Source: Halomonas salipaludis (GTDB taxonomy: Bacteria; Pseudomonadota; Gammaproteobacteria; Pseudomonadales; Halomonadaceae). Taken from it: a stretch of DNA of 64,000 bases. A model generated the notes under the pieces. The model did no database searches. It saw only the letters and a list, made by a program, of their open reading frames with translations, and was not told the origin of the DNA. This document shows positions 1-64,000 of this stretch, piece by piece (positions within the stretch are counted from its first letter, which is position 1; every line of letters starts with the position of its first letter). Where the stretch lies: NCBI RefSeq assembly GCF_002286975.1, contig NZ_NSKB01000005.1:248001-312000 (forward strand). The letters are read 5' to 3'. The position numbers and the translations under genes were made by a program.

Positions 1-420
1 CAGTTGGCGCTTCTCGGCCAGGTAGACGCGGGCGAAACCGCGGTTCCGCGCGACGATACTGATGGTGTTGTCGATCAGGTCGGCGTACTTGATGGTCTGC
101 GCTTCAGGGGAGACCTGAGCCAGCCTGTTGCGCTCCAGCGCCTTGCGGTGAGCGCGGTTGCCGATCTCCAGATCGATGAATTGATCCGTCAGTTCCTGGA
201 CCAGGACGGCGACGCGCTGGCCGACGCACTCCTCGATGTCCTGCGCCGTCACGGCGGTATCCTCGAGCACGTCGTGTAGGTGGGCGGCGGCAATCATCTC
301 CGCTGTCGCCGTCTCCACGGCTGACACGGTTTCTGCGACGGCTACCGGGTGATGCCAGTAGGGCTCGCCAGTGTATTTGCGTCGCTGCCCCACGGCTTGG
401 TGGGCGGCGTTGCATCTCCA
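1..420 (-). pseudogene. HD-domain (p)ppGpp-hydrolase-like protein, broken 5' end
   Basis: On the minus strand the frame reads AAHQAVGQRRKYTGEPYWHH and then AAAHLHDVLEDT. This is the helix and HD-type metal motif of small RelA/SpoT-like phosphohydrolases (MESH1-like), which would cleave (p)ppGpp or a related nucleotide in the cytoplasm. The C-terminus runs off the window at base 1. This frame has no start codon: a TGA lies a few codons upstream of base 420, and the likely N-terminal part continues in the next frame (feature 104-721). Either a real frameshift or a base error near 400-430 breaks the gene. The family call is good; substrate is inferred. Confidence 0.6.
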
Positions 421-721
421 GCATCTCTTCCACCATCGAGTTCTTCATCGGGTCGTCGCTAGCCTGCCACTCCTCTAGCAGGTCGATGGCCTCGGAAGAA
501 GCCGGGGTAAGGACAAATTCCTCCGCTAGCCGCAAGATAGGTGTCGCATGATTTATGTAGTCTTTTTTATTTAAGCGAGATTCTATTAATAGGGCCAAAT
601 AACCCAATTTCATCAACATTATATAATTAAAATTCTCATGCCTTGAGATGAGAAGCAATGGTAATATCCTGTTTAGCAAAGGAAAATATTCTCTATATAT
701 CAGTCGTCTCTGATTTTGCAC
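104..721 (-). pseudogene. Helical N-terminal part frameshifted against the HD domain
   Basis: The first ~105 codons from 721 give a leucine-rich helical segment that ends in SMVEEMLEMQ. After that the translation becomes arginine/proline-rich nonsense, because the coding signal moves to the HD frame (feature 1-420). I infer a single gene split by a one-base shift near 400-430. The 5' part (540-721) is clearly AT-rich while the HD part is GC-rich, so a fusion of two DNAs of different origin is also possible. I do not recognise the N-terminal domain. There is no obvious strong ribosome binding site before 721. Confidence 0.35.
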
Positions 722-820
722 TTCTTGGCCGTAAAAAAATTATCCTGGCCGTTAAAAAAGCTGCTAGCGTTTAATGTAGGGATTCAAATAAAAAACAAAT
801 AAATTTGTTCTGGGGGCGAC

Positions 821-1015
821 ATGCAAGAGGTTTCAGATAATGATTTCATGGCAACACATAGGGTGTCATTAGCAACTCTTGAAATCGAGAGCTCCTTAGT
901 AGAAATAAACTGCGATTCGGCTTGGATGGGCCCAGGCCTGACAGTTATAAAAGCAAAAGAAGATGCCGCCTATACTATTTGGGATGGTGGGTATTTTGTC
1001 ATGACAGAGCTATAA
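821..1015 (+). CDS. Small hypothetical protein, 64 aa
   Basis: A 64-residue acidic protein in the AT-rich strip 540-1940. A GGGGGCGA stretch about 5 bases before ATG 821 could serve as ribosome binding site. I see no signal peptide, membrane segment or known motif. Codon use is AT-rich like the neighbouring small genes and unlike the GC-rich genes from 2.1 kb on, which suggests acquired DNA. Function unknown; it may be a relic or a small island gene. Confidence 0.35.
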   Translation: MQEVSDNDFMATHRVSLATLEIESSLVEINCDSAWMGPGLTVIKAKEDAAYTIWDGGYFVMTEL

Positions 1016-1247
1016 ATAAACATCTGAAAAGCAAATGACCGTGGAGAGTGAAGTAGTTCCGGAACGATAAAGGAGTAGTGCTTGATAGTGCGAAATATAG
1101 TGAAAGCCATGTCTTCTCCAAAGGCGGCGGCACCTATATAGGATATTATAGTGGTGACTAAAGAGCTGGGGGGATGTTATGTCAACGCGGCCAGAATCAA
1201 TTCAGTATCTGCCGTCCATATAAGAGTGACTGAATGTCGTCAAAAAT
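1016..1247. other. AT-rich spacer without a convincing gene
   Basis: An open stretch on the plus strand from about 1152 to 1273 could encode ~40 residues ending just before the zinc-ribbon gene, but it has no recognisable domain and only GTG starts. I see no repeat or hairpin of note. Confidence 0.3.
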
Positions 1248-1274
1248 ATGCTCAAGCGAACAAGGATAATTAAT

Positions 1275-1439
1275 ATGAGTTTAGCGAAATGCAGAAGCTG
1301 TGAAAAAGAAGTTTCTACTACTGCTCGGCAATGTCCACATTGTGGACGTCCAAGCCCAAGCACTAGCCCATGGACTATGATTATAATTTATATACTAACA
1401 GTAGTGATTATGGGTTTTGTGTTCTTAATGCTGCTATAG
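1275..1439 (+). CDS. Zinc-ribbon, single-pass membrane protein, 54 aa
   Basis: Starting at ATG 1275 (preceded by AAGGAT about 8 bases upstream, a better start than 1248), the protein has a CxxC...CxxC zinc ribbon (CRSC at about residues 6-9, CPHC at 22-25), a short Pro/Ser linker, then one hydrophobic helix to the C-terminus. This layout is typical of small zinc-ribbon membrane proteins whose role is unknown. It would sit in the inner membrane with the ribbon in the cytoplasm. The gene is AT-rich and belongs to the same foreign-looking strip as its neighbours. Confidence 0.6.
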   Translation: MSLAKCRSCEKEVSTTARQCPHCGRPSPSTSPWTMIIIYILTVVIMGFVFLMLL

Positions 1440-1500
1440 TGCACTAGAGCTCAGTTTTATAATAGTCGAATAAATGGGCTGTATATGCAAGATGGTTTAA

Positions 1501-1938
1501 TTGTTCTCGCTGATGGGTCTAGTGATGCTAGATAGAACTGAGATTCGCTTTAAATATATGCTTGATCGGCTTTTTTTGTCTGCTCTGGCTATTTATATTT
1601 TAAATAAATGGCTGGTTCCAGTCCATTTAAAAAAAGGCATTGAGTTCTTTGATAGTTATTTAAACGATATTCTTTTTCCTGCGGTTGTATTTCCTATCAT
1701 GTTGTTTATAACAAAGGTTTGTGGCGCTAGAAAAGTGGATATTCCTCCACAGCTTAAGGAGATGATTCCTCCCCTAATTATTTGGTCAATTGGATTCGAG
1801 TTTGTTGGACCTTACTATTTTGACAGGGGCACTGCTGACATAATTGATGTACTTGCATATTTCACTGGCGGGATTGGAAGCTGGATGTTTTGGAATCGCG
1901 TTAATATATTTCGCGCTATCTTGGTAAAGAAGATTTAG
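1501..1938 (+). CDS. Hypothetical membrane protein, ~145 aa
   Basis: A hydrophobic protein with about four possible membrane segments. The longest frame opens at TTG 1501; ATG 1513 or ATG 1525 are equally plausible and none has a clear ribosome binding site. No family is recognised. It is the last gene of the AT-rich strip: GC content rises sharply after about 1940. It might act with the zinc-ribbon membrane protein just upstream, but only proximity supports this. Confidence 0.45.
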   Translation: MFSLMGLVMLDRTEIRFKYMLDRLFLSALAIYILNKWLVPVHLKKGIEFFDSYLNDILFPAVVFPIMLFITKVCGARKVDIPPQLKEMIPPLIIWSIGFEFVGPYYFDRGTADIIDVLAYFTGGIGSWMFWNRVNIFRAILVKKI

Positions 1939-2160
1939 TTTTGGCGTCCAATGTGGTCGGTCTCAATGACCAAGCACAGCCTTCCTTCTGCAAAATTTGG
2001 CCGCTCAGTAATTGAAATGCCACTACTGGATGGTGAGTGGCGGGGAGGTCGGCTATCGTGAATAGAGGAAGGGAGGCCGTTATCCAGATTGAGGATCATG
2101 CTCGCGGGGTTGCCTTGGAAGCAGGCAGCCGCCGGGTGATCAGGGGGCAGGGGCCACACC

Positions 2161-2712
2161 ATGGAGCGCATCCGGCATATCCATTCCATCACCAAGCGCC
2201 TGATCGTGATGACGACCATCGCGGTTGCCGTGCTAGGCGGTATCTTCGCGCTGACTTTTTTCTTCGATAAGCGGTTTATGGTGACCTGGGCGGTGCCGCT
2301 GTGCGGCATCATTGGCGGTTTCGTCAGCATTCAGCAGCGTTTGAACAACGTCACCGATGAAGAGCTCGCGTTGCTGGACGCCTCATGGTTTCAGATTCTG
2401 CTGGTGCCGATCTTCGGTGGTGTCTTCGCACTGGTGCTCTACTTGGTGTTCCTCTCCGGCATCGTTTCTGGTGATCTCTTTCCTGATTTTTCCTTCCCAG
2501 AAGAGCGCCCTTGGCAGACGGGTAACCAGTACATGCTCAGGATCTTCCGGGAAACCTCCCCCAGTTCCGGGCCGGACCTGGCCAAGCTGCTGTTCTGGTC
2601 GTTCGTGGCGGGCTTTTCGGAGCGTTTCGTGCCGCAACTGATCAGCAATGTCACGACGTCGGCCTCATCGGCATCCGAGAGAAGCGAGCGGGATGACGCT
2701 GCGGATCGCTGA
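2161..2712 (+). CDS. Membrane protein with GFSERFVP motif
   Basis: A 183-residue inner-membrane protein with two hydrophobic helices near the N-terminus (about residues 14-34 and 41-57), a short QQRLNN loop, a further helix around 78-103 and a last segment carrying FVAGFSERFVPQLI near residue 150. That motif recurs in uncharacterised membrane proteins. The C-terminal tail is Ser/Arg/Asp-rich and probably cytoplasmic. GC content matches the host. Function unknown. No partner gene is adjacent: the HAD phosphatase begins about 90 bases later behind its own ribosome binding site. Confidence 0.65.
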   Translation: MERIRHIHSITKRLIVMTTIAVAVLGGIFALTFFFDKRFMVTWAVPLCGIIGGFVSIQQRLNNVTDEELALLDASWFQILLVPIFGGVFALVLYLVFLSGIVSGDLFPDFSFPEERPWQTGNQYMLRIFRETSPSSGPDLAKLLFWSFVAGFSERFVPQLISNVTTSASSASERSERDDAADR

Positions 2713-2802
2713 GCTCATAAGCCGTTGGGCCTAGTTTGACAGCGCGGGGCTCTCGGGCATCAATAGAGTCAATCCTGCGGAGTCGCTAAGGGGGAGACGG
2801 TG

Positions 2803-3558
2803 ATGCTGAAGGCGGTATTGCTCGATATCAGTGGCGTGCTGACCGAGGACGGCGAGGCCCTGCCCGGCGCCGTGGATGCGGTGGCGCGGTTGCAGTCCAG
2901 CGGCCTGGCGCTGCGCTTTCTGACCAACACCTCGCGCAAGACCTCGGCGGCGATGCGTGATGAGCTGCAGCGGCTGGGTTTCGCCCCGGCCCCTGAGCAG
3001 GTCTTCACCGCGCCGGGGGCGATCCGTCGCTATCTCGAGCGCAGCGGGCTGCGCCCCTATCTACTGGTCCATGAGCGGCTCGAGCCCGAGTTTACCGACC
3101 TGCCCCGCGATAACCCCAACGCGGTAGTGCTCGGCGATGCCGAGCAGCGGCTGGACTATGCCCACCTCGACGCGGCCTTCCAGCTGTTGCTGGAGGGGGT
3201 GCCGTTGCTCGCCGTGGGCAGCAATCGCTACTTTCGCCAGGCGGGCGCCCTGCACCTGGACGCGGGGCCCTTCGTGCGTGCCCTGGAGTACGCCGCCGGC
3301 ATCGAGGCCAAAGTGCTGGGTAAACCCTCCGGCGACTTCTTTGATGCCGTGCTCGACGAGGTCGGCGTGGCACCCGATGAGGCGTTGATGGTGGGCGACG
3401 ATGTGGAGTGCGATGTGGTCGCCGCCATGGATATTGGCCTGCAGGCCTGCCTGATCCGCTCGGGCAAGTATCGCCCGGGGGACGAAGCCCGGGCGCCCCA
3501 GGCGCGCTGTGAGGCAAGCCTGGCCGATCTGGTCGATGCGCTGCTGGACACGCGCTAG
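2803..3558 (+). CDS. HAD-superfamily phosphatase, LHPP-like
   Basis: Cytoplasmic HAD hydrolase of about 251 residues. The N-terminal LLDISGVLTEDG is motif I in the D-I-S-G-V-L form of LHPP/HDHD2-like phosphatases (nucleophile Asp8). FLTNTSRKT near residue 46 is motif II. GKPSGDFF and later MVGDDVECDV with the acidic pair complete motifs III and IV. It should hydrolyse a small phosphate ester or N-P bond; the natural substrate is unknown. ATG 2803 is chosen over GTG 2800 because AAGGGGGA at 2788-2795 is better spaced. It stands alone. Confidence 0.85.
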   Translation: MLKAVLLDISGVLTEDGEALPGAVDAVARLQSSGLALRFLTNTSRKTSAAMRDELQRLGFAPAPEQVFTAPGAIRRYLERSGLRPYLLVHERLEPEFTDLPRDNPNAVVLGDAEQRLDYAHLDAAFQLLLEGVPLLAVGSNRYFRQAGALHLDAGPFVRALEYAAGIEAKVLGKPSGDFFDAVLDEVGVAPDEALMVGDDVECDVVAAMDIGLQACLIRSGKYRPGDEARAPQARCEASLADLVDALLDTR

Positions 3559-3610
3559 CCGCACTGGTGGCTGCCATGGTTATGTCACGGAAATGCCATC
3601 TGATTCACTG

Positions 3611-3670
3611 CATGCATATGTGTTGCATATGCATGGCGCGGCTACTATAGTACCATATGCAAAGCATATG
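3611..3670 (+). promoter_or_regulatory. vapBC promoter with two inverted-repeat operators
   Basis: Two palindromes built on the same GCATATG core flank a good sigma-70 promoter. CATGCATATG (3611-3620) is inverted exactly at 3626-3635, and CATATGC (3654-3660) is inverted at 3664-3670. TTGCAT (3623-3628) and TATAGT (3646-3651) are spaced by 17 bases as -35 and -10. The operators overlap both ends of the promoter, as expected for autorepression by the VapBC complex. Confidence 0.75.
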
Positions 3671-3685
3671 CATGGGGTGAGAGAA

Positions 3686-3916
3686 ATGCGTACTGTGTCA
3701 ATATTCAAGAACGGCAAGAATCAGGCAGTCCGACTGCCCGCCGACATGGCCTATGAAGGCATTGGGGAGCTGGAAATCACGAGGGAGGGAGATGTGATCA
3801 CCCTTCGCCCTGTTCGGCCTTCCTGGGCATCTCTGCATGACTTGCCGAAAGCTGACGACGACTTCCTGCAAGAACGACCAACAGTCGTGGGCGATGAAGA
3901 TAGGTTTCATCTGTGA
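3686..3916 (+). CDS. vapB: VapB-type antitoxin (AbrB/MazE fold)
   Basis: A 76-residue antitoxin. MRTVSIFKNGKNQAVRLPAD is the swapped-hairpin (AbrB/MazE-type) DNA-binding motif of VapB/VagC proteins, and the acidic, Pro-rich C-terminal half would wrap around the toxin. It binds VapC, blocks its RNase activity and represses the operon through the repeats at 3611-3670. Start ATG 3686 is chosen because the homology begins there; the frame upstream of it is operator DNA. The stop overlaps the toxin start (GTGA). Confidence 0.85.
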   Translation: MRTVSIFKNGKNQAVRLPADMAYEGIGELEITREGDVITLRPVRPSWASLHDLPKADDDFLQERPTVVGDEDRFHL

Positions 3917-4332
3917 CGACCTACATGCTCGATACATGCATCTGCTCATTCATCATGCGTGAGCACCCAGCATCGGTGATCCAGCGCTTGACCACTGAAG
4001 TTGAGAAGGGCAATCGGATCGTCGTTTCTGCCATCACCTACGCCGAGATGCGTTATGGTCAGCTCGGCAAGAAGGCATCAGCCAAGCACAAGATATTGGT
4101 CGATGAGTTCGTGAGGCGTCTTGATGCCGTATTGGCGTGGGATCAGTCAGCAGTGGATGCGACGGTGGAGGTCATGGGCGACCTGACCAGCGTTGGGAGG
4201 CCCATCGGACCTAACGACACAGCGATAGCAGGACACGCAATTGCCTCTGGCTGTACGTTGGTGACCAACAACGTTCGTGAATTCGGCCGTGTTAAAGCGT
4301 TAGTTTACGAAGACTGGTGTCATTATTCATGA
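3913..4332 (+). CDS. vapC: VapC-type PIN-domain ribonuclease toxin
   Basis: A 139-residue PIN-domain toxin. Catalytic acidic residues are visible: Asp7 in YMLDTCI, Glu45 in TYAEMRYG, and Asp102 in GPNDTAIAGHA, followed by LVTNN..EF near residue 117. All PIN metal ligands appear present, so it should be an active Mg-dependent RNase, probably against initiator tRNA or rRNA as for FitB/VapC relatives. GTG 3913 overlaps the vapB stop by four bases; ATG 3925 is an alternative. The stop lies inside a HipB relic on the opposite strand. Confidence 0.88.
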   Translation: MTTYMLDTCICSFIMREHPASVIQRLTTEVEKGNRIVVSAITYAEMRYGQLGKKASAKHKILVDEFVRRLDAVLAWDQSAVDATVEVMGDLTSVGRPIGPNDTAIAGHAIASGCTLVTNNVREFGRVKALVYEDWCHYS

Positions 4333-4520
4333 CGGCTGCTACCCTTGCGCCGCACGACGACCTTGAGCCTCACCAGGTCCAGCACGTTCAAACCCTTTTG
4401 CAGTTGCAGGGTCGGTTTGCCGCGCTCCACGTCGACCATGAAGCGGTTGCCGGTGCTGGCCGTGTTGCTTTTACAGGCGGCGGCGGTGATGCCCGAACGC
4501 TTACTGGTAGTCTAAGAGCT
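4323..4520 (-). pseudogene. HipB-like antitoxin C-terminal fragment, copy 1
   Basis: Minus-strand translation gives GNRFMVDVERGKPTLQLQKG followed by LNVLDLVRL and a stop at 4323-4325. This is the C-terminal half of the helix-turn-helix of HipB/Y4mF-type antitoxins. The DNA-binding N-terminus is absent and no HipA toxin is next to it. Part of the fragment (4365-4476) is identical to copy 2 at 10550-10661. It is a relic and probably not expressed. Confidence 0.7.
4365..4476. repeat. 112-bp direct repeat, left copy
   Basis: Base-for-base identical to 10550-10661 in the same orientation. It starts GAGCCTCACCAGG and ends GCTTTTACAG. The repeats enclose 6,073 bases of lower-GC DNA, so recombination between them would excise the whole cassette. 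Confidence 0.9.
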
Positions 4521-4610
4521 ATTAATATTCAGCCTACGGGCCCGTAATAGCTTGAATCTTGGCAGCAAGCAGAGCTGCGCCACTCTCCTTCGCATGCTGG
4601 CTTCATGAGG

Positions 4611-5243
4611 TCAAGTCTTCTTGTAAGCTGCAAGCATAATAGCGGCGAGTATAAAAAATGACCCAAATGCGCGATTCATAAGTTTCATTCTTGATGTGGA
4701 GTTGACAAATCGCTTTAGCTGGCTAGCCAATGCTGCATAGCAGAGCATGACGATTATATCTACAGCGAGGAGTGTTCCGCCCATTAGAAGGAGCTGATTC
4801 ATATAAGATGACGTACTGCTGTTGGACAGGAACTGGGGGAAAAGAGCGACCAGAAATACCGTGGCTTTAGGGTTAGTTAGGTTGACGAAAGCAGATTGCC
4901 AGAACTGCTTCTTCTTTGTATTCTCTTCACTATTGATGTTGCTCAAGGAGTCAGGTGATCTCCACTTCTGAACGCCTAGCCAAATGAGATATGCAACTCC
5001 CATCCACTTAATAAATGAGAACATTGTGGTGGAGGATGCTAAGACTGTCCCAATCCCAATAGCAACTGCTAGTATCTGTATACCATACCCAAGTTGCAAG
5101 CCCAAGATAGTTGGGAAGGTGGATTTAACGCCATTGTTAATTCCACTGTTCATCGTATTGATAGCTCCTGCCCCGGGAGATACACTCACCAAAAACGAAG
5201 CCATTAGAAAAGTAAGCCAAACACCAAGGCTCATTGTTGCCAC
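4611..5243 (-). CDS. LysE/RhtB-family amino-acid exporter
   Basis: A 210-residue inner-membrane protein with the LysE/RhtB layout of about six helices. The N-terminal SPGAGAINT segment and the central NLTNPKATVFLVALFPQF are family signatures. Such proteins export amino acids or analogues (threonine, homoserine, lysine, cysteine derivatives) with the proton gradient. Starts at 5243 or 5234 (MSLG) are both possible. The gene is AT-rich and sits inside the repeat-flanked cassette, unlike the GC-rich LysE paralogue at 10730. Its neighbours (aldolase and aminotransferase) suggest it may export their product; that is inference. Confidence 0.85.
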   Translation of the reverse strand: MATMSLGVWLTFLMASFLVSVSPGAGAINTMNSGINNGVKSTFPTILGLQLGYGIQILAVAIGIGTVLASSTTMFSFIKWMGVAYLIWLGVQKWRSPDSLSNINSEENTKKKQFWQSAFVNLTNPKATVFLVALFPQFLSNSSTSSYMNQLLLMGGTLLAVDIIVMLCYAALASQLKRFVNSTSRMKLMNRAFGSFFILAAIMLAAYKKT

Positions 5244-5549
5244 CCTTATAAAAAATAATTGCTTTATTCACTCGGTCAATCAGAAGGGGATGATTATAAC
5301 AGCACTGCTATTACAGTATTGAGTCAGTATGTTGTTGGTATCAGTTCTTCGTGTTCATTCAGCTCGGAGATCGTAGCGAGAAAGGAACTGTGGCAGCTTG
5401 GTTTGTTGCCCCTTTCTCTTGATCTGAGAAGGTTGTAGAAAAATTTCTATCACCCTAGTGAGAATCTGCTCTCTTGCATGCGCACGGACCTGGAGAGCGA
5501 GGCACTCCTGGCCCGTGCAGGATCAATGGATTGGCAGTTAGATCGCGGA
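5244..5549. other. Intergenic region between exporter and binding-protein genes
   Basis: No convincing gene. GAGAAAGG at 5378-5385 pairs with CCTTTCTC at 5411-5418 around a 25-base loop, a weak hairpin that might end transcription of the binding-protein gene reading leftward. The rest should carry the exporter promoter, but I see no clear boxes. Confidence 0.3.
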
Positions 5550-6509
5550 TTAATCGCAGTCGTAGGTCACGCCATTCGCCTCGGCGATGGTACGGATAAT
5601 CTCCCAGCGATCGGCGTAATCGATAGGAATGAACTGGCTTTCTCCATTGTTGGAAAATTCTGCTTGCAACTGTGTGCCTTCCCAGTCGAAGCTAAAGAAG
5701 GCTTCTTTGACCCTTTCCTGTAGTTCAGGATGCAAGTTATGAGAGGTGCCGTAGGGAGTCGTGGGGAAGGTGTCAGAGGTATAAATGACTTCGTAGTCAT
5801 CCTCGCTAATCACCCCCCTTGCTTTCATGCGCGTGATAACTGAGTTGGCGATTGCTGCGGCTTCGTAATCTTGATGAATGACCCCCAGGATCGAGTTCTC
5901 ATGAGTGCCAGCGAAGGGTGTGTCGAAGTCAACGCCAGCTTCCAGTCCGAACTCAGATTTAATGATTGCCGACGGAGCCCTAAATCCAGAATTGGATGTC
6001 TGAGAGGTAAATGCGAGCTCTCTCCCGGCTAGGTCTTCTACAGAGCTGATGCCGCTTCCCGGGTAGGTGATGATTTCCATTTCGTAGCCGAAGCTACCGT
6101 CCTCGCCTGCCATCATGGCAAAGGGGCGGAACCCGCCGCAGTTAACCGCTAGAGGCACACCGCCAGTGTTGAATCCGGCCACATGCAGTCGGCCGGCGCG
6201 TAGCGCCTCCTGCTGGGCGGCGTTGGATTGGACAGGGAAGAACTGGATATCTTTCCCAGTCACTTGGCTCAGGTGATCGAGAAAATCGGACCAGACATTA
6301 GCGTAAACAGCAGGATCTTCGACGGGAGTATAGGCGAAGACCAGAGTGTCAGGATCTGCCCATTGACTCTCATCGGGCGGGATGTCGGCAATCATGTCCC
6401 CATCGGCATCAGTATAACGTTCTGAGAGCTCGGCGTTGGCCTGAAGCGACAGTGCAGCTAAAAGTCCAAGCAGACTGGTTGTTGCTGTCTTTCGATATGC
6501 TCTAAGCAT
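5550..6509 (-). CDS. PhnD-like periplasmic substrate-binding protein
   Basis: A 319-residue secreted binding protein of the PhnD (phosphate/phosphonate ABC) family. The signal peptide has a positive start and a hydrophobic core ending ...SLQANA, with likely cleavage after residue 26. Mature-domain features include FAYTPVEDPAVYANVWSDFL, HVAGFNTGGVPLAVN and GIxxxxDLAGRELAFTSQTSNSG, the ligand-loop type of this family. No permease or ATPase is nearby, so it is an orphan that may share another transporter or act as a sensor partner. The ligand need not be a phosphonate: family members also bind phosphite and other anions. It is divergent from the dehydrogenase at 6948. Confidence 0.85.
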   Translation of the reverse strand: MLRAYRKTATTSLLGLLAALSLQANAELSERYTDADGDMIADIPPDESQWADPDTLVFAYTPVEDPAVYANVWSDFLDHLSQVTGKDIQFFPVQSNAAQQEALRAGRLHVAGFNTGGVPLAVNCGGFRPFAMMAGEDGSFGYEMEIITYPGSGISSVEDLAGRELAFTSQTSNSGFRAPSAIIKSEFGLEAGVDFDTPFAGTHENSILGVIHQDYEAAAIANSVITRMKARGVISEDDYEVIYTSDTFPTTPYGTSHNLHPELQERVKEAFFSFDWEGTQLQAEFSNNGESQFIPIDYADRWEIIRTIAEANGVTYDCD

Positions 6510-6947
6510 GTTAACCTCAATTATAACAGTTAAGAATTTTACTAGAGTGAGGCGTGGATTTTGTATGTAATAGATTACGGTAGTATGTCGTTATGAATAA
6601 GATTTTGTTTCATTAGCTTCTATTTTCTGAAGCCCATTGGCGCTAAAATTTGCTTTCTGTGTCATGGGCATGAAATGTATTTCAGTGGTGCTGTGGGAAG
6701 ACCTGCTAGAGTTATGTTTTTTAGAAGAAAACATGCGGTTGGAAAGCATTTCGGCACTTCGGGAAAAGGAAGAAGGTGACACACTCGGCCTTGATGAAAG
6801 GGCCACGCGGTGGGGTTGTGGTATTCAGGTTGAACTGTCAACGTCACTGAAGCAATAGTGAAACGCGGGGTTAATGTAATGGGGACATGCTTGATCTTCC
6901 AGAAGTAGGTGGTTTTTCTTCCATAGCTTCCTTAGGAGGGTGAGGAT
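6510..6947. other. Divergent intergenic region upstream of the aldolase cluster
   Basis: A 438-base AT-rich region between the divergent binding-protein and dehydrogenase genes. An open frame at 6637-6858 has no ribosome binding site or recognisable domain and I do not accept it. The right end carries a strong ribosome binding site, TAGGAGGGTGAGG, just before ATG 6948. Promoters for both directions must lie here. Confidence 0.4.
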
Positions 6948-7850
6948 ATGTCAAATAGAGTGGCTATAATTGGTACCGGCAGTATTGGGATGGATTTGAT
7001 GTGCAAAACAATCAGTTCCAAAGGGTTGGATCTACGCTTTGTCGTAGGGCGAAGAAGCGATAGCCCAGGCATGAAAGAGGCAATGCTGAGGGGGGTTGCG
7101 ACATCAAGCGAAGGAATTTCCTACCTTGAAGATAATATTGAAGAATTTGATATCGTTTTTGATGCGACTTCGGCAAATTCACACGTAGAGCATGATAGAG
7201 TTTTCTCTAAACATAATAAGTTTGTTGTTGATCTTACGCCAGCCAAGATCGGTGAGCTCTGCGTCCCCGTTATAAATATGGAATCATTGAAAGATTCAAG
7301 GAATATAAATTTAATCACTTGTGGTGGGCAAGCAAGCTTGCCACTGGCATATGCATTAAAGAACTCCTGTGAAAAAGTTATGTATGTCGAGGTGATCTCT
7401 AGCATATCATCTGACAGTGCAGGGATCGCAACTAGGGAGAATCTCAATGAATATGTTGAAACCACAGAATTTGCACTCAAAAAATTTACCGATGCTGAGG
7501 CGTCAAAAGCTATATTGAATATAAATCCAGCAGTTCCTCAAGTGTGTATGCAAACTACGCTATATGCTCGCTGTGAAAAGGTCGATATTGAAAGGTTGGA
7601 AAACAATGTCAACAATGTGGTGAAGAAGGTTAAGGAATATGTTCCAGGCTACAATCTGGTGCTAGAGCCATTAGTTGACTCCGGGAGTGTGACTTTAGCT
7701 GTTCAGGTGTATGGCAGTGGCGATTATCTTCCTGAGTATTCGGGGAATCTAGATATTATCAACTCTGCTGCAATAGCCGTCGCAAAGTTTAAGTCAAAGG
7801 TGAGTGCTTTTGGCTCAAGAGCAGTGACCATTGAGGAGGGGTTGGTATGA
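6948..7850 (+). CDS. Acetaldehyde dehydrogenase (acetylating)
   Basis: A 300-residue relative of MhpF/DmpF (EC 1.2.1.10), which interconverts acetaldehyde plus CoA and acetyl-CoA with NAD(H). The N-terminal IGTGSIG (residues 8-14) is the Rossmann motif. FDATSANSHV, DLTPAKIGELCVP and TCGGQASLP with catalytic Cys125 are family hallmarks, and YSGNLDIINSAA ends the dimer region. It is slightly shorter than typical ~312 aa members but complete. Its stop overlaps the aldolase start by four bases, as in classical pairs that channel acetaldehyde. No ring-cleavage genes are nearby, so a biosynthetic (reverse) role is possible. Strong AGGAGG site upstream. Confidence 0.9.
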   Translation: MSNRVAIIGTGSIGMDLMCKTISSKGLDLRFVVGRRSDSPGMKEAMLRGVATSSEGISYLEDNIEEFDIVFDATSANSHVEHDRVFSKHNKFVVDLTPAKIGELCVPVINMESLKDSRNINLITCGGQASLPLAYALKNSCEKVMYVEVISSISSDSAGIATRENLNEYVETTEFALKKFTDAEASKAILNINPAVPQVCMQTTLYARCEKVDIERLENNVNNVVKKVKEYVPGYNLVLEPLVDSGSVTLAVQVYGSGDYLPEYSGNLDIINSAAIAVAKFKSKVSAFGSRAVTIEEGLV

Positions 7851-8857
7851 AACATAAACACATTTCTCTTAGCGATTGCTCTCTGAGAGATGGCAATCAC
7901 GCGGTTAAGCATCAGCTTAATGTTGAGCAGATAGCTAACTACTGTAAAGGGGCAGATCGAGCTGGGTTAGATATCGTAGAGGTTGGTCACGGATATGGCC
8001 TTGGAGCGTCATCCAGTGCATTTGGTGTTGCCAAAGTAGATGATGAAACCATGTTGTCTGTTGCTAGAGAAAATTGTAAGACATCCAAACTGGGTATCCA
8101 CTTTGTTCCGGGGGTGGGTAAGCACTCTGACCTGGATATGGCCATTGAAATTGGTGTGGATGTTTTTCGAATTGCTAGCCACTGCACGGAAAGCAATATA
8201 ACTTATAGGCCGATACAGTATCTTAAAGCGAAGGGTAAGATGGTGTATGGCGTTCTCATCATGTCTCACATGGCTGATGCCGAAAGACTCCTAAAAGAAG
8301 CCTCAGGAATGAAAGCCGCAGGGGCGGATGGCATTGTCCTCATGGACAGTGCTGGCTACTCGACCCCTGATGTTGTCAGTGAAAAAGTCTCAGTTTTGCA
8401 CGAAAACCTCGGAATTACTATTGCCTATCATGCTCATAATAACCTTGGCCTTGCTGTCGCAAACTCAATTGCGGCGGTAGAGTCTGGCGCAGAGATAATT
8501 GATGCCACAATAAAGGGCTTTGGGGCGGGTTCAGGAAACACGCAGTTGGAGGCTGTAGTCGCTGTATTTGAAAGATATGGATACGAGATGAATGTTAAGT
8601 TCAAGGACCTTGTCAATCTATCCTTGTACGCTGAAAGTAATATAATAAGCAGTGTTCCTGATATAAAGGCAATAAACATTATGACAGGGATGCATGGGCT
8701 GTTTACTGGCTACGGGACGTATGTCCAGAAAGTCTCGTCTGACTTCGGTGTTGATATCTTTGATCTGTGTGAAAGGCTTGCTTCTAGAAAGTTGGTTGCT
8801 AGCCAAGAAGATATAATCTTAGAAGAAGCAAGTAAGATGGCCAAAGGAGTCGTATAA
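7847..8857 (+). CDS. 4-hydroxy-2-oxovalerate aldolase
   Basis: A 336-residue class II pyruvate aldolase (DmpG/MhpE/BphI type, EC 4.1.3.39). The catalytic segment SLRDGNHAVKHQ supplies Arg14, metal ligand Asp15 and base His18; YHAHNNLGLAVANS supplies metal ligands His195 and His197. The C-terminal communication domain (about residues 265-330, with GMHGLFTGYGTY) that docks the dehydrogenase is present. The enzyme splits 4-hydroxy-2-oxopentanoate to pyruvate and acetaldehyde, reversibly. ATG 7847 overlaps the previous stop (ATGA), so the two are translationally coupled. A hairpin terminator follows at 8884. Confidence 0.92.
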   Translation: MKHKHISLSDCSLRDGNHAVKHQLNVEQIANYCKGADRAGLDIVEVGHGYGLGASSSAFGVAKVDDETMLSVARENCKTSKLGIHFVPGVGKHSDLDMAIEIGVDVFRIASHCTESNITYRPIQYLKAKGKMVYGVLIMSHMADAERLLKEASGMKAAGADGIVLMDSAGYSTPDVVSEKVSVLHENLGITIAYHAHNNLGLAVANSIAAVESGAEIIDATIKGFGAGSGNTQLEAVVAVFERYGYEMNVKFKDLVNLSLYAESNIISSVPDIKAINIMTGMHGLFTGYGTYVQKVSSDFGVDIFDLCERLASRKLVASQEDIILEEASKMAKGVV

Positions 8858-8883
8858 GGGAGTAGATATATTACTTTATCTTT

Positions 8884-8920
8884 AAGCCGTGGCTCAACTA
8901 TGCGGGACACGGCTTTTATT
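8884..8920 (+). terminator. Hairpin terminator after the aldolase gene
   Basis: AAGCCGTG (8884-8891) pairs exactly with CACGGCTT (8908-8915) around a 16-base loop and is followed by TTATT. It lies between the aldolase and the aminotransferase, so the latter may have its own promoter or depend on readthrough. Confidence 0.55.
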
Positions 8921-8943
8921 CTAGTTCTATTGAGAGGTATTTT

Positions 8944-10137
8944 ATGTTTGAAAGCCTTGAGATGACTCATCCTGACCCAATCTTAACTCTTAGCGAGCAC
9001 TTCATGAGTGATACTAATCCCAGGAAGATTGATCTGGGAATAGGTCTTTATAAAGATAAAAATGGGAATACTCCTGTCATGGAGTCAGTGAGGATAGCAG
9101 AAAGTTCTATTGTTGATAGGGCTGTCGATAAAGTCTATAAAGGTTCAAGTGGCCTTGATGGGTTTTGTGATGTGATCTCCTGGCTGCTTTTCAGGGCAAG
9201 GAGTAACTTAATTGAATATGGAAGGGTTTTGTCTATTCAAACTATAGGTGGAACAGGAGCGATTAGGCTTGCGGCAGAGTTTCTTAAACAGATAAACCCT
9301 AAGAAAGGGGTCTGGGTTAGCGACCCGACATGGGGGAATCATATAGATATTTTTTCACATGTAGGGATGCAGGTTTCTTACTACCCCTATCAAGAAATTG
9401 GAGGTGATTTGAACTTTCCAGTGATGCTGGAAAGTATTAGAAAAATTCCAGAAGGTGATGTGGTTGTTTTGCACGGCTGCGGGCATAATCCTACTGGTTT
9501 TGATCTTTCAAAATATCAATGGGGTGCTGTGCTGGAAGTTGTAAAGGAAAGAGGTCTATTTCCAGTAATTGATATGGCTTATCATGGTCTGGCAAATGAT
9601 TTGTGCGATGATGTTTACTGCGTGGAGCTGTTCTCTGATCATCTAGATGAGATGCTTGTTGCGTATTCTTGCTCCAAAAGTTTTGGGCTTTATCGAGATA
9701 GGGTTGGAGCTCTTGTAGTCCTAGGTAAGAGCCGCGATAGCTGTGTAAAGGCCAAGCTCCATCTAGCCAGGCTGGCTAGAGTAAGTATCTCCAGTCCAGC
9801 TATACATGGTGCATTAATTGTGAGCGAAATACTGTCGTCGCCTGATCTAAAGAGGATGTGGGTAGGAGAATTAAATCTTATGTCGATTAAAATTAAAGCT
9901 GCAAGGAAGGTGCTAATTAATGAGGCTCGCATGCAAGGGTGTGATGATACTTTTAGAAACGTCTGCAGTGGTGTGGGATTGTTTTCATTGATTCCAGTTG
10001 GTAGAGAAGATGTAGGCATGTTAAGGGAGGTATTCTGTATATATATGCTGGATTCGGGGAGGATAAATTTATCAGGGGTAAATAACAATAATGTTGGCTA
10101 TGTTGTTTCATCGATAAAGACATTGCTGGGCAAATAA
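8944..10137 (+). CDS. Aspartate/aromatic aminotransferase (AspC/TyrB type)
   Basis: A 397-residue class I PLP aminotransferase close to AspC/TyrB. Landmarks in order: YKDKNGNTPVMESV, GGTGAIRLAAEFL, WVSDPTWGNH, LHGCGHNPTGFD, VIDMAYHGLAND, the Schiff-base lysine in SCSKSFGLYRDRVGAL, and SGRINLSGVN near the end. It should move an amino group between glutamate or aspartate and a 2-oxo acid. Next to the aldolase it could aminate 4-hydroxy-2-oxopentanoate to a hydroxynorvaline; this is inference. Codon use is as AT-rich as the two genes before it. An AGAGG-like ribosome site lies just upstream. Confidence 0.9.
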   Translation: MFESLEMTHPDPILTLSEHFMSDTNPRKIDLGIGLYKDKNGNTPVMESVRIAESSIVDRAVDKVYKGSSGLDGFCDVISWLLFRARSNLIEYGRVLSIQTIGGTGAIRLAAEFLKQINPKKGVWVSDPTWGNHIDIFSHVGMQVSYYPYQEIGGDLNFPVMLESIRKIPEGDVVVLHGCGHNPTGFDLSKYQWGAVLEVVKERGLFPVIDMAYHGLANDLCDDVYCVELFSDHLDEMLVAYSCSKSFGLYRDRVGALVVLGKSRDSCVKAKLHLARLARVSISSPAIHGALIVSEILSSPDLKRMWVGELNLMSIKIKAARKVLINEARMQGCDDTFRNVCSGVGLFSLIPVGREDVGMLREVFCIYMLDSGRINLSGVNNNNVGYVVSSIKTLLGK

Positions 10138-10225
10138 GGGGGGGGTGACAGAATTCATAAAAATTGTTTTGTATCACAGTGCATTCATCATGTGGACATA
10201 AGTTAGCCCTTCGGATTAGGAGTCG

Positions 10226-10504
10226 TTAATGACTTAGATAAAGTGCACAGTGATAGTAATCACCTGACACATCCCCCGTGGAGCTAACCTGGATGCCACT
10301 TAGGGCTAGCTCTTGAGCCACGCGAACAGGGCCGTGGGTAGGGAAGGCTAGGTTGTGCTCGAGAATGGCCGCTTCGATCTCTCCGTTAATGGGCTTGGGG
10401 GGGGGGGGCCCCGTGGCCCACGAAGCTTGTCGATCAACCCCTCGGAGTCGAAGGTTTGATAGTAGACTGAGCCTGCGTCGTGCAACCTTTTCTTTGGTGG
10501 TCAT
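10226..10504 (-). mobile_element. IS481-family transposase remnant
   Basis: The minus frame from ATG 10504 begins MTTKEKVARRRLSLL, the usual N-terminus of IS481-type transposases. It then jumps to EIEAAILEHNLAFPTHGPVR followed by VAQELALSGIQVSS from the second helix-turn-helix. The part between is shortened and altered, and the catalytic DDE domain is missing, so it is inactive. A run of 12 G (10397-10408) lies in the damaged stretch. TGTTACAGCCGAGCGTCAGA from 10521 may be its terminal inverted repeat. It abuts the right 112-bp repeat. Confidence 0.75.
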
Positions 10505-10549
10505 AGTCGTTTCCTCATGGTGTTACAGCCGAGCGTCAGACACTCGCTC

Positions 10550-10661
10550 GAGCCTCACCAGGTCCAGCACGTTCAAACCCTTTTGCAGTTGCAGGGTCGG
10601 TTTGCCGCGCTCCACGTCGACCATGAAGCGGTTGCCGGTGCTGGCCGTGTTGCTTTTACAG
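10550..10661. repeat. 112-bp direct repeat, right copy (HipB fragment)
   Basis: Identical to 4365-4476. On the minus strand it encodes the HipB-type segment GNRFMVDVERGKPTLQLQKG followed by LNVLDLVRL. Outside the repeat the two copies diverge: the reading frame here runs into sequence next to the IS481 relic and stops near 10523. This suggests that the IS end or a recombination event defined this boundary. Confidence 0.9.
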
Positions 10662-10729
10662 CTGGCGACGGAAATGCTTTAGTAAGCATGTGCTGAACGT
10701 CACCGGTATGCTCACTTGAGGAACACGTT

Positions 10730-11344
10730 ATGCCGCTGGAACTGTGGCTCTCCTTCTGCTTGGCCTCGCTGTTGATCATCGCTTCGCCCGGCCCTGCCGT
10801 GGCGCTGCTGGTCGCTACCGGGGTCAACCGCGGGCGACGCGCCGCCCTGGCGATGCTTCCCGGCTTCTTCCTGGGGGATTTGCTGGCCATGACCCTGTCG
10901 TTCGCCGGGGTCGGTGCGCTGCTGATGGCCTCTGCCGAACTGTTCCAGCTCTTCAAATGGCTCGGGGCTGCTTACCTGCTCTACCTGGGCATCAAGATGT
11001 GGCGCGAGGCCGGTCAGCTGGGCGAACTGCAGCCTACGGGGACGGATATTCGTCTCGGCACCGCCAAGGCGTTTTTGGTCACGGCACTGAATCCCAAGAG
11101 CCTGGCTTTCTTCATGGCCTTCATGCCGCAGTTCGTGGCACCCAGCCAGCCCTTGTTGCCGCAGTTGGCCATCCTGTTCTCGACGTTTCTGGCCCTCGGC
11201 GTGCTCAGCGATCTCGCCTTCACCTTCCTGGCCACCAGTGGCGGCCGGATGCTGAGCGCCCGGCTGCGCCGCATCCTGCACCGCACCGGTGCCGGCAGCC
11301 TGATCGGGGCGAGTGCCCTGGTCGCCGCCATGCGGCGGCCTTGA
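10730..11344 (+). CDS. LysE-family translocator
   Basis: A 204-residue, six-helix inner-membrane exporter of the LysE/RhtB family. Signatures are ASPGPAVALLVATG near the N-terminus and TALNPKSLAFFMAFMPQFV in the middle, with a final hydrophobic helix containing GASALVAAM. It probably exports an amino acid or related metabolite. A TGAGGAAC ribosome site precedes ATG 10730. GC-rich codon use marks it as a host gene outside the cassette. The acetyltransferase start lies about 20 bases past its stop, so the two probably form an operon. Confidence 0.88.
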   Translation: MPLELWLSFCLASLLIIASPGPAVALLVATGVNRGRRAALAMLPGFFLGDLLAMTLSFAGVGALLMASAELFQLFKWLGAAYLLYLGIKMWREAGQLGELQPTGTDIRLGTAKAFLVTALNPKSLAFFMAFMPQFVAPSQPLLPQLAILFSTFLALGVLSDLAFTFLATSGGRMLSARLRRILHRTGAGSLIGASALVAAMRRP

Positions 11345-11363
11345 GGAGGAGGGCGCGCTGCCC

Positions 11364-11846
11364 ATGTGCCACTCGCCACATGCCCCCGCAACCTTGCAGT
11401 GCATCGGTGCCGCTTCCGAAAATAGCGCGTTCTTCGACTATGCCCGGCGGCTGACCCGCGACAACATGCAGGCCGACTACCGCCGCCATGGCCTGGTCTG
11501 GGACGATGCCCATTTCGCTCGGTACTGGAGCGAGACGCAGAATTATCTGATACGCGCGGGAGACAGCTGGCTGGGGGTGCTACGCCTCTATCTCGAGCCT
11601 CCCGCCTGCTATCTGCGTGACCTGCAGATAGCACCTTGCCGGCAACGGCAGGGGCTGGGCCGCTGGTGTTTGCAGCGGGTCACGGCGCTTGCCTTGGCCA
11701 ATGGTTGCCGGCATCTACGGCTGCGAGCGTTTCACGACAGTGCGGCGGTACGCCTGTATCAGCGCCACGGTTTTCACTTGGTGGGCAGAGAGGGGGCCCT
11801 GGTGCGCATGGAGATGGTGCTGGCTGAGCCGCTGGCAACAACGTAA
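11364..11846 (+). CDS. GNAT-family N-acetyltransferase
   Basis: About 160 residues with the GNAT core: YLIRAGDSWLGVLRL strand region, YLRDLQIAPCRQRQGLGRWC with the Q/R-x-x-G-x-G/A acetyl-CoA loop, and the LYQRHGFHLVGR C-terminal motif. Substrate unknown: amino acid, amine or protein N-terminus. ATG 11364 is preferred because GAGGAGGG lies just after the exporter stop; the longer frame from 11313 overlaps the exporter gene. Pairing with a LysE exporter is common and may mean acetylation of an exported compound, but this is inference. Confidence 0.8.
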   Translation: MCHSPHAPATLQCIGAASENSAFFDYARRLTRDNMQADYRRHGLVWDDAHFARYWSETQNYLIRAGDSWLGVLRLYLEPPACYLRDLQIAPCRQRQGLGRWCLQRVTALALANGCRHLRLRAFHDSAAVRLYQRHGFHLVGREGALVRMEMVLAEPLATT

Positions 11847-11896
11847 CCGTCATTCAGCGACTGTTCCCATGCGTTAGCATGCCAGGCCCAAAACAG

Positions 11897-11940
11897 AAAA
11901 ACCGCCACTGCCGGATCACTCCGGGGGGCGGTTTTGCGTT
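11897..11940. terminator. Rho-independent terminator
   Basis: AAAACCGCC (11897-11905) pairs with GGCGGTTTT (11927-11935), with an inner CCGGA/TCCGG stem. The T tract lets it end the exporter-acetyltransferase transcript; the A tract on the other side would also serve the convergent small gene at 11984. Confidence 0.8.
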
Positions 11941-11983
11941 TCTGGCCCTCTGCTAGCGATTGGCGTTGGAGGACTGGCTCCGT

Positions 11984-12283
11984 TCAGCCGCGCAGCTTGC
12001 GCACGTTTGAATGGGTCTTGGTGCTGTAGGGCTTGAGCGCCGCGGCGGTTATCCTGGCGGGATCGGCGCCGCTGGCCATGGCGACTGCCGCACGTTCGCT
12101 CGCGGTGGCGTAGATCGTGTCTTTCTCCATCATCATGCTCATGGCATCGGGCACGCTCATGGTGCCGCTGGCCATCATCATGGTGCGGCGGACGATCACT
12201 TCACCGGCAGAAAGCATCATCTGGTTGTAGGAAGATGCGATCTTCATCCATGCGAACATCATGTTCATCGGGTTATTCGACAT
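11984..12283 (-). CDS. Small Met-rich hypothetical protein (phasin-like helix)
   Basis: A 99-residue, methionine-rich, mostly helical protein: NNPMNMMFAWMKIASSYNQM, then repeated MMMASGTM and AMSMMM patches, with a basic C-terminus. AGGAG sits well placed before ATG 12283. The amphipathic Met/Ala helix recalls small phasins and granule-associated proteins; I cannot confirm this. A lone transcription unit, convergent with the acetyltransferase unit over the terminator at 11897. Confidence 0.6.
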   Translation of the reverse strand: MSNNPMNMMFAWMKIASSYNQMMLSAGEVIVRRTMMMASGTMSVPDAMSMMMEKDTIYATASERAAVAMASGADPARITAAALKPYSTKTHSNVRKLRG

Positions 12284-12415
12284 TGCGTCTGGTACTCCTG
12301 GCTACTTCGGGCTTCGACCCGGTGATGGTTCATGAAAATCATCGGGACGTAGAGTAAGCCCACGCTACCCTATTCTAGGGCCCGTGTCGGTGCGCTGACC
12401 CACCCTTCTGTTCTG

Positions 12416-12601
12416 CTATCGGCCTGCCGGGGGCGGGAGCTTCTTCAGGCGCTCATCGGCGCGCTTCACTGTTCTCATCTTCTCCGGCCGCTTCATGGAT
12501 TTCCACTGGCGTATCTCCTCAACCGTGCGGCCGCAGCCGACACACAGATCGCCTTTCAGTTGGCATATCGAGACACACGGGCTTTCGATTTTGTTGGCCA
12601 T
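12416..12601 (-). CDS. DUF1289 family protein
   Basis: A 61-residue protein with the DUF1289 pattern: SPCVSICQLKGDLCVGCGRT (four Cys, likely a metal site), then EEIRQWKSM and a basic tail. Family function is unknown; small Cys-rich cytoplasmic proteins of this kind occur widely in proteobacteria. It directly follows the 121-aa gene at 12602-12967 with no gap, so the two are cotranscribed. Confidence 0.85.
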   Translation of the reverse strand: MANKIESPCVSICQLKGDLCVGCGRTVEEIRQWKSMKRPEKMRTVKRADERLKKLPPPAGR

Positions 12602-12967
12602 TCAGTGCCTCGTCGGCTTGGTGCGTAGCCGCCGCTGCCAGTCGCCGCCGTGTTCCCGCTGGCATGCCTCTTCGCTGTCGAGGTCGAGGTGCTTGGCGGC
12701 GTCGCCGACATCGACGCCGGCATCGGCCAGCGCCTCGGCGGTCAGGTCATTGATGCAGCGTCGCGCCTCGCCCTTGAGCGCATTCGCCAGGTGGGGGTGG
12801 GTATCGAACACCCAGGTGACCACCAGGCTCTCGGGAAAGCGCTGGTAATCGACCTCGTGGGTTAGCCAGCAAAAGCCGGGCAGTTGGGGCTTGGCCTGCT
12901 CACAGGCGTGGGTCAGCGCAGCGCTCAATCGGCGCTCCAACTTGCTGCGTTCGCGCTTGGCGATCAT
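12602..12967 (-). CDS. Conserved hypothetical protein, 121 aa
   Basis: Starts at ATG 12967 with CAGGAGAC upstream on the minus strand; the longer open frame to 13318 lies inside the WD40-like gene. Features are a basic N-terminal helix, LPGFCWLTHEVDYQRFPESL, VTWVFDTH and a C-terminal HLDLDSEEACQREHGGDWQR. Similar proteins in marine gammaproteobacteria are sometimes labelled Fis-family regulators, but I see no clear helix-turn-helix. It lies between the WD40-like gene upstream and DUF1289 downstream, all on the minus strand, so it is probably one operon. Confidence 0.7.
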   Translation of the reverse strand: MIAKRERSKLERRLSAALTHACEQAKPQLPGFCWLTHEVDYQRFPESLVVTWVFDTHPHLANALKGEARRCINDLTAEALADAGVDVGDAAKHLDLDSEEACQREHGGDWQRRLRTKPTRH

Positions 12968-12983
12968 TGCGTCTCCTGTGCGG

Positions 12984-13637
12984 TTAGCCAGATACGGGAA
13001 ACAGTCCCGTGAAGCCCTTGTCGGTGCCGAAGGCGAGCCAGGCGCTATTGGGCGACCAGGCCATGCTCGTGACGGCGCCGTCTCCCGGCGGTTTGATGAT
13101 GACTTCCTGGCCGCTCTGAATGTCAGCCACGGTGACCTGGCCGTCATCGTAGCCGATCCCGAGAATGGGGTGTGCTGGATCCCCCGCCACGGCCGTGACC
13201 AGTGCACTCTGGTTGTCGCCGGGCGTCTCCGGGGCGCATGCTCTGGGGCCCTTGCGGCCTTTGAATGGCCAGCAGGGGGCGCAGTTCGAGCCGCTGGTGG
13301 CCAGGTAGCGCCCGCCATTGAACCACGACCAGGATGTTACCTTGGTGGCGTAGCCGCTCATAACGAGGTCGTCATTATCTTCCAGCCGCCAGCCACGAAG
13401 GCAATCTTCCTGCATGGCTGAGAGCACGAAGCGTGCGTTGGGGCTCCACGTCACCGACAGGTGCGAGCCCGGGCATGCCAGCGGCACCGGCGTAGCGTCG
13501 GCGGAGCGGGTGGCGCATAAGGTCACGCCGCCATAGTGTGCCACCGCGATCCGGTAGCTGTCCGGCGAGAAGCAGAGGTGGTTAGCTGCGAGCACATACG
13601 CCGACCACCGCTTTGGTCGCTTGCGACAGTTGCTCAT
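12984..13637 (-). CDS. WD40-like beta-propeller protein, probably N-terminally shortened
   Basis: A 217-residue protein with recurring propeller strands: HLCFSPDSYRIAVAHYGGVT, VTWSPNARFVLSAM, SWSWFNGGRYLATSGS and TSMAWSPNSAWLAFGT. Each is a WD40-type blade edge. Only about four blades are present, whereas WD40 proteins of this sort in related bacteria are usually over 300 residues, so the first blades may be lost. The N-terminus (NCRKRPKRW) does not look like a propeller start. It is likely a protein-interaction scaffold. The next gene starts 16 bases downstream. Confidence 0.65.
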   Translation of the reverse strand: MSNCRKRPKRWSAYVLAANHLCFSPDSYRIAVAHYGGVTLCATRSADATPVPLACPGSHLSVTWSPNARFVLSAMQEDCLRGWRLEDNDDLVMSGYATKVTSWSWFNGGRYLATSGSNCAPCWPFKGRKGPRACAPETPGDNQSALVTAVAGDPAHPILGIGYDDGQVTVADIQSGQEVIIKPPGDGAVTSMAWSPNSAWLAFGTDKGFTGLFPVSG

Positions 13638-13809
13638 CGGCCCTTGATGTCAGGGGCCATGCCTGTAGCACCTAATTAAAGCGAAAGACGTCGTTGCCGA
13701 TAACGCCATGGGAAGGATTTCCTGCCATGAGTACGGTGCTTCAGGTGCGTTAGGGAAATGTCTTTCTGATGACATCGATGAATAGAGAAACGACAATTTT
13801 GGAGAAAGG

Positions 13810-14265
13810 ATGAAGATGAAGGCGGTAATTCTATTGGCTGTAGCCTTGCTGGTGTCCGGCTGTACCATTCATCAGAAGGTGGAGCCTGTGCAGATCGACA
13901 GCGGGCATCGGCTGTGTATCGTCGAGAACCCAGCGGTGCGTGAGGGCTTCCTGGCGGAGTTTTCATCGACGCTGGATCACAAGAATATCGCCTACGAGAT
14001 AGTTGATGAATCGGCCGTGGCAGCTTCCTGTGAATGGGTGGCCCGGTACACTGCCAACTGGTCATGGGACCTGGCATTGTACATGTCGTATGCCGAAATC
14101 AAGATATATCGCAACGGAAACCTCGACGGTGAGGCGATTTACGATTCCAGGCGTGGCGGTGGAAATATGAATAAATTCATTGATGCCGAATCCAAAATCC
14201 GAGAGCTGGTAGATCAGCTGTTGAACATAAAAATGGCATCAATATTCAGAAGCAACATCGGCTGA
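13810..14265 (+). CDS. Sbal_3080-family lipoprotein
   Basis: A 151-residue lipoprotein. The signal peptide ends in the lipobox VSGC, so the mature N-terminal Cys would be lipidated and the protein held in the outer or inner membrane facing the periplasm. The body has the family pattern: LCIVENPAVREGFL, then ASCEWVARYTANWSWDLALY with YMSYAEIKIYRNG, and DSRRGGGNMNKF. Function is unknown. GGAGAAAGG lies right before ATG 13810. It stands alone between the WD40-like gene and an SDR relic. Confidence 0.85.
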   Translation: MKMKAVILLAVALLVSGCTIHQKVEPVQIDSGHRLCIVENPAVREGFLAEFSSTLDHKNIAYEIVDESAVAASCEWVARYTANWSWDLALYMSYAEIKIYRNGNLDGEAIYDSRRGGGNMNKFIDAESKIRELVDQLLNIKMASIFRSNIG

Positions 14266-14335
14266 ATGTAATACGTGATTCGGGCCAGTTCCACATCGCC
14301 AGCGTAAACGGCTGCGATCCGCTCACACTGTGTTC

Positions 14336-14464
14336 TCCGGCTTCGCCAAGGTCCCTGAGGTGACGAAGCCGGCTGACGTGGCTGAAGGCGTCTGGCGAGC
14401 AGTCAACGACACGTCGGATCAGCTTCGCTTCCCGGCTGGCGCTGACGCCGTAGCGCTGGCGTAA
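14336..14464 (+). pseudogene. Short-chain dehydrogenase C-terminal relic
   Basis: The plus frame reads PADVAEGVWRAVNDTSDQLR followed by FPAGADAVALA and a stop at 14462-14464. This is the usual end of short-chain dehydrogenases found beside AraC regulators like the one at 14553. The NAD-binding domain and catalytic Tyr/Lys are missing. Sequence between 14266 and 14335 shows no readable remainder. Confidence 0.6.
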
Positions 14465-14504
14465 CAGCCTAGGTGATCAAGCAATACACCTCGATTACAC
14501 GTGT

Positions 14505-14527
14505 AGGGGCCCGCAGCGCGGGCCCCT
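14505..14527. terminator. Strong symmetric hairpin between convergent units
   Basis: AGGGGCCCGC (14505-14514) pairs perfectly with GCGGGCCCCT (14518-14527) around an AGC loop. There is no clean T tract, but its place between a plus-strand relic and the minus-strand AraC gene fits a shared terminator. Confidence 0.6.
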
Positions 14528-14552
14528 ATCGTTACCAGCTTTTATCCTCGAC

Positions 14553-15485
14553 TCAAGCACCGGTTCGTTGCAAAACGTCTGTGTCTCTACCGGCGACCTC
14601 GGCAGGTTTCAGCAGGCGCCGCGCATCGCGTTTCGGTGGCCTTTGGAATAGGCGCCTGTATTCGCGTGTGAACTGCGATACGCTTTCGTAGCCCACCTCG
14701 AAGGCGGCATTACTCGCCGAAGATCCTTCGTCGAGCATCAGGCGGCGCGCTTCGATCAAGCGCAGGCGCTGCTGGTATTGCCCCGGTGTCAGCGAGGTCA
14801 TGCGTTTGAAATGCTTGTGAAACGAGCTGAGGCTCATGCCGGCTTGCGACGCCAGTCGCTCCACCGGCACGCTGGATCGGTACTCGGCCCGGAGGGTCGC
14901 AATGGCAGCAGCCAGGCGGCCGGCGTGGCTGCTTGGGTCTGCCAGTGTTCGTAGGATATGGCTGTGAGGTCCCGACAGCAGCCAGAAATGCAGCTCCCGC
15001 ATGATCCCAGGGCGTAGCAGCGGTATGGCGTCGGGTTGATCCAGTAGCCGCATCAATCTCAGTGCGCAGTCGATCAGTGCAGCTTCGGTATCTTCGACAA
15101 ATAGTGTCTCCACCTCAGACGAGCGCTGCGAAGAGCTGATAGCCATATGGGCGGTGAGTTCGCGCAGGATGCTCATCTCCAGTTCGATCGAGACGGCCAG
15201 ATAGGGCTCGCGCTGGCTCGCTTGCACGATTCGCCCGACGACCGGCATGTCAGCACTCACAATGACCGACTGGCCCGCCGAGAAGAGTCGCTCTTTATTG
15301 CCTATCACCGAGCGTTTTGCCCCCTGAAGTATCAGGCAAATCAGCGGCCGGTACACCGAATGGAGGTTGCCACCTGGGGCGTTGAGGCACATCGTACGCA
15401 GGCCCGGAACTGGCGTTTGCGCCAGGCCGTCGCTATTGGCGTGGCGGCTGGCATAGGTCCAGACCGCGTGTTTGAGTGAATCCAT
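14553..15485 (-). CDS. AraC-family transcriptional regulator
   Basis: A 310-residue regulator. The N-terminal ~190 residues match the AraC_N sensing domain (CLNAPGGNLHSVYRPLICLI, LQGAKRSVIGN). The C-terminal ~100 residues hold two helix-turn-helix motifs: VERLASQAGMSLSSFHKHFK and AFEVGYESVSQFTREYRRLF. It probably controls the MBL hydrolase immediately upstream on the same strand or the lost dehydrogenase whose relic lies downstream. Members of this group often respond to aldehydes or alcohols. ATG 15485 is preceded by GAGGAAC. Confidence 0.88.
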   Translation of the reverse strand: MDSLKHAVWTYASRHANSDGLAQTPVPGLRTMCLNAPGGNLHSVYRPLICLILQGAKRSVIGNKERLFSAGQSVIVSADMPVVGRIVQASQREPYLAVSIELEMSILRELTAHMAISSSQRSSEVETLFVEDTEAALIDCALRLMRLLDQPDAIPLLRPGIMRELHFWLLSGPHSHILRTLADPSSHAGRLAAAIATLRAEYRSSVPVERLASQAGMSLSSFHKHFKRMTSLTPGQYQQRLRLIEARRLMLDEGSSASNAAFEVGYESVSQFTREYRRLFQRPPKRDARRLLKPAEVAGRDTDVLQRTGA

Positions 15486-15518
15486 ATGCGTTCCTCATGG
15501 ATGTCGGCTTCACCCATC

Positions 15519-16529
15519 TCAAAACTGCCAGTTGGCCGGGACCCAGGCATAGCCAGTATCCATCTTGAGCATGCGGCCAAGGCCCGGGAAGGGGAAGTGG
15601 AAGCCAAGAACGGGGAGCCGGTCTGCCGCCGCCATATCGAAGATGCGACGGCGGGAGGCCAGTGCCGTTTCCTTGTCACGATCCGGCCCGGGCAGCCAGG
15701 CGTGGTCGATGTTGACGATGGGATGATAGGCAAGATCGGCGGTCAGCAGCAGCTGATCACTCCCGGAGTGAACAAGGAAGTTGGCCATGCCGGGGGTGTG
15801 GCCCAGTGCCGGTAGCGTGGTCAAGCCGGGAACGATCTCTGTGCCGGCTTCGTACAATTCGATCTCGTCGGTGACCGGTTCGAGGCTCTGGCGGATGGCG
15901 GCGGCGAAGTGGCGACGAAAATCCTCGGGCACCGGCATGTAGGAGAGGTCCGGCTCGTGACGGATGAAGAAGTCCCAATCGGCCCGTGGTGCGAAGACGG
16001 TTGCCCGCGGAAAGGCCTTGCCGCCATCGGCCGTTCGCAGGTTGCCGACATGATCCGGGTGGGTGTGTGAGATCACCACGATGTCGATATCATCGGGTCG
16101 CAAACCGATGGCGGCCAGGTTATCGAAGATACGACCACCTAGCGGTCCCATGGTCTGCCCGGCGCCGGCTTCGAGAAGGATTCGCCGCCCCTGCGTTTCG
16201 ATCAGCAGGGTGTTGAGGTTTAGCGTCATGTGGTCGGTCGGCAGGAAGGCTTGCCTCAGCACCTCCTCCAACTCCGCCTCTTGCGCGTCGCTGGCGTAGA
16301 TCTGCGGGGGGCCGCCGATCAGCCCGTCACTCAGCACGGTGGCGGCGATGTCGCCGACGCGAAAGCGGTAATGGCCGACATTGCCACTCGCATTTACCCC
16401 TTGGGCCGTGGACGCTGCTGCGGCAGTGTCCTGTGCAAAGGCTATGCTACCGGTCGGCAGGACCACGCCCGCCGCCACCGACGCCGCTGTCAGTATCACC
16501 TTCCTACGATTCATTGTTATTCCAGTCAT
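15519..16529 (-). CDS. MBL-fold metallo-hydrolase with Tat-type signal
   Basis: About 336 residues. The N-terminal NRRKVILTAASVAAGVVLP looks like a twin-arginine signal, so export in folded form is expected. The metal motif is VVISHTHPDHVGN, with further His/Asp in ALGHTPGMANFLV and LLTADLAYHP, the di-zinc site of the beta-lactamase fold. Substrate unknown; relatives include quinolone-signal-type and lactone hydrolases. ATG 16529 follows GGGGTGAAC. The gene is divergent from the LysR gene at 16643, a usual regulator-target layout. Confidence 0.85.
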   Translation of the reverse strand: MTGITMNRRKVILTAASVAAGVVLPTGSIAFAQDTAAAASTAQGVNASGNVGHYRFRVGDIAATVLSDGLIGGPPQIYASDAQEAELEEVLRQAFLPTDHMTLNLNTLLIETQGRRILLEAGAGQTMGPLGGRIFDNLAAIGLRPDDIDIVVISHTHPDHVGNLRTADGGKAFPRATVFAPRADWDFFIRHEPDLSYMPVPEDFRRHFAAAIRQSLEPVTDEIELYEAGTEIVPGLTTLPALGHTPGMANFLVHSGSDQLLLTADLAYHPIVNIDHAWLPGPDRDKETALASRRRIFDMAAADRLPVLGFHFPFPGLGRMLKMDTGYAWVPANWQF

Positions 16530-16598
16530 TTTGTTCACCCCGTTCGAGTCTCTGATGCTTGCGACACGTTCAAAGGATGACGCAGAACAGGTGTGCGG

Positions 16599-16626
16599 AT
16601 AAGCTAATGAAAACGGATCAGCTTAT
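16599..16626. promoter_or_regulatory. Inverted repeat upstream of the LysR start
   Basis: ATAAGCT (16599-16605) is exactly inverted as AGCTTAT (16620-16626) with a 14-base spacer. It lies in the divergent region just before the LysR start at 16643 and could be the LysR binding site for itself and the MBL hydrolase gene. It also argues that the protein does not begin at 16559. Confidence 0.45.
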
Positions 16627-16642
16627 TAAGCAGGGCTTTGCA

Positions 16643-17533
16643 ATGCGGCCGCTACGCCTGGATAGCTTGGAGATCTTCGAGGACGTCGTGCGCTGCGGTG
16701 GCTTTAGAGCCGCTGCGCTTGCCAGAGGCGTATCATCGTCAGCCATCAGTCAATCGCTCAGCGCACTCGAGGAGGCGTTGGGTATCCGGCTGTTGAACCG
16801 AACGACACGTAGCGTTGCGCCTACTGAGGCAGGCGAACAGCTTCTCGAGCAGCTTGGCCCCGCCCTCCACGCCATCAGAACGGCGATCGACGATCTCAAT
16901 CAGCTTCGCGAGCGCCCCTCCGGCAGCGTGCGGATCAATGCACCGGCGCCGGCCGCCGACCACGTGCTGTGCCCGCTGGCCTTCGAATTCATGAAGATCT
17001 ATCCCGACGTCAACGTCGAGATCGTCAGTGATGCGGCGATCATCGATATCGTGGAGCAGGGTTTCGATGCCGGCGTGCGCTTCGGGAATCAGCTCGCCCA
17101 GGACATGATCGCCATGCCCGTGGGGCCCGCCTTGCGATATGCCATCGTGGCCTCGCCCGATTATCTTCGCGAGCGCGGTCGGCCCGACTCACCGCGCGAT
17201 CTTCTGCAGCATGACTGTATTCGCCGCCGTTTCCCTGGCGGCACCATGGAGACGTGGACCTTCGAGAAGGATGGCGACGAAGTGGAAATCTCCCCGCAAG
17301 GCCGGTTGACGCTGAGCTCAGCGCACCACGAGCGCCAGGCTGCGATTGCAGGCTCGGGAATCGCGCATCTGTTCGAGGATTATGTCCGCGCCGATCTCGA
17401 ACTGGGCAGGGTGGTTGAAGTGCTCGACGACTGGAAGAAGAAGCTGCCGAGCTGGTATCTCTACTATCCGAGCCGTCGACATACCAGCGCGGCCATGCGG
17501 GCCTTCCTGGCGTTCATCCGCCAGCGCCAATAA
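16643..17533 (+). CDS. LysR-family transcriptional regulator
   Basis: From ATG 16643 the protein has 296 residues, the normal LysR length. The winged helix-turn-helix is clear: RLDSLEIFEDVVRCGGFRAA, then SSSAISQSLSALEEALGIRL with LLNRTTRSVAPTEAGE. The effector domain follows from about residue 90 (GSVRINAPAPAADHV, DAGVRFGNQLAQDM). It belongs to the CrgA/aaeR-like group that controls neighbouring oxidoreductases. Likely target: the divergent MBL hydrolase, via the repeat at 16599-16626. A longer start at 16559 would read through that repeat. Confidence 0.88.
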   Translation: MRPLRLDSLEIFEDVVRCGGFRAAALARGVSSSAISQSLSALEEALGIRLLNRTTRSVAPTEAGEQLLEQLGPALHAIRTAIDDLNQLRERPSGSVRINAPAPAADHVLCPLAFEFMKIYPDVNVEIVSDAAIIDIVEQGFDAGVRFGNQLAQDMIAMPVGPALRYAIVASPDYLRERGRPDSPRDLLQHDCIRRRFPGGTMETWTFEKDGDEVEISPQGRLTLSSAHHERQAAIAGSGIAHLFEDYVRADLELGRVVEVLDDWKKKLPSWYLYYPSRRHTSAAMRAFLAFIRQRQ

Positions 17534-17750
17534 CGCCCTATCAGCACTTGATACGCGCTATCTCGCCGTCATCCACCTAGCAGGATCAGGCCAGTTTTAC
17601 GCAGATGATGGCAAGCCTTCTCCCCGTCTTGTGATTAACACTCAATGCCAATGCAGTCGTCATCGTCACGCTATCTGCGGCGAAGGCGGCTGAACGGCGC
17701 CGGCATACCGGCCGCGTTACCCACCATGGCCAGGCCGAGGAGAAGCCTTT

Positions 17751-18200
17751 ATGACAGCCTTCACGATCAATGGGCGCACCGTAGATGTCAGCGCCGTGCC
17801 CAATACCCCCCTGCTCTGGGTGATCCGGGATGAGTTGAAACTCACCGGCACCAAGTTCGGCTGCGGCGTGGCGCAGTGCGGTGCGTGCACGGTGCATGTC
17901 GATGGCGAGCCGGTGCGCTCCTGTGTGTTCCCGCTAGCTGGCGCCGAAGGTAGATCCGTTACCACCATCGAGGGGCTGTCCGAGGATGGCTCGCATCCCG
18001 TCCAGCAGGCCTGGGTCGCGTTGGATGTGCCGCAGTGCGGCTACTGCCAAAGCGGGCAGATCATGAGCGCATCTGCGCTTCTGGCGCGTAACCCGAGTCC
18101 TTCCGATGCGGAAATCGATGAAGCGATGCGCGGCAACCTGTGCCGCTGCGGCACCTACTTGCGTATCCGGGCGGCCATTCACCGTGCCTCCGACGTTTGA
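17751..18200 (+). CDS. (2Fe-2S)-binding subunit of isoquinoline-oxidoreductase-type enzyme
   Basis: A 149-residue small subunit of a molybdenum hydroxylase (IorA/XdhA-like). The plant-type cluster is in [17 protein letters not shown]...RSC and the second, C-terminal cluster in [10 protein letters not shown] with GNLCRCGTY. It passes electrons from the molybdopterin subunit encoded 45 bases downstream. It has no signal peptide, but its partner has a Tat-type leader, so the complex may be co-exported to the periplasm. Substrates of such enzymes are N-heterocycles or aldehydes; the actual one here is not known. Confidence 0.92.
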
Positions 18201-18245
18201 CGAGATCCGCTCCCATCCACGTATACCCAAGGCACAGGTAGAACA

Positions 18246-20411
18246 ATGACTCCACAACGTTTCTCTATGACGCGTCGCGCCTTCCTGGCAGGAACTGTCG
18301 CCACCGGCGCTGCGCTCATCGTTCCTCTGCGGCTGTCAGCGGCACTGGCGCAGCCGCAGGAAGGGGTGGGTATCGCGCATGCCTTTATCCGCATCGATAC
18401 GCGTGGGCAGGTCACCTTCGTGTTGCCCACCAGCGAAATGGGGCAGGGGACCCACACGGGGCAGGCCCAGGTGCTTGCCGAAGAGCTGGGGGCTGACTGG
18501 TCGAGCATCGCTGTCGAGATGCCGAATCAGCCGGCGCCCGCCTATCGCATTCCGTCCGGCCAGATGCGCTCCGTGGGCTCGTTCGGCATCCGCTTATGGC
18601 ATGACCCGTTGCGCCGCGCGGCGGCCCAGGCGCGGGAGATGCTGACCCAGGCGGCAGCTACGCGGCTCGGCGTGGCACCCACGACGTTGCGGGCCGAGAA
18701 CGGCGTCATTGTCCATGCCGCAACCGGGCGTCGCCTTCCCTTCGGTGATCTGGTGGAAGATGCCATGCAACTACCTGTACCGGATGAGCCGACGCTGCGC
18801 CCCGACGGCGAACGGACGTTGACCGGACGCACGGTGGCGCGCCTCGATACGCCACAGAAGGTGACGGGCAAGGCCATGTTTGGGGTGGACGTCGAGCGTG
18901 ACGGCATGCTGTATGGCGCCGTCCGGCTTGCTCCGGTGTTTTCTGCCGATGTGGAGGCGTTCGACGAGAGCAGTGTCGCCGGGATGCCGGGCGTGGTGGC
19001 GGTGGTTCGCGTGCCGCGCGGTGCGGTGGTGGTGGCCGACTCCTGGTGGCAGGCCAAGCAGGCCGCCGATGCCCTGGATATCACCTTCACCCAGACCGCG
19101 GCGGATACGCTTTCCACCGATGAGATAAACGAGATGCTACGCGAAGGGCTGGCTCGAACCGATGTGCCGGTCACCACGCTGCGTGGCGACGCCGAGGCGA
19201 CGCTGACGACCGAGGGCCAAGTGGTCGAGGCGGAATACTCGGTGCCGCTTCTCACCCATATGTGCATGGAGCCGATCAACTGCACGGCGGAGTCCAGCGA
19301 GGAGCGCACCGAACTGTGGATCGGTACCCAGGGCCAGGACGTCATCCGCATGACGCTCGAGAGCGCTATGCAGGTGCCGGCTGAACGTCTCTTCATCAAT
19401 ACCACCTATCTGGGCGGCGGCTTCGGTCGCAAGACCCATGGCGAGATCGCCCTTCAGGCAGCGCTCGCCAGCCGTGCCGTTGGCGGTCGGCCGGTCAAGG
19501 TGTTGTGGGCCCGCGAGGACGATGTTCGGCAGGGCCAGTACCGCCAAACGATGATGTGCCGCTTCCGCGCGGCCCTGGACGATGACGGCAATATCACCGC
19601 CATGCGCATCCGGCTTTCCGGGCCACAGATGGGCCTTGAATACGGCTTTGATCCAGAGGAGCGGGCACAGGCGACGGGCAACCTCGCCAACTTCGATCCC
19701 TTCTCGCTCGGCGGGCTGTGGGACATGCGCTATGTCATTCCGAACTTCGTCGTGGAGCACGCGGTGGTCGATCTGCCGATCCCGCTCTGCCCCTGGCGGG
19801 CGATCTCCCACACCTACAATGGCTTCTTCTTCGAGAGCTTCATGGACGAATGCGCCGCGGCAGCGGGCCGTGATCCACTGGCATTTCGCCGTGGCCACTG
19901 CGAAGGGCAGACGAGAATGCTTGCGGTGCTCGACCGGGTCGGCGAGATGTCGCGATGGAGCGAGCCGGCGCCAGAGGGAATCTCGCGCGGCTTGGCGGTG
20001 GTCGAGAGCTACGGCTCCTACGTTGCCCAAGTGGTCGAGGCTCAGGCCAATGGCGAAGGTGTCCATGTGGAACGGGTTTATGTGGCTATCGACTGCGGAC
20101 GCGCGATCAATCCGGGCCAGGTAGAGGCGCAGATGCAGGGCTCTGTGGTCGATGCTCTCGGCGCCGCCCTGAACCAGAAAGTGACGATCCGTGACGGTCG
20201 CGCCGAACAGTCGAATTTCCATGACTACCCACTGCTGCGCATCGGGGAGGAGCCATCGGTGTCGGTGAGTATTGTCGAGATCGGCTCTCCGCTGGGCGGT
20301 GTCGGTGAGCCGGGCATTCCCCCTCTTGCGCCTGCACTGGCCAATGCGCTGTTCGTCGCTACGCGGCAGCGAGTTCGCCACCTGCCGTTGTCCGATCATG
20401 TCCAGGGATAG
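18246..20411 (+). CDS. Molybdopterin-binding subunit, xanthine dehydrogenase family
   Basis: A 721-residue large subunit of IorB type. The N-terminal TRRAFLAGTVATGAALIVP is a twin-arginine signal. Further landmarks are GQGTHTGQAQVLAEELGADW, TYLGGGFGRKTHGEIALQAA for molybdopterin binding, and the active-site Glu loop GGVGEPGIPPLAPALANAL near the C-terminus. It hydroxylates its substrate with water as the oxygen source. It forms an operon with the 2Fe-2S subunit upstream and the XdhC gene downstream, whose start overlaps its last 14 bases. Confidence 0.92.
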   Translation: MTPQRFSMTRRAFLAGTVATGAALIVPLRLSAALAQPQEGVGIAHAFIRIDTRGQVTFVLPTSEMGQGTHTGQAQVLAEELGADWSSIAVEMPNQPAPAYRIPSGQMRSVGSFGIRLWHDPLRRAAAQAREMLTQAAATRLGVAPTTLRAENGVIVHAATGRRLPFGDLVEDAMQLPVPDEPTLRPDGERTLTGRTVARLDTPQKVTGKAMFGVDVERDGMLYGAVRLAPVFSADVEAFDESSVAGMPGVVAVVRVPRGAVVVADSWWQAKQAADALDITFTQTAADTLSTDEINEMLREGLARTDVPVTTLRGDAEATLTTEGQVVEAEYSVPLLTHMCMEPINCTAESSEERTELWIGTQGQDVIRMTLESAMQVPAERLFINTTYLGGGFGRKTHGEIALQAALASRAVGGRPVKVLWAREDDVRQGQYRQTMMCRFRAALDDDGNITAMRIRLSGPQMGLEYGFDPEERAQATGNLANFDPFSLGGLWDMRYVIPNFVVEHAVVDLPIPLCPWRAISHTYNGFFFESFMDECAAAAGRDPLAFRRGHCEGQTRMLAVLDRVGEMSRWSEPAPEGISRGLAVVESYGSYVAQVVEAQANGEGVHVERVYVAIDCGRAINPGQVEAQMQGSVVDALGAALNQKVTIRDGRAEQSNFHDYPLLRIGEEPSVSVSIVEIGSPLGGVGEPGIPPLAPALANALFVATRQRVRHLPLSDHVQG

Positions 20412-21360
20412 CGCCGCCGCCGTCGGCTCGTTGAGCCCTCCGATGTATCTGGAACATGCACAAGACGTGCTTGGGCAGTGGCTTGCCTGGCGCCACACCA
20501 GTGAGGCGGCACTCATTGTCGTGACCTCGACGGAAGGTGGCGCCGTGCGCATGCCGGGCGCCCTGATGGCCGTATCCGCGGCTGGCGAACGTTGCGGCTA
20601 TATCTCGGGCGGCTGCATCGACGCGGATGTGGCCATGCATGCCCTGGACGCGCTTCGTTCAGGTCGTGTAGGACGCTTGCGCTACGGTAAGGGCTCGCCT
20701 TTTATCGATATGCCACTCCCCTGCGGAGGAGCGATCGAGGTGTGGGTGCTGCCCGATGCACAGGCTGGTGTCCTGCGCGCGTGCCATGATCGGCTCGCTT
20801 CCCGGCAGACAGTGACGCTCAATCTCTCGGCATCCGGGACTCTCTGGTTGGGGCACCCGGTGGAGGCAGGCGGACTGTCATTCGAGTACACGCCCAAGCT
20901 CCGCCTGCGCATCGCCGGGCGCGGAGCCGACAGCATGGCGCTGGCCAGGCTAGCGCAGGCCAGCGGTATTCACACCGAGCTACAGCTCCGCGATGACGCC
21001 GAAATCCAGGACGCGCGGCGCCTGGGCATCGAGCAGGTCACGACGTTGACGGTCCCTTCCACGCTGCCGGCGTCGAATGATGATCCATGGACGGCCTTTC
21101 TCCTGGCGTTCCATGATGTCGATTGGGAGACGGCGCTGCTTGCCCAGGCCCTCCAAGGCCCAGCCTTCTATCTCGGGGCAGTGGGCAGCAAGGCGACCCA
21201 TGCCAGGCGCTGCGAGGAGCTACGTGCGATGGGTTTCGCCGAGGGGCAGATCAGGCGAATCCACGGCCCCGTCGGCTTGCTGCCCTCCATGCGTGAAGCG
21301 TCGACGCTGGCCGTATCCGTACTCGCAGAGATCGTCGCAGCTTATCAGCGTAATGCGTGA
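20398..21360 (+). CDS. XdhC-family molybdenum-cofactor maturation protein
   Basis: About 320 residues. The N-terminal XdhC domain carries ISGGCIDADV and LPCGGAIEVWVLP; the C-terminal Rossmann-like domain carries FYLGAVGSKATHARRCEELR followed by the HGPVGL motif. XdhC proteins bind molybdopterin cofactor, help its sulfuration, and insert it into the partner hydroxylase. ATG 20398 overlaps the end of the large-subunit gene, so translation is coupled; ATG 20443 is an alternative. The protein should be cytoplasmic, acting before Tat export of the holo-enzyme. Confidence 0.88.
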   Translation: MSRDSAAAVGSLSPPMYLEHAQDVLGQWLAWRHTSEAALIVVTSTEGGAVRMPGALMAVSAAGERCGYISGGCIDADVAMHALDALRSGRVGRLRYGKGSPFIDMPLPCGGAIEVWVLPDAQAGVLRACHDRLASRQTVTLNLSASGTLWLGHPVEAGGLSFEYTPKLRLRIAGRGADSMALARLAQASGIHTELQLRDDAEIQDARRLGIEQVTTLTVPSTLPASNDDPWTAFLLAFHDVDWETALLAQALQGPAFYLGAVGSKATHARRCEELRAMGFAEGQIRRIHGPVGLLPSMREASTLAVSVLAEIVAAYQRNA

Positions 21361-21369
21361 CATAACGAC

Positions 21370-22419
21370 TTATTGCCGTATGTCGTGCAATCCCGTTGGT
21401 TCGAAGAGCTCGTTGATCTGGCTTTGATCCTGCCTGTGTTGAACGTCCTCCACAGCGGCTAGAGGCGCAGATGGCTCTGCATCGAACGAGGTGCCACGGG
21501 CATAGCGGGCAGGTGGCACACCCACATGGCGGGCGAAGGCAACACTGAACGTGCTTGCAGAGCTGTAGCCAACCCGTGCTGCGACGTCAGCGATGCTGGC
21601 TTGTTCTCTACGTAGCAAATCCTTGGCTAACGCCATGCGCCAGGCAAGCAGGTACTCCATTGGGGCCATACCGACAGCGCGACCAAAACGTTGGTAAAAC
21701 ACGGAACGGGAGAGCGTGGCCTCATTGGCTAGCTGTGTAACCGTCCATGGCCGATTGGGACTCTCATGTATCCGGCGAATCGCTATCGCAAGGCGATCAT
21801 CAGCAAGGCCGCGCAGTAATCCGGGGGAGGTGTCCGTCTTTCCGCCACAACGCAGGGCCTCGATGAGCAGGACTTCCAGAAGGCGTTCCAGCACGACATC
21901 TCGCGCCGGTCGTTGTGCACGCGATTCATCGCTTACCAGCTGCATCAGCGTGGCCAGCCGATCGACCCCTCGAACGTGGACCAGCTTCGGAAGAAGCGAT
22001 GCCAGCAACGTGGCATCCGGGGAGCGAAAAACACAGTAACCCAGCAGCAGGCGAACATCGGGAGAAGCGTCGGCGCAGCCAAGCCGGTGTTCGCCATTGG
22101 GCAGCAAGATGGGAGTAGAAACGATGTCCTTTTCTGTTGTTGGCAGAAGGCTGGACATCGTGAAGTTCTGCGCCGAGGGAATTAGCAAAAAATCTCCCTC
22201 CGTGAGAACGATCTCGTCATGCCCTTTTGCCTCGTAACGGCACCCCCCTTCAAGAATAGCGCAGTAGAAGGGCCCACCAACTTTTGAACGGTGGACGATC
22301 CAACGACCTGCGCCGCTGCCTCGTTTCGAGAACGGGGTGGCGGGTTGAAGCAGCGTAACGACTTGGGCGAACGGATCAAGCAATTCAGGACACCTGCAAA
22401 TGAAATGCGGACGTTCCAC
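21370..22419 (-). CDS. AraC-family regulator with cupin sensor
   Basis: A 349-residue regulator. The N-terminal ~190 residues form a cupin-type domain (GPFYCAILEGGCRYEAKG, TEGDFLLIPSAQNFTM). The C-terminal DNA-binding domain has WTVTQLANEATLSRSVFYQR and IADVAARVGYSSASTFSVAF. Members of this cupin-AraC group usually control an adjacent oxidoreductase. The aldo/keto reductase at 22551 is divergent from it and is the likely target. A 7-bp inverted repeat at 22476-22497 lies in the shared promoter region. It is convergent with the XdhC gene. Confidence 0.88.
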   Translation of the reverse strand: MERPHFICRCPELLDPFAQVVTLLQPATPFSKRGSGAGRWIVHRSKVGGPFYCAILEGGCRYEAKGHDEIVLTEGDFLLIPSAQNFTMSSLLPTTEKDIVSTPILLPNGEHRLGCADASPDVRLLLGYCVFRSPDATLLASLLPKLVHVRGVDRLATLMQLVSDESRAQRPARDVVLERLLEVLLIEALRCGGKTDTSPGLLRGLADDRLAIAIRRIHESPNRPWTVTQLANEATLSRSVFYQRFGRAVGMAPMEYLLAWRMALAKDLLRREQASIADVAARVGYSSASTFSVAFARHVGVPPARYARGTSFDAEPSAPLAAVEDVQHRQDQSQINELFEPTGLHDIRQ

Positions 22420-22475
22420 TGTAGATCATCCTGATCTGGCTGGCCATACTCGGTTCCAATACCTGAGAGGCCAAT

Positions 22476-22497
22476 ACCGCGGTGATCGCCCCGCGGT
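22476..22497. promoter_or_regulatory. Inverted repeat in AraC/AKR divergent promoter
   Basis: ACCGCGG (22476-22482) is exactly inverted at 22491-22497 with an 8-base spacer, between the AraC gene and the aldo/keto reductase gene. It is a possible operator; in GC-rich DNA a repeat of this size may also be chance. Confidence 0.35.
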
Positions 22498-22550
22498 CTT
22501 GGGGAGTATGACTCACTTGGCATTATTGCCACCATACGAGGGGAATCACC

Positions 22551-23585
22551 ATGCAATATCGTCATCTTGGCCGTACCGGGATTCAGGTCAGCCCCTACTG
22601 CCTGGGCACAATGATGTTCGGTGCAATTGCCAATGCCGATCACGATGAATGCGTCGGCATGATCCACAAGGCGCTGGATTTCGGTATCAACTTCATCGAT
22701 ACCGCTGACGCTTATAGTCAGGGCGAGTCCGAAGAGATCGTCGGTAAGGCGCTAAAGGGGCGACGGGACGATGTCGTGCTTGCCACCAAGGCGTCCATGC
22801 CGATGGGAGACGATCTCAACAGACGTGGTGGATCGCGGCGCTGGCTAACCCGTGCCATTGAGGACTCACTGCGTCGCCTTCAGACCGACCATATCGACCT
22901 CTATCAGATTCATCGGTTGGACCCGGAAACCGACACTGAGGAAACGCTGTCCGTTCTCACTGACTTGATGCGTGAAGGCAAGGTGCGCGCCATCGGCGCG
23001 TCAACCGTTCCCGCTTCCGACATCGTGGAAGCGCAGTGGATTGCCGAGCGGCGTGGGCTGGCACGCTTTCGTACGGAGCAGCCGCCTTATTCCATTCTCA
23101 ACCGCTCGATCGAGCGGGAAGTGCTGCCCGCTTGCCAGCGTTACGGCATGGGCGTGATGACGTGGAGCCCGCTGGCCAAAGGGATGTTGACCGGCAAGTA
23201 CCGCAAGAGGGGAGAGCTGCCGGACTCGCTGCGCGTGAAATATTTCCCCAAGGCGATGACCGACGAGGGTAGCCTCGACGCGGTCGAACAACTTATCCCT
23301 CTGGCTGAGAATGCAGGCTTGTCGCTGGTTCACATGGCATTGGCCTTTGTGATGGCGCATCCGGCAATTACCTCCGCCATTATCGGGCCCCGCACCCCCG
23401 AGCAACTCGAGCATCTGCTCGCCGGCGCTGAGGTAAAGTTGAGCGACGAGATTCTCGACCGAATCGACGAAATCGTCCCGCCGGGCGTTGATGTGGCACC
23501 GCTGGAGAGGGCGGCCTATATACCGCCGGCGATCGCGCAGTCGGCCCTGCGGCGGCGTACGCTCACGCAGCGGGTGGCCGTGTGA
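22551..23585 (+). CDS. Aldo/keto reductase
   Basis: A 344-residue NADPH-dependent reductase with a TIM-barrel fold. The N-terminal YRHLGRTGIQVSPYCLGTMM, the NFIDTADAYSQGESEEIVGKA segment with catalytic Asp and Tyr, ATKAS with the catalytic Lys, and HIDLYQIHR with the catalytic His are all intact. IIGPRTPEQLEHLL is the cofactor loop. It should reduce aldehydes or ketones. GAGGGGAATCACC precedes ATG 22551. It is divergent from the cupin-AraC regulator. Confidence 0.9.
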   Translation: MQYRHLGRTGIQVSPYCLGTMMFGAIANADHDECVGMIHKALDFGINFIDTADAYSQGESEEIVGKALKGRRDDVVLATKASMPMGDDLNRRGGSRRWLTRAIEDSLRRLQTDHIDLYQIHRLDPETDTEETLSVLTDLMREGKVRAIGASTVPASDIVEAQWIAERRGLARFRTEQPPYSILNRSIEREVLPACQRYGMGVMTWSPLAKGMLTGKYRKRGELPDSLRVKYFPKAMTDEGSLDAVEQLIPLAENAGLSLVHMALAFVMAHPAITSAIIGPRTPEQLEHLLAGAEVKLSDEILDRIDEIVPPGVDVAPLERAAYIPPAIAQSALRRRTLTQRVAV

Positions 23586-23602
23586 CTTGGCGAGCCCGCC
23601 TC

Positions 23603-24523
23603 TCAACGGATGATGGCGACTTGCCATTGGCGCTCGGCATGTTGCATCAGATCGCTGATCCAATCCACGAATGCCCTTACAGTGGGCGACAAGTGACGAT
23701 TCTGTGGATACATGATCGATATAGGCACTGATGGCGCTTGGCTGTGGTCTAGTACTCGCTGTAACTGGCCACTGCGTAGGTGCGGAAGCACCATGTAATT
23801 TGCCGCACGTATCAGGCCCAAGCCTTCCAAGCCACAAGCGATATAGGTGTCGTTGACGGTCAGGTTCTCGGTCATCCGTACGATTTGCTCTTCATCGTTG
23901 ATCACGAAGCGCCAATCCATTGAGCGGCCCTGATGCCCTGGCAGAAAGCCGACAGCATGATGGCGCTTCAAATCTTCCAATGAGTGCGGCTCGCCATATT
24001 CTCGGAGGTATTCAGGTGATGCACATATCACCCATTCGAAGCTAGCAATACGACGTGCCACCAGCGTAGGAGAATCATGAGGTACTCTGGCACGAATGAC
24101 GCAATCGACGCCCTCCGGAACCAGTTCTACGGTCTGATCGCTCAAGGTCAGGGTCAATTCCACATCGGGGTAACGGGCCTGAAATGTCTTGATGGCAGGC
24201 ACTACGAATAGCCGGGCCAGCGAGGCGGTCATGCCGACTCGTAGCTTGCCTTTGACCCGTTCAGCGTTACCCCGAAAGCCTGCCTCGACCGCTTCCAGTT
24301 CGGCCAGTAGTCGGCAGCAGTGATCGTAGTAAAGGCTGCCGTCGGAAGTCAGGTTCAAATGCCGCGTGGTGCGCTGGAGTAGTTTCACGCCAAGGTGATT
24401 TTCCAGTTCCTTGATGACGCGAGTGACCGTCGAGGGGGGGATGGCCAGGTTCTCCGCGGCTTTGCTGAAGCCGTGCATCTCAACCACTCGGGCAAATATT
24501 TGCATGGCTTGAAGTCGATCCAT
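23603..24523 (-). CDS. LysR-family transcriptional regulator
   Basis: A 306-residue LysR protein. MDRLQAMQIFARVVEMHGFS begins the winged helix; PSTVTRVIKELENHLGVKLL is the recognition region. The effector domain follows from about residue 92. Convergent with the aldo/keto reductase at 22551 (17-base gap). A small relic of another aldo/keto reductase begins just upstream on the same strand (24578-24742), which may once have been its target or operon mate. Confidence 0.9.
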   Translation of the reverse strand: MDRLQAMQIFARVVEMHGFSKAAENLAIPPSTVTRVIKELENHLGVKLLQRTTRHLNLTSDGSLYYDHCCRLLAELEAVEAGFRGNAERVKGKLRVGMTASLARLFVVPAIKTFQARYPDVELTLTLSDQTVELVPEGVDCVIRARVPHDSPTLVARRIASFEWVICASPEYLREYGEPHSLEDLKRHHAVGFLPGHQGRSMDWRFVINDEEQIVRMTENLTVNDTYIACGLEGLGLIRAANYMVLPHLRSGQLQRVLDHSQAPSVPISIMYPQNRHLSPTVRAFVDWISDLMQHAERQWQVAIIR

Positions 24524-24577
24524 GTGTCGTGCTCCCCGGCTTCCGGCTGGTCATCATAGCGCAGCTGACCCCCACGG

Positions 24578-24742
24578 TCAGAAATCGGCCGTCTCGGGAT
24601 CTGGTCCCAGACGGCCATCACGACGATCCAGCCCGGCCAGCATCTGCATCTCGCTCGGCGTTATCGGTACTTGCCACAAACCGTAGCCAAGGGTGGGGAT
24701 TCGTGTGTCATCGTGCAGTCTCAGGGAATGAGCTTTTGGCAT
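24578..24742 (-). pseudogene. Aldo/keto reductase reduced to its two ends
   Basis: A 54-codon open frame. It begins with a perfect aldo/keto reductase N-terminus (DDTRIPTLGYGLWQVP) and jumps in frame to a normal C-terminus of the same family (MLAGLDRRDGRLGPDPETAD, stop at 24578). About 200 internal residues, including the catalytic Asp, Tyr, Lys and His, are gone. It cannot be an enzyme, but its frame, start and stop are intact. It reads toward the LysR gene 55 bases downstream. Confidence 0.7.
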
Positions 24743-25071
24743 GGATCAACTCCATAATAAAAAAACGCTGGCAACAGAGTATTCGGTTGCGTGGCCGATT
24801 TTAATTCCACTCGCAGAAAAAGATATTTCCAAAAACACCAATAAACAGATGTGTGCATTATTTGTCCTTATGGAATTATGTTTCCCAATATCAACTATTA
24901 ACAGGATATATGTCGAGGAGTAGTCTGCCTGTGAGCCGTTTCGGTGGTAACCATTTAGTTGAAATGCTCTGTTTGCAGAAAAGTGACGGCCTCATCCTCG
25001 TGTAGGAAGCACTCCCGTGCTTTATGAGGCGATAAATCACTAAGCTATCTCAATTAACATAGGCTATATAC
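24743..25071. other. AT-rich intergenic stretch
   Basis: A 329-base AT-rich gap. A 60-codon frame at 24741-24923 has no recognisable motif or ribosome site and I do not accept it. The last ~60 bases probably hold the promoter of the NmrA-like gene; I see no clear operator or hairpin. Confidence 0.35.
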
Positions 25072-26007
25072 ATGCCCATCAATGAAACACCCAGTGTTGG
25101 AAACATCCTTATCCTCGGAGCCGGTCAGCTCGGTATGCAAGTGATCAAGAACATGGCATCCAGGGTCAGCCCTGACACTGTCTGCGTCCTTGTAGAACCT
25201 GGCTTCACCACATCGCCGGGTAAGTACAAGGCAGAAGCGACGGAAGAGCTCGGTAAGCTTAGGGTAGAGATCTTACCCTTCGATCTTTCCGAAGGCACTG
25301 AGGCGAGCCTTGCCGAATTGTTTGCAGAATTTCATACGGTCATCTGCTGTACGGGTTTCGTGGCAGGAGCCGGCACACAGATGAAGATTACGCATGCGGT
25401 TTTAGCCGCTGGAGTCAATCGGTATTTCCCCTGGCAGTTCGGGGTCGATTACGACATCGTGGGAAAAGGAAGTGGCCAACCTGTATTTGACGAGCAATAC
25501 GAGGTGAGGAAGTTACTGCGCTCTCAGGAGACAACCGAATGGGTGATCGTCTCGACTGGAATGTTTACGAGCTTCCTGTTCGAGCCCGCCTTCGGTGTCG
25601 TTGACCTTGAAACCAACACTGTCCGAGCTCTCGGTAGCTGGGATACGCGTGTCACCGTCACGACACCCGAGGATATTGGCCGTCTGACGACCGAGATATA
25701 CCTTGAAGAGCCTCGCATCAGCAACGAAGTAGTCTTCGTGGCGGGAGACACACTCTCGTACGGGCAGCTGGCTACCATCGTCGAAGAGGGTACTGGGAAG
25801 GCTGTCACACGCGTTGAATTATCCCTTGAAGAGCTCAATAACCAGCTTTCACTTTATCCAGATGATGTCATGCTTCGCTACCGTACGGCATTTGCTCTCG
25901 GTTCAGGCATGTGGTGGGAGAAATCAAAGACCTATAATTATGAAAAAGGCCTTGAGACCATTGACGTCAAGACATGGCTCAATCGTCACTTGCGCGATAA
26001 GCGCTGA
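25072..26007 (+). CDS. NmrA/isoflavone-reductase-like NAD(P)-binding protein
   Basis: A 311-residue atypical short-chain dehydrogenase. ILILGAGQLGMQVIKNMA is the Rossmann motif, and FPWQFGVDYDIVGKGSG resembles the catalytic-loop region of fungal and bacterial aromatic alcohol (PCBER/IFR-like) reductases. The C-terminal LETIDVKTWLNRHL is typical. It may reduce an aromatic or unsaturated carbonyl, or act as a redox sensor like NmrA. It stands alone; its GC content is somewhat lower than its neighbours, suggesting possible acquisition. No regulator is directly adjacent. Confidence 0.75.
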   Translation: MPINETPSVGNILILGAGQLGMQVIKNMASRVSPDTVCVLVEPGFTTSPGKYKAEATEELGKLRVEILPFDLSEGTEASLAELFAEFHTVICCTGFVAGAGTQMKITHAVLAAGVNRYFPWQFGVDYDIVGKGSGQPVFDEQYEVRKLLRSQETTEWVIVSTGMFTSFLFEPAFGVVDLETNTVRALGSWDTRVTVTTPEDIGRLTTEIYLEEPRISNEVVFVAGDTLSYGQLATIVEEGTGKAVTRVELSLEELNNQLSLYPDDVMLRYRTAFALGSGMWWEKSKTYNYEKGLETIDVKTWLNRHLRDKR

Positions 26008-26100
26008 CAGTCACTTCGGCGCGATTGGTACGTTGCGGCAGCAGGGGCCATCCGTGGCCCCATGCAGCGCATAGCATGCCTTGCCGCAGCGTCATTGCTG

Positions 26101-26508
26101 CTACGCCAGGATCTCATTGAACTCCAGCACATTCCGGTCGGGGTCGCGAATAAAGCAGACGTTGCGGCGTCCGTGGCCCATCATGACCGGCCCCTCGGTG
26201 ATCTCGATCCCTTCGCGCGCCAGCCAATCCACCAGTTCGTTCATGTTCTCGACGATAAAGGCGGCGTGGGTGTAGCCGGGCCGCTTGATCGGTGCGTCCA
26301 GTAGCACATTGCCTTCCTCGGCGGTTACACCGTTGTAGATCAGGTGGATGCGCATGCCTGACGGGTGCACGAGCCCTGAGGCCTTGGCCTCGGGGGCATA
26401 CTCCTCCGGGTCGCGCAGGAAGCCTAGCTTGGCGTAGAAGGCCTCCGCGGTGGCGAGATCGGTGACGCGGATGCCGATATGGTCGAGGTGTAGCGTGTCG
26501 AAATTCAT
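26101..26508 (-). CDS. VOC-family (glyoxalase-fold) protein
   Basis: A 135-residue protein of the vicinal-oxygen-chelate fold: LDHIGIRVTDLATAEAFYAK opens the first beta-alpha-beta-beta-beta unit and YTHAAFIVENMNELVDWLAR the second. Possible metal ligands are His9, Glu and His in the two halves, ending with DPDRNVLEFNE. Relatives are glyoxalases, dioxygenases and resistance proteins; the substrate is unknown. It lies 29 bases after the glutathione S-transferase gene on the same strand, so a joint detoxification operon is likely, controlled by the divergent LysR at 27311. Confidence 0.85.
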   Translation of the reverse strand: MNFDTLHLDHIGIRVTDLATAEAFYAKLGFLRDPEEYAPEAKASGLVHPSGMRIHLIYNGVTAEEGNVLLDAPIKRPGYTHAAFIVENMNELVDWLAREGIEITEGPVMMGHGRRNVCFIRDPDRNVLEFNEILA

Positions 26509-26537
26509 GCTGATGACTCCTTGAAGATGTGGCCGGC

Positions 26538-27152
26538 TCAGACGTTGAGCCCGGCGCGGGTGCGTTGGAAGGGGATGAAGCCGGGAAGACCTTCAACCTG
26601 GCGCAGCCAGGCCAGGACTCTGGGGTAGCCGGTGAGATCGACGTTGCCCTCGGGGGCCCGCTCGACGTAGCTGTAGAGCGCGATGTCGGCGATGCTCGGC
26701 TCTGCCGTTGTGGCGATCCAGCGCTGGCTTTCCAGCGTCCGCTCCATCACGGCGAGCGTGGCGTGGGCGCGCTCGATCACCTCCTCGGGGCGGAAGGGCG
26801 CAGCGAATACGGTGATAAGCCGGGCGGCGCAGGCGCCATAGGCGATCTTGCCTGCCGCCACCGAGAGCCACCGCTGTACCTGCGCCTCGTCGGCGGGATC
26901 GGTCGGCAGCCAATGGGAAGGGCCAACCTTCCTCGCCACATAGACGAGAATCGCCAGCGAGTCGGCGATGATGATGCCGTTGTCGTCGAGCACCGGTACT
27001 TCACCGAAGGCGTTGAGCGTGAGAAATGCCGGTTGCTTGTGGGCGCCGGCCGCCAGATCGACCTCGATCAGTTCATGCTCGACTCCAGTGAGGGAGAGAA
27101 ACAGGGCGGCGCGATGGGCGTGCCCTGAGAGGGGGTAGTGGTAGAGCTTCAT
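26538..27152 (-). CDS. Glutathione S-transferase
   Basis: A 204-residue GST. The thioredoxin-like N-domain has [20 protein letters not shown] (Ser9 as likely catalytic residue), [20 protein letters not shown] (glutathione gamma-Glu binding through Asp-Ser) and then the helical C-domain with [12 protein letters not shown]. It should conjugate glutathione to electrophiles. First gene of a unit with the VOC protein. It is divergent from a LysR gene; an 8-bp inverted repeat at 27208-27237 lies in the shared promoter. Confidence 0.9.
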
Positions 27153-27207
27153 GGGGATTGTCCTCGGGGAGATGGTGTTTCACTTTCTTTCGCATTCTGG
27201 CTTTTGC

Positions 27208-27237
27208 ATTCTCTCTCTCGCTTCAAAGTGAGAGAAT
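27208..27237. promoter_or_regulatory. Inverted repeat in GST/LysR divergent promoter
   Basis: ATTCTCTC (27208-27215) is exactly inverted as GAGAGAAT (27230-27237), spacer 14 bases. It is centred between the GST start and the LysR start and fits a LysR-type site. Confidence 0.5.
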
Positions 27238-27310
27238 CCGTCAAAATCGCACTTCATCATTGCGATAACTGATAGTAATGTTCAGTGGCGGGCGAGGGAG
27301 AGGAGGCGCG

Positions 27311-28189
27311 ATGGACAGGCTACGAACGCTCAGGACCTTCATCTGCGTTGCGGAACAATCGAGCTTCGCCGAAGCGGGGCGGAGGTTGGGGATGTCGCCC
27401 ACCACCGTGACGCGGACGATCGCGGCGCTGGAGTCGAGCCTTGGCGTTCAGCTGTTGAGGCGCACCACGCGCAGCGTGCGGCTAACCGAGGAGGGCGCGC
27501 TGTTCCTGGAGCGATGCCGGGCAGGGCTCGCCGAGATCGACGGCGCAGTGGACAGCGTGCGGGGCGCCCGGTCTGCACCGCGCGGCACCCTGACGGTGAC
27601 GGCTCCAGTGATGTTCGGCCGGCTGCACGTGTTGCCGGTGGTAGTTGGGCTGATGCGGCAGTATCCCGAGCTTCAGGTCAGGCTGCTGTTGCTGGATCGG
27701 GTGGTGAGCCTGGTCGAAGAGGGCATCGATGTCGCCGTGCGCATCGCCGAGCTGCCGGATAGCTCGCTGCACATGCTGAACGTCGGCCAGGTACGGCGGG
27801 TGATGAGCGCGAGCCCGAGCTATCTCGCCGCACGGGGCAGGCCTGCTTCACTGGCCGATTTGCGTGATCATGACCTGATTCGGGTCGAGGATGAGATTGG
27901 CCCACATCGTGGGTGGGGGCTCGATGAGGTACGGCGCCCCGCCAGGTTGACGGTCAACCATATGGACGCGGCCATTGCCGCGGCGGTCGCCGGGCTCGGC
28001 GTGGTACGCACGCTCTCTTACCAGGTCGCCGAGGATGTCGCGGCGGGGCGGCTCGAGCATGTCCTGAATGACGATGCCGCCCCGGCGCTGCCGATTTCCT
28101 TGCTATTTCAGAGCGGCCGCCGGGACCACCCCAACGTGCGCGCCTTCATCGATGCCGCCAAGCAGCACCTGCAGGGGGTATCGCTGTAG
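27311..28189 (+). CDS. LysR-family transcriptional regulator
   Basis: From ATG 27311, preceded by a strong GAGAGGAGG site, the protein has 292 residues. RLRTLRTFICVAEQSSFAEA and SPTTVTRTIAALESSLGVQL make up the winged helix; the effector domain contains VAVRIAELPDSSLHML. It likely regulates the divergent GST and VOC genes, and itself, through the repeat at 27208-27237. The longer frame from 27278 only adds a Gly/Arg-rich stretch without homology. Confidence 0.9.
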   Translation: MDRLRTLRTFICVAEQSSFAEAGRRLGMSPTTVTRTIAALESSLGVQLLRRTTRSVRLTEEGALFLERCRAGLAEIDGAVDSVRGARSAPRGTLTVTAPVMFGRLHVLPVVVGLMRQYPELQVRLLLLDRVVSLVEEGIDVAVRIAELPDSSLHMLNVGQVRRVMSASPSYLAARGRPASLADLRDHDLIRVEDEIGPHRGWGLDEVRRPARLTVNHMDAAIAAAVAGLGVVRTLSYQVAEDVAAGRLEHVLNDDAAPALPISLLFQSGRRDHPNVRAFIDAAKQHLQGVSL

Positions 28190-28194
28190 CCTAT

Positions 28195-28797
28195 TCACGC
28201 CTGATCCATTTCCGGCTCGCCCCGGTGTTGTACCAGTGGTATCACACCGGCCCAGACCGGCCAGCCATAGTCTTCGTCGTCATCCACCGGTGGTCCGTTG
28301 CGGACCTTGGCTGATGCCTCTTCGATGGGCAGACGCACCAGGCCGGTAGCTTTCAGTTCCTTGCCGTTGATGGGGCGCAGCTGTGGCCAGCGTCCGGGGC
28401 TGATCTTGTCGAGAAAACGCTCCAACTGACGGGTTTTTTCGGCGGGGTCGGTGACCGGTTCCGGTGTGCCAAACAGGGTGACCGAACGATAGTTCAGCGA
28501 GTGGTGGAACGCCGAACGGGCCATGACCAGGCCGTCTACATGGCAGATGTTGATGCTCACCGGTCGGGCCGGTGTGTCGGCCACATTGCGCGTCGAGGCA
28601 AGGCCGTGCCAGTAGAGCCAGCGGCCCTCCCGCCAGTGAGCGGTTGGGGTGACCAGTGGTGTCGCATTAGGCAGGATCTGGGCAACATGGCAGATCAGTG
28701 CATCATCGATGATGGCGTGCACGGTGGCCTCATCGTACACGGCGCGCTTGGCACCACGGACGACGCGGGTCTGATCGGTTGGGGTCAACTGGGTCAT
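28195..28797 (-). CDS. Pyridoxamine 5'-phosphate oxidase-like protein
   Basis: About 200 residues with the FMN-binding split-barrel fold: KRAVYDEATVHAIIDDALIC, LVTPTAHWREGRWLYWHG and HHSLNYRSVTLFGTPEPVTD match the Nim/PNPOx-like group. These bind FMN or haem and may act as nitroreductase-like or flavin-reductase proteins. ATG 28797 has CAGGAG upstream; the longer frame to 28827 lacks one. Convergent with the LysR gene (5-base gap). Upstream lies only an MFS relic, so no partner can be assigned. Confidence 0.82.
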   Translation of the reverse strand: MTQLTPTDQTRVVRGAKRAVYDEATVHAIIDDALICHVAQILPNATPLVTPTAHWREGRWLYWHGLASTRNVADTPARPVSINICHVDGLVMARSAFHHSLNYRSVTLFGTPEPVTDPAEKTRQLERFLDKISPGRWPQLRPINGKELKATGLVRLPIEEASAKVRNGPPVDDDEDYGWPVWAGVIPLVQHRGEPEMDQA

Positions 28798-28974
28798 GGG
28801 AACTCCTGTGCGAAGACGAGTGAACACTCAGGGGGCTGATGTTCAGCGTGATGCACACAGGTTAGAGCGATATGGCCCGGTGGAGCATAGCCAGAATGCC
28901 TAAAAATGACCGGTCCAGTGAACGTCTCATGAGGAGCCGGCGAAGACTCCACGATGCCTGCACTGCACTGATGA

Positions 28975-29214
28975 TATTTCTCGCAACTGGCCCTGGCGAT
29001 ACAGAACCTGGCTAGGGGCGCGTTCGCCGTGGTGGCAGGAGGCTTGGCCGACCGTTACGGTCAGCTGCGGGTGCTGCTGGGCGGTTGGTTCTATGAATTG
29101 CAGGGCCACTACGACGGTATGTGGATTGCGGGCATCCTGTTCGGCGCCATGGCGGTGGCACTTCACTGGCCGATTCGTGAAAGCGATGAACGCCAGCGCC
29201 TGCAGGCGGCCTGA
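28975..29214 (+). pseudogene. MFS transporter relic, ends joined
   Basis: The plus frame reads LALAIQNLARGAFAVVAGGL then ADRYGQLRVLLGG, a helix and conserved loop from the N-terminal half of a major-facilitator transporter. It passes directly into FYELQGHYDGMWIAGILFGA with MAVALHWPIRE and a stop at 29212-29214, which is a C-terminal helix of the same type. About ten helices between are missing, and the start is gone. Confidence 0.65.
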
Positions 29215-29232
29215 TGGACCGGCTCGCCGTGC

Positions 29233-30708
29233 TTATGCTGGATTGCGGGCCTGAGCGTTCAGTGACTGTTGTAGGAGTTCCATCGCCCGTTGCTGATAGT
29301 CGATGTCGCGGGCGGAAAAGCCCAGCAGAAAACCGCGATGTCGTGCCTGGCCTTCAGCCCAGTAGTGGCGGGCCAGGGTGTCCAGCTGCAGATGGTACGT
29401 TTCTGCCCGCTGGGCCCACTGCACATCGTCGAGAGGGCAGTCGTGGTCCAGTTCCGCGATCAGGTGCATACCGCTGCGACAGGGCCAGGGGGTGAGGGGC
29501 AGCCCGGCGCGGTGCAGCATTTCCAGAGACTGATCCCGGCGGTCCAGATACAGGCGGCGCATGCGTCGCAGATGGCTGGCGAATTCGCCACTGTCGATAA
29601 AGTGATGCAAGGCGGGTTGCAATGGCAGGGCCGCCGCTTGGCCGAGCGTCTTCTGGGTGGCGCGCAAGGGCTCGATCAGGGCTGGGGGCGCCACGATATA
29701 GCCCAGACGCAGGCTGCGAAACAGGCTCTTGGAAAAGCTGCCCAGGAGAATGCTGTGTCCGGTTTCATCGGCCGCGCTCAAAGGGGCCTGCGGTCGGCCT
29801 TCGTAGATGAATTCACTGTCATAATCGTCTTCGATCAGCCACAGAGAGTCGCCGTTTCGGCTGCGTGCGGCCAGGTGATCCAGCCATTGCTGTCGGCGGC
29901 GTGCACTCATCATGTGGCCCAGTGGGTATTGCCGGGCGGGTGTGACCAGAGCTGCCAGGCTGGCTGTGGATTGTGACGGATCCTCCGGGGCGTTGGGTAT
30001 CTGTGCACCCTCGCTGTCCACGTTCAACGGCTTGGGCGTTAGTCCCAGGCCACGCAGGCCGTTGAGCACCGGCGGGTAGCAGGGGGTTTCGAGCCACACC
30101 GATGAGCGCTCGGGATGCAATCGGCGCAGGGTATTGAGCACTAGCGTCAGGGCATCCCGATTGCCGGCCGTAATCAGGATATGTTCGGGGGCACAACGCA
30201 GGCCGCGCAACGAGTACAGCATGTCGGCGACCGCCGAGCGCAGGGGTGGGTAGCCGCCGGGCAGTGTGCCTTCCATCAACTCGAGTGAGGGGCTCAACCA
30301 ACTCTGGCGCAGACAGCGGCGCCAAGCCTGATTCGGAAAGTCCGCCACCGCAGCACCGGATTCAAAACGAATGATGTCGCGACCAGAGTCCCTGGCGGAT
30401 ATGTGCGTCGGTAGGCTGGCAGCATCTGGCGCTGCTGACAGCGGCAGGTGCTCGGCGACGAACAATCCCCGGCGCGGGGCCGACACCAGATAGCCTTCGG
30501 CCAGCAGGCTGTCCAGAGCGGTCTGGGTCGTCATCCGTGAGACGCCAAGCTCCGCTGCCAGCCGCCGGGAGGAGGACAGTCTGGCACCGATGGGCAGACG
30601 CCTCGACTCGATCAGCAGGCGGATTTGCTCATGGATCTGTCGGTGTGCTGGCACGCCGGAATCTGGCTCCAGGCTGATCGACAGGCTGGCCGCGTTGTGG
30701 TTTGACAT
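29233..30708 (-). CDS. MocR-family GntR regulator with aminotransferase domain
   Basis: A 491-residue chimeric regulator. The GntR winged helix is at the N-terminus (AHRQIHEQIRLLIESRRLPI, RRLAAELGVSRMTTQTALDS). A type-I PLP fold follows, with WLIEDDYDSEFIYEGRP and the PLP lysine in LLGSFSKSLFRSLRLGY. Such proteins sense PLP or amino acids and activate a divergent gene. Here the divergent gene is the RidA homologue at 30954, a sensible partner because RidA removes reactive imines made by PLP enzymes. ATG 30708 follows AAGGACACC; the frame upstream is not conserved. Confidence 0.9.
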   Translation of the reverse strand: MSNHNAASLSISLEPDSGVPAHRQIHEQIRLLIESRRLPIGARLSSSRRLAAELGVSRMTTQTALDSLLAEGYLVSAPRRGLFVAEHLPLSAAPDAASLPTHISARDSGRDIIRFESGAAVADFPNQAWRRCLRQSWLSPSLELMEGTLPGGYPPLRSAVADMLYSLRGLRCAPEHILITAGNRDALTLVLNTLRRLHPERSSVWLETPCYPPVLNGLRGLGLTPKPLNVDSEGAQIPNAPEDPSQSTASLAALVTPARQYPLGHMMSARRRQQWLDHLAARSRNGDSLWLIEDDYDSEFIYEGRPQAPLSAADETGHSILLGSFSKSLFRSLRLGYIVAPPALIEPLRATQKTLGQAAALPLQPALHHFIDSGEFASHLRRMRRLYLDRRDQSLEMLHRAGLPLTPWPCRSGMHLIAELDHDCPLDDVQWAQRAETYHLQLDTLARHYWAEGQARHRGFLLGFSARDIDYQQRAMELLQQSLNAQARNPA

Positions 30709-30953
30709 GGTGTCCTTGTCTGCCCTTTGGAATCCGCCATGGCGTTGCCGCAGCGACGGCTGACCGTACATGATCGCACAGGCCTGCAAGACTTTGCCGT
30801 ATCAGCTTCTGGCATCATCAACAGCGGAGCAAGGCCCGAGTGCAGCAGTCGATTGTCCATGAGCATGGATAGAGATGGCATATTTTGCGTCTTCTGCCCC
30901 GGCTGATGGTGCCCTAGCATCGGTCGCCATCCACTACGCAAGAGGAAGCATCG

Positions 30954-31355
30954 ATGAGCAAGCGCGAGTTCTTTGTGACGCCTGGCTACGGGGAGAAGGC
31001 GCTGGATCTGCTGTATTACTCGCAAGCCGTGAAGGTCGACAACCGGGTGGAGACATCCGGGCAGGGCGGTTGGAACGATGACTTCGAGATCCCTGAATCG
31101 CTGGTTGAGGAGATCGAGCAGGCGTTCCGTAACGTTGAGCGAACGCTCAAGACCGCCGGTGCCGGCTGGGAGCACGTCATCCACGTCAACTCTTACCACG
31201 TTGGTGGCTTTCCGCCGGAAGTGAACGAGACGATGTCGCGGCTCTACCGACACTACATGCCCGGCCATGCACCGATCTGGACGCAGACGGGTGTCGAGGC
31301 GCTGGGGCTGCCAACGATGCGGGTCGAGATTCGTGTGACAGCGATCGTTGCCTGA
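30954..31355 (+). CDS. RidA-family protein
   Basis: A 133-residue YjgF/RidA-type protein. SQAVKVDNRVETSGQGGWND is the strand with the usual IxxSGQ pattern, and HVIHVNSYHVGGF plus a C-terminal PTMRVEIRVTAIVA (Arg that binds the carboxylate of the imine) close the active-site cleft. It likely deaminates enamine/imine intermediates, or belongs to a related deacetylase-like subgroup. AAGAGGAAGC precedes ATG 30954. It is divergent from the MocR gene and probably under its control. Confidence 0.87.
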   Translation: MSKREFFVTPGYGEKALDLLYYSQAVKVDNRVETSGQGGWNDDFEIPESLVEEIEQAFRNVERTLKTAGAGWEHVIHVNSYHVGGFPPEVNETMSRLYRHYMPGHAPIWTQTGVEALGLPTMRVEIRVTAIVA

Positions 31356-31394
31356 CCTGCCGCAGGGTGACTCGTGGCTGCGGTGGGCTGCCGG

Positions 31395-32294
31395 CTAGTC
31401 GTTGAAGGTGGCCAGTAACCACTCGATGAAGACCTTCAGCCGGGCGGTCTGGTGTCGGTTGGGCGGATAGAGAATATGGAACGGCATGCCCGGCCGAGAC
31501 CACTCGCCCAGCACCGGCACCAATTCGCCAGTGTCGAGGTACGGCTGCACGCAGCGGCGAAAATGCTGCCCAACGCCGAGCCCGGCGAGCAGCATCGCCA
31601 TCAGGCCGTTGCCATCGTTGGCGGCATAGTCGCTATGGGCCATCTCGAATCGCTCGTTCTCCTTCTCGAAGAGTAGCGGTATCGGCTTGCCCGTCGCGGC
31701 GATGAAATAGCCAAGTCGCGTGTGGCCTGTGTCGAGTTCCTTGGGATGCGCTGGCACGCCATGTCGTTCGAGATAACCGGGTGCTGCGCAGGTCACGTAA
31801 TCCAGGTCGTTGAGCTGGCGCCCGACCATCGACAGTTCGTCGAGCCGGCCTGCGCGAATAACGCAATCCACGCCTTCACCGACGAGGTTTACTGCCCGGT
31901 CGCTGACGCCCAGCGCCACGCTGATGTCGGGATATGCTCGCTGGAAGCCAGCCATGGCGGGGATCAACAGGCTGGTGGCGAAGGCGGAGGGCGCATCGAT
32001 ACGCAAGTGTCCGCTGGGTGTTAGTCCGTTGCTGCGGATATCGCTGTCCAGCGAGTCCACTTCAGCCACCAGCCGCGCTGCATGCTGATAATATGCCAGC
32101 CCATCTGACGTTGCCGTTACCTTGCGCGTCGTGCGGTTCAGCAGTTTGATGCCGAGATGGCTCTCCAGATCGGACACCAGCTTGCTCAAGGTCGAGCGTG
32201 GCAGCGTCAGAGAATCCGCCGCTTGCTTGAAAGAGCCCGTTTCGGTGACGCGGACGAACGCCCGCATAGCGAGTAGTTGGTTCAATGTCATCAT
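31395..32294 (-). CDS. LysR-family transcriptional regulator
   Basis: A 299-residue LysR protein. LLAMRAFVRVTETGSFKQAA and LPRSTLSKLVSDLESHLGIK form the winged helix; the effector domain starts near residue 90 (GHLRIDAPSAFATSLL). It is convergent with RidA (40-base gap) and no oxidoreductase is directly divergent, so its target is unclear; the GNAT gene downstream of the divergent region is a candidate. ATG 32294 and 32291 are both possible. Confidence 0.88.
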   Translation of the reverse strand: MMTLNQLLAMRAFVRVTETGSFKQAADSLTLPRSTLSKLVSDLESHLGIKLLNRTTRKVTATSDGLAYYQHAARLVAEVDSLDSDIRSNGLTPSGHLRIDAPSAFATSLLIPAMAGFQRAYPDISVALGVSDRAVNLVGEGVDCVIRAGRLDELSMVGRQLNDLDYVTCAAPGYLERHGVPAHPKELDTGHTRLGYFIAATGKPIPLLFEKENERFEMAHSDYAANDGNGLMAMLLAGLGVGQHFRRCVQPYLDTGELVPVLGEWSRPGMPFHILYPPNRHQTARLKVFIEWLLATFND

Positions 32295-32481
32295 CCTGCT
32301 GATATGGGCGGGCGTGCGTTGGGTGAGTTCGAGCCTTTGGCATGGGCAGCGGCGTGGCTGGAAAGGCGTCGCCCTGGCCAGTTATCGTATCAGGTTCAGG
32401 CGCCTGCTCGAGCGCAACTGTCAGGTCGGAGGTCCAGCATTGACGTCACCGCAGTCGCACCTAGCGACTTTTCCTTTGCTG

Positions 32482-33000
32482 TTGCATGAGGGGCGTGCCT
32501 CGCTTCGCCCCGAAACACCCCATGACGCCAGCGTCATCGAGGCGGTTACCGTAGCGGCATTCCGCGCGGCGCCGCATAGCGATCATACCGAGCAGCATAT
32601 CGTCAGAGCGCTGCGCGCGGCGGGGGCACTCAGCGTGTCGCTGGTCGCCGAGTGTGACGACGAGGTGGTGGGGTATGTGGCGGCGTCGCCGGTGGTCATC
32701 TCGGATGGCGCACCTGATTGGTTCGGGCTCGGGCCGGTGTCGGTGCTGCCGGGGTGGCAGGGTAGGGGAGTCGGCTCGGCGCTGGTGGAGGCGTGCCTGG
32801 CACGCCTGCAAGGGCGTGGTGCCCAGGGCTGCGTGGTGCTGGGTGAGCCGGGCTACTACACGCGCTTCGGTTTTCGAGTCGTGCCGGGGCTGGTGCTGCC
32901 GGGCGTGCCGCCGGAGTACTTCACGGCCCTCGCTTGGGGCGACGACTTCCCCCAGGGCGAAGTCTCCTACCATCCGGCCTTTGCGGCCACGGCCGGATGA
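32482..33000 (+). CDS. GNAT-family N-acetyltransferase (YhbS-like)
   Basis: About 172 residues. ASLRPETPHDASVIEAVTVA, FGLGPVSVLPGWQGRGVGSA (the acetyl-CoA Q-x-x-G-x-G loop) and VVLGEPGYYTRFGFRVVPGL are the pattern of YhbS-like acetyltransferases, ending in YHPAF. No ATG lies in frame near the true start: TTG 32482 or 32476 are the likely starts, because the frame upstream overlaps the LysR gene region and lacks homology. Substrate unknown. Confidence 0.75.
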   Translation: MHEGRASLRPETPHDASVIEAVTVAAFRAAPHSDHTEQHIVRALRAAGALSVSLVAECDDEVVGYVAASPVVISDGAPDWFGLGPVSVLPGWQGRGVGSALVEACLARLQGRGAQGCVVLGEPGYYTRFGFRVVPGLVLPGVPPEYFTALAWGDDFPQGEVSYHPAFAATAG

Positions 33001-33080
33001 TCGCTGCTGACCGGTGAACGAGCTTGCTCTTGCGGTAACGCATGCCCTGTATGGGTAGAACACAGAAGGTTACGTCTTGC

Positions 33081-33545
33081 ATGACACTCTCCGACCGCAC
33101 CAACTGCCCCTGCGGCAGTGCTAGTCCGCTCGCCGGCTGCTGTGGGCGCTATCACGCCGGCGAGCCGGCGCCGACCCCCGAGGCACTGATGCGCTCGCGC
33201 TACAGCGCCTTCGTTCTCGAGCTTGCCGATTACCTGCTGGCGACCTGGCACCCGAGCACCCGGCCATCGAACCTGGAGCCGGACCCTGCGACGCTCTGGA
33301 AGCGTCTCGAGGTGCTCGAGAGCGGCGAGAAGAGCGAGCGGGGATGGGTGCATTTCCGCGCCACCTTCCGCGAGGGGCGGCGCTGGTCGATGCTGGAGGA
33401 GTCGTCGCGCTTCGTGCGCGAGGCGGGGCGCTGGTTCTATCTCGATGGCAACCCCGTCGTCCATCGGCTCAAGCCCGGCCGCAACTCCCCCTGCCCGTGC
33501 GGCAGTGGCCGCAAGTTCAAGGCCTGCTGTGGTGCCTCGCATTGA
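33081..33545 (+). CDS. YchJ-family SEC-C zinc protein
   Basis: A 154-residue UPF0225/YchJ protein. An N-terminal SEC-C-like zinc motif, [18 protein letters not shown], is followed by the NTF2-like core ([20 protein letters not shown]) and a C-terminal SEC-C zinc motif, [17 protein letters not shown]. It is cytoplasmic; function is not established, although SEC-C motifs often bind ribosome or SecB-type partners. ATG 33081 starts the conserved region. It follows the GNAT gene at a distance of 80 bases and may be cotranscribed with it. Confidence 0.88.
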
Positions 33546-33562
33546 CCGCGCAGGTGCCCGGC

Positions 33563-34234
33563 TCAGCCGTGTGGCATGAGCCGCGCGACCACGGCGATTG
33601 CGGCTGCGAGTAGCGGCACCCAGGCGCCCGGCGCCTCCAGCAACTGCAGGGTGGCGGCGCTGATCAGGCACCACAGGAGGGGGATGATCAGCAGTGCCCA
33701 GCCGCGCCGCGCTGATCGGGCCAGCGCCGCTAGGCCGAGCGTGGCGATGGCCAGCGGGTCGGGAGTTAGCCCTACCACCTCGGCACTGGCCAGGCCGTGG
33801 TCGTTCAGCAGGGCGGTGAGGGGATGCAGGAAAACGGCATAGGCCACGAGCCCCAGGCCAAAGGTACGTGGTGTCAGCCGCTGCGGTGATAGCACCAGCC
33901 CGCCGCGCCACTGGCTCAGGACGAGCAACAGCAGCGCCTGGAGCACGAAGAGCGGCACCACGTAGCGGATGCCCCAGTTGATGGGGACGTAGCGCTGCCA
34001 CAGGAAGGCCCAGGCGACGAAAAGCCATCCCGTCGCCAGCAGAGGAACGACAAGACGTAGCGGCCCGGCCCTGGGTTGCCATAGCGCCAGGAGCAGGCCG
34101 ACGCCCAGAGTCAGCGCTAGCAGTTGGGCCGGCCAAAGCGCCTGGTTGTGCAGCACGAAGAGGCGCTCGTAGACGTGCAGCGAGAACATCAGGAAGTCCG
34201 CAGGATGGTAGCTCCACCACTCGCTCATCGGCAT
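33563..34234 (-). CDS. DUF6064-type membrane protein
   Basis: A 223-residue inner-membrane protein with about six hydrophobic helices. SEWWSYHPADFLMFSLHVYE at the N-terminus and WGIRYVVPLFVLQALLLL in the middle resemble the DUF6064 family, which has no known function. It starts 6 bases after the stop of the Tat-type aldo/keto reductase on the same strand, so the two form an operon. It might anchor or supply electrons to the exported reductase; this is only a suggestion from position. Confidence 0.7.
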   Translation of the reverse strand: MPMSEWWSYHPADFLMFSLHVYERLFVLHNQALWPAQLLALTLGVGLLLALWQPRAGPLRLVVPLLATGWLFVAWAFLWQRYVPINWGIRYVVPLFVLQALLLLVLSQWRGGLVLSPQRLTPRTFGLGLVAYAVFLHPLTALLNDHGLASAEVVGLTPDPLAIATLGLAALARSARRGWALLIIPLLWCLISAATLQLLEAPGAWVPLLAAAIAVVARLMPHG

Positions 34235-34240
34235 GGCGCG

Positions 34241-35170
34241 TTACAGGCTCTGGACGTAGCTGGCCATGCGCCGGCGCAGTTCGGCGTCGGGTAGCGGTCC
34301 GCGGGCCGCTGCCAGGTTCTCGCGCACGTGCTCGACTTGGGTGGTCGCCGGAATGGTGCAGCTAACGGCGGGATGGGAGATGATGAACTTGAGGATGAAC
34401 TGCGCCCAGGTCCGGGCGTTGATCTCGGATGCCCAGTCGGGCAGCGGCTCGCCCTCCAGGCGGCGTATCAGGCGCTTCTGCTGGAAGGGACGATTGGCGA
34501 TTACCCCGATGCCGCGCTCGCGGGCCAGTGGCAGCAGGCGGTCTTCTGCCTCGCGGTCGACGATGTTGTAGGTGAGCTGCACGAAGTCGATGTCGGCCTC
34601 GCGTAAAATGCGCTCGATGGCGTCGTGGCGCCGACCGTGGGAGGTGGTGATGCCAATGTGGCGGACGTCGCCTTCGGCCTTCATGGCTTGCAGGGTTGCC
34701 AGGTTTCTCTCCCAGGCGAGCAGGTTATGCACCTGTAGCAGGTCGAATCGCGGCACCCCCCAGTCGCGCCGAGAGGCCTCGAGCTGTGAAGGTCCTTCGG
34801 AGGGACTGGAGGTCCATATCTTGTCGGCCGCGTAGACGCGGTCGGTGGCGTCAAGCTCGGCGAGGGCATGGCCGATGGTGGCCTGGGAGGAGCCGTACAT
34901 CGGCGAGGAGTCGATCATCCGTCCGCCCTCGGCGAAGAAGGCCGCCATCACGGCCGTGCATGCCTCGAGCAGTGCCGGGTCGTCGCCGACGTTGAAGGTG
35001 ATCCAACTGCCCAGCCCGACCAGCGGTAGCGACTCGCCGGTGGCGGGCACCTCGCGTATCTCGCCTGACTCGCCGCGTGCGATGAGTGGCGGTAGCGCCG
35101 AACCGGCGGCGAGGGCCAGCAGGCCACCGAGCAGCCGCCGCCGCGACAGGGGCGGGGGTTCCACTAACAT
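34241..35170 (-). CDS. Aldo/keto reductase with twin-arginine signal
   Basis: A 309-residue aldo/keto reductase with an exported form. The N-terminal SRRRLLGGLLALAAGSALPP is a twin-arginine leader, so folding and cofactor loading occur in the cytoplasm before export. The barrel retains RMIDSSPMYGSSQATIGHAL (Asp and Tyr), ADKIW (Lys) and LLQVHNL (His). CTIPATTQVEHVRENL is the cofactor loop. ATG 35170 has CAGGAGCC upstream; the longer frame is not conserved. A periplasmic aldo/keto reductase is uncommon. The downstream membrane gene overlaps its operon. Confidence 0.85.
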   Translation of the reverse strand: MLVEPPPLSRRRLLGGLLALAAGSALPPLIARGESGEIREVPATGESLPLVGLGSWITFNVGDDPALLEACTAVMAAFFAEGGRMIDSSPMYGSSQATIGHALAELDATDRVYAADKIWTSSPSEGPSQLEASRRDWGVPRFDLLQVHNLLAWERNLATLQAMKAEGDVRHIGITTSHGRRHDAIERILREADIDFVQLTYNIVDREAEDRLLPLARERGIGVIANRPFQQKRLIRRLEGEPLPDWASEINARTWAQFILKFIISHPAVSCTIPATTQVEHVRENLAAARGPLPDAELRRRMASYVQSL

Positions 35171-35338
35171 GGGGGCTCCTGATGGTCGTCCGCAGAGTGC
35201 AGTGTAGACGACAGGAGTGTTGGCGTTACCATGGGGCTTCTTCGGCAGGTCCACAGCCAGTATGAGATTGTCGAGGCGGATCGTGTTTTGCGGGCTTTGT
35301 GACTGGCCCTACCATTGGTGTACCGACAGGATGGCTAT

Positions 35339-36097
35339 ATGGAGCTTCGGATAGTACGGCGACTGATCCCTGAATGGGGCACTACCTATGGCCCCCCGGG
35401 GGAGGGCCCTTTTCCTGCCGTGATGGTTCTGCATGGCTCGGAGGGTGCCTGGTCCGGTTGGAGTCACCGCAATGCGGCGATCCTGGCGGCCCATGGGTTC
35501 CTGGCCTTTCCTTTCGGCTATTCCAGCGGTGGCAACGCCTGGAATGCGGGGCATATCGTCGACTGTCCACTCGATCGCACCGCCCAGGCGCTGGCTGCGC
35601 TGCGAGAGTTTCCCTTCGTCGGGCCGCGAGTCGGCCTTTACGGTGTTTCGCGTGGTGCCGAGCACGCCCTGTTGCTTGCCTCTTTGATGGCCAAGGAGGC
35701 GATGGCAGGGCTTCCAGAGGCCATTGCCGCACACAGCCCGCCCGATGTGGTGTGTGGTGGTTTCGATGCGCGCAGTTTTCGCGATGCCGGCGATCCCGGT
35801 TGGCAGTCATGGGATGGCGGCAAGCGCGCCTGGACGTGGAAGGGTAGCGCAGAAGGGTTATTGCCCACGACGCCGATCGAGGTCGAGCGGTACCCTGGGC
35901 CACTGTTCCTCTCCCATGGGCTGAAGGACAGACTGTGGTCGGTGGATATGACGAGGCGATTGGAGAAGCGACTCCTGGCCCACGAGCGCCAGCCTGACGT
36001 CCATTACTACGAGGGCGAGGACCACCTGCCGGGAAGCGAGGGCGAGAATCGTCATCATGAACTGCTGATCGATTTCTTCGAACGACACCTGGGCTAG
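35339..36097 (+). CDS. Alpha/beta hydrolase (dienelactone/BAAT-like)
   Basis: About 252 residues in an alpha/beta-hydrolase fold. PAVMVLHGSEGAWSGWSHRN supplies the oxyanion region, GLYGVSRGAEHALLLASLMA the nucleophile elbow with Ser in G-x-S-x-G, and FLSHGLKDRLWSVD plus a late EDHLPGS the acid and His. The pattern resembles acyl-CoA thioester hydrolase C-terminal (BAAT) and dienelactone hydrolases. Substrate unknown. Start ATG 35339 begins the homology. Confidence 0.8.
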   Translation: MELRIVRRLIPEWGTTYGPPGEGPFPAVMVLHGSEGAWSGWSHRNAAILAAHGFLAFPFGYSSGGNAWNAGHIVDCPLDRTAQALAALREFPFVGPRVGLYGVSRGAEHALLLASLMAKEAMAGLPEAIAAHSPPDVVCGGFDARSFRDAGDPGWQSWDGGKRAWTWKGSAEGLLPTTPIEVERYPGPLFLSHGLKDRLWSVDMTRRLEKRLLAHERQPDVHYYEGEDHLPGSEGENRHHELLIDFFERHLG

Positions 36098-36181
36098 CCG
36101 CGTGGCGCTAGTCGGTAGGGTTGGTCGATCAAAGAGGCCATTGCGGCCTGGCTGCGTTAGGGCTGCGCAAGGAAAAGCAGG

Positions 36182-36562
36182 ATGAAAACGGCAGGCGAGG
36201 TGGTGCGCGAATTCTGGCGGCTGATGGCAACGAACGACTTTCACTCGGTGGTGGCGGTGCTTGCGTCGGATTTCGTTCTCGAGTGGCCGCATTCCAATGA
36301 GCGTATTCGTGGCGGCGAATGTTTCGCACAGATGAATGCGGAATATCCTGCCCACGGCCGCTGGCAGTTCACGACCAATCGTTTCGTCGAGGGCGATGAT
36401 GAAGTGGTGACGGAGGTCGCCATCACCGATGGCGTTCAGTCGGCTACGGCCATTTCATTCTTCACGGTGGAGAAGGGCAAGATAACCCGGCTGGTCGAAT
36501 ACTGGCCCGAGCCATACTCGGCACCGCCAGGCAGGGAGCATTTTGTCGAGCCGATCGCGTAG
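36182..36562 (+). CDS. SnoaL-like / NTF2-fold protein
   Basis: A 126-residue cone-shaped NTF2-like protein. GEVVREFWRLMATNDFHSVV and FVLEWPHSNERIRGGECFAQ form the helix-strand start, and FFTVEKGKITRLVEYWPEPY the end. The family includes ester cyclases, isomerases and dehydratases with buried acids. Function cannot be assigned. It follows the hydrolase by 84 bases on the same strand and may share its transcript. An AGGATG overlap at the start suggests a ribosome site in AAGCAGG. Confidence 0.8.
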   Translation: MKTAGEVVREFWRLMATNDFHSVVAVLASDFVLEWPHSNERIRGGECFAQMNAEYPAHGRWQFTTNRFVEGDDEVVTEVAITDGVQSATAISFFTVEKGKITRLVEYWPEPYSAPPGREHFVEPIA

Positions 36563-36668
36563 ACGTGGTAGGTGAAGCCCGCCGCGTCGAGCGCTGCTCA
36601 TGGTTTGCCTGTGGCACAAATAGAGCACTAATAGTGAGCAAAACTCAGGAAAGGTAAACCAGGCTATG

Positions 36669-37110
36669 TCAGCCGGCACTGGTGCCGCTGCGGTTGGCAA
36701 GCCAGGTCTCCAGGTCGCGGGGCGGCAGCGGCTTGGCGAGCAGATAGCCCTGCACCTCGTTACAGCCCAGTTGGCTCAGGCAGTCGAGCGCCGCTTGGTT
36801 CTCCACGCCCTCGGCGACGATGCTGTAGCCCAGTTCATGGGCCATGCGGATCATCGACCCGACCAGGGTCTGGGTCCGCGCATCCTCTTCCAGGTGAGCG
36901 ATGAACGAGCGGTCGATCTTGACGATGTTCGCCGGTATCTCGTGCAGGTAGGAGAGGCTGCTGTAGCCGGTGCCGAAGTCGTCGATGGCGATCAGGGTGC
37001 CCGCTGCGATCAGCGCATCGAGCTGGGTCGCCGCGGCCTGGCCCTTGCCAATCAGGGCGCTCTCGGTCACCTCCAGCTCGATGGCGTCGGCGGGCAGGTT
37101 GGCCTGGTGT
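36669..37110 (-). pseudogene. EAL-domain (c-di-GMP phosphodiesterase) C-terminal fragment
   Basis: Minus-strand frame: NLPADAIELEVTESAL, then AIDDFGTGYSSLSYLHEIPA and ADxxVAEGVEN-type sequence (SIVAEGVENQAALDCLSQLG), ending EVQGYLLAKPLPP. These are the second half of an EAL domain, with the DDFGTGYSS loop and E(G)VE motif intact, but the first half with the EAL signature and any GGDEF or sensor part are gone. The frame hits a stop right at the junction with the oxidoreductase gene at 37116. It is a deletion relic and is not expected to be active. Confidence 0.8.
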
Positions 37111-37115
37111 CTGGC

Positions 37116-38114
37116 TCAGAGCCGTACCAGCATCTTGCCGGTGTTGGCGCCCTCGAACAGCGCCAGGAAGGCATCCGGCGTGCGCTCGAGGCCCTCCTCG
37201 ATGGTCTCGGCGTAGTCGATCTCGCCATTGGCGACCTGCGGGCCGACCTCTTCCAGAAAGCGTGGATAGTCGTTCCAGTGGTCGAAGATGATGAACCCCT
37301 GCATGCGCAGGCGCTTGATCAGCACCATGGCCAGGTTACTGGGTCCGGGGGCCGGCCCTTCGGCGTTGTAGCGGGCGATCATTCCGCACACGGCGATGCG
37401 ACCGCCGGTGCGCAGGGTGTTGAGCGCCGCCTCCAGGCACACGCCGCCGACGTTTTCGTAGTAGACATCGAAGCCCTCAGGGCAGGCCGCCTGAAGCGCC
37501 TCGGTCAGCTGCTGGGCGTTGCGGTCGCGATAGCTCACCGCCTCGATGCCGTGGGACGCAAGCCACTCGAGCTTCTCGGGCGCCCCGGCGATGCCCACCA
37601 CGGTGCCGCCGCGGGCCTTGGCCAGCTGCACGGCCAGCGAGCCCACCGCGCCGCTGGCGGCGCTGACCAGTACGTTGTCGCCTTGCTGCATCCCGGCGAT
37701 CTGGTAGAGGCCGGTCCAGGCAGTCATGCCCGGCATGCCAAGCACGCCGAGGTAGGCCTGCTCGGGGACCTCGATGCCCGGCAATGGCTCGACCTGGTCG
37801 CCCGGCAGCTGGGCGATATCCCGCCAGCCGGCCATGTGGCGTACCTTGTCGCCGACGGCCAGGCGCGGATGTCGAGACTCGATGACGTCGCCAACTGCGG
37901 CGCCTTCCAGCGGCTCGCCGAGGGTGAAGGGGGCGATGTAGGTCTTCACGCCGCTCATGCGTCCGCGCATGTAAGGGTCTACCGACAACCAGCTGTTGCG
38001 GATGCGCACCTCGCCCTCGGCGAGATCCGGCAGCGCGGTTTCGTGTAGCTCGAACAGCTCGCGACCGGGTGTGCCCTGGGGGACGTCGTTGATGGTGAAG
38101 TAGCGTGACTGCAT
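37116..38114 (-). CDS. NADPH-dependent 2-alkenal/quinone reductase (CurA-like)
   Basis: A 332-residue zinc-free medium-chain reductase of the leukotriene B4 dehydrogenase/CurA type. SWLSVDPYMRGRMSG is the substrate-loop signature, VLVSAASGAVGSLAVQLAKA the NADPH Rossmann motif, and FDVYYENVGG and CGMIARYN typical later motifs. It reduces the double bond of enones and enals. A lone unit: the EAL relic follows immediately, which implies a deletion close behind its stop codon. Confidence 0.92.
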   Translation of the reverse strand: MQSRYFTINDVPQGTPGRELFELHETALPDLAEGEVRIRNSWLSVDPYMRGRMSGVKTYIAPFTLGEPLEGAAVGDVIESRHPRLAVGDKVRHMAGWRDIAQLPGDQVEPLPGIEVPEQAYLGVLGMPGMTAWTGLYQIAGMQQGDNVLVSAASGAVGSLAVQLAKARGGTVVGIAGAPEKLEWLASHGIEAVSYRDRNAQQLTEALQAACPEGFDVYYENVGGVCLEAALNTLRTGGRIAVCGMIARYNAEGPAPGPSNLAMVLIKRLRMQGFIIFDHWNDYPRFLEEVGPQVANGEIDYAETIEEGLERTPDAFLALFEGANTGKMLVRL

Positions 38115-38194
38115 CGTGGTCTTCCTTGATACAAGAATGAACCTGCCAGTCTAGGGTAGGGGGCGGCGCCCAGGCCAATCATCAATGCCTGCCA

Positions 38195-39148
38195 TTACCG
38201 CTCACGATCCATTGGAGCGCTGGTAGCTTTACCGGCAGTTCGTCGCACCATAGTGGTCAATGTCGCCATGCTCTTCTGCGAACGACTGAGTGCCATCGCA
38301 ACGCCGGCACCGATAAGGACTGCAGAAATGACCTCCAGATTGCCTGTTGGTTCGCCAAGGAAGACGGCTCCGAGCACCAGGGTTACCAACGGAATCAATG
38401 CCGGGAGGGTGGTGCCTGCAATCGGCCCAAGGTGTTCTGCAGATCGGTTGAAAGCGAAAACCGCGACGGCACTAACCAGAACACCCTGGAATATCGCTTG
38501 CGTCACAATGTCGGATACCGGGGCGGCAGGCAGTTGTTTGGGCAGGGCGATGGCGTAAATCGGCAGGTAGAGTATGGCGGAGCCCACAGCAATGATGGCG
38601 GTGGCGTGTAGAGCCCGAATACCGAACCGTCGAACCATCAGTGCATAGCCTGCCCACATGATGCCAGTGAGAACCAGAACAAAGTATCCGACTGGCGATG
38701 CCCCTTTACCCAGCAGGTTCGCGAACAAAGACGTACCGACAAGGATGGTCATGATGCCCAGAGTCCTTACTGGGCCGATCTTGTCGCCAAACACTTGCCA
38801 GCCCAACAGTATGGAGACAATCGCCATGACTCCGGGATTGATGGAGCCCGCCGCAAATGCCGGGGCAGTTTGCAGTGCGAACGAGACCAGCAGGATATAC
38901 GGTGCCCCGAAGCCGACCACCATGGTCAGGGCGCCCGCTGCGCCCAGTCGTTCCAGGGCAAAGCCGTGCCGATAGATGACTGGCGCCAGAAGCAGCGCGG
39001 CAACGCCGAAACGCAGTGCAGTCAGATCGTAGGCATTTAGGCTCGTGGTTACGCCCAGGCGCAGCATGACCAGTGACCCGGACCAGATGGTAATGGCGGT
39101 GGCGGCCCAGACAAGACCGGCGGCATGCTTTTTTGATAACGGAAACAT
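38195..39148 (-). CDS. DMT-superfamily EamA transporter
   Basis: About 317 residues with ten membrane helices in two EamA repeats: GLVWAATAITIWSGSLVMLR begins the first and PVGYFVLVLTGIMWAGYALM the second. Such proteins export amino acids or other metabolites. ATG 39148 has GGGGAGACG upstream on the minus strand; the longer frame overlaps the promoter. It is divergent, with 75 bases between starts, from the LysR gene at 39224, which is its likely regulator. Confidence 0.9.
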   Translation of the reverse strand: MFPLSKKHAAGLVWAATAITIWSGSLVMLRLGVTTSLNAYDLTALRFGVAALLLAPVIYRHGFALERLGAAGALTMVVGFGAPYILLVSFALQTAPAFAAGSINPGVMAIVSILLGWQVFGDKIGPVRTLGIMTILVGTSLFANLLGKGASPVGYFVLVLTGIMWAGYALMVRRFGIRALHATAIIAVGSAILYLPIYAIALPKQLPAAPVSDIVTQAIFQGVLVSAVAVFAFNRSAEHLGPIAGTTLPALIPLVTLVLGAVFLGEPTGNLEVISAVLIGAGVAMALSRSQKSMATLTTMVRRTAGKATSAPMDRER

Positions 39149-39223
39149 CGTCTCCCCTGCTGTCTTCGTTTCGGCAAGAGTAGATCTTGAGAGAGGTTGA
39201 GAAAAACGATATATAATCAATTT

Positions 39224-40120
39224 ATGAATGAGAAAACATCAATCATGCAGGCGCAGGAGTCGCATTCTGCCAATCGGACGCTGAATCTCGACGCTGCCCG
39301 AACCTTCGTGGCGATTTGTGAAACGGGAAATTTCCGACGTGCCGCCGCGCGCGTGCACCGGTCGCCTTCGGCGGTGAGTCTCCAGATAGGCAAGTTGGAG
39401 GAGCAACTTGGCGTCCGGCTCCTGCATCGTGATGCGCGTCACGTACGTTTGACCCACCAGGGAGAGCGCCTGCTGGGGTTTGCACGGCGTCTGGTGGGGA
39501 TCAGTGACGAGGCGATGGCAGCATTCCATGGCTCTCCATTGACCGGGTCCCTGAGCGTAGCTGCACCGCATGATCTGGGTGCCTCCCTGGTCCCGAGCGT
39601 GCTACGCCGATTGGCCGAAGCTCATCCACGGATTCGTGTAGACGTCCGGCTCGACACCAGTGAAGCCGTGCAGCGACTCTTCATGGAGGGTAAAGCCAGT
39701 CTTGCGTTGTTCAATGAGGTAAACGCGCCGCAGATGCCAGCGCGTGACCTGTTCTCCGAAGAACTGGTCTGGTTGATGCGTGATGGTGGCCGCGCCGTGG
39801 AGCAGGATCCTCTGCCCCTTGCGGTGGCGGAGATCGGCTGTGCCTGGCGCGATGCGGTGCTGGGTGCACTGGAGAAAGACGGCCGTTCCTATCGCGTTGC
39901 GTATTCCAGCGATACCTCGATGGGGCAGGTCGCATCGCTGCGCGCTGACCTTGCCGTGGCGGCTCTGCCCCGATCGCTGGTTGACCACGAACTGGTCGAA
40001 GTCCCCAGGCACTGGGCGTTGCCAGCATTGGGGCAGACCCATATCTACTTGGCCGATGACGGCAGCGATACGGCCAAAGCGTTCGCTGAGTTGATAACGC
40101 CCGACCTGCGCCGGGCATAA
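39224..40120 (+). CDS. LysR-family transcriptional regulator
   Basis: A 298-residue LysR protein with a slightly long N-terminus. LDAARTFVAICETGNFRRAA and HRSPSAVSLQIGKLEEQLGV form the winged helix; the effector domain has LTGSLSVAAPHDLGASLVPS. Likely regulator of the divergent EamA exporter. Convergent with the MOSC gene (5-base gap). ATG 39245 is an alternative start. Confidence 0.9.
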   Translation: MNEKTSIMQAQESHSANRTLNLDAARTFVAICETGNFRRAAARVHRSPSAVSLQIGKLEEQLGVRLLHRDARHVRLTHQGERLLGFARRLVGISDEAMAAFHGSPLTGSLSVAAPHDLGASLVPSVLRRLAEAHPRIRVDVRLDTSEAVQRLFMEGKASLALFNEVNAPQMPARDLFSEELVWLMRDGGRAVEQDPLPLAVAEIGCAWRDAVLGALEKDGRSYRVAYSSDTSMGQVASLRADLAVAALPRSLVDHELVEVPRHWALPALGQTHIYLADDGSDTAKAFAELITPDLRRA

Positions 40121-40125
40121 GCCCA

Positions 40126-40815
40126 TCATTTTCGTTCTCCCAGACGACTGCTCCAGTCTTCGGTCTGACCGGTTTCTAGACGGCGAGCCGCGAGGCGCTG
40201 CCAACCATCGCTGAGACCTTCCAGCACCGACATGGCTTCCAGGGCACGCCGGTCCCTTGTTTTGGTGTAGAGCACAGTTATCAGGCGAGAGATCGGCCAG
40301 AGCGGGTTGGGGCGGTGGAGAAGGTGGAGTTGATCGTTTTCCCGGACCAGGCCCGGTTCGAGAACGCGGTAGTACCAACCGGTTTTTCCGGAGTGTTGCA
40401 GGCGTCTTGCCATGTCCGGAACACCGAAACGGGTATTGAGCTTCCAGCAGGGCTGGCGTGCCTGGGACACCTGAATCACGGTATCGCCAAGGGCCCATTG
40501 GTCGCCGACACAAATGTCATCTTCGTTCATGCCTGCTACCGAGAGGTTTTCCCCGAAGGCGCCGGGTTGGCCGAGGACATCCAGATCTCCCAGTTCTTTC
40601 CGCCAGAACGCATAGTGATCCAGGCAGTACTGATGCACTGCCTTTTCTATTCCCCCATGGCGCTTTGGATCTCCCTGTTTGTCGCCTATGAAGCCGGTCA
40701 GCCCGAGCTCGGCACTGGCAACCGGAGATTTTCGGATGCCACTGGGGACTGCCCGTGGTCCCAGGGGGGCAACGCCACCAATCAGCAGCCGGTTCACGGA
40801 CTGTTTCAGGCGCAT
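40126..40815 (-). CDS. MOSC-domain protein (YiiM-like)
   Basis: About 229 residues. KQSVNRLLIGGVAPLGPRAV, GLTGFIGDKQGDPKRHGGIE and AVHQYCLDHYAFW belong to the MOSC domain, with GAFGENLSVAG and the cofactor Cys in VSQARQPCWKLN; a 3-alpha domain follows (RLITVLYTKTRD). YiiM-type proteins use molybdenum cofactor to reduce N-hydroxylated purines. ATG 40815 and 40827 are alternatives; either start overlaps or abuts the end of the GATase gene upstream, so the two are in one operon. Confidence 0.87.
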   Translation of the reverse strand: MRLKQSVNRLLIGGVAPLGPRAVPSGIRKSPVASAELGLTGFIGDKQGDPKRHGGIEKAVHQYCLDHYAFWRKELGDLDVLGQPGAFGENLSVAGMNEDDICVGDQWALGDTVIQVSQARQPCWKLNTRFGVPDMARRLQHSGKTGWYYRVLEPGLVRENDQLHLLHRPNPLWPISRLITVLYTKTRDRRALEAMSVLEGLSDGWQRLAARRLETGQTEDWSSRLGERK

Positions 40816-41504
40816 TGCGTCAACCACCTGTGAAAGACTTCCCTGGCCACGGGTTCAAGCCTGGGCAGGAACCTTTGCGCCGCCGTCCGCATGGCTGCCA
40901 CATCCGTGCCAGCGGAGGCCAGTTCATGGCAGTGGCCAACAAGCCAACGTTCAAAGCCCTGCAGGGGTACTTCCAGATGAAACTGCAACCCCAGTACCTG
41001 GGAGCCGTACAGGAAGCCCTGATTTGTACATACGGGCGTCTGAGCCAGGGTGGGTAGCCGGCCATCTATCTGACAGGCTTCACCGTGCCAGTGGAGTACC
41101 GCTTCTGCATCGGCCAGAGGGGCCAGCACGGATTGGTGACCGGCTTCGGTCATGGTCAGCGGCGCGAAGTCGATTTCCTTGCAGTCCATGGGCTCTACTC
41201 TGCCACCCATGACACGTGCAATGATCTGGGCGCCAAGGCATATGCCCAGCAGGGGCCGCCCGCTTGCAATCTGGCGCTTGGCCAGGCGCTGCTCTATGGC
41301 AAGAAAGGGATAGGCGTCGACATCGTTGGCGGAGAGTGGTCCCCCGAGGATAACCAGCAGGTCCGGTGTCATCCGCTCCAGCTCATTCAGGTCATCCACT
41401 CCCACATCCCAGTAATAATGGTGGTAACCATGATCAGCCAGGACGGGGGTCAACAGGCCAAGGTCTTCGAAATGGATATGCCGAATGACATGTGCAACCT
41501 TCAT
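40806..41504 (-). CDS. Class I glutamine amidotransferase
   Basis: From ATG 41504 the protein has 232 residues. VILGGPLSANDVDAYPFLAI, RPLLGICLGAQIIARVMGG with the nucleophile Cys in GICLGAQ, and VLGLQFHLEVPLQG with the catalytic His-x-Glu form the triad. It is a stand-alone GuaA-like amidotransferase, as used in gamma-glutamyl or purine-like metabolism; acceptor unknown. It is divergent from the MocR regulator at 41541 with only 36 bases between start codons, so control by that regulator is likely. It overlaps MOSC downstream. Confidence 0.88.
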   Translation of the reverse strand: MKVAHVIRHIHFEDLGLLTPVLADHGYHHYYWDVGVDDLNELERMTPDLLVILGGPLSANDVDAYPFLAIEQRLAKRQIASGRPLLGICLGAQIIARVMGGRVEPMDCKEIDFAPLTMTEAGHQSVLAPLADAEAVLHWHGEACQIDGRLPTLAQTPVCTNQGFLYGSQVLGLQFHLEVPLQGFERWLVGHCHELASAGTDVAAMRTAAQRFLPRLEPVAREVFHRWLTQCA

Positions 41505-41540
41505 GTTGACTAAATGTCCTATGCCAAATAATATAATGTC

Positions 41541-42857
41541 ATGGATAAACAATATCTGGAAGGAAAAACGGCTGTCAAGATTGCTGAAAGCATTGAGCAT
41601 GCCATTCAGTGCGGGCGTCTGACCGCAGGCGACTCCCTGCCATCCGTCCGTGAGGCCGCCATGATGCTGGACGTCAACCGAAACACGGTGGCGCAGGCCT
41701 ACTCCCGATTGCGTGAGCGCGGCTGGGTCTATGGGCGTGGTCGGGGTGGTACCCGGGTAATGCCGATGCATAGGGAAGGAGAGGCACTGGGCGAGGCGCC
41801 CGTCTTCCCGGGTGTTGTTGATCTCGCTTCTGGCAATATCGACCCCAGGTTGCTGCCGTCCCTGAAGCGGGCCGCAACAGAGGTAGACTGGCAGCAGACC
41901 GGCTACGACCGGTCCGGAGAAGACCCCGAACTGCTTGGCCTGTTCCGAGACATGCTGGCGCGTGAAGGGGTGCCGGTGGCGTCGATGATGCTCGGACATA
42001 GTGCCCTGGACCTCATCGAGCGGGCATTGCGGGTTCGGACACAGGTCGGGGAGAAGGTCCTGGTCGAGGACCCTGTCTGGCCACCGTTGCTCGCATTGCT
42101 GCGCTCCCTTGGCCTCGTGGTGGAGCCCGTGCCACTTGACGATCAGGGAGTCATCCCGGAGGCGCTTGCGGACAGGCTCGGTGCCGGTGTGGCAGCCGTC
42201 GTCCTGACGCCGCGTGCTCAGAATCCGACCGGTATCGATCTCCCTGCCGAGCGTCTTGAGCGGATTCAGGTGGCGTTGCGGGATCACCCGCGGACACTCC
42301 TGGTCCTGGACGATCACTGGGGTCCCCTGTCCGAAGCGCCACCACCGGTTATCGCCTCCGGTGCTCCCGCCTGGCTGCTGGTACGATCCGTGTCCAAGTT
42401 CCTCGGCCCCGACCTGCGTCTGGCTGTTGCCTGCGGCGATGCGGATACAGTCAACCGAATGGCCCGGCAGTTTGCCCTGGGGCCGCGCTGGATCAGCCGC
42501 CTGGTCCAGCGGATTGCCGTGGCGCTCCTACGCGATGAACAGACTGACACGCAGTTGCAGACAGCCAGGGCCATGTACGCCTCACGTCACAAGGCACTGG
42601 TCGATGCCTTGCGCCGGCACGGGCTCCCGGTTAGCTCCGGCTCCGGCGTCAATCTATGGCTCCCCGTGAAGAATGAAGCAGCGATGGTTGAACGCATGAC
42701 GGCGCACGGATACCGGGTTCAGGCGGGTCAGCCCTTTCGGCTGCGGGCCGGGCCCGGTATCAGGATCAGTGTCGGCAATCTTCCTGTCGAAGAAGCCGAC
42801 GCCGTGGCCAAGGCCCTTGCGGACTGCACACAGAGTGCCTCGACGCCAATGGTGTAG
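41541..42857 (+). CDS. MocR-family GntR regulator with aminotransferase domain (PtsJ-like)
   Basis: A 438-residue regulator. GntR helix-turn-helix: KIAESIEHAIQCGRLTAGDS and VREAAMMLDVNRNTVAQAYS. The aminotransferase-like domain keeps LTPRAQNPTGIDLPAERL, LLVLDDHWGPLSEAP and the PLP lysine in LVRSVSKFLGPDLRLAVACG. It most likely senses a PLP-linked ligand and controls the divergent GATase-MOSC operon. It is shorter than the MocR at 29233 and of a different subgroup. Confidence 0.9.
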   Translation: MDKQYLEGKTAVKIAESIEHAIQCGRLTAGDSLPSVREAAMMLDVNRNTVAQAYSRLRERGWVYGRGRGGTRVMPMHREGEALGEAPVFPGVVDLASGNIDPRLLPSLKRAATEVDWQQTGYDRSGEDPELLGLFRDMLAREGVPVASMMLGHSALDLIERALRVRTQVGEKVLVEDPVWPPLLALLRSLGLVVEPVPLDDQGVIPEALADRLGAGVAAVVLTPRAQNPTGIDLPAERLERIQVALRDHPRTLLVLDDHWGPLSEAPPPVIASGAPAWLLVRSVSKFLGPDLRLAVACGDADTVNRMARQFALGPRWISRLVQRIAVALLRDEQTDTQLQTARAMYASRHKALVDALRRHGLPVSSGSGVNLWLPVKNEAAMVERMTAHGYRVQAGQPFRLRAGPGIRISVGNLPVEEADAVAKALADCTQSASTPMV

Positions 42858-43072
42858 AGGTAGCATTGCCTGAACACGTAAAATACCCACCTGGTCAGCA
42901 TGTTCATTGAAAGCCGTTCCACCTAAGGAGCCAACGTCTCCTGCTCACAAGCCGGGCATATCAACATGGCATGTATACCCTGAAGTGCTGTGAAATGGCT
43001 CCCGACAGACGGGGCGACGCCGGCATCTTCCAAGAGCTCTGTGTATCGAAACGAGACATATTGAGCCCCCCG
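42858..43072 (+). other. Intergenic stretch before IS3 relic
   Basis: No gene recognised. AAGGAGCCAACGTCTCCT near 42927 makes a small imperfect hairpin (AGGAG/CTCCT) that could end the MocR transcript. The right edge is transposon-derived. Confidence 0.3.
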
Positions 43073-43294
43073 CTATGGTGGATCAAGTCGCTGCCAGGTC
43101 GCGATATATGTGAAATCCGACACCCACAGCGCATTTGGCTGAGTCGGTTGAAACTGCTGCCGCACCAGGTCCGCCGGAGGGGTTTTGTTGGGATCTGGCA
43201 CGGTCGATCGGACCGGCGTGCCTCTCACCACGCCACGCAGCTCCATCCTGGAGCGCGAATGATTGCCGCCCCAGAGGGCCACCAGGCCCAGCAT
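43073..43294 (-). mobile_element. IS3-family transposase (OrfB) remnant
   Basis: The minus frame carries RGVVRGTPVRSTVPDPNKTP, then RQQFQPTQPNALWVSDFTYI and ATWQ. This is the start of the DDE domain of IS3-group OrfB (the W-V-S-D-F-T-Y aspartate included). The rest of the catalytic core, OrfA and both terminal repeats are absent. It marks an old insertion at the left edge of the toxin-antitoxin remnant region. Confidence 0.75.
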
Positions 43295-43423
43295 CGATGA
43301 GGCCGGGAAGCTGGATACCGATCTGCTGGCCGAGCCAGGGATGCGGCCAGGGTGACGCAGTGGGGAAAATCGAGCCTAAAGGGAGGAAGGATCGCGCATT
43401 ACACCATCATGTGTTATCATCAG

Positions 43424-43812
43424 GTGATAACTGTATGGGTTGAGGTGAAAGTGCTGGGTGAATATACAACAGATCCAGGCTTAGAAACCCTTTTAGACCT
43501 TAATGGAGAGGTCTTCCCTATGGAGAAGGGGGCTATTGGACAAAGTTCGAGGCTTGGAAGGTCGATCCTAGTGAGAAGATTCCTCATGGGGTTAGGTACT
43601 CTATAACCCTACACGATAAGCATAACAAGAGGATACTTGGATATGACAACGCTCATGCCATAAAGCCTAAAAGAAGGAATTTTTCAGCAAAAAAGAAGAC
43701 GTGGGACCACAAGCATAAGATGGAAAGCGTTGAGGACTACGAATTTGAGAGCGCCGGGAAGTTGCTAGAAGATTTCTGGAACGAAGTTGAAAACATATTG
43801 GCTCTGAAATAG
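43424..43812 (+). pseudogene. TumE-like (DUF6516) toxin gene with frameshift
   Basis: Two frames together encode a TumE/DUF6516-type protein. The 5' frame gives LGEYTTDPGLETLLDLNGEV ending FPMEKG; then at a run of five G (43528-43532) the homology moves frame to GYWTKFEAWKVDPSEKIPHG, RYSITLHDKHNKRILGYDNA and a C-terminal EFESAGKLLEDFWNEVENIL, stop 43810-43812. Adding one G restores the frame. TumE proteins are toxins paired with an HTH antitoxin, here 7 bases downstream. The start is uncertain: GTG 43424 or GTG 43451. AT-rich, so probably acquired. Confidence 0.65.
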
Positions 43813-43819
43813 GTGCGAG

Positions 43820-44221
43820 ATGAAAACTAAAGTCATGACAGTAGGCATCATCTCAAGAGAGGACTATCGCAAGCGCACTATCGCTATTGCGAAAGGGGAA
43901 TATAAGCCAAGGAAAAATGAGCCAAAGGTATGGTTCGAGTCGATCACCTCCATGGCTCAGGTTCTTAATAGCGACAACCAGGAATTATTGAGGACAATAA
44001 TTCACAACAAGCCGTGTTCCATTTCCGATCTTGAGAAAATGACTTCAAGGAAGAAATCAAATCTCTCCAGGACATTAAAAACCCTAGAGAAGTACGGGAT
44101 AGTTGATCTAAAGCGAGAGGGCGGAAAGGTCGTGCCAGAAGTTAAGGCAACAGACTTCAATGTTCAATTTGGACTTCACTACAGCCACCCGGTAAATGGT
44201 GAGAACACCCTGGCAGTTTGA
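43820..44221 (+). CDS. TumA-like winged-HTH antitoxin/regulator (HVO_A0114 type)
   Basis: A 133-residue DNA-binding protein. The N-terminal strand region (GIISREDYRKRTIAIAKGEY) and KVWFESITSMAQVLNSDNQE precede a MarR-like winged helix: CSISDLEKMTSRKKSNLSRT followed by LKTLEKYGIVDLKREGGKV. This is the HVO_A0114 pattern found next to TumE toxins. It is intact although the toxin is frameshifted. It likely represses its own operon and neutralises the toxin. Start ATG 43820, 7 bases after the toxin stop. Confidence 0.75.
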   Translation: MKTKVMTVGIISREDYRKRTIAIAKGEYKPRKNEPKVWFESITSMAQVLNSDNQELLRTIIHNKPCSISDLEKMTSRKKSNLSRTLKTLEKYGIVDLKREGGKVVPEVKATDFNVQFGLHYSHPVNGENTLAV

Positions 44222-44265
44222 TTCCAACGCCCTCCTTATACCATAAGAGGATCACCAGGCTTCTT

Positions 44266-44406
44266 TGAGGCCCTGGAGAACCCGCCACCGCCCGACGCGC
44301 CGCCTTCGTCCACCGCCAGGAGAGGCGCCTGGCAGCCCTGGACGCATCCGTTGCGCGGGGTCTGGCCGACGCTGAGTCCGGTCGCACGACGTCGGCCCAC
44401 CCGTAA
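44266..44406 (+). pseudogene. ParD-like antitoxin C-terminal relic
   Basis: The plus frame between stops at about 44265 and 44404 reads RRAAFVHRQERRLAALDASV followed by ARGLADAESGRTTSAHP. This resembles the C-terminal toxin-binding helix of ParD antitoxins (R-L-A-A-L...RGLADAE-SGR). The ribbon-helix-helix N-terminus and the ParE toxin are absent. Confidence 0.45.
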
Positions 44407-44487
44407 TTGATCGCCTGGAGGAAAAAATGAATCCAGGAAACGAAGAACCGGCGCGGTGGCCGGGTTCTTCACCCCGACTGGGGGCCT

Positions 44488-46695
44488 TTAGAAGGAGTAG
44501 TTGAGCGTCGTGGTGGCGTTGAGGGGGGCGCCGTAGACACCGTAGTCGTCGAAGTGGCTGTAATACGTCTCGTCGAATAGGTTGTTGATATTGACCTGCA
44601 TGGCGAGCTGCGGAGTGAACTGATAGCGCCCGAACAGGTTGGCCAGGGTGTAGCTGCCTTGGTCGATGCGCTGGGGGCCATTCGGTCCTGCAGCGTCGGC
44701 GACGAAGGTGTGGCTCTGCCAGTTGAGGCCGCCGCCAATCGTCAATGCCTGCCACTGCGGAACGCGATAGCTGGAGAACAGCTTGACCTGGGTGCGCGGT
44801 CGATCGGTGCTGTAGGGGCCATCGGCATCGGTGGCCGTGTAGTGGGTGGCGCCGAAGGTCATGTCCAGGTCGCGGGTGAGCGCGCCGCTTACCTCGAAGT
44901 CCACGCCACGGCTCACCACGCCCCGTGCTGCATGATAGGTGGTTTGGGTCGCGCCCGGAGCGAGCGGATCGGCCTGGGCGACGTTGTCCTGTTCGATGCG
45001 GAACACCGACAGCGAGGCATTCAACAGGCCATCGAACCAGGCCGCCTTGAGCCCTGTTTCGTAGTTCTTGCCGACGATCGGGTCGAGGAGGCGGCCGCTG
45101 GCGTCGCGGTACTCCTGGGGTTGGAAGATCTCGGTGTAGCTGGCGAAGACAGACCAGGTATCGTCGATGTCGTAGATCAGGCCGCCGTAGGGCGTGATCT
45201 CATTCTGCGCTTGGGTGTCGGTGCCTCCTGCGGCAGTCCAGCTGCTGCCGCTCCAGTCGCTGTAGCGTGCGCCGAGGATCAGCGTCAGCGGGTCGGCCAG
45301 CGAGAAGCGGGCGGCGCTATAGATGGCCTTCTGGCGCACGCTGGTGCCTTCCGAGGGGGCGAAGTCGGGCCACTGCTGCGCGGGGCTGGAGCCGTCCCAG
45401 TGGTTGAAATCGCCCGGGTCGAATCCCGCCGTGAAGGTGTTCTCGTAGTCGTTGGTCTGTTCGCTGTAGCTGCTGCCGATGACCAGCTCGTGCTGGCGGC
45501 CGAGCAGGCTGAACGGGCCATTGGCATAGGCGTCGAGCGCATCCACCTCCCGTTCACCGCGATTCCAGCCGGTGAAATAGTACATACCCTGGCCGCTCGC
45601 GCGGTCGGGAAAGCCATAGGGGTAGGCGAGCTTGGAGTCCAGATTGGTCACGGCGTGCGTTGCCGCGCCGCGTAGAGTCCAGTCGTTGGCGAAGCGGTGC
45701 TCGATGTCGGCAAAGACCTTCTCCGACTCGCGGTCGTTGTAGGACCAGTCCGGTGCCACGCTGAAGGAGCGGGAGTAGTGGGTTTCGCCGCCGTCGGCAT
45801 ACCACAGCGGTAAGCCACCCCAGGTAGGCGATGAGTGGCGTCCGCGGTGATAGTCGTAGCCCACCGAGAGGGTGGTGTGCTCGCTGACGTCGGCATCGAT
45901 CACCGCATAGCCGAACTTGGTGCGCTCGCCAAAGCGGTCGAGGTGTGAGTCGCCTTCCTCATAGCCGCCGATAAAGCGCGCACGCACATCGCCGGACTGC
46001 GTGAGCGGGGTGGTGACATCGGCCACCGTGCCGCGCTGGTTCCAACGTCCCAGCGAGCCCGACAGCGAGCCGGTGAGTTCGCGGCTATCGGCGCGCTTGC
46101 GGACGAAATTCACCGAGGCGCCGGGGTTACCGGCTCCGGTCAACAGGCCGTTGGCCCCACGCACCACTTCGACGCGATCATAGATCGCCGCATTGAGCCC
46201 GCCTTCACCGAAGTCCCAGCGGTTATCGGTGTTGAGCGTGGGCAGGCCGTCATACTGGTAGCTATTGATCCGGAAACCCCGGGAGAAGAAGCTGACGCGG
46301 CTGCTGTCGATCTGGCGAGCGGAGACACCGGTGGTGTTGGCGAGCACATCCTCGACGGTGCGCAGGTTCTGGTCTGCGATGCGCTGCTCGGTGATGATGC
46401 TGAGCGCTTGAGGAATCTCTTTCGGGCTCAAGTCGAAGCGGGTGCCGGCAGTGGTACTGCGGCGGGTATAGCCCACGTTCTCGTAGAGATTCTCACCGGT
46501 GACGGTCACTGTCTGCAGTGATGTCGTGTCGTCTGCGCTGTCGGATTGTGCCAGCGCGCCGCTCGAGGCGCCAAGCGTGGCCGAGAGCAGTGCGATGAGT
46601 GAGATATCTCGCCAGGCGAGGGGAAAGTGGGAGGTCGGGTGACCGGGCGCCCGAGGCTGGGTCAAGCTCAAGGCATGACGCGACGAGGTTTTCAT
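44488..46695 (-). CDS. TonB-dependent siderophore receptor
   Basis: About 735 residues, an outer-membrane receptor of the FhuE/FpvA kind. A signal peptide (LIALLSATLGASSGALAQ) is followed by the TonB box region (LQTVTVTGENLYENV), the plug domain (DLSPKEIPQALSIITEQRIA, TTGVSARQIDSSRVSFFSRG) and a 22-strand barrel ending in TTTLNYSF with the terminal aromatic residue. It takes up a ferric siderophore using TonB. ATG 46695 is the start; the frame upstream is promoter. A Fur-like box at 46786-46806 implies iron repression. Confidence 0.93.
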   Translation of the reverse strand: MKTSSRHALSLTQPRAPGHPTSHFPLAWRDISLIALLSATLGASSGALAQSDSADDTTSLQTVTVTGENLYENVGYTRRSTTAGTRFDLSPKEIPQALSIITEQRIADQNLRTVEDVLANTTGVSARQIDSSRVSFFSRGFRINSYQYDGLPTLNTDNRWDFGEGGLNAAIYDRVEVVRGANGLLTGAGNPGASVNFVRKRADSRELTGSLSGSLGRWNQRGTVADVTTPLTQSGDVRARFIGGYEEGDSHLDRFGERTKFGYAVIDADVSEHTTLSVGYDYHRGRHSSPTWGGLPLWYADGGETHYSRSFSVAPDWSYNDRESEKVFADIEHRFANDWTLRGAATHAVTNLDSKLAYPYGFPDRASGQGMYYFTGWNRGEREVDALDAYANGPFSLLGRQHELVIGSSYSEQTNDYENTFTAGFDPGDFNHWDGSSPAQQWPDFAPSEGTSVRQKAIYSAARFSLADPLTLILGARYSDWSGSSWTAAGGTDTQAQNEITPYGGLIYDIDDTWSVFASYTEIFQPQEYRDASGRLLDPIVGKNYETGLKAAWFDGLLNASLSVFRIEQDNVAQADPLAPGATQTTYHAARGVVSRGVDFEVSGALTRDLDMTFGATHYTATDADGPYSTDRPRTQVKLFSSYRVPQWQALTIGGGLNWQSHTFVADAAGPNGPQRIDQGSYTLANLFGRYQFTPQLAMQVNINNLFDETYYSHFDDYGVYGAPLNATTTLNYSF

Positions 46696-46785
46696 TGAGA
46701 TCCCTTGAGGTGCGCTCTCTAGGCGCTTGCTTGTTGGTTCTGTGTGGAATGCGAGAATAGAATCATGTGCAAATGATTCTTTAGT

Positions 46786-46806
46786 GTCAATTCTTATGAG
46801 AATCAC
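46786..46806 (-). promoter_or_regulatory. Putative Fur box upstream of the TonB receptor
   Basis: ATTCT (46790-46794) and AGAAT (46799-46803) are exact inverted arms of an AT-rich 19-21 base site about 90 bases before the receptor start. A second partial match, AAATGATTCTTTAG, lies at 46771-46784. The half-site resembles the Fur core, and iron control is expected for this gene. Confidence 0.55.
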
Positions 46807-46899
46807 TAGCAATTGTGTGGGGCGCTCCCCCTGCCTCGAGGGCCTCTTCCGTGACGCTATCGGCATGCTAGTCTAGCCCTCCCATTGATCCTCAAAGGC

Positions 46900-47358
46900 A
46901 TGCCCTCCTTGCGAACCGATAGTCGCCTTTCCCGCATGCTGCATGTGCTGCTGCACATGGCGCGTCAGGATGGTCCCATCACCTCCGAACAGATTGGGGT
47001 GATGCTCGGCACCAATGCCGCGGTGGTGCGGCGCACCATGGCGGGTCTGCGCAAGGCGGGCTACGTATGTGCCGAGAAAGGCCGTCACGGTGGCTGGCGG
47101 ATCGGCTGCGACCTGAACCGCGTTACCCTGCTGGATGTGCACCATGCCGTCGGCGGGCCACGCATCTTTGCCATCGGCACCGACCGCGACAACCCCGATT
47201 GCGTGGTCGAGCAGGTGGTCAATGAGGCGATCTACGAGGCCATGCGCGAAGCTGAGGCGCTGCTGATCGAGCGCCTGGGGGCGGTAACGCTGGCCGAGCT
47301 GGCGAGGCAGTTCGATGAGATCGCCACTCGACAAGGCTATCGCTTCCCCACTCACTGA
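46900..47358 (+). CDS. Rrf2-family transcriptional regulator
   Basis: About 152 residues. SRLSRMLHVLLHMARQDGPI and IGVMLGTNAAVVRRTMAGLR make up the winged helix and AEKGRHGGWRIGCDLNRVTL the wing; VTLLDVHHAVGG continues the Rrf2 pattern. It lacks the three closely spaced Cys of IscR/NsrR, so an Fe-S cluster is unlikely; scattered Cys residues (including YVCAEKG and PDCVVEQ) could respond to oxidation. ATG 46900 is chosen over TTG 46885. It probably controls the flavoprotein downstream through the palindrome at 47395. Confidence 0.87.
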   Translation: MPSLRTDSRLSRMLHVLLHMARQDGPITSEQIGVMLGTNAAVVRRTMAGLRKAGYVCAEKGRHGGWRIGCDLNRVTLLDVHHAVGGPRIFAIGTDRDNPDCVVEQVVNEAIYEAMREAEALLIERLGAVTLAELARQFDEIATRQGYRFPTH

Positions 47359-47394
47359 CTGACCCATTGCGATGGCATATTGACGCCTGCGCCT

Positions 47395-47423
47395 TTTAAT
47401 GTATCAATTGAAGATACATTAAA
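47395..47423. promoter_or_regulatory. 29-bp operator palindrome before the flavoprotein gene
   Basis: TTTAATGTATC (47395-47405) is exactly inverted as GATACATTAAA (47413-47423) around AATTGAA. It is AT-rich in GC-rich surroundings, 19 bases before ATG 47442 and downstream of the Rrf2 gene. Length and symmetry fit a Rrf2 dimer site. Confidence 0.75.
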
Positions 47424-47441
47424 TTCGGCGAGGAACTAGGA

Positions 47442-48341
47442 ATGACACTCGATGCGGTGATAATCGGCGGCAGCTATGCGGGAATGGCGGCGGGGCTACA
47501 GCTGGCGCGGGCGAGGCGGCAGGTACTGGTGGTGGATGCGGGCGAGCCGCGCAATCGCTTTGCCGCGCACTCCCACGGGTTTCTGTCCCAGGATGGCACG
47601 CCGCCCGCTGAGATCGCAGCCGACGCTCGCGGGCAGCTGATGGAGTACCCCACGGTAGAGTGGCGCTCGGGCAGGGTAACGTCGATTACCGGCGAGGCGG
47701 AGGATTTCACGGTCGGCCTGGCCGATGGAGGCACCTTCCAGGCACGCCGCATCATCTTGGCGGCAGGCGTTACCGATGAGCTGCCAGACATTCCCGGGGT
47801 GGCCGAGCAGTGGGGGACACGTGTCTTTCACTGCCCCTACTGCCACGGCTATGAACTCGGCCAGGCGGCTATCGGCGTGCTGGCGTCCTCCGAGCTTGCG
47901 ATGCACCACGCCTTGATGCTGCCGGACTGGGGTACCACCACGCTGTTCTTGAACGCGGCCTTCGAGCCCACGGCGGACCAGCTGGCCCAGCTGGATGTGC
48001 GCGGTACCCGCATCGAACGCGGTTTGGTGTCGCGTCTTCAGGCCGGGCGAGGCGAGGGGGTGGAGGTGGTGCTGAGCGATGGGCGTCAGGTCCCCCTTGC
48101 CGGCTTGTTCGTGGCGCCGCGGCTGCGTCTGAGCCCGCTGGTCGCGGAAGTTGGCTGCGAGCTGGAGGAGACGCCGATGGGGAATCTGGTCAAGACCGAT
48201 GCGATGCAGGCCACGTCGATCCCCGGCATCTTCGCCTGCGGCGATATCGCCCGCGCGGCAGGTTCGGTGACCTTCGCCGTCGCCGATGGCGCCATGGCAG
48301 GGCTTTCTGTGCACCGCTCGCTGATGTTCGGCTTGTCATAA
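47442..48341 (+). CDS. Thioredoxin-reductase-like FAD/NAD(P) oxidoreductase
   Basis: A 299-residue flavoprotein. FAD motif: VIIGGSYAGMAAGLQLARAR. Redox-active pair Cys131-Cys134 in FHCPYCHGYE. The second NAD(P)-binding motif is weak: the usual GxGxxG is replaced by IGVLASSELAM. FACGDIARAAGSVTFAVADG is the C-terminal FAD loop. It resembles thioredoxin reductases but with CPYC instead of CATC, as in HcaD/GliT-like and uncharacterised disulfide oxidoreductases. Natural partner unknown. The promoter carries a perfect 29-bp palindrome; the Rrf2 gene directly upstream is the likely regulator. Confidence 0.88.
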   Translation: MTLDAVIIGGSYAGMAAGLQLARARRQVLVVDAGEPRNRFAAHSHGFLSQDGTPPAEIAADARGQLMEYPTVEWRSGRVTSITGEAEDFTVGLADGGTFQARRIILAAGVTDELPDIPGVAEQWGTRVFHCPYCHGYELGQAAIGVLASSELAMHHALMLPDWGTTTLFLNAAFEPTADQLAQLDVRGTRIERGLVSRLQAGRGEGVEVVLSDGRQVPLAGLFVAPRLRLSPLVAEVGCELEETPMGNLVKTDAMQATSIPGIFACGDIARAAGSVTFAVADGAMAGLSVHRSLMFGLS

Positions 48342-48430
48342 CGTGCACTCAGCGGCCTGTGGCCTTGCGACTGCTCTCCGGTGAGAACGAATGCGACTGG
48401 CATTTGGCCTGGGCAGGGTGAACAGCCTTC

Positions 48431-48563
48431 TCCCTCACGGGGCCGGCAAACCGAGGTGGGTGCCAAGCTAAGCCTGCCCGACGGCCGGCTGGGGCCCACT
48501 CTGGGGCTGTTCGATATTCGCCGCCGCAACGGCGTGGGCTACGTAGATAGAAGGACATCATGA
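48431..48563 (+). pseudogene. TonB-dependent receptor barrel fragment
   Basis: A 44-codon stretch reads RGRQTEVGAKLSLPDGRLGP followed by TLGLFDIRRRNGVGYVD and stops at 48563. The pattern Q-x-E-x-G-x-K...L-x-LFDI-x-R-x-N is the conserved mid-barrel strand pair of TonB siderophore receptors. No other part of that receptor remains in 48342-48613; it is not derived from the intact receptor at 44488 by obvious local duplication. Confidence 0.55.
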
Positions 48564-48613
48564 ATCGCAAGGGGGCGGCGGCCAGGTCAGTGGCCGCCGT
48601 CAACTGCGTCGTC

Positions 48614-49243
48614 TTACTTGGGCCGGCGGACGGCTCTCACCCTCCCTCGGTTTCCGTCTCCGCAGAAGAACCGGTCGCTGCCATCGGACTCGAGCCCCGA
48701 TACGCCGATTCCATGGGGCATCTCGAGTATCTGCAGGACTTCTCCCGTGCGGGGGTCGACTTGTCTCAAATCGCTCTCATCCCCTTCCCAGGTGCCGTGC
48801 CAGAGTTCTTCGTCGACCCAGGTGACTCCGGTGACGAAACGGCTGCATTCGATGGTGCGAAGAATGTCTCCCGTTTGCGGATCGATCTGCTGGATCTTTC
48901 TGTCCCGATATTGCCCGACCCACAGCGTCCCTTCGGCCCACGCGAGCCCTGAGTTACCGCCGGCAGGTGCCGGGATGGTAGCGATGACACTGCCATCGCT
49001 CGGATCGATCTTCTGGATTCGATCCTCGGCGATCTGGAACAGGTGCTGGCCGTCGAAGGCGGTACCCGCATGCGCGGCGACATCGAGTGAGCGCCACGTT
49101 TCCCCACTTGTCGGGTCGAGAGCAGTTAGCTTGTCGCCGATGGCAAACCAGACGTGCTGACCGTCATAGGTGACGCCATGTACGTTGTCGACGCCCGGAA
49201 AGGGGCCATACTCGCGGAGGATTTCGGCTGTTGAACGGTTCAT
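48614..49243 (-). CDS. Beta-propeller protein (glutamine-cyclotransferase-like)
   Basis: A 209-residue cytoplasmic protein with repeating propeller strands: VHGVTYDGQHVWFAIGDKLT, LDPTSGETWRSLDVAAHAGT, IQKIDPSDGSVIATIPAPAG and IQQIDPQTGDILRTIECSRF. The pattern ALDPxTGE-x-x is that of YncE or glutamine cyclotransferase-like domains. About five blades fit; there is no signal peptide. It follows the HTH regulator at 49289 on the same strand after 45 bases. Similar propeller-HTH pairs occur in other proteobacteria. Role unknown. Confidence 0.75.
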   Translation of the reverse strand: MNRSTAEILREYGPFPGVDNVHGVTYDGQHVWFAIGDKLTALDPTSGETWRSLDVAAHAGTAFDGQHLFQIAEDRIQKIDPSDGSVIATIPAPAGGNSGLAWAEGTLWVGQYRDRKIQQIDPQTGDILRTIECSRFVTGVTWVDEELWHGTWEGDESDLRQVDPRTGEVLQILEMPHGIGVSGLESDGSDRFFCGDGNRGRVRAVRRPK

Positions 49244-49288
49244 GTTTTTTACCCCGATTATGCTGGTTGCTTGGTATGCGTCTCCATC

Positions 49289-50509
49289 CTAGCCAGCGGG
49301 TAAGGGAGCCGGGAGTAACAAGGTTGTCGTGAATCCTGGCACGGGCGGGGTCAGCCAACGACGCGCTCGCCCGCGACCGAACGATTGCACTTTACCTGCC
49401 GTGGCGAGTGAATCGAGCGCGCGTTGCACGGTGCGCTGGCTGACACCGAGCGCAAGCGCCAGGGCCGAGCTGGACCACGGCTCGCCGTCGCTGAGCAGAG
49501 CCAGCACATCGCCATGCTGGTCTTCGATGGGCCGTGCCAGCACCACGACCTTGCGTGCGCCGTGCGGCACCAGCTTGAATCCTCGCTTCGTTGCGCTCAC
49601 CTCGGCCAGCATCCCAAGTTCTGCGCGAAGTCGCCCGACTTCGACACGCAACCGCGCGCGATGCGACTCATCGGCGAACCTGGTGCGGAAGGCTTGCGCG
49701 ATGAGCGTGCCCCTTGGCACGTCTCCCGGCCAGGCCTCGCCCAGCAGGCGTGCGAGCGCGAACAGTACCGGTCGCGTGGCGAGCGAGACTGTCGTGTCAG
49801 GGTCACGCACGACATGGCGGCAGGCGTCTACTACGAGTGCCTGCGACGCCAGTAGCGCTTCGACTTCTTCGAGCAGCAGGAGCCGCTCCCCATCCTGCTC
49901 AATCAGGCGTGCGGCGGGGGTGTTCAGCACGTTACCGGCACTTTCGACCTCCGCTGTCAGTGCAGCAATCCCGGCATGGCGCGCGGCGCTCTCGGCTCTG
50001 GCGAGCGCTGCACGTGCCATCTTCGTCCGCAGGCGGCGTATCGCGATCCCCGCCACTACCAGTTCATGGGCAGCGCTCAATGCAGTAGGGAAGGGGGTGG
50101 GGTCGAGCCCGGCTAACGTATGTTCTGCGTCGTCCAGTCGCCCGAGCAGCAGCAGGCGCCGTGCCCCGAGGTAGCGCGCATAGGCGGCGTTCACTCGGTC
50201 ACCATGCGCCTCGAGCGTTACCCGTGCCGTGTCGAGTGCTTTCGCGGGCCAGCTCAGGTCGCGCGAGACGAGCGCAATCTCGGCCTCGGCGACGGAGCAC
50301 CTTGCGCGGGCCACAGCTTCTTTGGCACCGAAGGCGCGAGTTGCACGTCGCAGCAGCGTCTTCGCTCGGTCGAGATCGCCAAGTTGCGCCATCGCGATTC
50401 CTCGTAGTGCGAGCGCCGGCGCATCGTCGCGCAACGCGACCCGGTTCAAGGCACCAAGGGGATCGCCCGCCATCAGCGCACGGCCAGCGGCCGTGATCAA
50501 TGAGTCCAT
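49289..50509 (-). CDS. HTH transcriptional regulator with helical-repeat N-terminus
   Basis: A 406-residue protein rich in Ala, Arg and Leu. The first ~220 residues are helical repeats like TPR (LALRGIAMAQLGDLDRAKTL, YLGARRLLLLGRLDDAEHTL). A middle winged domain (RARLRVEVGRLRAELGML) and a C-terminal helix-turn-helix (SSSALALALGVSQRTVQRAL) follow. It is probably a regulator that senses a partner protein or ligand through the repeats. Upstream of and on the same strand as the beta-propeller gene, so likely its regulator or partner. Confidence 0.72.
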   Translation of the reverse strand: MDSLITAAGRALMAGDPLGALNRVALRDDAPALALRGIAMAQLGDLDRAKTLLRRATRAFGAKEAVARARCSVAEAEIALVSRDLSWPAKALDTARVTLEAHGDRVNAAYARYLGARRLLLLGRLDDAEHTLAGLDPTPFPTALSAAHELVVAGIAIRRLRTKMARAALARAESAARHAGIAALTAEVESAGNVLNTPAARLIEQDGERLLLLEEVEALLASQALVVDACRHVVRDPDTTVSLATRPVLFALARLLGEAWPGDVPRGTLIAQAFRTRFADESHRARLRVEVGRLRAELGMLAEVSATKRGFKLVPHGARKVVVLARPIEDQHGDVLALLSDGEPWSSSALALALGVSQRTVQRALDSLATAGKVQSFGRGRARRWLTPPVPGFTTTLLLPAPLPAG

Positions 50510-50742
50510 CGCAATCCTGCCTTGTTACTCCCGGCATTTGATCGTCCGGAACCCACTATATCGCATGGCCTCGACAGATCGGGCGCCTGCTGGCACAGCT
50601 ACGATGCGTTTGGCGAGACGCTGGGTCAATGTGAGAGAGGGAGACCACAAATGCGGACGGCGGCTGAGCAGTGCCCTACGGAAAATGGTGGAGAAGGATA
50701 TTCCAGACAGATCGTCGTTGTGACAGCCATAGATGTTATTGT

Positions 50743-50756
50743 TATGTTATAACATA
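50743..50756. promoter_or_regulatory. Putative Zur box
   Basis: TATGTTATAACATA is a perfect 14-base palindrome and matches the core of gammaproteobacterial Zur sites (ATGTTATAACAT type). It lies 71 bases before ATG 50827 of the COG0523 GTPase, a usual Zur target. Confidence 0.75.
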
Positions 50757-50826
50757 TGCAATGCGGCAACAGCACGACATGTGCGGCAGCGCTTCCCGAA
50801 TCCACTCGCCACTCGAGGGTGAAACC

Positions 50827-51978
50827 ATGAACCAAGGCGTCTTTGACCAGGACAGCAAACTGCCCGTCACCGTGTTGACCGGCTTTCTCGGCAGCGGCAA
50901 GACCACGCTGCTCAACTGCCTGGTTCGCCAGCCCGCCATGCAGGGCGCGCTGGTGGTGATCAACGAATTTGGCGATATCGGGCTGGATCATCGGCTGCTC
51001 GCCGAGAGTGACGAGAACACCGTTGTGGAAATGAGTAGCGGCTGCTTGTGCTGCACCATTCGCGGCGACTTGAGCCGCACCGTGCAGGAGGCCAGCGAAG
51101 CACTCGAGCGGGAAGGCAGTGAACCCTTTTCGCGGGTGATCATCGAGACCACCGGGCTGGCCGATCCGGCACCTATTCTGCATACCCTGATGACCGACCA
51201 CTGGTTGGCGCAGCACTTTCTCATGGATGGCGTGATCTGCCTGGTGGATGCCGCCAACGGCATCTCGACATTGAACGCCCACCGCGAGTCCCAGCGCCAG
51301 GCGGCGATGGCCGACCGCTTGCTGATCACCAAGACCGATCTGGTCGACGAGGAGCAGTTGTCGCGGCTCGCCAGCCAGCTGGCGACGATTAACCCGGCCG
51401 CCGAGCAGTTGCAGGTGCGGCATGGCGATCTGCCGGCCGTGTATGTCACCGGGGAGGGGTTGCCCGCCGGGCGTTACTCGGCAGAACGCTGGTTGGGCGC
51501 CGCGTCCTACCAGCAGGTCGCGTCGGCCCCTGGCCTGGCGTCGCCAGGGGCCGGCTCCCTGGTGCCGATGATGCAGCCTGCCGGCGCCTTGGCCCATGCC
51601 ACCCCCGACCTCAGCCGCCATGGCGAGCAGATCCGTACCTTCTGCTTCACGGTCGAGGACCCTATTTCCGCCGAGCTGCTGGAGGATTGGCTGGACCTGC
51701 TGATGTCACTGCTGGGGGAGAAGATCCTGCGCGTGAAGGCCATCGTCAAGCTGGTTGGGCGCGAAAAGCCGCTGGCCCTGCACGGCGTGCAGCATATCTT
51801 TCACCCACCGGAGCCGCTGCCGGTGGAGGCCTGCCGCGACGGCGTCTCGCGCTTCGTGTTCATCACCAACGGCGTGACGCCCGAGGCGGTGACGCAACTC
51901 TTCGACTACTTCCAGCCCGCTGGGGATCAGCCTGGCCAGGGATCGGTGAGTAGTGCATACCAGAGGGCCGAAATATAG
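50827..51978 (+). CDS. COG0523/CobW-family zinc metallochaperone GTPase (ZigA-like)
   Basis: A 383-residue G3E GTPase. Walker A is GFLGSGKTTLLN (residues 19-30), the metal site is CLCC (residues 73-76) in SGCLCCTIRGD, and TKTD is the base-specific motif. The C-terminal CobW_C domain includes a His-containing segment (LHGVQHIFHPPEPLP). It is expected to deliver zinc to client enzymes in zinc starvation. ATG 50827 begins the conserved region; the frame upstream contains the Zur box. It leads an operon with the FolE2 relic and HisI paralogue. Confidence 0.9.
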   Translation: MNQGVFDQDSKLPVTVLTGFLGSGKTTLLNCLVRQPAMQGALVVINEFGDIGLDHRLLAESDENTVVEMSSGCLCCTIRGDLSRTVQEASEALEREGSEPFSRVIIETTGLADPAPILHTLMTDHWLAQHFLMDGVICLVDAANGISTLNAHRESQRQAAMADRLLITKTDLVDEEQLSRLASQLATINPAAEQLQVRHGDLPAVYVTGEGLPAGRYSAERWLGAASYQQVASAPGLASPGAGSLVPMMQPAGALAHATPDLSRHGEQIRTFCFTVEDPISAELLEDWLDLLMSLLGEKILRVKAIVKLVGREKPLALHGVQHIFHPPEPLPVEACRDGVSRFVFITNGVTPEAVTQLFDYFQPAGDQPGQGSVSSAYQRAEI

Positions 51979-52545
51979 ATCTGGAAGCGCTACCCCTTCA
52001 GCCTGCGCTGCCGGCGCGATGGCGGGGGCATGCAGGCCACCCTCGATCTGACGGTGGGGTACTCCTCCACCTGCCCCTGTTCGGCCGCGCTGTCGCGCCA
52101 GCTGATCCAGCAGGCCTTCGAGGAGGACTTCACCGATATGCCGGTCAGCCGTCAGGCGGTGAGCGCCTGGCTGGGCAGTGAGGATGGCATTCTGGCCACG
52201 CCCCATAGCCAGCGCAGCCAGGCCCATCTCTCGCTGCGCCTGGCCGGCGATCTAGATGAGCTGCCGCTGCTGGCGCTGGTGGACGCGGTCGAGCGCAGCC
52301 TGGGCACTGCGCTGCAGACCGCGGTCAAGCGCATCGACGAGCAGGCCTTCGCCCTGGCCAACGGCCAGAACCTGATGTTCTGTGAGGACGCCGCGCGCCG
52401 CCTGCACCATACCCTGCGTGACCAGCCCGGCATCAGCGGCTTTCGGCTGCGGGTGGTGCATGCCGAGAGCCTGCATGCCCACGACGCCGTGGCGCGCAGC
52501 GAGTGGAACTGGGCGGCGGACAGCGCTGGCGAGGAGTGGCCATGA
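51979..52545 (+). pseudogene. folE2: GTP cyclohydrolase FolE2, N-terminally truncated
   Basis: Homology begins right after the GTPase stop codon, in the frame WKRYPFSLRCRRDGGG, and continues through VGYSSTCPCSAALSRQLIQQ (catalytic Cys) to AVARSEWNW. That is about 188 residues, against ~300 for FolE2, so roughly the first 110 residues are missing. No start exists at the junction; ATG 52030 would lose more. FolE2 is the metal-flexible substitute for zinc FolE in folate synthesis, normally under Zur. The fusion of the two gene ends indicates a deletion. Activity is doubtful. Confidence 0.8.
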
Positions 52546-52994
52546 CGATCTGGACACAGCTCGAGGAGGCCGCGCTGAACGAGCAGCGGCCCCTGTCCGC
52601 GGTGCTCGCTGCCGTCCCCTGGAACGCCGATGGCCTGATCACCGCCATTGCCCAGCAGCACGATAGCGGCGAGGTGCTGATGCTGGCCTGGATGAGCCGC
52701 GAGGCGTTGCTGGAGACCCTCGAGACGGGGCAGGTCTGCTACTGGTCGCGTTCGCGCCAAACGTTGTGGCGCAAGGGGGAGAGCTCCGGCCACCGCCAGC
52801 GCCTGGTGGAGGCGCGGCTCGACTGCGATGGTGACGACCTGGGCAGCCTGGAGATTGCTGACGCCATTGCCCTGCTTAGTAAGCGCTCCGCCGCCCCCGA
52901 CACCCAGCAGCGGCATGCCGCCCAGGCGGCCCTGCTCGAGCGACTGCAGGCGTGTGGTCCTGTTATAGAGACAGATCCGTGCTCATTTCAATGA
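52542..52994 (+). CDS. HisI-like phosphoribosyl-AMP cyclohydrolase paralogue, altered C-terminus
   Basis: ATG 52542 overlaps the FolE2 stop (ATGA). Residues ~25-105 match HisI: DSGEVLMLAWMSREALLETL, CYWSRSRQTLWRKGESSGH and RLDCDGDD (metal Asp residues). The usual C-terminal CHTGxxSCF zinc motif is absent; instead about 50 residues of other sequence (LEIADAIALLSKRSAAPD...) follow. Either this is a zinc-independent paralogue with a new tail, or a deletion fused it to the end of another gene. Its place in a Zur-type operon suits a zinc-saving paralogue of HisI in histidine synthesis. Confidence 0.75.
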   Translation: MTIWTQLEEAALNEQRPLSAVLAAVPWNADGLITAIAQQHDSGEVLMLAWMSREALLETLETGQVCYWSRSRQTLWRKGESSGHRQRLVEARLDCDGDDLGSLEIADAIALLSKRSAAPDTQQRHAAQAALLERLQACGPVIETDPCSFQ

Positions 52995-53878
52995 GACTTC
53001 AAAGCGTCAATCAAAGCGCGTAGCGCAACGGGTATGTGGCGGCGGCTTGGGTAGTAGAGATAGTAGCCAGGAAAGGTGGGGCACCACTTAGCGAGTACCT
53101 GGATCAATCGCCCAGAAGCGATGTCGTCAGCCACATCATGCTCTAGCAGATAGCCAAGGCCTGCACCGGCTCTTACCGCCGCCACGGCGAGTGGTGTTTC
53201 ATTGACAATCAGCGGGCCGTCGGTGCGTATATTGATCTCTCGTCCATTGTGCTCAAACTCCCAGGGTAATAGACCGCCGGATGTCGTCAGCCGAAAGCCA
53301 ATGCAGCGATGGTGTCTCAGGTCTGCCGGTGTCCGTGGCTTAGGGTAACGTTCGAAGTAGTCCGGTGTGCCCACCACCACCGTGCGCATCGGCGGCCCAA
53401 CGCGCACGGCAACCATGTCTTTCTCGACCGTCTCGTGAAAGCGGATGCCTGCATCGAAGCCTGCGGCCACAATATCGGTCAACCCGTTCTCTATGCTCAC
53501 CTCCACCTGGACATCCGGATTGGCAAGTAGAAAGGCGGGCAGCGCTGGCTCCAGAATCATCTGCGCTGCATGGGCAAAGGTGGTAATGCGGATGGTGCCC
53601 GAAGGCGATTCGCGCCACTGGGCCAGTGTGGCCAGGCCACCCTCTATCTCTGCCAGCGCAGGCTCGAGTGAGCGTAGCAGGCGCTCGCCAGCCTCGGTGG
53701 GGGCAACGCTGCGCGTGGTGCGCGCTAATAAACGAACACCCAAGCGCTCCTCGAGCCCGCGCATGGCATGACTGAGGGCTGAGGGGGATATGGCCAGAAG
53801 GGCGGCGGCGCGGGTGAAGCTTCGCTCGCGGGCCACGGTCGTAAAGGCCAGAAGATCATTGAGTTCGCGTCGTTGCAT
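52988..53878 (-). CDS. LysR-family transcriptional regulator
   Basis: A 296-residue LysR protein. RELNDLLAFTTVARERSFTR and SPSALSHAMRGLEERLGVRL form the winged helix; the effector domain has GTIRITTFAHAAQMILEPAL. It is divergent from the aldo/keto reductase at 53983 (104 bases between starts), its likely target. Its stop overlaps the end of the HisI-like gene by 7 bases in convergent orientation. Confidence 0.9.
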   Translation of the reverse strand: MQRRELNDLLAFTTVARERSFTRAAALLAISPSALSHAMRGLEERLGVRLLARTTRSVAPTEAGERLLRSLEPALAEIEGGLATLAQWRESPSGTIRITTFAHAAQMILEPALPAFLLANPDVQVEVSIENGLTDIVAAGFDAGIRFHETVEKDMVAVRVGPPMRTVVVGTPDYFERYPKPRTPADLRHHRCIGFRLTTSGGLLPWEFEHNGREINIRTDGPLIVNETPLAVAAVRAGAGLGYLLEHDVADDIASGRLIQVLAKWCPTFPGYYLYYPSRRHIPVALRALIDALKSH

Positions 53879-53982
53879 TGCTGCATTCTATTCACAAGTT
53901 CATGCCTTTTTCCAGGTCTAATCGTCACACCAAGATGAGCCTATAGTGCGAAGGAGACGCTAATCGCTATAGGAGAAAGAGC

Positions 53983-55086
53983 ATGGATTTAACCCATTAC
54001 CGTACGTTAGGAAATTCGGGACTTGCGGTGAGTCCGCTGGCGCTGGGCACCATGACGTTTGGTGCTGATCGCTGGGGGACAGGAGAGAAAACATCCCGTA
54101 GTGTGTTCAATGCCTACATTGAAGCTGGCGGTAATTTTGTCGATTCAGCAGATGTCTATTCGGCTGGCCACAGTGAAGAGATGCTAGGCGGTTTTATTGC
54201 CGAGAGAGGCCTGCGAGACACCTTGGTGGTCTCGACGAAATCCGGCTTTTCCCGTAGCCAGGGGGCACCCAATTGCGGCGGGAGTGGCGCAAAGAATATC
54301 CGTCTTGGGTTGGAGGGTTCTCTCAGACGCCTGCGCACCGATTATATCGATATGTTCTGGGTGCATGTATGGGATCGGTTCACGCCCGCAGAAGAAGTGC
54401 TGCAAACGCTGGTCGATGCCAAGCGGAGTGGAAAGATTCTTCATTACGGCTTCTCTAATACGCCTGGTTGGTATATCGCTAAAGTCGCCACGTTAGCCCA
54501 AGCACACGGGCTTCCCGCACCGGTCGGTCTTCAGTTTCAATACTCGCTGATCGAGCGTGGCGTCGAACTCGATATCCTGCCTGCCGGTAACGAGTTCGGG
54601 CTAGGCATGGTGCCGTGGAGCCCATTGGGCGGTGGCCTGCTCAGTGGGAAATATGGTCGTGAGATGCTTGCCGAGTCGAGCCGTGAAGGGGGACTTCCGG
54701 ACAAGGCGGGTGTGGCGCAGGAAGGAAGTGATGGCCGCCTGAACGGCGATAACCCTTTCGGGGGAATGCTGTTTACCGAGCGCAACTTCGATGTCGTCGA
54801 TGTGGTGCGTGATATTGCTCAGGAGATAGGCCGTTCAATGGCTGAAGTGGCGCTGGCCTGGGTCGTCAATCGGCCTGGCGTTTCCAGCGTATTAGTCGGT
54901 GCTAGCCGCGTTGTTCAGCTATCCCAGAATATTGCCGCTCTTGATATCATGCTCACCCGCGAGCAGCAGGGACGCCTTGATCAGGTTAGCGAGCTGGCGC
55001 AGATAAACCCTTACTTTATCTTCCAACTACCGTCGGACTTAATCCGTGGCGTACCATCAGTCACTTCGTGGAAAGCCGTTGGATAA
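53983..55086 (+). CDS. Aldo/keto reductase
   Basis: A 367-residue reductase. YRTLGNSGLAVSPLALGTMT begins the barrel; NFVDSADVYSAGHSEEMLGG carries Asp and Tyr, VVSTKSGFS the Lys and YIDMFWVHVWD the His. VLVGASRVVQLSQNIAAL is the NADPH loop. It should reduce aldehydes or ketones. TATAGGAGAAAG is a strong ribosome site before ATG 53983. Controlled, most likely, by the divergent LysR. A 26-bp palindrome at 55124 follows the stop. Confidence 0.9.
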   Translation: MDLTHYRTLGNSGLAVSPLALGTMTFGADRWGTGEKTSRSVFNAYIEAGGNFVDSADVYSAGHSEEMLGGFIAERGLRDTLVVSTKSGFSRSQGAPNCGGSGAKNIRLGLEGSLRRLRTDYIDMFWVHVWDRFTPAEEVLQTLVDAKRSGKILHYGFSNTPGWYIAKVATLAQAHGLPAPVGLQFQYSLIERGVELDILPAGNEFGLGMVPWSPLGGGLLSGKYGREMLAESSREGGLPDKAGVAQEGSDGRLNGDNPFGGMLFTERNFDVVDVVRDIAQEIGRSMAEVALAWVVNRPGVSSVLVGASRVVQLSQNIAALDIMLTREQQGRLDQVSELAQINPYFIFQLPSDLIRGVPSVTSWKAVG

Positions 55087-55123
55087 TGTCGTTTTTGTAA
55101 ATCAGCCATTCTGGTTCGGCAAG

Positions 55124-55149
55124 CTGAGGGCCCTCTAGAGGGCCCTCAG
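55124..55149. terminator. 26-bp perfect palindrome
   Basis: CTGAGGGCCCTCT (55124-55136) is followed directly by its exact inverse to 55149, with no spacer. It lies between the convergent reductase gene and the alcohol dehydrogenase relic. It can form a strong hairpin, but no T tract follows on either strand. Confidence 0.5.
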
Positions 55150-55180
55150 GGGTCAAACCCAACCTGGCTGGACATTTCGC

Positions 55181-55567
<387 letters not shown>

Positions 55568-56614
55568 TCAGCGTTTGCGGGCTTGTGCCAATTGTTGGCG
55601 CCGGAACTCTCCCTGGCGTTCGAACATCCAGCCGGGATACTCGGGCGGCAGTTGGCTGATGCGATCGAGCTCGGCAAGTTCGTCATTGCTGAGCGTGACC
55701 TGGGCGGCGGCGATATTGTCGTCGAGTTGGTCGAGGCGTTTGGCACCGACGATGACACTAGTCACCGCTGGTTGGTGCAGCAGCCAGGCGAGCGCCACCT
55801 GGGCGACGCTGATCCCCTTGGTCTCGGCAATACCGCGCATCACGTCGACGCAGTCGTAGGCGCGTGTTTTCTCCACCGGGGGAAAGTCGAACTCGCTACG
55901 GCGGGCGTCGCCATCGGCTTGACCGTTACGGGCGTACTTGCCGCTGAGCAGACCGCCGGCGAGCGGGCTCCATACCATCAAACCGAGGCCCTCGCTCTCC
56001 AGCATCGGGACGATTTCTCGCTCCAGGTCGCGGCCGGCCAGGGTGTAGTAGGCCTGCAGCGACTGGAAGCGGTTCAGCCCCTTGCGTTCGGCGATGCCGA
56101 GCGCCTTGACGATCTGCCAGGCTGCCCAGTTAGAGACGCCGAGATAACGCACGTGGCCCTGCTGGACCAGGGTGTCCAGCGCGCTCAGGGTCTCTTCGAT
56201 GGGCGTGGCGGGGTCGAAACCGTGCACCTGGTAGAGATCGATATGGTCGAGCTGTAGGCGTTTCAGGCTCGCCTTAACGCCTTCCATGATGTGATAGCGA
56301 GACAGCCCCCTGGCATTGACGCCCGGGCCGGTTTCGCCGAATACCTTGGTGGCGACCACCACCTCGTCGCGCGGCACGCCGAGGTTCTTCAGGGCCTGGC
56401 CGGTGATGCGCTCGGAAAGTCCTTCAGAATAGACGTCGGCGGTGTCGATGAAGTTGATGCCGGCCTCCAGGGCGCGGGCGATCAGCCTGTCGGCATCGCT
56501 CTGCTGCAGGTTGCCGATCTTGCTCCACAGCTCGCCTTCGCCGCCGAAGGTCATGGTGCCCAGGCAGAATTGAGAGACGAAGAGGCCGGTATTGCCGAGT
56601 GTGCGATATTGCAT
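55568..56614 (-). CDS. Aldo/keto reductase
   Basis: A 348-residue reductase. YRTLGNTGLFVSQFCLGTMT, NFIDTADVYSEGLSERITGQ (Asp, Tyr), VVATKVFGETGPGVN (Lys) and HIDLYQVHGFDP (His) are intact; VIVGAKRLDQLDDNIAAA is the cofactor loop. ATG 56614 begins the homology, with AGGAGCACC upstream; the longer frame to 57028 is promoter and antisense of the next gene. It is divergent from the XRE regulator at 56808, which probably controls it. Confidence 0.9.
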   Translation of the reverse strand: MQYRTLGNTGLFVSQFCLGTMTFGGEGELWSKIGNLQQSDADRLIARALEAGINFIDTADVYSEGLSERITGQALKNLGVPRDEVVVATKVFGETGPGVNARGLSRYHIMEGVKASLKRLQLDHIDLYQVHGFDPATPIEETLSALDTLVQQGHVRYLGVSNWAAWQIVKALGIAERKGLNRFQSLQAYYTLAGRDLEREIVPMLESEGLGLMVWSPLAGGLLSGKYARNGQADGDARRSEFDFPPVEKTRAYDCVDVMRGIAETKGISVAQVALAWLLHQPAVTSVIVGAKRLDQLDDNIAAAQVTLSNDELAELDRISQLPPEYPGWMFERQGEFRRQQLAQARKR

Positions 56615-56807
56615 GAGGTGCTCCTTTAGCTGGCGGGGGCTGGTCGGGCATCGGTGCGATTCATCCTGCTGCCTCCGCTCGATGATGGTCGGTACCGCTG
56701 CCACTCGCGGTTGGCGGCGGTGTACGATGAGACGATACGCAGGCCGTAAGACATCGTTCAGGAACGCGCTATTCTGGTATTCGCACTTCCCCCCAAGGAA
56801 ACGCAAC

Positions 56808-57671
56808 GTGCTCAGCAACATCCGTCGCAGCGAAATCTCTACCTTCCTCAGAATCCGGCGTGCCCGGTTGCAGCCCGAGCAGCTCGGCCTGCCGCGGGGC
56901 GCGCGGCGGCGTACGCCCGGCCTGCGCCGTGAGGAGGTGGCCGAACTGGCCGGGATCAGTACCGAGTGGTATGCCTGGCTGGAGCAGATGCGCGACGTGC
57001 ATCCGTCGATGGATACCTTGCAGCGCATTGCCGGGGCGCTGAGGCTGGAGCCCGCCGAGCAGCAGCATCTCCTGACCCTGGGGGGCTATGGCCTGGAGAA
57101 CGCCGGCAACGGGCTGGCGCGCGAGGCCGTGGTGGGTGCGCAGCTACAGCGGCTTATGGATCAGTTGGCATGCTGCCCTGCCTGGATCATGGGGGCCCGC
57201 TCGGACATCCTGGCCTGGAACCGGGCGGCGACCGTCATCCACGGTGATCTGGGTGGCATGCAGGGAATCGAGCGCAACGGTATCCATCAGCTCTTCCTCA
57301 ACCCACGGATGCGCCGCATGTTGGTGGACTGGGAGATTCATGCTCAGGACTGCGTGGCCAAGCTGCGCCTGACCCAGGCCAACTATCTCGACGACCCCTG
57401 GTTCAACGAGCTCATCGAACTGTTGCGATCACGCAGCCCGGCCTTCACCGAGTGGTGGGACGAGCATGATGTCCGCCTGCCTCATGACGGCGTCAAGGTG
57501 TACGAGCATCCCGATGTGGGCCGGCTCTCCTTCGACTATGCCATCCTGCAGGTGGCCGGGGGCAATGGGGTGCCACTGCACTTGATTACCTATGTTCCCA
57601 CCCGCGATACGGACACCGAAGAAAAGATGAAGGCCCTGGTGGAGTGCCCGCAGGCAATGCTTCACGCCTGA
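56808..57671 (+). CDS. XRE-family regulator with MmyB-like ligand domain
   Basis: A 287-residue regulator from GTG 56808, with AAGGAAAC upstream. Helix-turn-helix: GARRRTPGLRREEVAELAGI, STEWYAWLEQ and DTLQRIAGALRLEPAEQQHL. The PAS-like MmyB ligand domain follows (CPAWIMGARSDILAWNRAAT, FLNPRMRRMLVDWEIHAQDC, FDYAILQVAGGNGVPLHLIT). These proteins often pair with a divergent short-chain or aldo/keto reductase, as here at 55568. The frame upstream of 56808 covers the shared promoter and is not coding. Confidence 0.9.
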   Translation: MLSNIRRSEISTFLRIRRARLQPEQLGLPRGARRRTPGLRREEVAELAGISTEWYAWLEQMRDVHPSMDTLQRIAGALRLEPAEQQHLLTLGGYGLENAGNGLAREAVVGAQLQRLMDQLACCPAWIMGARSDILAWNRAATVIHGDLGGMQGIERNGIHQLFLNPRMRRMLVDWEIHAQDCVAKLRLTQANYLDDPWFNELIELLRSRSPAFTEWWDEHDVRLPHDGVKVYEHPDVGRLSFDYAILQVAGGNGVPLHLITYVPTRDTDTEEKMKALVECPQAMLHA

Positions 57672-57722
57672 TTCAGTGCTGAGCCACATAGCGCCTCAAC
57701 GCTTGCCTGGGTTGGCCCTGCC

Positions 57723-58091
57723 TCACTCCCTATTATACCGCCTCCTGGCTTCGGCGATGGTGCGGTGGTGGCTGTCGGCCCAGTTCACCAGCGCCTGCAT
57801 CGGTTCGAGAAATGAGTGGCCGAGTTCGGTCAGGCGGTACTCCACGCGCGGTGGCACCTCCGGGTAGACCGTGCGTGTGACGAAGCCATCCTGTTCCAGG
57901 TGCTTGAGGGTGCGCGAAAGCATCTGCTTGGAGATGTCGCCGATCTCGCGCATCAACTCGTTGAAGCGCTGGGTACCGGGCTGCAGGGTCAGCAGTACGA
58001 GAACGCTCCATTGATCGCCGATGCGGTCGAGTACGTCGCGAATCGGGCAGGGATTATCATATTCGAAACTTTCGAGCGGTTGGTTTGGCAT
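57723..58091 (-). CDS. HxlR-family transcriptional regulator
   Basis: A 122-residue regulator from ATG 58091. ESFEYDNPCPIRDVLDRIGD contains the conserved Cys of HxlR/YodB-type redox sensors. WSVLVLLTLQPGTQRFNELM and GDISKQMLSRTLKHLEQDGF are the winged helix, and YPEVPPRVEYRLTELGHSFL the wing. It likely senses quinones, aldehydes or diamide through that Cys and represses the divergent NAD(P)-binding gene at 58241. GAGTCACC-type site upstream; nested repeats lie at 58179-58224. Confidence 0.9.
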   Translation of the reverse strand: MPNQPLESFEYDNPCPIRDVLDRIGDQWSVLVLLTLQPGTQRFNELMREIGDISKQMLSRTLKHLEQDGFVTRTVYPEVPPRVEYRLTELGHSFLEPMQALVNWADSHHRTIAEARRRYNRE

Positions 58092-58178
58092 GGTGACTCC
58101 TTTAGGTGCCCAAGGGTCATGCTGGTGTGACCGGGTCGCACGCCGCTGACTTCTTGTGGATGAGTGAGAAGTAACATA

Positions 58179-58224
58179 GTTTGCCACATGGGTCTATTAA
58201 TTAGACTAGGTCTATAAAGCAAAC
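58179..58224. promoter_or_regulatory. Nested inverted repeats in HxlR divergent promoter
   Basis: GTCTA (58192-58196), TAGAC (58202-58206) and GTCTA (58210-58214) give two overlapping exact palindromes, framed by GTTTGC (58179-58184) and its inverse GCAAAC (58219-58224). The set is centred just before the NAD(P)-binding gene and fits a site for one or two HxlR dimers. Confidence 0.6.
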
Positions 58225-58240
58225 CAAAGGAGTCTTGAAC

Positions 58241-58852
58241 ATGGCCAATGTTGCTCTCATCGGCGCTTCCGGTAACGCCGGCTCTCGTATCCTCCAGGAA
58301 CTCTCCGACCGCGGTCATCAGGTGACCGCTATCGCGCGCCATCCCGAACGCATCGATAGTTTGCCGGGTGTCGTGCCCCGTCAGGGGGACGTGCTCGACC
58401 GCGCTGGGCTGGCCGGCATGCTGCGTGGTCACGACGCGGTAATCAGCTCGGTACACTTCGCTACATGCGATGCTGATACGCTGATTGGCGCGGTGCGCGA
58501 TGCCGGTGTGAAACGCTATCTGGTGGTGGGCGGAGCCGGCAGCCTGGAGGTTGCCCCCGGCCAGCGCCTGATCGACCAACCGGAGTTTCCGGAGGAGTAC
58601 AAGGTGGAAGCGAGCGCAGGTGTGGTCTTCCTGGAGCGCTTGAGAGATGTCGAGGATCTCGATTGGACTTTCCTGTCGCCCTCCGCGATGTTCGTACCGG
58701 GCGAGCGCACTGGTAACTTCCGCCTCGGCAAGGATGCGCTACTGAGCAACGAGAACGGCTCCAGCATCTCGTTCGAGGATTACGCCATCGCCATGGTCGA
58801 TGAGCTCGAGCGCCCCGACCACGTGCGCCAGCGATTCACCGTTGGCTATTGA
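58241..58852 (+). CDS. NAD(P)H-binding oxidoreductase (YwnB-like)
   Basis: A 203-residue Rossmann protein of the NmrA/atypical short-chain dehydrogenase kind. NVALIGASGNAGSRILQELS is the NADP motif; HDAVISSVHFATC and YLVVGGAGSLEVAPG follow, with the WTFLSPSAMFVPGERTGNF segment typical of YwnB-like proteins. Substrate unknown; close relatives respond to quinone or aldehyde stress. ATG 58241 has AAAGGAGTC upstream. Controlled, most likely, by the divergent HxlR protein. Confidence 0.87.
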   Translation: MANVALIGASGNAGSRILQELSDRGHQVTAIARHPERIDSLPGVVPRQGDVLDRAGLAGMLRGHDAVISSVHFATCDADTLIGAVRDAGVKRYLVVGGAGSLEVAPGQRLIDQPEFPEEYKVEASAGVVFLERLRDVEDLDWTFLSPSAMFVPGERTGNFRLGKDALLSNENGSSISFEDYAIAMVDELERPDHVRQRFTVGY

Positions 58853-58887
58853 GGTCATTGCAGGTCTAGAGGGGCTGGATGGGGATT

Positions 58888-59550
58888 TCACTCAATGGGA
58901 TCGCCATTGGCATATTTCACCCAGGTCTTGCCCAGATGATTGCGCAGTTCTCGCCCAACCCGCTCAGGGTCTCTTGCCTCCAGCGCCGCCATGATGGCTT
59001 CGTGTTCCTCCATGGCGGTCGCCCATTTCTCGTTCTTCTGGTTCGACAGGTAGCGTACCCGGTAAAGCTGGCGGCTCAGGTTGGCATGCATGTCGATCAG
59101 GGTGGAGTTACCCGACAGGGCGACGATGCGGTTGTGGATCTCCTGGTTCAGGCGGAAGTAGTTCTGTCGGTCGCGGCGCAGGAAGCAGGCCTTCATCTCA
59201 TAATGGAGTGCCTGTAATTCCGCGATGTCATCGTCGCTGGCATTGGCACAGGTAAGTTCTGCTGCCGCCTGCTCCAGCACGCTCAATACGTAGGCCTTCT
59301 CCTTGATGTCGGCGGCACTGACGTCGGCAACCACCGCTCCCCGATGCGGAGAGATGATAACCAGCCCTTCGGTCGCCAGGATCTTCAGCGCCTCTCGCAA
59401 TGGAGTACGCGAGACCTGCAGCTCGTCAGCCAGGGTGCGTTCGGGGAGACGCTGGCCGGGCTGAAAATGGTCCATCACGATGTGCTCACGCAGATAGTTG
59501 GCCACTTTCTCGACCAACCCTGCGTGGCTGGGCTGCACGGCATCTTCCAT
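58888..59550 (-). CDS. GntR-family regulator with FCD domain
   Basis: A 220-residue FadR/VanR-type regulator. The N-terminal winged helix holds PGQRLPERTLADELQVSRTP and LREALKILATEGLVIISPHR. The all-helical FCD ligand domain follows (YVLSVLEQAAAELTCANASD, RLNQEIHNRIVALSGNSTLI), with His and Asp residues suited to bind a metal and a carboxylate. It probably represses the divergent dehydrogenase-transporter operon and itself through the repeated sites at 59584, 59718 and 60058, and is released by the transported carboxylate. Confidence 0.9.
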   Translation of the reverse strand: MEDAVQPSHAGLVEKVANYLREHIVMDHFQPGQRLPERTLADELQVSRTPLREALKILATEGLVIISPHRGAVVADVSAADIKEKAYVLSVLEQAAAELTCANASDDDIAELQALHYEMKACFLRRDRQNYFRLNQEIHNRIVALSGNSTLIDMHANLSRQLYRVRYLSNQKNEKWATAMEEHEAIMAALEARDPERVGRELRNHLGKTWVKYANGDPIE

Positions 59551-59583
59551 TGGTTTGCTTCACCTTGAGTGCGAGCGCCAAGA

Positions 59584-59597
59584 ATGGCATACCATTT
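59584..59597. promoter_or_regulatory. GntR operator-like palindrome, site 1
   Basis: AATGGCATACCATT: arms AATGG and CCATT around CATA, 34 bases before the GntR start. This position suits autorepression. Confidence 0.7.
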
Positions 59598-59717
59598 TTT
59601 CCCTTTCAAATATTCGTGGCTCGTGCCCTCTAGTTTTTGTTTATAATTATCAATCACTTACCCATTGTCCTTGTGCCTGGAATACTAAAGTCTTATCTGG
59701 CATCGGTTGACCCTTAA

Positions 59718-59731
59718 AATGGCATACCATT
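59718..59731. promoter_or_regulatory. GntR operator-like palindrome, site 2
   Basis: Identical 14 bases to site 1, about 136 bases before ATG 59867 of the dehydrogenase gene. It is the likely control site for the catabolic operon. Confidence 0.7.
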
Positions 59732-59866
59732 ACATTTTGCTCAGATCATGCCTCACTCGACCCTGCCCTTGTCTAGGCGGGGTGAGTCTCGGCTAGGTGC
59801 AATACACTGGCCAGCTTCCTACAAGACGCAGCCCTAAACGATGATTGGCACGGAACAATATTACTC

Positions 59867-61297
59867 ATGAATTACTTGCAACATTTTGAAAATAAAAGAA
59901 TTGTTGAGGTCTGCGTGGCAGGTGCCGGCGACTTCGGCCGTGGTGTTCTACGCCAGGCACGCAGCATGAAAGGGCTTGCCGCGAGGGTGGCGATCGATGT
60001 CAATCCGGAGCGGGCGGCGGAGGCACTGCGCCTCGCCAGCATTCCCGATGCCGAGATAATGGTATGCCATTTGCGCGAGGAGGCATTACAAGCCTGGCGA
60101 GAGGGGTGCTATGTCGCCGCTGGTGGGTTCGATACCGTGCAGGACCTGCCTTTCGACATCCTGGTGGAGTCGACGGGCATTCCCGAGGTGGGCGCCCGCT
60201 ATGCCGAAGCTGCCCTGCTGGCGGGCAAGCACGTCGGTATCGCCACCAAGGAGACCGAATCCGTGGTGGGGCCCTACCTGACCCAGCTGGCCTATCGACA
60301 GAATCGCCTGTTCACGCCGATGGATGGTGATCAGCCAAGCCTGCTGATCGGCCTGGTCACCTGGGCCCGCACGCTGGGCTTCGAGATCGTCGCTGCCGGC
60401 AAGAGCAGCGAATATGACTTCGTCTGGGATGAGGCGTCCGGCAGCGTGATATGCAATGGCGTCTCCTACCCGGCGCCCGGCCTGGCCGAGCTGTGGGAGC
60501 TGCCCGAGGGGCGTGAGCGTGAAACCGTCCGGGCGCGCGCCAAGGCCCTGGCCGCCATTCCCCAGATATCCGTGCCCGACCTGTGCGAGATGGTCAATGT
60601 GGCCAACGCCACCGGACTGGGGCCCGACCGCTCCGAGTTCCATGGCTTGGTGCTGAGGACCGGTGAAGTGCCGTCCTTGCTGGATCTCCAGGCGCATGGC
60701 GGCGTGCTGCAGGGCAACGAGCGTCTGGAAGTATTCAACTGCCTGCGCCGCCCGGACGAAATCAGCTTCGCCGGTGGTGTGTTCGCTGTGGTGCGCTGCG
60801 AAGACCCGCATGTATGGACGCTACTGCGCGACAAGGGGCATATCCTCAGCCGCAGCGGCAACGCTGCAATGATCTACCTGCCGCGCCACCTGCTGGGCCT
60901 TGAAGCGCCTATCTCGTTGCTCGATGCGGTGCTCAACGGCTTGCCCTCTGGTGGCGGGCATGCCACCACGCCAAAGTTCGATCTGACCGCGCGCACGACC
61001 CAAACCATCCATGCCGGGCAGCGACTCGAGATGCGCGGTCACCATCGGCATATCGAGGGCCTGCGACCGGAGGTGCACCCGGCCGCGCCGCTATCGCCAG
61101 AGGCCAAGGTCCCTTTCTATCTGCTTCCCGGGGCGGAGGTCATTCGTGACATCGCCCCTCACCAGCCGATCACCCTGGCGGATGTTGCGCTACCCGACTC
61201 ACGGCTCTACCAGCTTCGTCAGGCGCAGGATCGGTTGTTCCATGGGCAGGAAGCCTTGTCAGCAACTCGCGAGAATGCCGACGGGACGCTCGGCTGA
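59867..61297 (+). CDS. SAF-domain NAD(P)-dependent dehydrogenase-like protein
   Basis: A 476-residue protein. The N-terminal Rossmann domain has VCVAGAGDFGRGVLRQA (residues ~16-32) and a homoserine-dehydrogenase-like region (DILVESTGIPEVGARYAEAA, GIATKETESVVGP). The C-terminal ~80 residues form an SAF domain (PFYLLPGAEVIRDIAPHQPI). This architecture occurs in uncharacterised sugar-acid or hydroxy-acid catabolic loci. It leads an operon with the tripartite tricarboxylate transporter 55 bases downstream, so it probably acts on the imported acid. A third GntR-type site lies inside its coding region. Confidence 0.82.
   Translation: MNYLQHFENKRIVEVCVAGAGDFGRGVLRQARSMKGLAARVAIDVNPERAAEALRLASIPDAEIMVCHLREEALQAWREGCYVAAGGFDTVQDLPFDILVESTGIPEVGARYAEAALLAGKHVGIATKETESVVGPYLTQLAYRQNRLFTPMDGDQPSLLIGLVTWARTLGFEIVAAGKSSEYDFVWDEASGSVICNGVSYPAPGLAELWELPEGRERETVRARAKALAAIPQISVPDLCEMVNVANATGLGPDRSEFHGLVLRTGEVPSLLDLQAHGGVLQGNERLEVFNCLRRPDEISFAGGVFAVVRCEDPHVWTLLRDKGHILSRSGNAAMIYLPRHLLGLEAPISLLDAVLNGLPSGGGHATTPKFDLTARTTQTIHAGQRLEMRGHHRHIEGLRPEVHPAAPLSPEAKVPFYLLPGAEVIRDIAPHQPITLADVALPDSRLYQLRQAQDRLFHGQEALSATRENADGTLG
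60058..60071. promoter_or_regulatory. GntR operator-like palindrome, site 3 (intragenic)
   Basis: AATGGTATGCCATT, the exact inverse complement of sites 1 and 2, lies 191 bases inside the dehydrogenase coding region. Three identical sites within 490 bases suggest repression by looping or a roadblock. Confidence 0.6.
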
Positions 61298-61351
61298 CTC
61301 ACTCAACCCAGCAAGAATGACACGCCATAACAATTAGCATAGGAGAACGAC

Positions 61352-62326
61352 ATGCTCGCCAAGAAAACGTTGAAATCCGCAACTCTGGGCTTGGGTCTGG
61401 CCTTGGTCAGTGTGGCCATGGGGGCCAACGCCGACGAGGCCAGCGATTACCCCAGCAAGCCGATCCAGTTCCTGGTGGCGGCGGGTGCCGGCGGTGGCAC
61501 GGACAACTTCGCTCGCGTGGTTCGCCCGATGTTCGAGGAGGCAGTAGGTGGGGCACGCATCACCGTGGTCAACCTGCCATCGGCCTCGGGTGCCCTGGCA
61601 CACCAGCGCACCGCCAACGGTGACCCGGACGGCCATACCCTGGATTTTGCCTCCACGACGCTGGTCACGTCCCTGGCCGCCGGCCAGAATCCGATTGGCC
61701 TGGATCAACTGACGCCGATAGCACGCATGCAGTCGGATGTGATGGCGTTGTTCGTCAACCCGGAGCGTTACCCGGATGTCGAGTCGTTCCTGGAATACGC
61801 CAGAGAGAACCCAGGCAAGGTCACCGTAGGGGGGACCCACACGGCCAGCCCGGATCACGTAGCGTTCTTGTCGCTGCGCGACGCATCGGGCCTCGATATC
61901 AACTTCATTCCTTACGACAGTACCGGCAATGCCACCGCCAACGTGCTGGGCGGTAACATCGATGCCACCACGACATCGCTCAGTCCGCTGCTGAGCTATA
62001 TCGAGGCAGGCCAGATGGCGCCGATCCTGATCTTCAGCGAGGAGCGCCTGGACCACTACCCCGATGTGCCTACTACCGTGGAACATGGCTGGGACCTGAC
62101 CGACGGCAACGACCGGGCGATCTTCGTCCATGCCGATACACCTGAGCCGATCTTGCAGCGTCTCGAAGGTGCCTTCAAGGAAGTCTACGACTCCGAGGAG
62201 TACCAGACCTATGCCGAGCGCGTGAACCTGACCTACCGCGAAGGCTGGATGGGCAGCGAAGCGTATCGCCAGCGGCTCGAGAACAACTACGCGCTCTATT
62301 CACGTTTGCTGCAGAACGGTGAGTGA
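61352..62326 (+). CDS. tctC: Tripartite tricarboxylate transporter substrate-binding protein
   Basis: A 324-residue periplasmic binding protein of the TctC/Bug family. The signal peptide ends ...AMGANADEA. YPSKPIQFLVAAGAGGGTDN is the Bug first-strand signature (normally PxKPIxxIVPxAxGG), and FIPYDSTGNATANVLGGNID and SEERLDHYPDVPTTVEHG are later conserved segments. It captures a carboxylic acid for the TctA/TctB permease encoded downstream. AGGAGAACGAC precedes ATG 61352. Ligand not predictable from sequence; the operon enzyme suggests a hydroxy or sugar acid. Confidence 0.9.
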   Translation: MLAKKTLKSATLGLGLALVSVAMGANADEASDYPSKPIQFLVAAGAGGGTDNFARVVRPMFEEAVGGARITVVNLPSASGALAHQRTANGDPDGHTLDFASTTLVTSLAAGQNPIGLDQLTPIARMQSDVMALFVNPERYPDVESFLEYARENPGKVTVGGTHTASPDHVAFLSLRDASGLDINFIPYDSTGNATANVLGGNIDATTTSLSPLLSYIEAGQMAPILIFSEERLDHYPDVPTTVEHGWDLTDGNDRAIFVHADTPEPILQRLEGAFKEVYDSEEYQTYAERVNLTYREGWMGSEAYRQRLENNYALYSRLLQNGE

Positions 62327-62436
62327 CCGGCGATACATGAGCAAGACGGCGGCGGTAGCTTTCCGCCTCCCTACTTACCACCACTGCGCTGACCGGCCAC
62401 ACGGCCGGTCGCGCGACGTTCCCTTCGGGGGCCAAT

Positions 62437-62919
62437 ATGCACGTCAGGATCTATCTCTTCGCGACGGCGATCATTGTGCTGGCCCTGGCCAGCCTGCCAG
62501 CCACGCTGCAGTTCCCCAGCTCCGCGCAGGTGTCCACCTTCATCGGGCCTCGGGTCTGGCCGCTGAGCCTGATTGTCATGCTCTTCTTGCTTGGCTGCGC
62601 GCTGCTGGCGATGACCTGGCGCGATAGTCGTCGCAGCGTTCACGACAAAAGCGATTCCGAACAGGAAGGAAGCGGCGCGGCAGCGGCGCAGAAACTGTCC
62701 TTTGCCAGCACGCGGCACTGGTGGCTGATGGCGGCCACGGTGGGTTACACCGTGCTGATCCAGAGCATTGGCTTCCTGGCCGCCAGCGTGCTTTTCACCT
62801 TGGTTTGCACACTCCTGCTGGGGGCATGCAGGTGGTGGGTCATTGCCATCACCGTGGCAGTAGCGGTGGCGCTTATGCAGGGCGTATTCGTCATTCTGCT
62901 CGGGATCCCCCTGCCGTGA
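62437..62919 (+). CDS. tctB: Tripartite tricarboxylate transporter small membrane subunit
   Basis: A 160-residue membrane protein with four hydrophobic helices and a charged loop in the middle (HDKSDSEQEGSGAAAAQKLS). Helix 2 (IGPRVWPLSLIVMLFLLG) has the IGPRxxP motif of TctB. It forms the transporter with TctA, encoded 47 bases downstream, and TctC upstream. GGGGGCCAAT is a possible ribosome site before ATG 62437. The gap of 110 bases from tctC has no gene. Confidence 0.87.
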   Translation: MHVRIYLFATAIIVLALASLPATLQFPSSAQVSTFIGPRVWPLSLIVMLFLLGCALLAMTWRDSRRSVHDKSDSEQEGSGAAAAQKLSFASTRHWWLMAATVGYTVLIQSIGFLAASVLFTLVCTLLLGACRWWVIAITVAVAVALMQGVFVILLGIPLP

Positions 62920-62965
62920 CACCCAACGCGATGACACCCCTATCGACTTGCTCCAGGAGTTGACG

Positions 62966-64000
62966 ATGCTGGAACATTTTCTCGGCGGGTTGGCCGTGGT
63001 GCTGCAGCCACTCAATCTGCTATTGCTGACCTCCGCGGTCTTCATCGGCTTCATCGGTGGCGCGCTGCCCGGTATCAGTGGCGTGATCCTGGTGGTGATC
63101 CTGCTACCGGTCACCTATGGTATGGAGCCCACCACGGCCTTCATGCTGCTCACGGCGATTTACGGGGCCACGGTATTTTCGGGGCTGATCACGGCGATTC
63201 TGTACCGTGCGCCGGGGACGCCCGAAGCGGTGATGACCGCCTTCGACGGCTATCCCATGACTCAGCAGGGCCAGGCCGGCAAGGCATTGGGCATCGGTGT
63301 GTTGAGTTCCGCCATCGGCGGCCTGGTCGGTACCGTGGCGTTGATCGTGTTCACGCCTATGCTCGCTACCATGGCACTGCGCTTCTCGTCACCCGAGTAC
63401 TTCGCACTGGCGATCCTCGGCTTGACGGTGGTGGCTTCCCTCGGCGGGCGCTTGATCTACGGCCTCATCGGGGCGGCCCTCGGCCTGCTGATCGCCACGG
63501 TGGGCATCGATCCGCTCACCGGCACCAGCCGCTATACCTTCGACAACCTCAATCTCGCCGAGGGCGTCGGGCTGATTCCGATGATCGTGGGGCTGTTCGC
63601 GATCTCCGAGGTGATGAAGCGCGCGCTCGACCAGGACAGCCATCAGCCGCTGGAAAAGGTCAGGATCAAGATCTTCGATCTGCCGATCCTGCGCCAGATC
63701 GGTGGCACGCTGACGCGCTCGTCGCTGATTGGCGTGGTCACCGGGATTCTGCCCGGGATAGGGGCCAGCACCGCGGCCATGGTGAGCTATAGCGAGGCGG
63801 TGCGCTGGTCCAAGCATCCCGAGACATTCGGCAAGGGGGCCCCGGAAGGGGTGGCTGCGCCGGAATCGGCCAACAATGCCGCGGCCATGGGCGCACTGGT
63901 GCCGTTGTTTGCCCTCGGCATTCCCGGCAGTGGCACCACCGCCGTGATTCTTGGCGCCTTCATCATGCACGGGCTGCAGCCCGGCCCGATGTTCATGATC
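62966..64000 (+). CDS. tctA: Tripartite tricarboxylate transporter large permease, 3' end cut
   Basis: The frame opens at ATG 62966 after CAGGAGTTGACG and is still open at the window end (345 codons of about 500). Conserved TctA segments are visible: FIGFIGGALPGISGVILVVI (the G-x-LPG motif), TAFMLLTAIYGATVFSGLIT, AILYRAPGTPEAVMTAFDGY, and GILPGIGASTAAMVSYSEAV with PEGVAAPESANNAAA. It is the main permease subunit, using a proton or sodium gradient to import the acid held by TctC. Only the C-terminal helices lie beyond the window. Confidence 0.93.
   Translation, partial: MLEHFLGGLAVVLQPLNLLLLTSAVFIGFIGGALPGISGVILVVILLPVTYGMEPTTAFMLLTAIYGATVFSGLITAILYRAPGTPEAVMTAFDGYPMTQQGQAGKALGIGVLSSAIGGLVGTVALIVFTPMLATMALRFSSPEYFALAILGLTVVASLGGRLIYGLIGAALGLLIATVGIDPLTGTSRYTFDNLNLAEGVGLIPMIVGLFAISEVMKRALDQDSHQPLEKVRIKIFDLPILRQIGGTLTRSSLIGVVTGILPGIGASTAAMVSYSEAVRWSKHPETFGKGAPEGVAAPESANNAAAMGALVPLFALGIPGSGTTAVILGAFIMHGLQPGPMFMI

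Follow-up and report, generated by a model that had tools for sequence, protein, structure and literature searches.

A probable γ-hydroxy amino acid cassette built around a divergent DmpG-like aldolase in Halomonas salipaludis

This locus, in a 64,000-nucleotide stretch of Halomonas salipaludis DNA (the window), raises the question of whether two enzymes that resemble the last pair of aromatic breakdown could serve in building an amino acid. The pair comprises an acylating aldehyde dehydrogenase ORF of the MhpF/DmpF/BphJ family (6948-7850, + strand, 300 aa) and a pyruvate aldolase ORF of the MhpE/DmpG/BphI family (7847-8857, + strand, 336 aa) that overlaps it by 4 nt, and both fall on a non-catabolic branch. 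An AspC/TyrB-type aminotransferase ORF (8944-10137, + strand, 397 aa) follows, and a LysE-type gene for an RhtB-type homoserine/homoserine lactone exporter lies on the other side of the pair (4611-5243, - strand). We consider it probable that these four genes form a horizontally acquired, biosynthetic module.

Base composition and flanking repeats delimit the cassette. The GC content is 0.421 for the dehydrogenase, 0.446 for the aldolase, 0.415 for the aminotransferase and 0.442 for the RhtB-type gene, versus 0.597 for the window. The original prediction of an adjacent, low-GC trio with intact residues was borne out by the ORFs, profiles and catalytic residues (GC 0.42-0.45 against 0.60 after rounding), as was its placement of a LysE-type exporter in the same cassette. 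Copies of a 131-nt direct repeat, the left at 4362-4492 and the right, 95% identical, at 10547-10677, bracket the trio and the exporter gene. The repeat has three matches in the genome, the third of which is partial and adjoins a HipA-looking ORF; by eye, the translated - strand of the left copy resembles the C-terminal part of a HipB-type regulator. A short ORF (10226-10504, - strand) resembles by eye a decayed transposase and has neither a Pfam nor an NCBIfam match. A second LysE gene (10730-11344), with a GC of 0.662, is probably native; it falls beyond the two repeat copies. The gene for a PhnD-like substrate-binding protein (5550-6509, - strand, PF12974) is unlikely to be a module member, given its GC of 0.532 and the lack of a match in the stretch of another genome, G065, that carries the same four genes; its ten best plasmid relatives are 66.6-69.1% identical. 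None of the cassette's genes was recognized as one for amino-acid modification, ligation or resistance, a point against the biosynthetic reading.

The encoded proteins retain the hallmarks of their families. The dehydrogenase scores 353.5 bits against the NCBIfam equivalog TIGR03215 (acetaldehyde dehydrogenase, cut-off 282.25) and has its catalytic Cys125 intact. The aldolase scores 295.1 bits against TIGR03217 (4-hydroxy-2-oxovalerate aldolase, cut-off 286), retains the metal and catalytic residues Arg14, Asp15, His18, His195 and His197, carries the communication domain PF07836, and matches four solved aldolases of its family. The exporter passes the RhtB equivalog NF007812 at 222.9 bits (cut-off 209), as does its counterpart in G065 at 223.9 bits. 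The aminotransferase reaches 446.5 bits against the aromatic aminotransferase subfamily NF006719 (cut-off 377) and keeps the PLP lysine and both substrate arginines; equivalents of K258, R292 and R386 (AspC numbering) are present in both the window and G065 enzymes. The residues at positions 39 and 297 match TyrB, and that at 69 is hydrophobic, again like TyrB; those at 41, 47 and 109 match AspC. Retention of Arg292 means that the enzyme may be a strict aspartate aminotransferase, which would count against a biosynthetic role, and the presence elsewhere in the genome of a second AspC-like gene, 44% identical, counts in favor of one.

The position of the pair within its families was examined using trees of 50 rows each for the aldolase and the dehydrogenase, with at most one aldolase per locus. 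The 28 ordinary loci included are the best-scoring of the locus search rather than a random draw, and nine plasmid relatives (H1-H4, H12, H15, H23, H27 and H28) were taken from the best 30 of 564 records; L055 and L060, which represent the plasmid of L043, were left out, as were L038, the distant L002-L007 and shorter duplicates whose genes were already included. In the aldolase tree an 18-row branch splits with support 100/99 from 32 rows that include E. coli MhpE, and the dehydrogenase tree separates the same 18 from the same 32 rows, again with support 100/99. Within the dehydrogenase branch the fork joining the window with other proteobacterial rows is weak (89/69), and both trees contain many long branches, for which the tree program warns of long-branch joins. 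The window aldolase does not group with the catabolic enzymes, and judged from their sequences it and its dehydrogenase are not ordinary meta-cleavage enzymes.

The same division is visible in the substrate pocket. Tyr290 (BphI numbering) is missing from all 18 aldolases of the smaller branch and His occupies position 87 in 15 of them, whereas the other 32 all have Tyr290 and all but one (31/32) have Leu87. The window aldolase has His85, Val87 and Phe286 at BphI positions 87, 89 and 290, and so lacks the Leu87/Tyr290 combination of the 4S-specific BphI pocket. In the available text of PMC3962088, replacement of Leu87 and Tyr290 switches BphI from 4S to 4R products, the L87N/Y290F variant being 4R-specific, and the form of the aldehyde pocket depends on positions 87 and 89. 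Because His and Phe occupy positions 87 and 290, the product of the window aldolase is predicted to be 4R; since residue 87 is His rather than Asn or Trp, the prediction is made by analogy. One review, in the part available, reports 4R stereochemistry for DmpG aldolases only from BphI engineering, and the two pocket residues that part the branches make natural 4R specificity sharply testable.

The genomic surroundings of the relatives bear on the direction in which such enzymes operate. Members of the branch occur on chromosomes, plasmids (those of Phaeobacter among them) and viral contigs; some adjoin thiamine-dependent carboligases in sugar loci, and others come from Streptomyces. A TPP-type enzyme is present in five of the six sugar loci read (by eye, with one checked against Pfam). 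An aminotransferase and an L-amino-acid-ligase domain lie near the P. porticola relative, and a HisC-like aminotransferase and an NRPS-looking ORF near that of Streptomyces NBC_01237. Counting against a biosynthetic reading, an MhpD-like gene adjoins the pair in three Streptomycetaceae relatives, and in Paraburkholderia phenoliruptrix a carboxymuconolactone-decarboxylase-family gene lies two genes on. The plasmid annotations inspected name branch members dmpG and acetaldehyde dehydrogenase, and so read as aromatic breakdown, but the tree and the neighbors point to building; the branch as a whole probably serves building rather than breakdown, to the extent that sequence and gene order indicate.

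In G065, which belongs to another family, all four genes also occur together, 53-80% identical to those of the window (64% for the exporter) and amid transposase-like ORFs, so the gene grouping is not due to chance. In both genomes the aminotransferase gene lies 3' of the aldolase-dehydrogenase pair. That the four genes were found together in only two genomes counts against the biosynthetic reading. A close aldolase is absent from four other genomes of the genus, and an aldolase-only search of genome contigs returned just two Actinomadura rows at 35%. The phage collection holds no close aldolase relative; the best of 17 records, from Salmonella and annotated as 4-hydroxy-2-oxovalerate aldolase, is 35.3% identical.

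Taken together, these features make it reasonably likely that the cassette converts acetyl-CoA, or else a different acyl-CoA, together with pyruvate and glutamate into an exported γ-hydroxy amino acid, perhaps (2S,4R)-4-hydroxynorvaline. Using NAD(P)H, the dehydrogenase would reduce the acyl-CoA, most probably acetyl-CoA, and the resulting aldehyde may be handed to the aldolase by channelling, by analogy with DmpFG and BphIJ. The aldolase would join pyruvate to the aldehyde, forming a 4-hydroxy-2-oxo acid for which we predict the 4R configuration, and the AspC-like enzyme would aminate this acid using glutamate or aspartate to yield an L-γ-hydroxy amino acid that we infer is exported by the RhtB-type protein. 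If acetyl-CoA is used the product would be 4-hydroxynorvaline, a homologue of homoserine; 4-hydroxynorvaline or a homologue is a plausible product, and the aldehyde, stereochemistry and product are all predictions. The proposal of a biosynthetic cluster thus gains from the tree, the relatives' neighbors, the failure of two profiles to find a catechol-type route in the genome and the conserved RhtB partner; its direction we infer, and the relatives with an MhpD-like or carboxymuconolactone-decarboxylase-family gene speak against it. Reduction of an acyl-CoA to an aldehyde is uphill under standard conditions, which also weighs against the synthetic direction. If the proposal is correct, the cassette is a short route to γ-hydroxy amino acids with a matching exporter. 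More tentatively, and with the odds against it, the cassette may be a mobile four-gene module whose product is a free, secreted (2S,4R)-γ-hydroxy amino acid, possibly a homoserine or threonine antimetabolite, on a naturally 4R-specific DmpG branch; no description of such a four-gene module was found in the literature searched.

Comparable chemistry is already known from nikkomycin and erwiniose, and the window cassette would be a new variant of it. The pathway to the peptidyl moiety of nikkomycin likewise has aldolase and aminotransferase steps. In that system SanN converts an acyl-CoA into an aldehyde (PMC3520715, in part); the proposed route would share this step on the way to a hydroxy amino acid, the nikkomycin substrate being an aromatic acyl-CoA and its product a peptidyl nucleoside. 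In the branched O-antigen sugars of the erwiniose/caryophyllose type (ErwE, YerE-like), the 4-hydroxy-2-oxo acids that ErwE takes, according to the accessible part of PMC12247030, are the product of such an aldolase, and in sugar loci TPP enzymes neighbor members of the branch. There the keto acid passes to a carboligase, whereas the window cassette has an aminotransferase and no recognized sugar genes; no TPP carboligase or CDP-sugar gene of a YerE/ErwE module was seen beside the pair among the genes of 3913-11846 that were Pfam-scanned or read. The Phaeobacter/Leisingera plasmid cluster also has an aldolase (46-48% identical), dehydrogenase and class I/II aminotransferase side by side, but with an ATP-grasp protein, another aminotransferase subfamily, and no AspC-type or RhtB match. 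An in vitro tandem of aldol addition and transamination, as described in the available portion of PMC8482765, converts pyruvate and aldehydes into 2S,4R γ-hydroxy amino acids; unlike the window cassette it is man-made and uses a different aldolase (HBPA).

Two other uses of the same enzymes deserve consideration, each of which we regard as unlikely. The cassette could act on an external γ-hydroxy amino acid, with transamination, aldolase cleavage to pyruvate and an aldehyde, and oxidation of the aldehyde to acyl-CoA, while RhtB protects against a toxic amino acid. The order of reactions is complete, deamination, cleavage and oxidation run thermodynamically downhill, and the cassette has no obvious downstream gene; however, the partner common to both genomes is an exporter rather than an importer, branch members whose neighbors were read sit mostly in building loci, and the residue pattern matches none of the 32 rows in the other branch. 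With similarly low probability, the synthetic direction is right and the product differs, a longer or polar aldehyde giving another γ-hydroxy amino acid, or the keto acid being the real product and the aminotransferase incidental. His and Val at the two positions that form the aldehyde pocket in BphI (PMC3962088, in part) and the aromatic aldehyde taken by the nikkomycin route (PMC3520715, in part) are consistent with this, but the dehydrogenase scores above the equivalog threshold for acetaldehyde dehydrogenase, and in each of the two genomes the pair is followed by the aminotransferase.

That the pair is a leftover of meta-cleavage, the terminal enzyme pair of aromatic degradation beside an unrelated aminotransferase gene, is very improbable, and we reject it on the tree, the neighbors and a genome search with two profiles. 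Family names and catalytic residues do match DmpFG, and the window pair has in common with MhpE/MhpF, DmpG/DmpF and BphI/BphJ its sequence family, PF07836 and gene adjacency. Against this, identity to E. coli is only 33% for the aldolase (MhpE) and 41% for the dehydrogenase (MhpF), the pair lies apart from the catabolic group with pocket positions 87 and 290 changed, and the same gene set recurs in G065. An aminotransferase and an exporter stand beside the window pair, in contrast to meta-cleavage pairs, and no hydratase or dioxygenase was recognized there. The original prediction had noted that the window lacks hydratase and ring-cleavage genes, and one profile for each found no match on its contig (29), in agreement with that claim. 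Finding both genes elsewhere in the genome would have spoken against biosynthesis; the two profiles, TIGR03220 (catechol-type hydratase) and TIGR03211 (catechol 2,3-dioxygenase), gave only matches below cut-off, on contigs 31, 12 and 30. The best hydratase match, HpaH, belongs to the homoprotocatechuate route, and the ORF after it resembles that route's own aldolase; the best catechol 2,3-dioxygenase match is a 142-aa protein at 43.8 bits.

Promoter matches (11 versus 10.2 in shuffles) and terminator matches (4 versus 5.7) were near shuffled levels, and Rfam found no regulatory RNA family at gathering score over 4000-11000. A weak candidate hairpin lies between the aldolase and aminotransferase genes (8884-8915, + strand; z -1.89, with 9 of 200 shuffles folding equally well). 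The same intergenic place in G065 holds a different hairpin, with z -3.18 and one of 200 shuffles folding as well.

The aldehyde dehydrogenase (6948-7850), aldolase (7847-8857) and AspC-like aminotransferase (8944-10137) genes lie where the original prediction placed them, with the first two open reading frames overlapping by four bases, and their family names stand, each protein passing its NCBIfam cut-off (acetylating acetaldehyde dehydrogenase, 4-hydroxy-2-oxovalerate aldolase and AspC/TyrB subfamily, respectively). Alignment recovers all of the catalytic residues that had been named in the dehydrogenase and aldolase. The low GC content ascribed to the cassette genes is borne out (0.42-0.45 versus 0.60 for the window), and the gene proposed as a LysE-type exporter (4611-5243) scores above the equivalog cut-off for RhtB, the homoserine efflux protein. 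We hold with moderate confidence that the cassette is best read as a biosynthetic module. Its predicted product is most likely an exported gamma-hydroxy amino acid, and most likely 4-hydroxynorvaline if acetyl-CoA is used.

A degradative role, which the original prediction had tied to hydratase and dioxygenase genes elsewhere in the genome, found no match above cut-off for a catechol-route hydratase or a catechol 2,3-dioxygenase when these two profiles were run against the whole genome. The hydratase profile has two matches (216.5 and 76.5), both below its cut-off of 408.8, and the dioxygenase profile has a single match of 43.8 bits to a 142-amino-acid protein, against a cut-off of 320.2. The better hydratase match is HpaH by that protein's own cut-off (436.8 versus 351.5), and by eye the ORF after it resembles the aldolase of the homoprotocatechuate route. 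Aldolase and dehydrogenase trees of 50 rows each, drawn with a midpoint root only, both separate 32 rows from an identical set of 18 that includes the window (support 100/99); many branches are long, and the program warns of long-branch joins. The 32-row group holds E. coli MhpE or MhpF together with the ordinary enzymes of the order, and the trees include 28 ordinary loci from the order, the best-scoring ones, of which 20 have an MhpD-like hydratase within their 4-kb piece. Within the 18-row branch of the dehydrogenase tree the fork uniting the 15 proteobacterial rows is weak (89/69), and a very long branch leads to the three Streptomycetaceae rows. An MhpD-like gene lies beside the pair in all three of these rows, which counts against a simple rule.

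The biosynthetic reading also involves the aldolase pocket. Positions 87, 89 and 290 were placed by BphI numbering, in which the catalytic arginine is residue 16; all five ordinary rows checked in this way have Leu, Leu and Tyr, and the window aldolase has His, Val and Phe. In the 18-row branch, His occupies position 87 in 15 rows and Phe in the other three; at position 290, 13 rows have Phe, four have Cys, one has Val and none has Tyr, versus Tyr290 in every one of the other 32 rows and Leu87 in 31. In BphI the C4 centre is reported to be flanked by Leu87 and Tyr290, with stereocontrol lost in Y290F, 4R specificity in L87N/Y290F and L87W/Y290F, and a pocket widened for longer aldehydes in L89A (PMC3962088). 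The residue pattern at 87 and 290, set against these engineered enzymes, therefore leads us to predict that the branch aldolases would give the 4R product; we infer that His87 acts as Asn or Trp did in BphI. A natural branch with a pocket resembling that of engineered 4R BphI is likely to surprise specialists, as is the pairing of such an aldolase with an aminotransferase of the AspC type and an exporter of the RhtB type.

A single alignment gives the cassette aminotransferase an identity of 37.5% with AspC and 35.2% with TyrB, and one of 43.8% with the second AspC-like protein encoded in the genome. Conservation of the PLP lysine and of the two substrate arginines makes glutamate or aspartate the likely amino donor. 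At six sites known to separate AspC from TyrB (39, 41, 47, 69, 109 and 297), the protein is TyrB-like at 39 and 297, hydrophobic as in TyrB at 69, and AspC-like at 41, 47 and 109; a wider specificity is plausible as a prediction from these residues. The chemistry of the proposed module already has precedents. Tandem aldol addition and transamination with other enzymes is reported to yield 2S,4R gamma-hydroxy amino acids in vitro (PMC8482765), and in nikkomycin biosynthesis SanN is reported to form an aldehyde from an acyl-CoA (PMC3520715).

Elsewhere, branch members keep varied company. Nucleotide-sugar-type genes surround the pair in all six sugar loci read by eye (G562, G789, G800, G940, G974 and G1117; for G668 the comparison was by BLAST alone), and an acetolactate-synthase-type TPP enzyme, confirmed by profiles in G562, lies near the pair in all but the G789 stretch. 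The genes after the pair on Paraburkholderia phenoliruptrix pSYMBR3459 comprise an annotated glucose 1-dehydrogenase, a member of the carboxymuconolactone-decarboxylase family and a TPP enzyme. The next gene after the pair in Streptomyces NBC_01237 encodes a HisC-like aminotransferase, with an NRPS-looking ORF about 4 kb further on, on the opposite strand, and on two other Streptomycetaceae plasmids carrier-protein, lyase and MaoC-type genes adjoin it. Phaeobacter and Leisingera plasmids carry a class I/II aminotransferase and an ATP-grasp protein with the pair. The P. porticola plasmid cluster (L043, 6946-15260) encodes two ATP-grasp proteins (an L-amino-acid ligase domain is present in one), an FAD/NAD-binding protein, an AbrB-family protein, the aldolase, the dehydrogenase and the aminotransferase, and is possibly a dipeptide pathway. 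A Rhizobium lusitanum plasmid cluster (L066, 5345-16556) contains the pair and ORFs that by eye resemble a carbamoyltransferase, an alpha-oxoamine synthase, a CoA-ester lyase and an ornithine-cyclodeaminase-like protein. Among 63 viral contig loci with an aldolase relative (L080-L142), 58 have the dehydrogenase and 59 a TPP enzyme, and His87 and Phe290 occur together in 54 of the aldolase relatives, two of the 63 being distant. One viral locus (L095) also has glycan-type genes and, by eye, ORFs resembling endolysin and holin; it is possible that phages carry a module for sugar branching of the erwiniose kind.

Aldolase matches at E 1e-40 or better occur in 124 of 390 genomes of the order, with identities of 30-39% among the matches listed, apart from the window's own and that of a second genome, G065. 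This genome, from another family, has all four genes together with a gene of the inositol-phosphatase family in a single stretch, flanked on both sides by ORFs that look transposase-like by eye; identity to the window is 80% for the aldolase, 70% for the dehydrogenase, 64% for RhtB and 53% for the aminotransferase. Under stricter limits, in overlapping samples whose counts take in the window's genome or G065 whenever these were among those sampled, aldolase matches were found in 1/391 genomes of the order of at least 95% completeness, 4/369 of the class (one, G495, later placed in the other branch), 7/398 of the phylum, 2/48 of the genus of G065, 1/5 of the window's own genus and 2/248 of the Phaeobacter family. 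Among the 74 loci compared, only two genomes have AspC-type matches: that of the window, in the cassette and in the other copy, and G065. For the ORFs of the 63 viral loci the best match is never the AspC-type or the RhtB query; the exact four-gene set is therefore rare. Searches of the open-access literature listed no description of it.

Two 131-nt direct repeats, 95% alike, enclose the cassette genes and a PhnD-like gene. The repeat translation resembles the end of HipB by eye, and the only other match found in the genome (71 nt at 76% identity, some 15 kb before the window starts) shares its piece with an ORF resembling HipA, also by eye; the repeat pair therefore has the appearance of a gene remnant duplicated on either side of an inserted cassette. 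Immediately beyond the right repeat is a second LysE-type exporter (10730-11344, +, GC 0.66), followed by a GNAT acetyltransferase. At 3509-4332 (+) a pair of ORFs resembles a VapB-VapC toxin-antitoxin system, the second containing a PIN domain. The PhnD-like binding protein between the repeats (5550-6509, -) is 66.6-69.1% identical to the best 10 of 881 plasmid records, which are annotated as PhnD or phosphonate-type binding proteins; arsenic-contaminated soil is the source of one of these records and a gold-mine mat that of another.
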